Shown one piece after another: positions 1 through 34,382 of a DNA stretch of 34,382 bases; positions within the stretch are counted from its first letter, which is position 1, and each line of letters begins with the position of its first letter. Below the pieces are notes generated by a model, which saw nothing but the letters and a program-made list of their open reading frames with translations, did no database searches and was not told where the DNA came from. The DNA is from Bifidobacterium breve (GTDB lineage Bacteria; Bacteroidota; Bacteroidia; Flavobacteriales; Flavobacteriaceae). The stretch spans positions 1-34,382 of the forward strand of contig CALPUN020000004.1 of NCBI GenBank assembly GCA_943326765.2, in the 5' to 3' direction. Made by a program: the position numbers and the translations under genes.

Positions 1-4
1 AGTA

Positions 5-25
5 TCAATTGTTAATTATCAATTA
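5..25. repeat. Heptamer short tandem repeat (TCAATTG TTAATTA TCAATTA) directly upstream of purE
   Basis: Three consecutive 7-mers with one or two differences each; may extend beyond the left edge of the window. Confidence 0.5.
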
Positions 26-27
26 AA

Positions 28-513
28 ATGAAAGTAGCCATCATCATGGGAAGCAGTTCTGACTTGCCCGTCATGCAAGAAGCCATTGACATCCTAAAAA
101 GTTTCGGTATTGCAACCGAAGTCGATATTGTTTCCGCACACCGAACGCCCGAAAAACTATTCGATTTCAGCAAAAATGCACATACTCGAGATATCGCTGT
201 TATTATCGCAGGTGCCGGTGGTGCCGCACATTTGCCCGGAATGGTCGCGGCCATGTCGCCGTTGCCAGTCATCGGAGTTCCCGTAAAATCAAGCAATTCA
301 ATCGATGGTTGGGATAGTATTTTATCCATTCTCCAAATGCCTAGTGGTGTTCCTGTGGCAACCGTAGCACTAAATGGCGCTAAAAATGCCGGAATATTAG
401 CCGCACAAATCATCGGAAGTCACGATAAAAATGTTCAAAATAAAATCATCCAATACAAAGAAAGTTTGAAAGACAACGTCAATGCGGCGTCCGACCAGCT
501 TAAAAATAAATAA
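28..513 (+). CDS. purE: 5-(carboxyamino)imidazole ribonucleotide mutase
   Basis: 161 aa with PurE hallmarks MGSSSDLPVM, VSAHRTPEKL, IIAGAGGAAHLPGMVAAMSPLPVIGVPV. Confidence 0.97.
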   Translation: MKVAIIMGSSSDLPVMQEAIDILKSFGIATEVDIVSAHRTPEKLFDFSKNAHTRDIAVIIAGAGGAAHLPGMVAAMSPLPVIGVPVKSSNSIDGWDSILSILQMPSGVPVATVALNGAKNAGILAAQIIGSHDKNVQNKIIQYKESLKDNVNAASDQLKNK

Positions 514-519
514 TTTCAG

Positions 520-661
520 GAGCTACTTCCCGCTATCCGTTCCCAATCTTTTGTGCCACACGAACAGAACGAACTAACGAAGTAAATGCCGGCACAAAAG
601 GATTTCCACTGCTATCGGGGCTAGACAAATGCTACTAGTTTGTAAAACCTCCCGGAAGTAG
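520..661. repeat. Dispersed structured element, copy 1 (candidate structured RNA or palindromic repeat)
   Basis: Stem AATC-TTTTGTGCC (545-557) with GGCACAAAA-G-GATT (591-604, G600 bulged). Outer CTACTTCC (523-530) with GGAAGTAG (654-661). Core AATCTTTT...AAAAGGATTTCCACTGC.ATC is shared with 34237-34310. Confidence 0.65.
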
Positions 662-766
662 ATCGAATCTTATTTCGAACTATCTTAAATTCTACATAAA
701 AAACAACAATCCCTGCGAATTTTGCGATAATCATCGCGAACTTTGCGGTTAAAAAGATTCTCAACC

Positions 767-2794
767 ATGAACCTACTCACCCAAAAATTCGAAACCAAAT
801 ACGACACCGCTCCGTTTTCAAAAATTAAAAACGAAGATTTCCTTCCCGCTTTCCAAGAAGGAATTGCCAAAGCAAAAGCTGAAATCGATGCCATTGTCGC
901 CAATACAGAATTGCCCACTTTTGAAAACACGATTGAAGCCTTGGCGTTTAGCGGCAACATTCTCGACCGAATTTCAAGCATCTTCTTCAATTTGCATTCC
1001 GCCGAAACTAATGACGAACTGCAACAAATTGCCCAAGAGGTTTCACCCCTACTATCAGAGTTCAGTAATGACATTCGCCTCAACGCTGCCTTGTTTGCGA
1101 AAGTAAAAACGGTTTTCGAACAAAAAGAAACTTTAAAACTAACTCCAGAACAAAACACTTTACTAGAAAAAAAATACAAAGGATTTTCCAGAAACGGAGC
1201 CAATCTTTCGGAAGATAAAAAACTACAACTGAGAGAAATCGACAAGGAATTGTCGAAGTTGAGTTTGCATTTTGGCGAGAACATTCTAGCCGAAACCCAC
1301 GCCTTCGAATTGCACCTAACCGACGAAAAAGACTTGTCAGGATTACCTGAAGGTGCTATCGAAGCCGCTCGCTCTTTAGCAAAAAGTCACGACAAAGAAG
1401 GCTGGATTTTCACCTTAGACCATCCAAGCTACCTGCCGTTTGTAACCTATGCGGACAACCGCGACTTGCGTAAAAAAATGGCGATTGCTTTTGGCGCAAA
1501 AGGGTTTCATAACAACACATTAGACAATCAGGAAAACGTGCTCAAAATTGCCAAGTTGCGTTTCGAAAGAGCCAATTTGTTAGGGTATGCCACGCATGCT
1601 CATTTTGTTTTGGAAGAACGGATGGCGCAAGATCCAGAAAAAGTAAAAACTTTTTTAAACGATTTACTAGCCAAAGCCCAACCCGCTGCCCAAAGAGAAT
1701 TCAAGCAATTGACTCAGTTCGCCAAAGAATTGCACGGCATCGAACAGCTTGAAAAATGGGACGGCGCCTACTATTCTGAAAAATTAAAGCAACAATTGTT
1801 CAAATTGGATGATGAGAAATTGAAACCCTATTTCCAATTGGAGAACGTATTGCAAGGTGCTTTTACAATAGCTCAAAAACTATACGGATTGACTTTTACC
1901 GAAATCTTCGACATCGACAAATACCATGAAGAAGTGACGACTTATGAAGTTCAAGACGAAAACGGAAATTTAGTTGCCCTTTTTTATGCCGATTTTTTTC
2001 CACGGAAAGGCAAACGCAATGGCGCTTGGATGACTTCGTTCAAATCGCAATACATCAAAAATGGCGTTAACGAACGTCCGCACATTTCCAATGTTTGCAA
2101 TTTCACCAAACCTACCGAAACCAAACCTTCCTTATTAACGTTCAACGAAGTAACCACTTTGTTTCATGAATTTGGTCACGGACTTCACGGCATGTTGGCC
2201 AATACTACGTATCCGAGTTTATCTGGCACTTCCGTTTATTGGGACTTTGTAGAATTGCCAAGTCAAATTATGGAGAATTGGTGTTACGAAGCCGAAGCCT
2301 TGGCATTGTTTGCAACACACTATCAAACCGGCGAAGTGATTCCGATGGCGTTGGTTCAAAAAATAAAAGAAAGTGCGAGTTTCCAAGAAGGCATGGCCAC
2401 GATGCGCCAATTGAGTTTTGGGTTGTTGGATATGGGTTGGCATGGTCAAGACCCAACAGGAATCACCAATTTGAAAGCCTTCGAAACCGAACAATTTGCA
2501 GCCACACAATTATACCCTGACGTGAAAGAAAATGCCATGAGCACTGCCTTTTCACACATTTTCCAAGGCGGCTATTCTTCGGGGTATTACAGTTACAAAT
2601 GGGCCGAAGTTTTGGATGCCGATGCTTTTGAATACTTTCAAGAGAAAGGAATTTTCAATACAGAAGTGGCCACCAAATTCAAAGACAATGTGCTTTCTAA
2701 AGGAGGCACGGAAGCACCGATGGTTTTATACAAACGTTTTAGAGGACAAGAACCTAAGCCGGAAGCCTTGCTGAGACGTGCAGGATTGGTATAG
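767..2794 (+). CDS. M3 family metallopeptidase (oligopeptidase A / dipeptidyl carboxypeptidase type)
   Basis: About 675 aa with zinc motif HEFGHGLHGML. Start assigned to MNLLTQKF rather than the upstream MRLKRFS extension. Confidence 0.92.
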   Translation: MNLLTQKFETKYDTAPFSKIKNEDFLPAFQEGIAKAKAEIDAIVANTELPTFENTIEALAFSGNILDRISSIFFNLHSAETNDELQQIAQEVSPLLSEFSNDIRLNAALFAKVKTVFEQKETLKLTPEQNTLLEKKYKGFSRNGANLSEDKKLQLREIDKELSKLSLHFGENILAETHAFELHLTDEKDLSGLPEGAIEAARSLAKSHDKEGWIFTLDHPSYLPFVTYADNRDLRKKMAIAFGAKGFHNNTLDNQENVLKIAKLRFERANLLGYATHAHFVLEERMAQDPEKVKTFLNDLLAKAQPAAQREFKQLTQFAKELHGIEQLEKWDGAYYSEKLKQQLFKLDDEKLKPYFQLENVLQGAFTIAQKLYGLTFTEIFDIDKYHEEVTTYEVQDENGNLVALFYADFFPRKGKRNGAWMTSFKSQYIKNGVNERPHISNVCNFTKPTETKPSLLTFNEVTTLFHEFGHGLHGMLANTTYPSLSGTSVYWDFVELPSQIMENWCYEAEALALFATHYQTGEVIPMALVQKIKESASFQEGMATMRQLSFGLLDMGWHGQDPTGITNLKAFETEQFAATQLYPDVKENAMSTAFSHIFQGGYSSGYYSYKWAEVLDADAFEYFQEKGIFNTEVATKFKDNVLSKGGTEAPMVLYKRFRGQEPKPEALLRRAGLV

Positions 2795-2819
2795 ACTTTT
2801 AGATTTACAAACTAACCAG

Positions 2820-2847
2820 AAACCTCGAAGTAGCAGTATTTCGGGGT
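2820..2847. terminator. Probable bidirectional intrinsic terminator between convergent genes
   Basis: AAACCTCGAA...TTTCGGGGTTT hairpin (one G-U pair) followed by a T-rich tract, between converging ORFs. Confidence 0.6.
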
Positions 2848-2849
2848 TT

Positions 2850-3680
2850 TTATTTTAGGAGAAGCAATAACCACCAGAAAATCGGAATGCTTTCGACCCA
2901 AAAGGAAGTGTAATATTTCGATCTTTTTTCCGAAGCGAAAAACAGAAAAAGAACAACTGTAATCGCTGCAAAAAACGGTAGAGGAATTGCTTTTTTTTGA
3001 ATGATACTGCTATCATTCGCAGCAACATTAAACCATTCTAAAGCACAAAACAAAACCATCAAACCATAGCCTAAAATCTTGGTTTTCTTGATGCCGATTT
3101 GTTGGGGAACTGTTTTAAGATGGGGGTCGTCTTTTTTTAAATCAAGGATTTCGAAAATAAGTATCAAGGAAAAAATCAGACCGAATCGTTGCACCGCTTT
3201 CAGGTAAAAATCGGGAGTCATCGGAATTGCGGCGTTGATAATTGGCAAAACCAAGGTAACTCCCACCCAACAAAAAGCCACGATATATATTTTGATACCC
3301 GCCCAATTGCGGGCATTTCTTTTGTTTGGAAAGAAGGGCAACGTGTACAACAATGTCAAAACTAAGAATGCAATGGAGACGATTTGCGTCATCCGCTCCA
3401 AGCGATAGAAGCAAAGAGTTGCCGCTAAGAAAGCCAAAAAACTAAGAGATGCGATGCCGATAATTTGATTGTTCCTTTTTACTTTTTTAGTTCTTGCTAA
3501 CGCATCGTATTTTACAAAATTGTACCCTACAATCGTTCCGAAGAATGCGAAGTAGGCCATCGATTCTCCGTCCGGAATTTCAAAAAGATGCTGTGTCATC
3601 CGAACCAAAGCAAAACAAGACAAAGCAACATGTATGCTCCCGTCTAGGTAAAAATCAAAAACTCGTTTAAAAATCTTCAT
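2850..3680 (-). CDS. Polytopic membrane protein, UbiA prenyltransferase-like
   Basis: 276 aa with many hydrophobic helices; overall pattern resembles UbiA-like proteins, but a clear NDxxD motif is not seen. Confidence 0.55.
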   Translation of the reverse strand: MKIFKRVFDFYLDGSIHVALSCFALVRMTQHLFEIPDGESMAYFAFFGTIVGYNFVKYDALARTKKVKRNNQIIGIASLSFLAFLAATLCFYRLERMTQIVSIAFLVLTLLYTLPFFPNKRNARNWAGIKIYIVAFCWVGVTLVLPIINAAIPMTPDFYLKAVQRFGLIFSLILIFEILDLKKDDPHLKTVPQQIGIKKTKILGYGLMVLFCALEWFNVAANDSSIIQKKAIPLPFFAAITVVLFLFFASEKRSKYYTSFWVESIPIFWWLLLLLK

Positions 3681-3910
3681 TGGTCAAATTTAGCGAAACT
3701 GTCAATAAGAACTCTTTTTAGTTGAAACCCATTTTTAAAAACACTTCATCTTTAGTCTCAATACCAGCAAAATGGGCTCATGAACACCAAAGGCGAAAAA
3801 TTATATTTTGTGAATAAAAATTACTAAAAATGAAGTCGAAATTCAGGACTTGTTTTGAGATTAATCCATAAATTTGTGCATCAAAAAATACAATCCCTTT
3901 TTTACCATAT

Positions 3911-6760
3911 ATGAAAACAGATGCTTTTGCTTTAAGACACATTGGCCCTAGAGAAAATGACATTCAACAAATGTTGAAAACCATTGGAGTAGAATCTATA
4001 GACCAATTGATTTATGAAACTTTACCTGATCATATCCGCCTAAAAGCACCTTTAGCGTTAGCTCCGGCAATGACAGAATATGAATTTGCGAACCACATTC
4101 ACGCTTTAGGGAATAAAAACAAAATGTTTCAATCCTATATTGGTTTGGGGTACAATCAAGCTATTGTTCCTGCGGTGATTCAAAGAAATATTTTTGAAAA
4201 TCCGGGATGGTACACTGCTTACACACCTTACCAAGCAGAAATTGCCCAAGGTCGTTTGGAAGCGATTTTGAATTTTCAAACGATGGTGATTGAACTTACC
4301 GGAATGGAGATTGCCAATGCTTCTTTACTAGACGAAGCAACCGCAGCAGCAGAAGCGATGGCTTTATTGTTTGATGTTCGGACTCGAGATCAAAAGAAAA
4401 ACAACATTAATAAATTCTTCGTTTCTGAAGAAGTTTTACCACAAACCATCTCGGTTTTACAAACTCGTTCAACTCCAATTGGCGTTGAATTAGTCCTTGG
4501 AAACCATGAAACTTTTGATTTTTCTTCCGATTTCTTTGGAGCCATTTTGCAATATCCTGGAAAATTCGGACAAGTAAATGATTATGCAGGATTTATTTCC
4601 AAAGCCAAAACCAATGATATTAAAGTGGCTGTGGCTGCCGATATTTTGAGTTTGGCAAAATTAACACCTCCCGGCGAAATGGGCGCTGATGTTGTTGTTG
4701 GAACCACACAACGTTTCGGAATTCCACTAGGATATGGTGGCCCACATGCTGCCTTTTTCGCGACTAAAGATGAATTCAAAAGAAGCATGCCAGGAAGAAT
4801 CATTGGAGTTACGGTTGATACTAATGGCAATCGTGCTTTGCGAATGGCTTTACAAACTAGAGAGCAACATATTAAAAGAGACAAAGCAACTTCAAACATC
4901 TGTACTGCACAAGTTTTGTTGGCAGTAATGGCCGGAATGTATGCCGTTTATCATGGCCCGAAAGGCTTGCGGTATATTGCTAACAAAGTACATGCTTCTG
5001 CAGTTACTTTAACAAATGAATTGGAAAAAATAGGCTTATACCAAACCAATACTCTTTATTTTGACACCATCGTTATTAAAGCGGACTCCAAAAAGGTACG
5101 CAGGAGTGCTGAACAAAAGCAAGTTAATTTTAACTACATAGACGACAATACAATTTCAATTTCTTTAAACGAAACTACTAGTGTTGCCGATATTAATACG
5201 ATTGTATCCGTTTTCGCTGAAGCAAATAGCAAGTCCGTTACTCCTATTTCAAGTATTGTAGGAACCCAGAATTTCGCAAGCACACTTGAGCGAACTTCAA
5301 CTTTTTTGCAGCATGGGGCTTTCAACGATTATCATTCGGAAAGTGCTTTGATGCGGTATATTAAAAAATTAGAACGCAAAGATTTGTCTTTGAATCATTC
5401 GATGATTTCCCTAGGGTCTTGTACTATGAAATTGAATGCGGCAGCTGAAATGTTACCCTTAAGCAATCCGCAATGGAACAACATTCATCCTTTTGCCCCC
5501 TTAGATCAAGCACAAGGATACCAAGAAATGTTGACTAAATTAGAACAACAATTAAATGTTATTACGGGTTTTGCCGGAACTACTTTGCAACCGAATTCTG
5601 GTGCTCAAGGAGAATATGCGGGGTTAATGGTGATTAGGGCCTACCATCAATCTCGAGGAGATCACCATAGAAATATTGCTTTGATTCCATCTTCAGCTCA
5701 CGGAACCAATCCAGCTTCGGCGGCAATGGCGGGGATGCACGTAGTTGTAACCAAAACTTTAGAAAATGGAAATATCGATGTGGATGATTTGCGGGAGAAA
5801 GCTATCCTTCACAAAGACAATTTATCTTGTTTGATGGTAACTTATCCTTCAACTCACGGTGTTTTTGAAAGTGCTATCAAAGAAGTGACGCAAATTATTC
5901 ATGATAATGGAGGTCAAGTTTATATGGATGGTGCCAACATGAATGCTCAAGTTGGGCTAACCAATCCAGCAACTATTGGCGCTGACGTATGCCATTTGAA
6001 CCTTCATAAGACATTCGCTATTCCGCACGGTGGTGGCGGACCAGGAGTTGGTCCCATATGCGTTGCTAAACAATTAGTACCTTTTTTACCTACGAATCCT
6101 GTGATTGCTACGGGGGGTGAAAATGCTATTACCGCAATTTCAGCGGCACCTTGGGGTTCTGCATTAGCATGCTTAATCTCTTATGGTTATATTTCAATGT
6201 TAGGTGCTGAAGGTTTAACCGACGCTACTAAATTTGCGATATTGAATGCAAATTATATCAAGGAACGACTTAGTGGTCATTACGACACTTTGTATACCGG
6301 AGAAATGGGGCGTGCTGCTCATGAAATGATTTTGGAATGTCGTCCGTTCAAACAAAAAGGAATTGAAGTAACCGATATTGCTAAACGATTAATGGATTAC
6401 GGGTTTCATGCTCCAACCGTTTCGTTTCCAGTTGCTGGAACTTTAATGATTGAGCCCACAGAAAGTGAAAATTTAGAAGAATTAGACCGCTTTTGTGAAG
6501 CGATGATTTCTATTCGGAAAGAAATTGAAGCCTCAAACGCTGAGGATTCAAATAATGTTCTAAAGAATTCACCACATACTTTAGCGATGCTAACTGCTGA
6601 TGTTTGGCATTTTCCGTACAGTAGAGAGCAAGCTGCTTTTCCTTTAGAATATATTGCTGACAATAAGTTTTGGCCATCCGTGCGGCGTGCAGACGACGCT
6701 TATGGCGATCGAAATTTGGTTTGTAGCTGCGCTCCTATTGAAGCCTATATGGACAAATAA
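3911..6760 (+). CDS. gcvP: Glycine dehydrogenase (aminomethyl-transferring), glycine cleavage system P protein
   Basis: 949 aa starting FALRHIGPRENDIQQML, with SLGSCTMKLNAAAEM, PLK-binding region HLNLHKTFAIPHGGGGPGVGPI and C-terminal NLVCSCAP. Confidence 0.98.
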   Translation: MKTDAFALRHIGPRENDIQQMLKTIGVESIDQLIYETLPDHIRLKAPLALAPAMTEYEFANHIHALGNKNKMFQSYIGLGYNQAIVPAVIQRNIFENPGWYTAYTPYQAEIAQGRLEAILNFQTMVIELTGMEIANASLLDEATAAAEAMALLFDVRTRDQKKNNINKFFVSEEVLPQTISVLQTRSTPIGVELVLGNHETFDFSSDFFGAILQYPGKFGQVNDYAGFISKAKTNDIKVAVAADILSLAKLTPPGEMGADVVVGTTQRFGIPLGYGGPHAAFFATKDEFKRSMPGRIIGVTVDTNGNRALRMALQTREQHIKRDKATSNICTAQVLLAVMAGMYAVYHGPKGLRYIANKVHASAVTLTNELEKIGLYQTNTLYFDTIVIKADSKKVRRSAEQKQVNFNYIDDNTISISLNETTSVADINTIVSVFAEANSKSVTPISSIVGTQNFASTLERTSTFLQHGAFNDYHSESALMRYIKKLERKDLSLNHSMISLGSCTMKLNAAAEMLPLSNPQWNNIHPFAPLDQAQGYQEMLTKLEQQLNVITGFAGTTLQPNSGAQGEYAGLMVIRAYHQSRGDHHRNIALIPSSAHGTNPASAAMAGMHVVVTKTLENGNIDVDDLREKAILHKDNLSCLMVTYPSTHGVFESAIKEVTQIIHDNGGQVYMDGANMNAQVGLTNPATIGADVCHLNLHKTFAIPHGGGGPGVGPICVAKQLVPFLPTNPVIATGGENAITAISAAPWGSALACLISYGYISMLGAEGLTDATKFAILNANYIKERLSGHYDTLYTGEMGRAAHEMILECRPFKQKGIEVTDIAKRLMDYGFHAPTVSFPVAGTLMIEPTESENLEELDRFCEAMISIRKEIEASNAEDSNNVLKNSPHTLAMLTADVWHFPYSREQAAFPLEYIADNKFWPSVRRADDAYGDRNLVCSCAPIEAYMDK

Positions 6761-6772
6761 TTATCCCAAATC

Positions 6773-6806
6773 ACCCTTTTAGAAGTAGCTCCCTAAAAGG
6801 GTTTTT
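6773..6806 (+). terminator. Intrinsic terminator after gcvP
   Basis: ACCCTTTTAG / CTAAAAGGGT perfect 10-bp stem plus TTTTT. Confidence 0.85.
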
Positions 6807-6819
6807 GATTAAAAATTTA

Positions 6820-7197
6820 ATGAAAGACATTCAAAATCAAGAAGACTTATTGCTGCTTGTAACTAATTTTTATTCCAAATTATTAGCTGACAACTCCATA
6901 AGTTATATTTTCACCGAGGTAGTCAAAATAAAACTAGAAGAACATTTACCAATCTTAGTTACGTTTTGGTCTCAAGCCATTTTAGGTACTGGAGGTTATT
7001 ATAATAATCTGACGCAAATCCACCTAGATGTTAGCAAAAAAAAATACCTCTCTCCCGAATTATTTAAAATTTGGACCAATCATTTTAATACTGCGGTAGA
7101 TGAGCATTTTTCTGGACTTAATGCTGAGAAAATTAAGACACAAGCATTAAATCTAGGAACTGTTTTACAAATTAAAATAGCCCAAGAACCCAACTAA
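6820..7197 (+). CDS. Group III truncated hemoglobin
   Basis: About 125 aa; LEEHLPILVTFWSQAILGTGGYYNN...SPELFKIWTNHFNTAVDEHFSGLNAEKIKTQA fits the TrHb group III pattern. Start taken as ATG 6820 instead of TTG 6805. Confidence 0.8.
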   Translation: MKDIQNQEDLLLLVTNFYSKLLADNSISYIFTEVVKIKLEEHLPILVTFWSQAILGTGGYYNNLTQIHLDVSKKKYLSPELFKIWTNHFNTAVDEHFSGLNAEKIKTQALNLGTVLQIKIAQEPN

Positions 7198-7321
7198 ATA
7201 TTATGATATCAATAATTATTAATAGTTTTATTTAAATATTTCATAATTTAATGGGATTTGACAATAATTCATAAAGATTTTTACTTTTTTATTAATAATT
7301 TAGTAAAGTAACACACGTAAA

Positions 7322-8380
7322 ATGAACATAAAAATCATAGGTTCTGGAAGCTATATTCCAGAAATAACAGTTAAAAATACTGATTTTAGCCAACACGAAT
7401 TTTTAAATGAAGACGGGACCCCATTTACCTATTCTAATGAAGAAGTCATCAGTAAATTCAAAAGTATTACTGGTATTGAAGAAAGACGTTATGCCGCTCC
7501 TAACTTATGTTCCTCAGATTTAGCGTTTTTTGCGGCTGAAAAAGCTATAAAAAATGCGAATATCGACCCTGAAACTTTAGACTATATCATTTTTGCACAC
7601 AATTTTGGCGACGTAAGACATGGTGCAATTCAGTCGGATACTGTTCCGAGTTTAGCTTCTCGAGTAAAATTTAAATTGCGCATTAAAAACCCGAAATGCG
7701 TTGCTTATGACATTCTTTTTGGCTGCCCCGGATGGATTGAGGGAATGTTGCAAGCCTATGCCTTCATTAATGCTGGAATGGCAAAAAGGTGTTTGGTCAT
7801 TGGGGCCGAAACCCTTTCTCGTGTAGTCGATACGCATGATCGAGATAGCATGATTTATTCGGATGGAGCTGGAGCCTCAATAGTAGAAGCAAGCACTGAT
7901 TCTTCTGGATTGTTAGCTCACGAGAGCGCTACATTTTCTTATGATGAATCTAATTATTTATATTTTGGGAATTCATTCAATGCACAACTAAATCCCGACG
8001 TTCGTTACATAAAAATGCATGGAAGAAAAATTTATGAATTTGCTTTGAATCAAGTTCCTAAAGCCATGAAAGATTGTTTAGACAAGAGTGGGATTCAAAT
8101 AGAAGAGGTCAAAAAAATATTGATTCATCAAGCCAATGAAAAAATGGATGAAGCGATTGTCAATAGATTTTACAAAATGTACAATCAGAAAATGCCCGAA
8201 GGAATTATGCCTATGAGTATTACTTTATTAGGCAATAGCAGTGTCGCTACTATCCCAACTTTGTATGATCTCCTGGTCAGTCATCAGCTTGAAAATCAAG
8301 AACTCCACAAGGGAGATGTTGTCTTATTTGCCTCGGTTGGCGCGGGTATGAATGTTAATGCTTTCGTTTACCGTTTTTAA
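7322..8380 (+). CDS. 3-oxoacyl-ACP synthase III family protein (KAS III / FabH-like)
   Basis: 352 aa; active-site-like Cys in DILFGCPGWIEGM, His in ILIHQANEKMDEA, Asn in LLGNSSVATIPTL. Confidence 0.88.
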   Translation: MNIKIIGSGSYIPEITVKNTDFSQHEFLNEDGTPFTYSNEEVISKFKSITGIEERRYAAPNLCSSDLAFFAAEKAIKNANIDPETLDYIIFAHNFGDVRHGAIQSDTVPSLASRVKFKLRIKNPKCVAYDILFGCPGWIEGMLQAYAFINAGMAKRCLVIGAETLSRVVDTHDRDSMIYSDGAGASIVEASTDSSGLLAHESATFSYDESNYLYFGNSFNAQLNPDVRYIKMHGRKIYEFALNQVPKAMKDCLDKSGIQIEEVKKILIHQANEKMDEAIVNRFYKMYNQKMPEGIMPMSITLLGNSSVATIPTLYDLLVSHQLENQELHKGDVVLFASVGAGMNVNAFVYRF

Positions 8381-8432
8381 TCTTTAGGAATGGTTTAGGG
8401 ACAACTCTGGAAAGAAATTATACCGTTAGTGT

Positions 8433-8455
8433 CCGCTAAGACTGAAGCGGTTTTT
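8433..8455 (+). terminator. Putative terminator downstream of the KAS III-like gene
   Basis: CCGCT-N8-AGCGG followed by TTTTT; nested inside ACCGTT (8422-8427) / AACGGT (8465-8470). Confidence 0.5.
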
Positions 8456-8516
8456 AAAAAAGAAAACGGTTATTGCTACTGTAGATTCATGCAATTACTT
8501 TAATATATTTAATAGG

Positions 8517-8544
8517 GAACTTCTTAATTGAGGTTCTTTTTTTT
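8517..8544 (+). terminator. Putative intrinsic terminator
   Basis: GAACTTC-TTAATT-GAGGTTC stem followed by eight T. Confidence 0.65.
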
Positions 8545-8631
8545 GCTACTCTAATCCTATTTTTAGAGAACAAGTAAAGCCTATTTTCTTCCTATATTTG
8601 CTGTCTTCAACTTTACTAATAAACGAATACT

Positions 8632-9162
8632 ATGTACGAGAACACTTATCCCAATAAACGTTTTAATCATACTTTACATTTTTTAAAGAAACATATTGCA
8701 ACTTCGGAACGTATTTTAGACCTTGGTGTTGAAAATCCATTTTCAGAAATCATGAAAAAAGAAGGCTATTCAGTTACTAATACGAGTGGAGAAGACTTAG
8801 ATAAAAACCAAGATGTTCTAAAAAAAGAAATTACAGAGGTAATAACCGCTTTTGAAATTTTTGAACATTTACTAAACCCTTTCACCATTCTGAATGAAAT
8901 TCAAGCCAAGAAATTAGTTCTATCAATCCCAATGCGCCTTTGGTTTTCTCCAGCTTACAGAAGCAAAACAGATTTATGGGATCGGCACTATCATGAATTC
9001 GAAGATTGGCAACTTGACTGGCTATTGGAAAAAACAGGATGGCAAATTATAGCCCGAGAAAAATGGACCAACCCAGTAAAAAAAATCGGAATTCGGCCCT
9101 TTTTACGAAGCTTTACAAATCGATATTATATTGTTTATGCAGAGCGAATAAATACAAATTAA
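8632..9162 (+). CDS. Class I SAM-dependent methyltransferase-like protein
   Basis: 176 aa; ERILDLGVENPFSEIMKKEGYSVTNTSGEDLD and ITAFEIFEHLLNPFTILNEI resemble methyltransferase motifs I-IV. Confidence 0.7.
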   Translation: MYENTYPNKRFNHTLHFLKKHIATSERILDLGVENPFSEIMKKEGYSVTNTSGEDLDKNQDVLKKEITEVITAFEIFEHLLNPFTILNEIQAKKLVLSIPMRLWFSPAYRSKTDLWDRHYHEFEDWQLDWLLEKTGWQIIAREKWTNPVKKIGIRPFLRSFTNRYYIVYAERINTN

Positions 9163-9264
9163 TCAAACCAAATAAATTAGTTCAGAAACGGGTTTTCGTC
9201 ATGAAATCCAGTTTCGTATGAGCAATTTTTATAATTTTACCACCAACATTGCCATCTACTCTCA

Positions 9265-10113
9265 ATGAAATATTACGTAATAATTCCGGCACATAATGAA
9301 GAACTCTTCCTTCCTTTAACGCTAAGTTCACTCGAAGAACAAACTATTCCTGCTACTAAAATTGTAGTAGTCAACGACAACTCTACTGATGCTACAGAAG
9401 CCATTATAACTTCATTCATAAAAAAAAACAAATCGATATCGGTAGTTAATAGCATCTCAAATTCAAATCATTTGCCAGGAAGTAAAGTTATTCAAGCTTT
9501 TCATAAAGGTTTAGCAACACTGGATCAAGAATATGATTTTATTGTAAAATTAGATGCCGATTTAATTCTTCCTGCGAACTATTTCGAAACCATTAGTAAG
9601 CATTTTCAAAAAGATCCGACGATTGGGATGGTTGGTGGATTTGCGTACATAGAAAAAAACGGAATCTGGACACTCGAAAACCTTACCGACAAAGACCATA
9701 TTCGCGGTGCTTTTAAAGCTTACAAAAAAGAATGTTTCCTGCAAATCGGCGGATTAAAGCCCGCTATGGGTTGGGATACTGTTGATGAATTACTTGCGAA
9801 ATATTATGGCTGGAAAGTACAAACGGATGCTTCATTAAAAGTAAAACATCTAAAACCAACGGGCGCCAATTATAACAAAACGGCTCGATTCAAGCAAGGA
9901 GAAGCTTTTTACACATTAGGTTACGGGTTCTTAATCACAGGAATTGCTTCGCTGAAATTAGCGTTCCTAAAAAAGAAACCACTGCTATTTTTCGATTATA
10001 TTCAAGGCTTTTGGAAGGCCAAATCCGAAAAAAAACCACTTCTAGTAACCCCAGAACAAGCCGCATTCATCCGCAACTATCGCATCCGAAAAATGAAAGC
10101 AAAATTATTTTAA
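9265..10113 (+). CDS. Family 2 glycosyltransferase
   Basis: 282 aa; YYVIIPAHNEELFLPLTLSSLEEQT, VVNDNSTDAT, VKLDADLILP (DxD-type). Confidence 0.92.
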   Translation: MKYYVIIPAHNEELFLPLTLSSLEEQTIPATKIVVVNDNSTDATEAIITSFIKKNKSISVVNSISNSNHLPGSKVIQAFHKGLATLDQEYDFIVKLDADLILPANYFETISKHFQKDPTIGMVGGFAYIEKNGIWTLENLTDKDHIRGAFKAYKKECFLQIGGLKPAMGWDTVDELLAKYYGWKVQTDASLKVKHLKPTGANYNKTARFKQGEAFYTLGYGFLITGIASLKLAFLKKKPLLFFDYIQGFWKAKSEKKPLLVTPEQAAFIRNYRIRKMKAKLF

Positions 10114-10171
10114 AAAAAGGGTTTGGCATTAACTGCAAACTATTCCTTATTTTAGCCAATATTTTTAAACC

Positions 10172-10921
10172 ATGATGCTCGTTCGCTATTTATCCCAAAT
10201 TGGAAGGTATTTTTTAATGTGGAAGGAAGTTTTTAATAAACCAACTAAATGGTCGGTAATGCGGCATCTTATCTTCAAAGAAGTTGACGATTTAATTATC
10301 GGCTCATTAGGCATTGTAGCATTTATCTCTTTCTTTGTCGGAGGAGTTGTCGCTATTCAAACTGCGTTAAATTTAACCAATCCTTTAATCCCCAAATATC
10401 TTATTGGTTTTGCTACCCGACAATCGGTCATATTAGAGTTTGCTCCCACTTTTATTTCCATTGTTATGGCAGGTAAAATGGGCTCCTTCATTACCTCAAG
10501 TATCGGAACAATGCGTGTCACTGAACAAATAGATGCACTCGAAGTTATGGGAGTTAATTCTCTAAACTATTTGGTATTTCCAAAACTAATCGCTTTGCTT
10601 TTATACCCTTTTATCATTGGTATTAGTATGTTTTTGGGAATCTTTGGTGGATGGATTGCAGCGGTATATGGAGGATTTGGATCTAGTTCTGACTTTATTG
10701 GTGGATTACAACAAGAATTTATTCCATTTCATATCGCCTACGCTTTTATAAAAACCTTTGTTTTCGCGTTGTTATTAGCGACAATTCCATCTTTCCACGG
10801 CTATTATATGAAAGGGGGCGCTTTAGAAGTTGGAAAAGCAAGTACGGTGTCGTTTGTTTGGACATCCGTTACCATAATTACCATGAATTATATACTAACT
10901 CAATTGCTTTTGACCTCATGA
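10172..10921 (+). CDS. mlaE: MlaE-family ABC transporter permease
   Basis: 249 aa; GGVVAIQTALNL...EFAPTFISIVMAGKMGSFITSSIGTMRVTEQIDALEVMGVN is the MlaE-family signature. Confidence 0.92.
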   Translation: MMLVRYLSQIGRYFLMWKEVFNKPTKWSVMRHLIFKEVDDLIIGSLGIVAFISFFVGGVVAIQTALNLTNPLIPKYLIGFATRQSVILEFAPTFISIVMAGKMGSFITSSIGTMRVTEQIDALEVMGVNSLNYLVFPKLIALLLYPFIIGISMFLGIFGGWIAAVYGGFGSSSDFIGGLQQEFIPFHIAYAFIKTFVFALLLATIPSFHGYYMKGGALEVGKASTVSFVWTSVTIITMNYILTQLLLTS

Positions 10922-11679
10922 TAGAAGTAAAAAATATTGAAAAATCATTTGGCGATAGTAAGGTGCTCAAAGGGGTGTCAACCATTTTTGAAACTGGTAA
11001 AACCAATTTAATCATCGGGCAAAGTGGCTCCGGAAAGACCGTATTACTTAAAAGTCTTTTAGGAATTCATACCCCAGATTCTGGTACTATTTCTTTTGAT
11101 GGTCGAATCTATTCTGATTTAACCGCCCATGAGAAAAGAGAATTACGCACCGAAATCGGAATGGTGTTTCAAGGAAGCGCCTTATTCGATTCGATGACGG
11201 TGGAAGAAAATGTAGGTTTCCCTTTGAAAATGTTTACCAACAACTCCAAAACAGAAAATCAAGACCGGGTGGATTTTGTTCTGAAAAGAGTAAACCTCAT
11301 CGATGCTCATAAGAAATTACCTTCTGAAATTTCAGGCGGAATGCAAAAAAGAGTAGCCATTGCCAGAGCAATTGTCAACAATCCGAAATACTTATTTTGT
11401 GACGAACCCAACTCTGGATTAGACCCGAATACTTCAATCCTAATTGATAATTTGATCAAAGAAATAACGGAAGAATACAACATCACAACAGTCATCAATT
11501 CTCATGATATGAATTCGGTTATGGAAATTGGTGAAAATATCGTGTTCCTGAAAAATGGTTTAAAAGCATGGCAAGGAACCAAAGAGGAAATTTTTAGAAC
11601 CGATAATCAAGCAGTAGTTGATTTTGTTTATTCTTCTAATCTATTCAAAAAAGTTCGCGAAGCCTATTTGAAAGGGTAA
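10918..11679 (+). CDS. mlaF: MlaF-type ABC transporter ATP-binding protein
   Basis: Walker A GQSGSGKT, signature SGGMQKR, Walker B YLFCDEPNSGLDP. Start ATG 10918 overlaps the mlaE stop (ATGA). Confidence 0.92.
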   Translation: MIEVKNIEKSFGDSKVLKGVSTIFETGKTNLIIGQSGSGKTVLLKSLLGIHTPDSGTISFDGRIYSDLTAHEKRELRTEIGMVFQGSALFDSMTVEENVGFPLKMFTNNSKTENQDRVDFVLKRVNLIDAHKKLPSEISGGMQKRVAIARAIVNNPKYLFCDEPNSGLDPNTSILIDNLIKEITEEYNITTVINSHDMNSVMEIGENIVFLKNGLKAWQGTKEEIFRTDNQAVVDFVYSSNLFKKVREAYLKG

Positions 11680-11815
11680 CCCAAAAAAATTATCGCGTCA
11701 CACAGTACCAAGCTGTTTTTCTATAGTGAAATCGTTAGCAAAAAGGAGACTGGTTTGGATCAAAACTAAGATAATTGCTTTCAATCCCAATAAAGAAAAT
11801 CGTCAATTAGTAGCA

Positions 11816-12877
11816 TTAAACGCCTTTTAACTGGCTTGCAATACCTTTAATTTCCTGCTCTTTACTTTTGGGATAAATTAACAAAACATCATCCTTGTCT
11901 ACAATTATGAAGTCTTGTAATCCGTCGATAATCACCACTTTGTTTTTGGCGGTGCTGATGATATTGCTGGAGCTGTTATTCAATAAAACGGTAGCATTCA
12001 CCACGGCATTATTGTTAGCGTCTTTATTTAATTTTTCATGCAACGAACCCCAAGTCCCAAGGTCATTCCAATCGAAAGAAGCGGGCAATACATAAACATT
12101 TTGTGCTTTTTCAAGAATAGCATAATCAATAGAAACATTCTCCGCCAAAGGGTAATTTGCAGCTATAAAAGAAGCTTCCTTAGAAGTATTGTAATCGGTC
12201 CAACCTTTCAAAAACAATTCGTTCATCGCAGGTTGGAATTTTTCAAAGGCCGTGGTAATCGATTGCACGCTCCAAATAAAAATACCGCCATTCCATAAAA
12301 AATTGCCACTTTCTATAAAAGACTTAGCCGTTTCATAGTTGGGTTTTTCCCGAAATTGAATTACTTTTTTTACAGGAGTTGTCGCAGTTTTGTCAAATTC
12401 AATATAGCCAAAACCAGTATTGGGAAACGTAGGTTGAATTCCTAATGTCATCAGAGCATTATCAGCGCTACAAAAATCAAAACACCGTTGCAAATCTTGA
12501 ACAAAGACATCCTCATCTTCAATCCAGTGATCGCTTGGCGCTACGACCATCACTGCATTTGGGTTTTGCTTTTTAATTTTTAAAGAAGCATACAAAATAC
12601 AAGGTGCTGTATTGCGCATGGCGGGTTCTAAAAGCACTTGCTCTTGTTTTACCAATGGCAATTGATCCAACACTATTTGATTGTACTTTTCATTGGTTAA
12701 AATCAAAATGTTTTCAACTGGAATGATCTTAGCCAACCGTTCAAATGTTTTTTGAATCAACGTATGCCCCGACCCTAACATGTCGTGAAATTGTTTTGGA
12801 AATTCTGTAGTGCTCACCGGCCAAAATCGAGAACCTACTCCACCGGCCATTAATATCGCGTAATAATTTTTGTTCAT
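11816..12877 (-). CDS. manC: Mannose-1-phosphate guanylyltransferase
   Basis: 353 aa; AGGVGSRFWPVSTTEFPKQF, APSDHWIED, FREKPNYETAKSFIESGNFLWNGGIFIW. Confidence 0.93.
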   Translation of the reverse strand: MNKNYYAILMAGGVGSRFWPVSTTEFPKQFHDMLGSGHTLIQKTFERLAKIIPVENILILTNEKYNQIVLDQLPLVKQEQVLLEPAMRNTAPCILYASLKIKKQNPNAVMVVAPSDHWIEDEDVFVQDLQRCFDFCSADNALMTLGIQPTFPNTGFGYIEFDKTATTPVKKVIQFREKPNYETAKSFIESGNFLWNGGIFIWSVQSITTAFEKFQPAMNELFLKGWTDYNTSKEASFIAANYPLAENVSIDYAILEKAQNVYVLPASFDWNDLGTWGSLHEKLNKDANNNAVVNATVLLNNSSSNIISTAKNKVVIIDGLQDFIIVDKDDVLLIYPKSKEQEIKGIASQLKGV

Positions 12878-12915
12878 TTTCTATTTAACGTTCTGATTGG
12901 TATTGCCCTTCGGTT

Positions 12916-13514
12916 TTACTTCAACAATTCAACTTCAGCATTCGGATTAAAGAGATACATTCTACCGGAACTCACCTCCTCGCATTCGTAGCGTTTGGTT
13001 CGCAAAGCACCTTTGGTAAAAATCTTTCCGTTGTGAATTCTAAAGTGACTTCCGTAAGGGAGCTCAAAGATATAATTTTTATCATTCTGTTGGTCAAACT
13101 GTTTTAAGGCTAGGGACAAGGTTGCATCAACATCACTACTCGCGGTTGGGTTTTTGAAATGCCTAGCCAGCAAAGGAAGCAATTGATTGGGGAAAATCTC
13201 AGGCCTAATAAATGGAACCATTAAGTGTTGAAACGTATATTTCCATTCGGTACCATGCGGTTTGATAGTGCGACCAAATTTTTCAAAGGCAACCAAATGA
13301 GAAATCTCGTGAATCAAAGTAATTAGAAATTTGTATTTGTTCAAATTAGCATTCACCGTTATTTCGTGCTTGCCATTTAATGCTTTCCGATAATCGCCAT
13401 GCCGAGTCACTCGTTCGTTCACGATTTTCAAATGCACTTCATTCACCACTATCAATTCAAAGACTGGCTTTACAGCATGTTCGGGTAAATATTTGACTAG
13501 AGTGTCGCTCATTG
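12916..13514 (-). CDS. SprT-like zinc metalloprotease-family protein
   Basis: HEISHLVAFEKFGRTIKPHGTEWK is the SprT-like motif. Start taken as MSDTLVKYLPEHAV, because the upstream MMDFNRQPTTDNST extension is encoded by a heptamer repeat. Confidence 0.8.
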
Positions 13515-13520
13515 TGGAGT

Positions 13521-13571
13521 TGTCAGTTGTCGGTTGTCGGTTGAAATCCATCAACCATCAACAAGCAACAT
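13521..13571. repeat. Inverted pair of heptamer tandem repeats upstream of the SprT-like gene
   Basis: GTTGTCA GTTGTCG GTTGTCG GTTG - aaatc - CATCAAC CATCAAC AAGCAAC; the arms are largely complementary. Confidence 0.7.
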
Positions 13572-13573
13572 AA

Positions 13574-14251
13574 TTAAGGGGTTGTAGCAGAAACCTGCAA
13601 GACTTTTCCATTGTAAAATTGATGGCCCGTAAGGGTAAAATTAAAGATATAATCTGCCATTTGAGCGGCTGTCAGCGGCGCTTGGTATCCTGGAAACGCT
13701 TCTGCCAACATTTCTGTTTGAACGGATCCTAAGGCCAAAACATTGAAAGCAATTCCTTGTTCTTTGTATTCTTCGGCCAATAATTCCGACAAGGTAATTA
13801 CGGCTCCTTTACTGGAACTGTAAGCAGACAGTCCGGCAAACTTAACGCTGCCTTGAATGCCTCCCATGGAGCTGATGCTCACCACATGACTTCCTTTTTT
13901 CAAATACGGCAAGGCCATTCTGGTTAAGCTAGCAATGGCAAAAACATTGACTTTATAAATGCGTTCAAAATCGGCTGTAGTGGTTTCTGCAAACGGACTC
14001 AACAATAACGCTCCGGCATTGTGAACGATAGCATCAACCATTTTCCATGTTGCCGAAAGGAACTTTTCTACCTCCAACAAATCAAGTTCCAGAGACAAGT
14101 CTACCGACAAGCAACTGATGTTTGGATGTTCCATCAAAGCTTTGGGCGTTTTTCTGGAAAGCGCTAAAACTTGGTGTCCGGCGTTGGCCAATTGCAAAGC
14201 CAATTCATAGCCAATTCCACGAGATGTTCCTGTGACAATGATATTTTTCAA
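13574..14251 (-). CDS. Short-chain dehydrogenase/reductase (SDR)
   Basis: NIIVTGTSRGIGYELALQLA, HNAGALL, YSSSKGAV (YxxxK). Confidence 0.92.
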   Translation of the reverse strand: MKNIIVTGTSRGIGYELALQLANAGHQVLALSRKTPKALMEHPNISCLSVDLSLELDLLEVEKFLSATWKMVDAIVHNAGALLLSPFAETTTADFERIYKVNVFAIASLTRMALPYLKKGSHVVSISSMGGIQGSVKFAGLSAYSSSKGAVITLSELLAEEYKEQGIAFNVLALGSVQTEMLAEAFPGYQAPLTAAQMADYIFNFTLTGHQFYNGKVLQVSATTP

Positions 14252-14383
14252 TTTCTTTTTTTGGTAAAAGTAGAAAAAAAAAGTATCTCTTCTTGTGTAC
14301 TACCAAATTCATGACGAATGGGTAGCTTTAGGGAGCCTTTAACAAGGCTGCAAGTTAGCCGCTCCACTTCAACCAAACAAAAA

Positions 14384-14409
14384 AACCCTTACGTTTCCGA
14401 AAGGGTTTA
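14384..14409 (-). terminator. Intrinsic terminator of the acyl-CoA dehydrogenase gene
   Basis: AAACCCTT ... AAGGGTTT hairpin with poly-A on the plus strand (T-tract on the minus strand). Confidence 0.8.
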
Positions 14410-14461
14410 CTAATTATTTGCTTAAATATTCAATTGTAGTTGATTGTAAATTTACATCCGA

Positions 14462-15601
14462 TTAGGATGCCAAACCTCTAGAAATTACAATTCGTTGAAT
14501 CTCGGAAGTTCCTTCATAAATCTGAGTAATTTTCGAATCACGCATCATTCGTTCTACATGGTATTCGGCTACATAACCGTTTCCTCCGTGAATTTGAACG
14601 GCTTCATTGGCTACTTCCAACGCAATTTCAGAAGCATATAATTTTGCCATAGCACCCGAATGGGAGATGTCTTTACCTTCGTCTTTTTCGCACGCGGCTT
14701 TCATGATTAGTAACTTGGCGGCAGTAATTTTTACATACATATCGGCCAATTTAAAGGCAATTACTTGGTGATTAAAGATTTCTTTACCAAAAGCTTTTCG
14801 TTGGTGTGAATATTTTAAAGCCAATTCGTAGGCACCCGTAGCAATTCCTAAGGCTTGCGATGCAATTCCGATACGACCGCCATTCAATACATTCATGGCA
14901 AAATTAAATCCAAAACCATCTACACCAATTCGGTTTTCTTTAGGCACTTTCACATCTGTAAAGAGTAACGAATGAGTATCAGAACCTCGGATTCCCATTT
15001 TCTTTTCTTTGGGACCGATCTCAAAACCTGCCCATCCTTTTTCTATAATAAAGGCGTTGATTCCCTTGTGTTTTTTTTCAATATCCGTCTGGGCGATAAC
15101 CAAATAAGTCGAAGCAGAGGCTCCGTTGGTAATCCAGTTTTTAGTTCCATTCAATAGGTAATGATCGCCTTTGTCGATTGCGGTCGTTTTTTGAGAAGTA
15201 GCATCCGATCCTGCTTCGGGTTCCGACAAACAAAAAGCGCCAATTACTTCTCCTTTAGCTAACGGAATTAGGTATTTCATTTTTTGTTCTTCGCTACAGT
15301 ATTTTTCTAAACCGGCGCAAACTAAGGAGTTATTTACCGACATGATTACTGCGGCGGAAGCGTCTACTTTAGCAATTTCTGTCATCGCCAACACATACGA
15401 AACGCTATCCAAACCAGACCCTCCGTATTTTGGATCCACCATCATACCCATAAAACCTAAATCAGCCATCATTTTTACTTGTTCTGTGGGGAACTTGGAG
15501 TGCTCGTCTCTTTCAATTACGCCCGGTAATAATTCGGTTTGAGCAAAATCTTTTGCTGCTTGTTGAATCATCAAATGCTCTTCGGTAAGATTAAAATCCA
15601 T
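14462..15601 (-). CDS. Acyl-CoA dehydrogenase
   Basis: 379 aa; GAFCLSEPEAGSDATS, NGTKNWITNGASA, QIHGGNGYVAEYHVERMMRDSKITQIYEGTSEIQRIVISR. Confidence 0.97.
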   Translation of the reverse strand: MDFNLTEEHLMIQQAAKDFAQTELLPGVIERDEHSKFPTEQVKMMADLGFMGMMVDPKYGGSGLDSVSYVLAMTEIAKVDASAAVIMSVNNSLVCAGLEKYCSEEQKMKYLIPLAKGEVIGAFCLSEPEAGSDATSQKTTAIDKGDHYLLNGTKNWITNGASASTYLVIAQTDIEKKHKGINAFIIEKGWAGFEIGPKEKKMGIRGSDTHSLLFTDVKVPKENRIGVDGFGFNFAMNVLNGGRIGIASQALGIATGAYELALKYSHQRKAFGKEIFNHQVIAFKLADMYVKITAAKLLIMKAACEKDEGKDISHSGAMAKLYASEIALEVANEAVQIHGGNGYVAEYHVERMMRDSKITQIYEGTSEIQRIVISRGLAS

Positions 15602-15696
15602 AATACTATAAAATGAAGGTTATATTTTGTTTAAAAATGTTGTCAAAGATACTTTTTTATTGTCAAATTTTAAGTTTTGATTCGTAATTTTGGGCG

Positions 15697-16767
15697 ATGC
15701 TAAAAGAAAACTATAACGTTATAGGTGTAATGTCGGGGACTTCCTTAGACGGAGTCGATTTAGCCCACGTTCGTTTTACTATTCACCACTCGAAATGGAC
15801 GTTTGAAATCCTAGAATCAGAGACCATTCCCTACCATTCAGAGTGGATCGCGAGGCTAAAAACCGCCGTCAATTACTCCGAATCGCAACTTGAAACACTC
15901 AATAAAAGCTACACCAAACTTCTTGGAACCATCATTTCGGATTTCATTGAAAAATACCAACTTCAAGATCTTGATGCGGTTTGCTCTCACGGGCATACGA
16001 TTTTGCACCAACCCCAAAATGGTTTTACGCTTCAAATTGGAAATCTTCCAGACATTGCTGCCCTAACCAACCAAAAAGTAGTGTGTGACTTTAGAGTTCA
16101 GGATGTGCAAATGGGCGGACAAGGGGCTCCTTTGGTTCCGATTGGCGATCGAATACTTTTTTCAGAGTACGACTTCTGCTTGAACTTAGGTGGTTTTTCT
16201 AATGTTTCATTTGAAAAAAACGGACACCGCATTGCCTTTGATATTTCTCCTGTGAATACGGTTTTGAATTTTTATGCCAATCAATTGGGAATGGAATATG
16301 ATGATCGAGGGAAAATGGCTCAAACAGGAACCGTTAATGATGCGCTGTTGAACGAGCTGAATGGACTAGCCTATTACCACCAATCCTATCCCAAATCCTT
16401 GGGGTTTGAATATGTAAAAGAGATCGTCTTGCCCTTAATAGAAAGCCATACCCTTGCTATAGAAGATCTATTGCGAACCTTTACCGAACATGCTGCCGTT
16501 CAGATTGCTTTGGCTTTGCCTGAAAAAAAAGGAAAACTCTTAATTACCGGCGGTGGTGCTTACCATGATTTTCTTATCGAACGGATAAAAAAGTATCTGC
16601 CTGAAATTACGATTGTAATTCCACCAGCAGTGCTTTTAGAATATAAAGAAGCTTTGATTTTTGCACTTTTAGGAGTTTTGAAACTTCGGCAGGAAATCAA
16701 TGTCTTGGCATCGGTAACTGGTGCGAAACAAGACCACAGTTCCGGGGTAATTTTTCCTTTAACTTAA
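15697..16767 (+). CDS. anmK: Anhydro-N-acetylmuramic acid kinase
   Basis: 356 aa; VIGVMSGTSLDGVDLA, SHGHTILHQP, LNLGGFSNVSF, ITGGGAYHDFL. Confidence 0.95.
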   Translation: MLKENYNVIGVMSGTSLDGVDLAHVRFTIHHSKWTFEILESETIPYHSEWIARLKTAVNYSESQLETLNKSYTKLLGTIISDFIEKYQLQDLDAVCSHGHTILHQPQNGFTLQIGNLPDIAALTNQKVVCDFRVQDVQMGGQGAPLVPIGDRILFSEYDFCLNLGGFSNVSFEKNGHRIAFDISPVNTVLNFYANQLGMEYDDRGKMAQTGTVNDALLNELNGLAYYHQSYPKSLGFEYVKEIVLPLIESHTLAIEDLLRTFTEHAAVQIALALPEKKGKLLITGGGAYHDFLIERIKKYLPEITIVIPPAVLLEYKEALIFALLGVLKLRQEINVLASVTGAKQDHSSGVIFPLT

Positions 16768-16794
16768 TTCGATTTTGCACTATTTAAAAAAAAG

Positions 16795-16802
16795 TACATT
16801 TG
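16795..16802 (+). promoter_or_regulatory. Putative -7 box of a Bacteroidetes promoter (TACATTTG)
   Basis: Matches TANNTTTG, about 25 nt upstream of ATG 16827; a TTG lies 17 nt further upstream. Confidence 0.45.
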
Positions 16803-16826
16803 CAACGCAAAAACACTAAACCACTA

Positions 16827-18053
16827 ATGAAAGCATTACTAAAAAAATTTGAAAATAAAGAACCCGAAATCATCTTCAATTGGAAAGATCCAGAAACCGA
16901 AGCCGAAGGTTGGACGGTCATTAATTCACTTCGAGGTGGTGCAGCGGGCGGCGGAACCAGAATGCGCAAAGGATTGGATATAAACGAAGTATTGTCGTTA
17001 GCCAAGACTATGGAAGTGAAATTCTCGGTATCTGGTCCGGCTATTGGCGGTGCGAAATCGGGGATTAATTTTGACCCGAACGACCCTCGTAAAAAAGGAG
17101 TGTTGCAACGTTGGTACAAAGCGGTGTCTCCGTTATTGAAAAGTTATTACGGTACGGGAGGCGATTTGAATGTAGATGAAATTCACGAAGTCATTCCGAT
17201 GACCGAAGAATGTGGGGTTTGGCATCCACAAGAAGGGGTTTTTAACGGGCATTTTAAACCAAGTGATGCGGATAAAATCAACCGCATTGGACAATTGCGT
17301 CAAGGCGTGGTCAAAGTAATCGAGAATCCGAATTTTTCCCCTGACGTTTCTAGAAAATACACGGTTGCCGATATGATTACCGGTTATGGTGTTGCGGAAG
17401 CAGTTCGTCATTATTATGCGATTTATGGAGGTAATGCCAAAGGAAAAAAAGCGATTGTACAAGGATTTGGAAACGTAGGTTCAGCCGCCGCTTTTTATTT
17501 AGCCGAAATGGGCGTGAAAGTAATTGGAATCATCGACCGTGATGGCGGGGTGATTAACGAAAATGGATTTACCTTCGAACAAATCAGAACCTTATTTTTG
17601 AATAAAGACGGTAATAAATTGGTAGCTTTCAACATGATTCCCTTTGAAGAAATCAATGAAAAAATTTGGTCGTTAGGTGCCGAAATTTTCACTCCGTGTG
17701 CTGCTTCCAGACTGGTCAACCAAGATCAAATTGACAGCATGATAGCCTCTGGATTGGAAGTGATTTCCTGCGGCGCCAACGTGCCTTTTGCAGATACTGG
17801 AATATTCTTTGGCCCAATCATGGAGCATGTGGATCACAAAATTAGTTTGATTCCAGATTTTATTTCCAATTGCGGCATGGCGCGTGTTTTTGCTTATTTC
17901 ATGGAAAAGAAAGTACAAATGACTGACGAAGCTATTTTTTCAGACACGTCGAATACTATTCAAAAAGCCATCGAAAAAGCATACGAATTGAATCCGTCTA
18001 AGACCAATATTAGCGCTACCGCATTTGAAATTGCTTTGAAACAATTGGTCTAA
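16827..18053 (+). CDS. Glu/Leu/Phe/Val dehydrogenase
   Basis: SVSGPAIGGAKSGINFDP, GTGGDLNVDE, AIVQGFGNVGSAAAFYLAEMGVKVIGIIDRDGG. Start assigned to ATG 16827. Confidence 0.93.
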   Translation: MKALLKKFENKEPEIIFNWKDPETEAEGWTVINSLRGGAAGGGTRMRKGLDINEVLSLAKTMEVKFSVSGPAIGGAKSGINFDPNDPRKKGVLQRWYKAVSPLLKSYYGTGGDLNVDEIHEVIPMTEECGVWHPQEGVFNGHFKPSDADKINRIGQLRQGVVKVIENPNFSPDVSRKYTVADMITGYGVAEAVRHYYAIYGGNAKGKKAIVQGFGNVGSAAAFYLAEMGVKVIGIIDRDGGVINENGFTFEQIRTLFLNKDGNKLVAFNMIPFEEINEKIWSLGAEIFTPCAASRLVNQDQIDSMIASGLEVISCGANVPFADTGIFFGPIMEHVDHKISLIPDFISNCGMARVFAYFMEKKVQMTDEAIFSDTSNTIQKAIEKAYELNPSKTNISATAFEIALKQLV

Positions 18054-18109
18054 TAACAATTTATTTTTTTTATATTCGTTATACAATAAAGCTAAAAAAA
18101 AGAATCCGC

Positions 18110-18994
18110 ATGGTGTTCACTGAAGTAGAAAACAGAAAAAAATCTTTTGCGTTAACAACGGCTTTGTTTGCCTTGTTGTTTTTGCTGCTTTTTTTATTGA
18201 AATTCTCGAATCAATCCCTTTTACCCGAATTAGAAGGTGGCGGCGGTGGCGGCGAAGTAGCCGTAAATTTTGGTGATAGCGATTTGGGTTCTGGTGATAA
18301 TTTTCAATCTACCGAAAAAGTCGTTTCGGCCCCTCAAAAAACACAGGTCACCCCTACTACAGAAAAAGAAATTGTAGTGAGCGAAAACAATGATGCTCCT
18401 GCGATTGCTGAAGTAAAGAAACCCACAGAAAAGCCGAAGAAAGAAGTAATACAAAAACCCATTGTCAAAGTAGTTCCGAAACCGTCTAAGTCGACCTCAG
18501 ATGCCCTAGCTAATATTTTGAATGGCTCTAGCAAATCAGGGGATGGTGATGACAAAGTTGCGGGAAACAAAGGGAAATCAAACGGAGATGCTAACGCTAG
18601 CGGGTACAATGGTGGTGGTGGCACTGGCACCGGAAGTGGTGGTGGTAACGGATCGGGGCAAGGATTGGGTACCGGAAGCGGTTACGGCAACGGTTCTGGA
18701 AGTGGCGTTGGTAACGGGAATGGCAATTACCAATTGGGAAATCGAAAAGCTTTAAACAAGCCACAACCCAACTATTTGTGTAATGAAGAAGGTGTTGTTG
18801 TGGTTCAAATCTCTGTGGACAAATCAGGCCGTGTTATTGGCGCTAATCCAGGTGTTAGAGGAACCACCAATGCGGCCAAATGTTTGTTAGATCAGGCCAA
18901 AATTGCGGCGATGAATACCAAATGGCAGGCAGATGATGCGGCTCCAGAAAAACAAGTGGGCAAGATTATCTACAATTTCAAACTGACTGATTAA
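18110..18994 (+). CDS. TonB-like energy transducer with a glycine-rich linker
   Basis: N-terminal TM helix, Lys/Pro segment (KKPTEKPKKEVIQKP), Gly/Ser/Asn-rich linker, C-terminal TonB-like domain (VVVVQISVDKSGRVIGANPG...). Confidence 0.75.
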   Translation: MVFTEVENRKKSFALTTALFALLFLLLFLLKFSNQSLLPELEGGGGGGEVAVNFGDSDLGSGDNFQSTEKVVSAPQKTQVTPTTEKEIVVSENNDAPAIAEVKKPTEKPKKEVIQKPIVKVVPKPSKSTSDALANILNGSSKSGDGDDKVAGNKGKSNGDANASGYNGGGGTGTGSGGGNGSGQGLGTGSGYGNGSGSGVGNGNGNYQLGNRKALNKPQPNYLCNEEGVVVVQISVDKSGRVIGANPGVRGTTNAAKCLLDQAKIAAMNTKWQADDAAPEKQVGKIIYNFKLTD

Positions 18995-19023
18995 TTCCAA
19001 TTAGTCGTTTACATTTCATTAAA

Positions 19024-20244
19024 ATGAACTATCAAGAAACAGTGCATTGGATGTTTCATCAATTGCCGATGTACCAACTACAAGGTGCTTCTGCCTATAA
19101 AAAAGACTTAAACAATACTTTATTGCTTGCGGATTATTTGGGGCATCCCGAAGAAAAACTTCGATGCATTCATGTTGCCGGCACAAATGGCAAGGGATCG
19201 ACTTCCCATTTTTTAGCTTCTGTTTTTCAAGAAGCGGGTTATAAAGTTGGTTTGTATACTTCACCGCATTTAAAAGATTTTAGAGAGCGAATTAAAATTA
19301 ATGGCGAACTCATTTCGGAAGCATTTGTCACTGATTTTATTGGCAAACACCGAAGCTTCTTTGAAAAGCATGACCTGAGTTTTTTTGAAATGAGTGTCGG
19401 ATTGGCGTTTGATTATTTTCAGGAACAGCAGGTTCATATCGCTATCATAGAAGTTGGCATGGGCGGACGATTGGATTCGACGAACATCATCACGCCTCTT
19501 TTATCAGTGATCACCAATATTGGTTTCGACCATACTCAATTTCTGGGCAATACGTTAGCGGCCATTGCGACGGAAAAAGCAGGCATTATTAAAAGAAATA
19601 TTCCCGTAGTGGTTGGCGAATATACGTCGGAAACAAAGTCGGTATTTATAAACACCGCGACTGAAAATGATTCGGAAATTTATTTTGCCTCCGATTTAAT
19701 TCCAAAAACCTATCCGTCTCCGTTGGAAGGAAATTACCAACTTAAAAATAAGAAGACGGTCTTGCAAGCACTTCGTGTCATGCAAAAAACGCTTGACTTT
19801 ACTATTTCCGAAGAAGCGATTCAAGCTGGATTCTTGAATGTAATTCAAAATACGGGACTGCAAGGAAGATGGCAACAATTGCAAGAGACCCCGAAAGTAA
19901 TCTGCGATACCGCGCATAACAAAGAAGGGTTGCTTTTAGTTTTAGAGCAAGTGCTTTGCGAAGATTTTGAGCATTTGCACATCGTTTTGGGTATGGTAAA
20001 CGATAAGGATTTGAATCAAATCTTGCCTATATTTCCGAAAAATGCTATTTATTATTTTTGCAAACCGCACATTCCTAGAGGTTTAGATGCTTTTGTTTTA
20101 AAAAACGAAGCGGCTAAATTTGGTTTAATTGGCAAGGGATATCCTTCAGTTTCTGAGGCCTACAATGAGGCACTACTTGTGGCAAAAGCGACTGATTTTA
20201 TCTATATTGGCGGGAGTACGTTTGTTGTTGCTGAAATACTATAA
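19024..20244 (+). CDS. folC: Bifunctional folylpolyglutamate synthase/dihydrofolate synthase
   Basis: 406 aa; HVAGTNGKGSTSHFLASVFQEAGYKVGLYTSPHL, EVGMGGRLDSTN. Confidence 0.95.
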   Translation: MNYQETVHWMFHQLPMYQLQGASAYKKDLNNTLLLADYLGHPEEKLRCIHVAGTNGKGSTSHFLASVFQEAGYKVGLYTSPHLKDFRERIKINGELISEAFVTDFIGKHRSFFEKHDLSFFEMSVGLAFDYFQEQQVHIAIIEVGMGGRLDSTNIITPLLSVITNIGFDHTQFLGNTLAAIATEKAGIIKRNIPVVVGEYTSETKSVFINTATENDSEIYFASDLIPKTYPSPLEGNYQLKNKKTVLQALRVMQKTLDFTISEEAIQAGFLNVIQNTGLQGRWQQLQETPKVICDTAHNKEGLLLVLEQVLCEDFEHLHIVLGMVNDKDLNQILPIFPKNAIYYFCKPHIPRGLDAFVLKNEAAKFGLIGKGYPSVSEAYNEALLVAKATDFIYIGGSTFVVAEIL

Positions 20245-20260
20245 TTAATCGAAAATTTAT

Positions 20261-20290
20261 TTGCAGATACCAAAAACAAGCTTATATTTG
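20261..20290 (+). promoter_or_regulatory. Bacteroidetes-type promoter of tRNA-Val
   Basis: TTG (20261-20263) - 19 nt - TATATTTG (20283-20290), ending 11 nt before the tRNA. Confidence 0.75.
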
Positions 20291-20301
20291 CAGAGCAATA
20301 A

Positions 20302-20379
20302 GGGCGATTAGCTCAGTTGGTTCAGAGCATCTGGTTTACACCCAGAGGGTCGGGGGTTCGAATCCCTCATCGCCCACCA
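20302..20379 (+). tRNA. tRNA-Val (anticodon UAC), CCA encoded
   Basis: GGGCGAT/ATCGCCC acceptor stem, anticodon stem TCTGG-TTTACAC-CCAGA, GGTTCGAATCC T-arm, ACCA end. Confidence 0.97.
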
Positions 20380-20384
20380 TATTT

Positions 20385-20413
20385 AACTCTTCAGGAAACT
20401 GAGGAGTTTTTTT
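20385..20413 (+). terminator. Terminator of tRNA-Val
   Basis: AACTCTTCAG-GAAA-CTGAGGAGTT followed by a T-tract. Confidence 0.85.
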
Positions 20414-20492
20414 ATGGGGTATAGTGTTTCCAAAAAACTAGTTCTAATTCTAAACCCTTTCTCTTGTTCTTAACAGAATTGTCCTTGGGTGA

Positions 20493-21776
20493 TTAAAGGT
20501 ATTCTAAAGTACGCTCTAAAGCCATCCCTCTCGATCCCTTGATCAAGATCATTTTGTTTTGTAACGATTCCTTTTGAAGCGCCTCCATGAAACTTTCAAA
20601 AGTTTCATAAAAATAAAAATGAGTCTTCTCTACTTTACTTTGGTAAAAATCTTTCCCTATAAAATAACAAGTGATGGTGTTTTCATTTAGGAGTACATTT
20701 ACTATGGCTTTGTGTTCGGATATACTTTCGGTTCCCAACTCAAACATGTCGCCAAGAATAGCAATTTTGTTTTCATTTTCAAGTTGGCTAAAGTTGGCAA
20801 TCGCAACGGCCATACTACTCGGATTCGCATTATAGGCATCTAGAATAATTTCATTCGTATTTTTATGCACCAATTGAGAACGGTTGTTTTCAGGTATGTA
20901 GCTTTCAATAGCTTGTCTTATGGATTCATCATCTACCTCAAAATATTTTCCAATGGCAATGGCTGCATTGATATTATTGGCATTATAAAGTCCAATCAGC
21001 CGGGAATGGATCGTAGTATTATCCCATTGAATTTTCACGAACGGGTTGGCCGAAACTGAAGTAATATTCACAAAAGCCTCCGATTTATTTACTCCAAAAG
21101 AAACAATTTTCATTTCTTTAGTTTTTGTGACTTGCAACGGATCTTCAAGATTTACAAAAACGGTTTTATCATTTTGTGAAAGAAAAGTATACATTTCACT
21201 TTTTCCTTTGATAACCCCATCAACACCACCGAAACCTTCGAGGTGCGCTTTACCAAAATTAGTGATGTACCCAAAATCGGGTTGTGCAATAGTACATAAG
21301 AACTCAATTTCTTTTTGGTGGTTGGCTCCCATTTCCACGATTCCGATTTGTGTGGTCGCATCGAAAGAAAGCAATGTTAGTGGAACTCCGATATGGTTGT
21401 TTAAATTTCCAAGGGTAGCTTTGGTCCTGAATTTTTTTGAAAGCACCACTTGAATCAACTCTTTTGTCGTAGTTTTTCCATTGCTTCCCGTTAAAGCTAT
21501 AATGGGTAACTGCAAGTAATTTCTATGAAACTTGGCTAACTCTTGCAGTGACACTAGACTATCATTTACAAGAATGGTTCGTTCGTCAATAAAGTAATTG
21601 GGATTGTCGATGACTACATATTTAGCCCCTTTTTCTAGAGCTTCTTTAGCAAAAGTATTGGCGTCGAAACGATCTCCTTTAATCGCAACAAAAAAAGAAT
21701 TTGGTAAAATGTTTCTGGTGTCGATTGAAATCGAATCACAGGTTAGGAACAAATTATGAATGTGTTGCATCTCCAT
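20493..21776 (-). CDS. murF: UDP-N-acetylmuramoyl-tripeptide--D-alanyl-D-alanine ligase
   Basis: 427 aa; ISIDTRNILPNSFFVAIKGDRFDAN, ALTGSNGKTTTKELIQ, YNANPSSM. Confidence 0.96.
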   Translation of the reverse strand: MEMQHIHNLFLTCDSISIDTRNILPNSFFVAIKGDRFDANTFAKEALEKGAKYVVIDNPNYFIDERTILVNDSLVSLQELAKFHRNYLQLPIIALTGSNGKTTTKELIQVVLSKKFRTKATLGNLNNHIGVPLTLLSFDATTQIGIVEMGANHQKEIEFLCTIAQPDFGYITNFGKAHLEGFGGVDGVIKGKSEMYTFLSQNDKTVFVNLEDPLQVTKTKEMKIVSFGVNKSEAFVNITSVSANPFVKIQWDNTTIHSRLIGLYNANNINAAIAIGKYFEVDDESIRQAIESYIPENNRSQLVHKNTNEIILDAYNANPSSMAVAIANFSQLENENKIAILGDMFELGTESISEHKAIVNVLLNENTITCYFIGKDFYQSKVEKTHFYFYETFESFMEALQKESLQNKMILIKGSRGMALERTLEYL

Positions 21777-21795
21777 AGTAAAAAAATTAAAAAAT

Positions 21796-21818
21796 AAAAG
21801 CCCTATGAAAGGGCTTTT
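21796..21818 (-). terminator. Intrinsic terminator after gldJ
   Basis: AAAAGCCC-TATGAAA-GGGCTTTT with A-rich flank on plus (T-tract on minus). Confidence 0.8.
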
Positions 21819-21837
21819 ATAAAGTATCGCTTAGAAA

Positions 21838-23559
21838 TTAATTTCTTGGTCGTTTTTTCTTATCGGCTTTTGGCCCTACTCTTGACATGGCGCATCGGAA
21901 TCCGATATAATCCGTTGCCATATCTTGAGGGAAGTATCTTCTTTGAGCAGGATCTAACCAATACGCTCTATCTCTCCAAGAACCTCCTTTGTATACTCGA
22001 ACGTTATCATTTACAAGAGTAGTTCTTTTGTTTGATTTGTCGTATTTTCTAACCATATTTCCTAAGCTGTCAGTCGTAACATTATGCTCTGGCGAGTCGT
22101 ACATTTTGTGTTTCTCTTTGGTTTTAGCATCTTCTACTTCTTCCGCATTTCCGAATTTAAAATAACGAGTCGATTGTTTGTCTCCATCTCTGTAGTTTTT
22201 CTCGTCGCTTTTGTCGAAGTTTTGTCTCAAATAAGTTTCTTTCTCATCTACTGGAACTTGTGCCAATTGCCCTGGGAAATTACGAGCCATGATTCTACCA
22301 TTAGATAAAGTGTCGAAGGTTTGTGTTTCTGCAGATACTAATTCTGCTTTTCCATCTTCTCCAATTTTGTTTTTCGTATAAACATTACCTCTAAAGTAGT
22401 TGAAATCACTTGCTTCATCGTCAACGATTGGTCTGTAAACATCGGCAACCCATTCGGCTACGTTTCCAGCCATATCATACAATCCAAAATCATTTGGTGG
22501 GTATGATTTCACTACGTTAGTAATGTCAGCACCGTCATCAGACCATCCTGCGATTCCACCGTAATCTCCTTTTCCTTGTTTAAAGTTGGCCAATTGATCC
22601 CCGCGAACTTTTCTTTTTCCAGAACGAGTATACGAACCAGACCATGGATATTTCTTTTGTCCTTTGTAGATGTTGTATTCTCTCTGACCCACATCGGCGG
22701 CAGCGGCATATTCCCATTCTGCTTCGGTTGGCAGTCGGTATTCAGGAAGAATTAAACCTGAAGATCGTTGAGCGTATACATTTTTAGCCGGCGCTTCTGT
22801 AGCAGCTTGTCCTTTACCTCCAGCAACTTTTACTGGTTTTGATTTTGAATTTCTTGGCCCTTTTAATACAATTTTATCATCCCCTCCAAAAGCTTTGGTA
22901 GGTTGATTTAAATATGTTTCGGTACTAAAAGTTGTCTCTGCTTTCGCATCGACCACTTTCGCATCTTTTTTCAAATAGCCTTGAGTTTCGAGAGTGTTTT
23001 CGTTAACACGGTCTGTTCTCCATTTACTGAATTCTACAGCTTGAATCCAATTTACTCCAACAACTGGATAACTAGCATAAGCGGGGTGTCTTAAGTAATT
23101 ATTAGTCATCGTTTCATTGTATCCTAGACGATTTCTCCATACTAAAGTATCAGGAGAAGCACCTTCATAGATGTTTTTATAGTTTTCTTGTTCTGGTGGA
23201 AAAACTCGTTTCAACCAATCCAAGTATTCCATATACATGAGGTTCGTTACTTCCGTTTCGTCCATGTAGAAAGACATTACGTGTTGTTGATTTGGAGAGT
23301 TGTTCCAATCGTGCATCACGTCATCTTGAACTTTACCCATAGTAAAGGTTCCGCCTTCAACCATTACTAAACCTGGACCTGTAGCTTGTTTCTTAAAATT
23401 AGAAGCATATTGGAAGCCTCCTTTTTTATCGTTTATCTTCCACCCTGTAGCCGTCGAAGAGTTTTTTGCGCTTGACTTTTTACTACAGCTAGTAGCAATC
23501 CCAAATACTATTACGAGTGATAGTAAGAGTTTGACAGTCATAATTTTGTTTACTTTCAT
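21838..23559 (-). CDS. gldJ: Gliding motility lipoprotein GldJ (formylglycine-generating enzyme-like fold)
   Basis: 573 aa; lipobox VFGIATSC, GGTFTMGKVQDD, YRLPTEAEWEYAAAAD, FGLYDMAGNVAEWVADVY, RVYKGGSWRDRAYWLDPAQRRYF, IGFRCAMSRVG. Confidence 0.93.
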   Translation of the reverse strand: MKVNKIMTVKLLLSLVIVFGIATSCSKKSSAKNSSTATGWKINDKKGGFQYASNFKKQATGPGLVMVEGGTFTMGKVQDDVMHDWNNSPNQQHVMSFYMDETEVTNLMYMEYLDWLKRVFPPEQENYKNIYEGASPDTLVWRNRLGYNETMTNNYLRHPAYASYPVVGVNWIQAVEFSKWRTDRVNENTLETQGYLKKDAKVVDAKAETTFSTETYLNQPTKAFGGDDKIVLKGPRNSKSKPVKVAGGKGQAATEAPAKNVYAQRSSGLILPEYRLPTEAEWEYAAAADVGQREYNIYKGQKKYPWSGSYTRSGKRKVRGDQLANFKQGKGDYGGIAGWSDDGADITNVVKSYPPNDFGLYDMAGNVAEWVADVYRPIVDDEASDFNYFRGNVYTKNKIGEDGKAELVSAETQTFDTLSNGRIMARNFPGQLAQVPVDEKETYLRQNFDKSDEKNYRDGDKQSTRYFKFGNAEEVEDAKTKEKHKMYDSPEHNVTTDSLGNMVRKYDKSNKRTTLVNDNVRVYKGGSWRDRAYWLDPAQRRYFPQDMATDYIGFRCAMSRVGPKADKKKRPRN

Positions 23560-23771
23560 ACTTTAGTAGGTAATAAATTTAAGGCGCAATATAAGAATTA
23601 ACCTTTACACTGCAACACCTTTTTTTTAAAAAAAATAAAATTTAATGGGTCCTTTGGGGACCATGAATAACCACTAACGCAAAATTAATACAATTATTAT
23701 GATGTCATCCTGCGAAATAATATAATTTTACTTTTTGTAATAATTCGATTTAAACTACGTTACATACACTG

Positions 23772-26700
23772 ATGAAAAATATTTTCCTATTCTTTATTTT
23801 CCTATTTACTAGTATTTCTTTTGGGCAACAAAAGGGTGACATTATTATTGCATGGAGCCCAAAATCTGCGGTCATTATTGGAGAAACCAAAATGATTGTC
23901 CCTCAGTTTAAGCCCGCCAATTTTCAGTTTGACAGTTACAACAAACAATTACTTTTTACTTCAAAAATTGCTACTTCAGGCGAAGTTGATGAGAAATCGC
24001 TTATCATTTCAAATGTTGTCTACGAAACGATTGCCCCTTCCGAATTAGGAGAGTTAGATCCAAAATCAATCCCAACGGCTGTTCAAGCTTCGGCCAAAAA
24101 CAAAAAAGCTCGGGAGATTAGCAGCACCATTCTTTCTATTTCACCGATTATTAAAGACGGTTCCGATTATAAAAAAATAATTTCCTTCTCCTACACTTTA
24201 GCTGCTCAAAGAAACCGAACAACTGCAACAAACTCCGAATTCAATCAAATTTCAAATTCCGTTTTAGCCTCAGGAGAATGGTATCGCTTTTATGTGGTTT
24301 CGTCAGGGGTTTACATTTTGAATAAAAGTTTTTTCATCCAACTCGGCATCAACGCGAATGTTGTCGACCCTAGAAAAATTAAGATTTATGGCAACGGAGG
24401 GCGAATGATTCCGCTTAAAAATAGCGACTATTATCCTGCCGATTTAAAAGAAAATGCGATTCAAGTCATTGGCGAAAGTGATGGTGTTTTTAACGATCCA
24501 GATTATGCATTGTTTTATGCCGAAGGTGTTGACCAATGGAGCGCAGAAAGCCAAACAAATAACAATCTTTACGATTCCAAATCCTACTACTATATTAACG
24601 TTCAAGGAGAAGACGGAAAACGCATTCAAACTATTGCGGAACCAACCGGCGCAAGCACCATTAGCATTCCTACTTTTGACGATACCCAATACCACGAAGT
24701 AGACAATGTGAATATCGTACGTCTGGGCAGACGTTGGTTCGGGGAAGAATTTGACGGATCCAACGAACAGGATTTCAATTTTAACATTCCAAACATAGAC
24801 ACTTCGGTTCCTGTCAATTTAAAAATATACACCGCTGCCATTTCCTATATAGGCACCACTTTTACAGCTAAAGCTAACGGCCAAGCAGCCGGATCCTTAG
24901 CAATCCCAGCTATTGGAGGTTCTAGGAAAGCAGAATGGAAAGAATTAAGCACACCAATTCCCGCTTCTGAAAATATAAAAATTTCCCTAAGCTATAACAA
25001 CAATGGGGTTCCGGATGCTAAAGGGTATTTGGATTATATTAGACTCAAATCGAAGCGATTCCTAAAAGGCTATGGAAGACAATTCCCATTTCAATATGAA
25101 GCCGCAAGCACGGGAACTGGTATTGGAGAATATCAGTTTACCAATGCCGCTTCTATTCAACAAATTTGGGACATTACTGATTTATTCAATGTTACTAAGA
25201 TTGAAAATCCGAATCAAAACACGTTCTCTTTCAAAGCCAATTTAGGAGAAGTGAGAAAGTACGTGGCGGTTTCTGGAAACAATTATTACGTTCCTCTTCA
25301 AGATGCTCAAAGTAGAGTCTTCAATCAAAATTTAAAAGGCACTATTTTTAACAATAGTCAAGGTCAATTTGAAGATATTGATTATTTGATTGTAACGCCA
25401 AATAGTTTAGCTGCCCAAGCCGAAAAATTGGCTAATTTTCACCGGCAGTATTCCAATTTAAATGTAAAAGTCGTCTCCTTAGAGCAAATCTATAAAGAGT
25501 TCTGTTCTGGAAAACAAGATATTGGCGCCATTCGAAATTTTGTCAAATACGTCTATTTCAATGCTTCATCCCCAGACCGAAAAGTAAAATACTTGAATCT
25601 TTTTGGCGATGCCTCCTACGATTTTAAAAATCGAATTAGCAATAACAGCAACGTGGTCCCTATTTACCACGCTCTAAACAGCTATACCGTAGACCCCAGC
25701 TCTTTTGCCACCGATGATTATTTCGGACTAATGGATGACAACGAAGGGAATGTCGATTTATCGCAAGAAGGGCTTGACATTGCTGTTGGCAGAATGATTG
25801 CAAACAATGTCGTTCAAGCGGACCAACTCGTTAACAAAGTCATTGATTACTACGACATCAAATCTTACGGAAATTGGCGTAACAATTTAGTTCTAGTAGC
25901 CGACGATGCAGATGTGAGCGGCGATCGCACCTTGCAATCCAGCATTAACAATATGACCGATGTCATTGTGGCGCAAAAACCCTTTATGAATTTCAAAAAA
26001 ATTCTTTTGGATTCCTATGTTCAAGAAACTTCTGCCGGAGGAAATCGGTATCCTAAAGCTCGAAAAGACATCTTCGAAGCCTTTGAAAAAGGAGCTTTAG
26101 TTTTTAACTATTTAGGCCATGGTGGTGAAGATGGTTTGTCGCAGGAACGTGTTTGGGAAAAATCAGATGGTCAAAATTTAAGAAATCGCTATAAATATCC
26201 TTTGTTTATTACCATTACCTGCGAATTTTCTAGATTCGACAATCCCTACCGGCCAACAGCTGGAGAATACACTTATTGGAATCCTAGCGGCGGTGCCATT
26301 TCTATGATTACTACTGTTCGAGAAATCTTTCAATCCACCGGACAAGATTTCAATGATACCTTAGCAAAATATTTATTTTCGTATGGTTCAAATGAATATA
26401 CTTCTATAGCGGATGCTTTACGATTGGCAAAAAATGATTTTGCTCCGCGAACTGACGTAGTGTTTTATTTGGGCGACCCTGCTTTGATTTTAGCCATCCC
26501 GAAACCAAAAATTAATTTAACTAAAGTCAACGATGTACCTATAACTGGAGCTATTGACGATTTCAAATCTTTAGCCTATGTGAAATTATCGGGGGAGGTA
26601 ACGGATGAAAACAACAATCCACTTCCTGCCTACAATGGCGAATTGGCTGTTCAGGTTTTTGATAAAAATATTATTCGAACCACATTAAACAATGACAACA

Positions 26701-27587
26701 ATAGCCCCCCTATTAATTTTAGCATATTAGGAGAAACGATCTTTAGAGGCAATGCCACCATTAAAAACGGACAATTTGATTTCGGGTTTGTGGTTCCTAG
26801 AGACATTACCATTGCTCCCGGAAATGGTCGTATCAGTTTTTATAGCAAACGCGGCCAAATTCTTTTTGACAAAACGGGTTACAACAACACCATTCGTGTG
26901 GGCGGCATCAACTTAAATGCTGCAGCAGATAATATTGCACCGAAAGTAAGGCTTTTTATGAATGATCAAAATTTCATTTCGGGTGGCATTACCAATTCTT
27001 CCCCAATATTTTTAGCGTATTTGGAAGATGAAAACGGAATCAATACGGCCAGCGGTATCGGACATGATATTGTGGCTATTTTAGATGGTGATGAAAATAA
27101 TCCCTACAAACTCAACGATTGTTACGAGACGGAACTTGACAATTACAAAAAAGGGAACGTAAAATATCTGTTCCGAAACTTAAGCAAAGGATTGCACACC
27201 ATTACCTTCAAAGCTTGGGATGTTTATAATAATTTGGTAACTGCCGACATTCAGTTTCTAGTGTTAGGAGATGAGTCCGTTCAAATTACCAATGTCCTAA
27301 ACTATCCAAACCCTTTTGTGAATTATACTCAATTTTGGTTTTCCCATAACAAACCTTTCGAACCGCTAGAAGTTCAGGTTCAAGTATTAACCATTACCGG
27401 GAAGTTGGTTTGGACAAAAAATCAAATTATTACTACCGATGGTTTCTTGTCTAGAGAAATTTCTTGGGATGGTAAAGATGATTTCGGGGATAAAATTGGA
27501 AAAGGAGTCTATGTATACAAGCTCACCGTCAAGTCGGTTTTAACGAATACCAAAACAGAAAAATACGAGAAACTTGTAATCCTTTAA
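23772..27587 (+). CDS. porU: Type IX secretion system C25-family sortase PorU
   Basis: 1271 aa; signal peptide, C25-like NYLGHGGEDGLSQERVWE (His) and ITITCEFSRFDNPYRPTAGE (Cys), C-terminal PNPF...SWDGKDDFGDKIGKGVYVYKL domain; next to porV. Confidence 0.94.
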   Translation: MKNIFLFFIFLFTSISFGQQKGDIIIAWSPKSAVIIGETKMIVPQFKPANFQFDSYNKQLLFTSKIATSGEVDEKSLIISNVVYETIAPSELGELDPKSIPTAVQASAKNKKAREISSTILSISPIIKDGSDYKKIISFSYTLAAQRNRTTATNSEFNQISNSVLASGEWYRFYVVSSGVYILNKSFFIQLGINANVVDPRKIKIYGNGGRMIPLKNSDYYPADLKENAIQVIGESDGVFNDPDYALFYAEGVDQWSAESQTNNNLYDSKSYYYINVQGEDGKRIQTIAEPTGASTISIPTFDDTQYHEVDNVNIVRLGRRWFGEEFDGSNEQDFNFNIPNIDTSVPVNLKIYTAAISYIGTTFTAKANGQAAGSLAIPAIGGSRKAEWKELSTPIPASENIKISLSYNNNGVPDAKGYLDYIRLKSKRFLKGYGRQFPFQYEAASTGTGIGEYQFTNAASIQQIWDITDLFNVTKIENPNQNTFSFKANLGEVRKYVAVSGNNYYVPLQDAQSRVFNQNLKGTIFNNSQGQFEDIDYLIVTPNSLAAQAEKLANFHRQYSNLNVKVVSLEQIYKEFCSGKQDIGAIRNFVKYVYFNASSPDRKVKYLNLFGDASYDFKNRISNNSNVVPIYHALNSYTVDPSSFATDDYFGLMDDNEGNVDLSQEGLDIAVGRMIANNVVQADQLVNKVIDYYDIKSYGNWRNNLVLVADDADVSGDRTLQSSINNMTDVIVAQKPFMNFKKILLDSYVQETSAGGNRYPKARKDIFEAFEKGALVFNYLGHGGEDGLSQERVWEKSDGQNLRNRYKYPLFITITCEFSRFDNPYRPTAGEYTYWNPSGGAISMITTVREIFQSTGQDFNDTLAKYLFSYGSNEYTSIADALRLAKNDFAPRTDVVFYLGDPALILAIPKPKINLTKVNDVPITGAIDDFKSLAYVKLSGEVTDENNNPLPAYNGELAVQVFDKNIIRTTLNNDNNSPPINFSILGETIFRGNATIKNGQFDFGFVVPRDITIAPGNGRISFYSKRGQILFDKTGYNNTIRVGGINLNAAADNIAPKVRLFMNDQNFISGGITNSSPIFLAYLEDENGINTASGIGHDIVAILDGDENNPYKLNDCYETELDNYKKGNVKYLFRNLSKGLHTITFKAWDVYNNLVTADIQFLVLGDESVQITNVLNYPNPFVNYTQFWFSHNKPFEPLEVQVQVLTITGKLVWTKNQIITTDGFLSREISWDGKDDFGDKIGKGVYVYKLTVKSVLTNTKTEKYEKLVIL

Positions 27588-27603
27588 TAAAATACTATAT
27601 TTG
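27574..27603 (+). promoter_or_regulatory. Bacteroidetes-type promoter for porV
   Basis: TTG (27574-27576) - 19 nt - TATATTTG (27596-27603), about 20 nt upstream of the porV ATG. Confidence 0.7.
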
Positions 27604-27623
27604 TAAACTTTTAAAAATTTAGA

Positions 27624-28823
27624 ATGAAAAAAATTGCAGCCTTATTACTTTGTATCACTACCGCCCAATTTGCTGAGGCCCAAGTAAGAGTAATCACTAC
27701 TGGAGTTCCCTTTCTATTAGTTGCCGCCGACGCCCGCGCTGCTGGTATGGGAGATAATGGTGTCGCTACTTCCCCTGATGCCTTTTCCCAACAATGGAAC
27801 CCTGCGAAATTTGCATTTTCTACTGATAAACAAGGATTTTCTGTGGGTTATACGCCCTATTTGGTAGAACTAGTAAATGATATCTCGCTTTCTCAAGTGT
27901 CTTACTTTAACCGCTTCAACGAGCACAGTGCCTTTGCAGGAAGTATTCGTTATTTTAGTTTGGGAGAAATTGAATTAAGAGAAAAAGTAGACGATATTCC
28001 AACAGTAGTAAAACCTGCTGAATATGCCTTAGACTTATCGTATGCCTTACAACTTAGCGAACATTTCTCGATGTCGGTTGGAGGACGTTATATTCGTTCT
28101 AATTTAAGAATTCCAACGGAAGGAACTAATTCGGCAGCAGCCACTTCCTTTGCTTTTGATGTTTCTGGCTATTACCAATCCGAAGAAATGGCCTTTAATG
28201 ATTTCAACGGAAAATTACGCTGGGGATTTAATTTACAAAATCTAGGTCCAAAAATTAACTACGACAAAGCGCAAGGAGATGCTGGGTCGAACTTCCTACC
28301 TTCCAACTTAAAAGTGGGATCTGGTTTTGATTTTATTTTGGACGATTACAATAAAGTCTCTTTAAATGTAGAGTTTAACAAATTATTAGTTCCAACACCT
28401 ATCGATCCAAAGCCAACAGACTTAAATGCCGATGGTGATTTTACGGATACTGTAAATGGCGTAAATGAAAATGGAATTGCTCAAGCCAATATTGACTATG
28501 ACAAAATAGGTTGGGTTTCGGGTGTATTCAAATCTTTTAATGACGCCCCTGGCGGATTCAAAGAAGAATTCAAAGAAATTACTTATTCTGCAGGAGCAGA
28601 GTATTTGTACCAAGATTCCTTCGCGTTCCGATTGGGGTATTTCCACGAAAGCCCCGACAAAGGAGCTAGAAAATTTTTATCGCTAGGCGCCGGATTTAAA
28701 TACAACATTGTAAAAGTAGATGTATCGTATCTGTTCTCTACTTCTTCTGTTAAAAACCCATTAGAAAACACACTCCGATTCTCGCTAAGCTTTGCTTTCG
28801 GAGACAAATACGATGAATATTAA
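27624..28823 (+). CDS. porV: Type IX secretion system outer membrane channel/shuttle protein PorV
   Basis: 399 aa; signal peptide, VPFLLVAADARAAGMGDNGVATSPDAFSQQWNPAKFAF, beta-barrel pattern; next to porU. Confidence 0.95.
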   Translation: MKKIAALLLCITTAQFAEAQVRVITTGVPFLLVAADARAAGMGDNGVATSPDAFSQQWNPAKFAFSTDKQGFSVGYTPYLVELVNDISLSQVSYFNRFNEHSAFAGSIRYFSLGEIELREKVDDIPTVVKPAEYALDLSYALQLSEHFSMSVGGRYIRSNLRIPTEGTNSAAATSFAFDVSGYYQSEEMAFNDFNGKLRWGFNLQNLGPKINYDKAQGDAGSNFLPSNLKVGSGFDFILDDYNKVSLNVEFNKLLVPTPIDPKPTDLNADGDFTDTVNGVNENGIAQANIDYDKIGWVSGVFKSFNDAPGGFKEEFKEITYSAGAEYLYQDSFAFRLGYFHESPDKGARKFLSLGAGFKYNIVKVDVSYLFSTSSVKNPLENTLRFSLSFAFGDKYDEY

Positions 28824-28842
28824 TAGTCCTAAATTAATAATT

Positions 28843-28882
28843 AAAAATCCAAATTTCTATTTTTGAAATTTGGATTTTTTTT
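28843..28882 (+). terminator. Terminator after porV
   Basis: AAAAATCCAAATTTC / GAAATTTGGATTTTT 15-bp perfect stem plus T-tract. Confidence 0.88.
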
Positions 28883-28893
28883 CCCAATAAAGT

Positions 28894-29376
28894 ATGAAAA
28901 ACATTTCTGTAACTACCCACCTTTCGGTTTTTGAAACCCTTCTGGAATTGCCAAATGAAATTCAAGATTTGATGGCACAAGCCATTGCTATTCGCAAAAC
29001 AGCTTATGCTCCTTACTCCAGATTTAGAGTCGGCGCTGCCCTTCTTCTAGACAACGGAAAAGTAGTCTTAGGATCCAATCAAGAAAACGCTGCTTATCCT
29101 TCCGGATTGTGCGCTGAACGGGTGGCTATCTTTCACGCAGGAGCGGTTTATCCCAACGCCAGAATTGTAAAAATGGCTATTACAGCAGCCTCCGACACCA
29201 ATACGACGACCGCTCCAATTCCGCCTTGTGGTGCTTGCCGACAATCGATTGCTGAATACGAATCCAAACAGGAATATCCAATCGAAATTTATTTTATGGG
29301 GGAAACCGGAACAATTCATAAATCGGATTCACTCAAAAATTTACTCCCCTTTACCTTCGATAAAAACTTCTTGTAG
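28894..29376 (+). CDS. cdd: Cytidine deaminase
   Basis: 160 aa; CAERVAIFHA and PPCGACRQSIAEY zinc motifs, YAPYSRFRVGAALL. Confidence 0.96.
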   Translation: MKNISVTTHLSVFETLLELPNEIQDLMAQAIAIRKTAYAPYSRFRVGAALLLDNGKVVLGSNQENAAYPSGLCAERVAIFHAGAVYPNARIVKMAITAASDTNTTTAPIPPCGACRQSIAEYESKQEYPIEIYFMGETGTIHKSDSLKNLLPFTFDKNFL

Positions 29377-29425
29377 AAACGTAAAAAATTACTCCTTTAA
29401 ATTTTAGTTCTTAGTCGGAATGTTT

Positions 29426-29448
29426 TACTTTTGCGATTCGCAAATTTG
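29426..29448 (+). promoter_or_regulatory. Putative pdhA promoter -7 box overlapping palindromes
   Basis: TACTTTTG (29426-29433), then TTGCGA-T-TCGCAA (29431-29443) and CAAATTTG (29441-29448). Confidence 0.4.
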
Positions 29449-29516
29449 TGTGTGAGTGAACTATTTTGCGTTGTATTCAATGTTTATTTAAAAATAACGC
29501 TTTATCAAAAGTAAAA

Positions 29517-30515
29517 ATGAAAGAAGTTACAAAAGAAGTTTATTTGAAGTGGTATGAAGACATGCTGCTTTGGAGAAAATTTGAAGACAAACTAGCCGCA
29601 CTTTACATTCAACAAAAAGTTAGAGGTTTTCTGCACTTATATAACGGTCAAGAAGCTGTTCTCGCTGGCGCATTGTACGCGATGGATTTGACTAAAGACA
29701 AAATGATTACGGCCTATAGAAATCACGTGCAACCAATTGGAATGGGTGTTGATCCCAAAGCGGTGATGGCAGAGCTTTTAGGAAAAGTTACTGGAACTTC
29801 CAAAGGAATGGGTGGATCTATGCACATCTTCTCTAAAGAAAAAGGATTTTATGGCGGACACGGTATCGTTGGGGCTCAAATCCCAGTGGGAGCCGGAATC
29901 GCTTTTGCCGATCAATATTTTAATACGGGTGGCGTTACCTTGACCTATTTTGGTGACGGTGCTGCCCGACAAGGTTCGCTTCATGAAGCTTTTAATATGG
30001 CGATGTTGTGGAAACTTCCCGTTGTTTTTATTGTAGAAAATAACGGTTATGCTATGGGAACATCCGTAGAACGAACTGCCAATCACACCGATATTTGGAA
30101 ACTTGGTTTAGGATATGAAATGCCTTGTGGACCTGTAGACGGAATGAATCCGGTGAAAGTAGCCGAAGCAATGCACGAAGCTATCGACAGAGCCCGTCGC
30201 GGTGACGGACCAACATTTTTAGAAATGAAAACGTACCGCTACCGAGGACACTCTATGTCGGATGCGCAATTATACCGATCCAAAGAAGAAGTAGAAGAAT
30301 ATAGAAAAATTGATCCTATCACACAAGTTTTGGATGTGATTAAAGATCAAAAATTTGCTACCGATGCTGAAATCGAAGCCATTGACGAACGAGTGAAAAA
30401 CCTTGTAGAAGAATGTGCCACCTTTGCTGAAGAATCTCCGTTCCCAGAAGTACAACAATTGTACGACGTGGTATACGAACAAGAAAATTATCCATTTATT
30501 CCACATAAACTATAA
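29517..30515 (+). CDS. pdhA: Pyruvate dehydrogenase E1 component, alpha subunit
   Basis: GHGIVGAQIPVGAGIAFADQY, TYFGDGAARQGSLHEAFNMAMLWKLPVVFIVENNGYAMGTSVER, YRYRGHSMSDAQLYR. Start ATG 29517. Confidence 0.95.
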   Translation: MKEVTKEVYLKWYEDMLLWRKFEDKLAALYIQQKVRGFLHLYNGQEAVLAGALYAMDLTKDKMITAYRNHVQPIGMGVDPKAVMAELLGKVTGTSKGMGGSMHIFSKEKGFYGGHGIVGAQIPVGAGIAFADQYFNTGGVTLTYFGDGAARQGSLHEAFNMAMLWKLPVVFIVENNGYAMGTSVERTANHTDIWKLGLGYEMPCGPVDGMNPVKVAEAMHEAIDRARRGDGPTFLEMKTYRYRGHSMSDAQLYRSKEEVEEYRKIDPITQVLDVIKDQKFATDAEIEAIDERVKNLVEECATFAEESPFPEVQQLYDVVYEQENYPFIPHKL

Positions 30516-30521
30516 TCGATT

Positions 30522-32168
30522 ATGGCAAAAATTATCACGATGCCACGCTTGAGTGATACTATGACCGAAGGAGTTGTAGCGAAATGGCTTAAGAAAGTGG
30601 GCGATAAAATTAGCGAAGGAGATATCTTAGCTGAAATTGAAACCGACAAAGCAACGATGGAATTTGAATCATTCAATTCCGGAACGCTTTTGCATATCGG
30701 AATTCATGAAGGCGAAACCGCTCCCGTTGATGCGCTCTTAGCCATCATTGGTGCCGAAGGAGAAGACATTACTCCACTATTGAATGCTGCTAAACAAGCT
30801 GCTACAACTTCAGCTCCAGTAGAAGAAGATGAAAAAGCTGAAGGCACACCATCAACCGACAACCAACAACCGACAACCACTTTACCAAAAGGGGTCGTTG
30901 TGGTGACCATGCCGCGCTTAAGCGATACCATGACCGACGGTACTGTAGCGACTTGGTTGAAAAAAATTGGAGATACAATAGCCGAAGGAGATATATTAGC
31001 CGAAATCGAAACCGATAAAGCTACCATGGAATTTGAATCTTTCAACGCTGGAACTTTATTGTTCATCGGCGTTAACGAAGGCGAAACCGCACCTGTCGAT
31101 AGCGTACTTGCCATTATTGGACCTGCAGGTACTGACATTACAGGCATCGCAGAAAATTATAAAAAAGGTGGTGCCTCAGCAGCAGCTGTATCCCCGAGCA
31201 CAGTTGAAGGGCACAAACCAACAGAAACCACAACAGAAGAAACGATTCAAGTAGTTTCTGACGGAAGAAGAATCTTTATATCGCCATTGGCAAAAAAAAT
31301 AGCGGAAGAAAAAGGCATTAATATCGCTCAGGTAAATGGGTCAGGTGAAAACGGACGTATCGTCAAAAGCGATATCGAAAATTATACGCCCTCGTCGCAA
31401 GGGGTCACCTCGGACGTAGCCGAGGGGCAACCGACAACCAACAACCAACAACCGACAACTGTAAAACCATTTGTTCCTGCTGGAGAAACCTTTACCGAGG
31501 AAATCAAAAATTCGCAAATGCGCAAAATCATTGCGAAACGTTTGTCAGAATCTATCTTCACCGCACCACATTTCTATTTGACTATAGAAGTAGCAATGGA
31601 CGAGGCTATGAAATCAAGAGCGACGATTAACACGATTCCAGACACCAAAGTTTCGTTCAACGATATGGTGATCAAAGCCTGTGCAATGGCGTTGAAAAAA
31701 CATCCGAAAGTAAACTCTCAATGGAGAGAAGACGCTATCATCATTAACCATCATGTCAATGTGGGAGTTGCTGTAGCTGTTGAAGACGGATTGGTAGTAC
31801 CCGTTTTACAATTCACCGATCAAATGAGTTTGTCTCAAATTGGCAATAGCGTAAAAGATTTAGCAGGAAGAGCCAAATCGAAAAAATTACAACCTGCAGA
31901 AATGGAAGGTAGTACTTTTACGGTTTCTAATCTGGGTATGTTTGGTATTTCAGAATTCACTTCTATTATCAATCAACCCAATTCCGCGATTTTATCCGTT
32001 GGCGCTATCGAAGAAAAGCCTGTCGTAAGAAACGGACAAATTGTAGTTGGAAATACCATGAAAGTTACTTTAGCTTGCGATCATAGAACTGTAGATGGTG
32101 CTACTGGAGCACAATTCCTTCAAACACTAAGACAGTATTTGGAAAATCCAGTAACAATGTTAGCCTAA
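30522..32168 (+). CDS. pdhC: Pyruvate dehydrogenase complex dihydrolipoamide acetyltransferase (E2), two lipoyl domains
   Basis: 548 aa; two ETDKATMEFESFN lipoyl motifs, PSBD (FISPLAKKIAEEKGINIAQVNGSGENGRIVKSDIENY), catalytic ACDHRTVDGATGAQFL. Confidence 0.95.
   Translation: MAKIITMPRLSDTMTEGVVAKWLKKVGDKISEGDILAEIETDKATMEFESFNSGTLLHIGIHEGETAPVDALLAIIGAEGEDITPLLNAAKQAATTSAPVEEDEKAEGTPSTDNQQPTTTLPKGVVVVTMPRLSDTMTDGTVATWLKKIGDTIAEGDILAEIETDKATMEFESFNAGTLLFIGVNEGETAPVDSVLAIIGPAGTDITGIAENYKKGGASAAAVSPSTVEGHKPTETTTEETIQVVSDGRRIFISPLAKKIAEEKGINIAQVNGSGENGRIVKSDIENYTPSSQGVTSDVAEGQPTTNNQQPTTVKPFVPAGETFTEEIKNSQMRKIIAKRLSESIFTAPHFYLTIEVAMDEAMKSRATINTIPDTKVSFNDMVIKACAMALKKHPKVNSQWREDAIIINHHVNVGVAVAVEDGLVVPVLQFTDQMSLSQIGNSVKDLAGRAKSKKLQPAEMEGSTFTVSNLGMFGISEFTSIINQPNSAILSVGAIEEKPVVRNGQIVVGNTMKVTLACDHRTVDGATGAQFLQTLRQYLENPVTMLA
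30853..30880 (+). repeat. Heptamer tandem repeat inside pdhC linker 1
   Basis: CAACCGA CAACCAA CAACCGA CAACCAC, four contiguous 7-mers, encoding STDNQQPTT. Confidence 0.8.
31408..31425 (+). repeat. Palindrome inside pdhC linker 3 (REP-like)
   Basis: CCTCGG-ACGTAG-CCGAGG perfect 6-bp stem; partial resemblance to the elements at 32182 and 34256. Confidence 0.5.
31428..31462 (+). repeat. Heptamer tandem repeat inside pdhC linker 3
   Basis: CAACCGA CAACCAA CAACCAA CAACCGA CAACTGT, encoding QPTTNNQQPTT. Confidence 0.8.
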
Positions 32169-32181
32169 CTAATTTTACCAA

Positions 32182-32199
32182 CCCGAGCGCAGTCGAGGG
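32182..32199. repeat. REP-like element CCCGAGCGCAGTCGAGGG
   Basis: Shares CGAG[C/T]GCAGTCGAGG with 34256-34273; terminal CCC/GGG complementary. Confidence 0.65.
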
Positions 32200-32216
32200 C
32201 ATCATTATTAAAATAC

Positions 32217-32255
32217 AAATTCCCGTTGTGATACTTCAGAACGGGAATTTTTTAT
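32217..32255 (+). terminator. Terminator after pdhC
   Basis: AAATTCCCGTT ... AACGGGAATTT perfect 11-bp stem plus T-tract. Confidence 0.85.
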
Positions 32256-32280
32256 TTAATTTACAATATAAATCCACATC

Positions 32281-34128
32281 ATGAAAAAGCTAATTACTCT
32301 TTGTTTTCTATCAACTCTTTTATCTTGCCAAAAAAAAGAAGTTGCTGCAATACCTCAATTCGTCAAAGACGAACATTCTTTCTCCACCCCAAATGATGCT
32401 GTAGTAAAACACTTGGACTTAGATATCAAAGTCGACTTTGATTCACAAACCATATTTGGTAAAGCCTCCTGGACAATTGAAAATACATCCAAAGGAAACA
32501 CCATTATCTTTGACACTAATACATTAAACATTACTAAAGTTACCCTAGGTAATGATGAAAAAGTAGCGGAATATTGCATGGGGAAAGCCGTTGAATTCCA
32601 TGGCAAACCAGTTCATATTTCCATAGATGCCAACACCACCAAAGTCAATATCTACTACAACACTACCAAAGATGCTGTGGCACTGCAATGGTTAAATCCA
32701 GCGCAAACGGCTGATAAAAAGAAACCGTTTCTATTCTCTCAAGGCGAAAGCATTTGGTCTCGCACTTGGATACCGTGTCAAGATTCTCCTGGAATTCGAT
32801 TCACTTACAACGCCAAAGTTTCTGTTCCTAAAGATTTATTGGCAGTAATGAGCGCCACCAATCCACAACAAAAAAATGACACTGGAATTTATACTTTTCA
32901 ACAAAAAAACCCGATTCCTTCCTATCTTATGGCTATTGCTGTGGGAGACCTTCAATTTCAAGCTATTGACAGTCGAACCGGAGTGTATGCCGAACCATCC
33001 TTACTAACAAAAGCCGCCTGGGAATTTGCCGAATTAGGTAAAATGGTAAATACCGCGGAAAAATTATTTGGCCCCTACCAATGGGGGCGCTACGATGTTC
33101 TAGTACTTCCGCCTAGTTTCCCTTATGGCGGCATGGAAAACCCCAACTTGACGTTCTTAACTCCTGGCGTTCTTGCAGGCGACCGTTCGCTAAGCAGTTT
33201 GCTGGCGCACGAATTGGGCCATAGTTGGAGTGGCAACTTAGTGACCAACGCCACTTGGAACGACATTTGGCTCAACGAAGGGTTCACTACTTATGTAGAA
33301 CACCGAATTGGTGAAGCTATTTTCGGAGTGAAAGAAGCTAAAATGCAAGATGTTTTGAGTCGAAAATCGCTCTATGACAACATGAAGGATTACGGACCGA
33401 ACAATGCCGAAACCCAACTCAAAGTAAATGTTGATGGCAAAAATGCTGATGATTCCCTTAGTGATATTCCGTATGAAAAAGGATATGCTTTTCTACAAAC
33501 CGTCGAAAACATGGTAGGTCGTGAAAAATTTGATATTTTCATTACGAAATATTTCAACAGTCATGCCTTCCAATCCATTACTACTGAAGACTTCTTAAAA
33601 TATTTTAATGAAAATCTTATCAAAGGCGATAAAGCATTAGCTTCAAAAATCAAAGCCGAAGAATGGATTTACAAACCCGATATTCCATCGAATATCATCG
33701 TTCCGATTTCCAAAGATTTCAACACCATCGATAGCATTCAAGCGAATTGGCGCAAAATGGGCATCAAAGGATTGAGTAGCATCATCAAATCAACCAACGA
33801 AAAACAATACTTTATCGATCATCTTCCCGAAGACATTATCCCCAAAGAAATGACCGATTTGGATGCCGAATTTCATTTCTCCGACAAAGGCAATTTTGTC
33901 ATCAAGCGGCAGTGGTTTGTCATTGCCATCAAGCACCACTACCAACCCGCGTATCCCGCCATCGAAGCGTTTATGATTGCTACAAGCCGCACAGGTTCGT
34001 TACAAATGCTCTACAAAGAAATGGTCAAAACACCACAAGGAAAAGTCTGGGCGAAACGTATTTTTGAAAAAGCGAAATCGGGGTATCATCTCACGACCGT
34101 ACAAGATTTGCAACGCACTTTAAAGTAA
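32281..34128 (+). CDS. M1 family metallopeptidase lipoprotein (aminopeptidase / LTA4 hydrolase-like)
   Basis: 615 aa; lipobox-like STLLSC, PSFPYGGMENPNLTF, zinc motif HELGHSWSGNLVTNATWNDIWLNEGFTTYVEHRI. Confidence 0.94.
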   Translation: MKKLITLCFLSTLLSCQKKEVAAIPQFVKDEHSFSTPNDAVVKHLDLDIKVDFDSQTIFGKASWTIENTSKGNTIIFDTNTLNITKVTLGNDEKVAEYCMGKAVEFHGKPVHISIDANTTKVNIYYNTTKDAVALQWLNPAQTADKKKPFLFSQGESIWSRTWIPCQDSPGIRFTYNAKVSVPKDLLAVMSATNPQQKNDTGIYTFQQKNPIPSYLMAIAVGDLQFQAIDSRTGVYAEPSLLTKAAWEFAELGKMVNTAEKLFGPYQWGRYDVLVLPPSFPYGGMENPNLTFLTPGVLAGDRSLSSLLAHELGHSWSGNLVTNATWNDIWLNEGFTTYVEHRIGEAIFGVKEAKMQDVLSRKSLYDNMKDYGPNNAETQLKVNVDGKNADDSLSDIPYEKGYAFLQTVENMVGREKFDIFITKYFNSHAFQSITTEDFLKYFNENLIKGDKALASKIKAEEWIYKPDIPSNIIVPISKDFNTIDSIQANWRKMGIKGLSSIIKSTNEKQYFIDHLPEDIIPKEMTDLDAEFHFSDKGNFVIKRQWFVIAIKHHYQPAYPAIEAFMIATSRTGSLQMLYKEMVKTPQGKVWAKRIFEKAKSGYHLTTVQDLQRTLK

Positions 34129-34170
34129 AAATAGAGCATCTCAGTTTTGCTAAGTCATTGATCATTTTTG

Positions 34171-34318
34171 GCGTGCCGGCTCTAGAAAACCTCTAGTACT
34201 GAGGAACATCGGGCGAGCCGTCGGGCTGTTCGCTGCAATCTTTTTTGTTTGTCACACCGAGTGCAGTCGAGGTACTTTTTTTAAAACAAAAAAGGATTTC
34301 CACTGCCATCCCTCACGC
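34171..34318. repeat. Dispersed structured element, copy 2 (candidate structured RNA or palindromic repeat)
   Basis: Outer GCGTG (34171-34175)/CACGC (34314-34318); CGGCTC (34177-34182)/GAGCCG (34215-34220); GGG (34223-34225)/CCC (34310-34312); AATC-TTTTTTGTTT (34237-34250)/AAACAAAAAA-G-GATT (34284-34298). Confidence 0.65.
34256..34273. repeat. REP-like element ACCGAGTGCAGTCGAGGT in the apical loop of structured element copy 2
   Basis: Same core as 32182-32199; terminal ACC/GGT complementary. Confidence 0.65.
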
Positions 34319-34382
34319 GGGCGAGCGGAACAAATTTAAAAGGGGTATACTTGCCACGGAATTATTTCACTTCTTGGCGACT

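Follow-up and report, generated by a model that had tools for sequence, protein, structure and literature searches.

Results

Two Flavo-1 copies in the window

The window, by which we mean the whole 34,382-nucleotide stretch of DNA analysed here, holds two structured intergenic elements, one in the gap between purE and a gene for an M3-family peptidase and the other after an M1 peptidase gene. The features referred to below are as follows.

28–513, plus strand: purE, left neighbour of copy 1 (open reading frame and translation; the name is that of the preliminary description and fits the conserved gene order)
about 514–626, minus strand: copy 1, Flavo-1 type A (ends placed by profiling the flanks of 78 and 83 copies of its own genome)
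545–557, minus strand: first arm of the distal stem, AATC and TTTTGTGCC in plus-strand letters (sequence and Rfam alignment)
558–590, minus strand: variable terminal loop of copy 1, missing or replaced in other copies
591–604, minus strand: second arm of the distal stem, GGCACAAAA, the unpaired G600 and GATT in plus-strand letters (sequence and Rfam alignment)
627–661, strand not given: copy-specific flank with GGAAGTAG, outside the family
767–2794, plus strand: M3-family peptidase, right neighbour of copy 1 (open reading frame and translation; family name from the preliminary description)
34171–34318, minus strand: copy 2, Flavo-1 type B (Rfam match and type B architecture)
34171–34176, minus strand: 3' arm of outer helix P1, GCACGC in minus-strand letters (comparison of type B copies)
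34177–34220, minus strand: side hairpin P3, CGGCTC...GAGCCG (comparison of type B copies)
34313–34318, minus strand: 5' arm of outer helix P1, GCGTGA in minus-strand letters (other type B copies show compensatory changes)

A scan of the window against 4227 families of Rfam 15 returned three matches in total, two of them to Flavo-1 (RF01705) and both of these on the minus strand: 522–626 for copy 1 (70.8 bits, E-value 8e-14) and 34215–34327 for copy 2 (57.2 bits, E-value 4e-10). The third is a tRNA gene at 20302–20376 (RF00005, 72.6 bits). Both Flavo-1 matches exceed the RF01705 gathering score of 42 bits, so the likeness of the two stretches first noticed from the letters goes beyond chance, and every sequence quoted in the preliminary description was found in its place to within a base. 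That description had named a match to an already characterised element as the outcome that would count against its proposal, and the Rfam comparison produced such a match: both stretches belong to Flavo-1, an already catalogued motif, and in themselves are ordinary members of a known family.

Type A copies carry TAGCCC ahead of the hairpin and GGAAnTAGCTCCT with a run of A behind it, and beyond these the flanks of own-genome copies are without conservation; on its minus strand copy 1 reads TAGCCC...GGAAGTAGCTCCTGAAA. Within it TTTTGTGCC (549–557) pairs with GGCACAAAA (591–599) and AATC (545–548) with GATT (601–604). Copy 1 can also form an outer closure, CTACTTCC (523–530) with GGAAGTAG (654–661), and a small hairpin, ACAAA (625–629) with TTTGT (639–643). 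A closure of the CTACTTCC/GGAAGTAG type occurs in one of 73 type-A copies and has no counterpart in the other 72; the closure and the small hairpin (627–661) are private to copy 1 and are not features of the family. Since GGAAGTAG resembles a Flavo-1 end, the 627–661 flank may perhaps be the worn remnant of an inverted second copy.

Covariation and the folding strand

We aligned 104 of the 105 own-genome copies on their conserved letters, leaving pairing out of the alignment. Four base pairs covary freely among them, and two of these use all four Watson–Crick types (TA 34, GC 25, CG 22 and AT 14 at one; AT 34, GC 30, TA 28 and CG 1 at the other); the remaining two alternate between two types (GC 71 and AT 29; CG 57 and TA 37), all of these being counts over related copies and not independent events. 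Four G.A or A.G oppositions are fixed in 94, 103, 98 and 96 of the 104 copies. In the 57 copies of four further genomes, of which one is from the same genus and three are from other genera, all four G.A oppositions are retained without exception and 390 of 399 scored pairs are Watson–Crick. In a set of 44 aligned copies, 99.0% of cells were paired against 77.7% after shuffling, and the covariation score was 0.655 against 0.221, a value that none of 500 shuffles reached; sliding the partner columns by one to three positions abolished the covariation. The hairpin common to the copies is irregular, with pairs that covary and internal loops that are conserved. Selection on structure, as proposed in the preliminary description, is strongly supported by this comparison of copies, that is, by the covariation, the fixed G.A mismatches and the 57 copies of other genomes; the part of that proposal which counted the helix closing copy 1 and its 3' hairpin among the parts of the element did not hold.

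On the strand modelled by Rfam the non-Watson–Crick cells of the 104 and 57 copies, which are not independent of one another, comprise 24 G-U (or G-T) and 4 A-C oppositions (p = 1.8e-4). On the opposite strand this preference would be reversed, and the Rfam strand is therefore the folding one. It folds as a single strand, either RNA or single-stranded DNA, and the G-U bias fits either. The evidence for structure is comparative: single-sequence folding is uninformative for the window copies, with no unusual energy (z of about −0.7 in copy 1 and −0.5 in copy 2), and the minimum-energy fold of copy 2 on the Rfam strand differs from the Flavo-1 hairpin.

A three-way junction form

Type B copies possess, in addition to the main hairpin, an outer helix (GCGTTA/TAACGC) and a second hairpin on the 3' side that is highly variable in sequence, which together make a three-way junction. 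Paired changes are found at each of the first five positions of the outer helix among 49 type-B copies from four genomes, copies that were selected for at least five of six outer-helix pairs, a selection that favours the paired-change count. Position 5 is G-C (GCGTGA with CACGC) in seven type-B copies, and the variants GCATTA/TAATGC, GCGCAA/TTGCGC and GTGTTA/AAACAC were each seen once. The end stems of the side hairpin average 4.5 pairs, compared with 2.7 when the halves are exchanged among copies (maximum 3.3 in 500 shuffles). The span given for copy 2 in the preliminary description coincides exactly with the ends of this outer helix.

The Rfam model of Flavo-1, a single hairpin of 76 positions, has the sequence and main hairpin seen in both window copies and is missing both the outer helix and the side hairpin, which copy 2 and 48 other type-B copies add to it. 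Copy 2 thus represents a Flavo-1 subtype with a junction beyond the Rfam model, and this detail is new.

Other repeats were met with inside the loops. Five type B copies from two other genomes (our loci L356, L358, L361, L362 and L364) hold a different palindromic repeat, CCTGCAAGG...CCTTGTAGG, inside the side-hairpin loop, and here repeats nest inside one another at loops. In the copy 2 loop, CTCGGTGTGACA (34250–34261) recurs as a 12-base exact match at L091:1636–1647 and L109:1542–1553, in or beside own-genome Flavo-1 copies, and is perhaps another nested repeat.

Abundance and genomic context

The draft of the own genome (2.4 Mb, 227 contigs) contains at least 105 Flavo-1 matches, 97 of them above the cut-off, a count that is a lower bound since 150 of 761 candidates were scored. 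This is one copy per 23 kb, so that two copies in a 34-kb window are the average. Of the genomes surveyed, 160 of 250 in the family and 108 of 290 in the class carry Flavo-1, against none of 14 controls; in these surveys the motif is found in Bacteroidota and not in unrelated bacteria. Plasmids and phages yielded no match apart from a 41-base partial one in a Borreliella plasmid. The recurrence in Flavobacterium intergenic regions that the preliminary description had mentioned is thus confirmed by the genome's own copies and by the family and class surveys.

Two genomes from another family of the class (G508 and G707; L450–L479) carry a further form of Flavo-1 with a longer 5' arm, GCGCTGACTAACTGCGCCCGAT; the copies are very alike within each genome, which hints at more recent spread, and equal-scoring copies at two contig ends of G508 are probably a single copy counted twice. 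Elsewhere, two copies in genome G609 (L452 and L455, contig C2 at 876937 and 900024) have about 60 bases of 5' flank in common, including a second hairpin, and the duplicated unit there therefore exceeds Flavo-1.

The order purE–peptidase is kept in 110 of 110 Flavobacterium loci, and the gap holds Flavo-1 in only nine species, always in the same orientation (seven loci found by pattern, two of them identical in sequence, and L197, L242 and L244 by eye). Many other species have terminators or unrelated palindromic repeats there, for example CCTGCAAGGTTTT...AAACCTTGCAGG. The gap (514–766 in the window; L138–L247) is a hot spot, where other Flavobacterium species carry either a terminator or repeats from three or more unrelated palindromic families. 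Two further sites have kept their copies in several species with altered pairs (one position of one site is variously A-T, G-C or T-A), and there the distal hairpin is exchanged outright or the copy is replaced or interrupted by a different repeat. Conservation is not absolute, some orthologous copies having broken pairs. Copies are old at some sites and have been gained or lost at others, and the fold has been held more than the letters. Neither the purE site nor the two further sites offered a clean empty site with a target duplication, because wherever a copy is missing another repeat or unalignable spacer takes its place.

Copies are frequently found near stop codons. Between flanking genes of the same direction, called as simple open reading frames, 58 copies are antisense and 33 sense (p = 0.011), a split of 37 to 17 in the own genome and of 21 to 16 in four other genomes. 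A hand count in two single-contig genomes divided copies 52 to 35 between the replication strands (p = 0.09), and a third genome was without clear skew.

These data bear on the main rival to the dispersed repeat that we favour below, namely that Flavo-1 is a cis-acting structured piece of mRNA which serves processing, stability or termination in leaders and trailers from either transcribed strand. The covariation, the G-U preference and the proximity to stop codons would suit such a role, and several 5' transcripts of F. psychrophilum overlap Flavo-1 matches (PMC9723704). However, the G-U-preferring strand is the one more often antisense to the flanking genes, and in the same transcriptome study, which offers no clue to function, Flavo-1 matches lie sense or antisense to transcribed regions indistinctly and many lie outside them (PMC9723704). 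Moreover, Weinberg et al., who discovered Flavo-1 through comparative genomics in 2010, scored it as probably RNA and as not cis-regulatory (PMC2864571). We consider a cis-acting RNA unlikely.

Comparison with mobile repeats

The movement of REP repeats depends on IS200-like Y1 transposases (RAYT), and Flavo-1, with its high copy number, its intergenic position and a hairpin with fixed mismatches, could be a REP or REPIN of this kind. A Y1_Tnp domain occurs in 96 of the 250 family genomes, and its presence is associated with that of any Flavo-1 (p = 2e-6) but not with high copy number (p = 0.65); the former association may only reflect genome size. No Y1_Tnp was found in the own genome. Among the 21 genomes reaching 18 scored copies it is present in nine and missing in 12, among them three single-contig genomes that have 55, 41 and 45 copies. 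A Flavo-1 copy lies within 1.5 kb of only one of 20 Y1_Tnp loci. RAYT was rejected as a general mover on the absence of Y1_Tnp from the own and other high-copy genomes and on the one-in-20 linkage; the idea is largely refuted and, as an account of Flavo-1, highly improbable, though a mover of this kind may have existed earlier and been lost. By eye, no transposase-like open reading frame was seen between neighbouring copies in contig C36 or around near copies in a genome of another family (L457), where an autonomous element might have lain, and neither these inspections nor the Y1_Tnp searches turned up a mobilising enzyme.

Like REP, BIME and REPIN sequences with RAYT (PMC2817692, PMC3733652), Flavo-1 is a short, imperfect palindrome in high copy, intergenic and folding with fixed mismatches. 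It differs in being longer, in having a three-way junction form and in being accompanied by no linked or co-occurring Y1 transposase. The repeat is short, palindromic, abundant and intergenic and no RAYT gene is associated with it, so its likeness to REPs is one of manner only and membership fails on the defining enzyme. Bacterial MITEs (PMC5896051) are likewise small and non-coding with many intergenic copies, and the inverted-repeat ends GCGTTA/TAACGC of type B recall theirs. In contrast to MITEs, Flavo-1 copies covary strongly, and we found neither a parental insertion sequence that shares their ends nor, at three sites, a target-site duplication. Terminal inverted repeats, a MITE trait, are present in type B and none were seen in type A. 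Integron attC sites, like Flavo-1, form a hairpin in which certain positions always stay unpaired and the terminal loop varies. Compared by eye with the attC consensus, however, the GTT/AAC end motifs of type B run opposite in direction to attC core sites.

Discussion

Flavo-1 is probably a dispersed structured intergenic repeat of Bacteroidota that works much as REP or MITE-like repeats do, with a fold recognised as a single strand. The choice between an RNA element and a structured mobile repeat, both of which the preliminary description had entertained, now leans towards a repeat of this dispersed kind, with an RNA role less likely. The Rfam strand forms a long irregular hairpin, its short Watson–Crick helices broken by the fixed G.A mismatches, and in type B the outer helix and side hairpin complete the three-way junction. 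We envisage that a nucleic-acid-binding protein or enzyme would recognise this fold, probably as single-stranded DNA or in a passing transcript, and that new sites would be seeded by DNA copying through some enzyme. On this reading Flavo-1 is not a gene-specific regulator of purE or of the peptidases.

We observed directly that the stretches belong to the family, how many copies there are, that pairs covary while the mismatches stay fixed, that there are two forms, that copies are present or absent at orthologous sites and that their orientation is mixed; transposition we infer, since none of the sites showed a clean insertion together with its empty counterpart and a target duplication. The conservation of a fold at one site with its sequence swapped could also come from function in place or from gene conversion.

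That copies lie more often antisense than sense to their neighbours and come and go at fixed sites argues against a dedicated sRNA gene as well as against a cis-regulator. The proposal that the Flavo-1 copies are independent small-RNA genes, following its Rfam type 'sRNA' and a 2022 review that lists it, function not given, among the most abundant bacterial sRNA families (PMC9029176), is the least probable of all when set against a copy number of 105 or more in 2.4 Mb, their presence and absence at fixed sites, a flank profile with no conserved promoter-like sequence upstream of the copies and, for many copies, the published F. psychrophilum transcript data (PMC9723704). Against the Rfam type, the present data favour a dispersed repeat.

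Going further than the dispersed repeat itself, we suggest tentatively that Flavo-1 may not be an sRNA at all and may instead be a structured repeat that is recognised in single-stranded form and owes its spread to an enzyme other than IS200/RAYT, its full form being the three-way junction with fixed G.A oppositions of which Rfam models one arm. Flavo-1 occurs widely in Flavobacteriaceae and outside that family, and in reviews it figures as an abundant sRNA. The evidence from covariation, strand and gene order makes a test of repeat versus RNA concrete, and the three-way junction form is the molecule to test.
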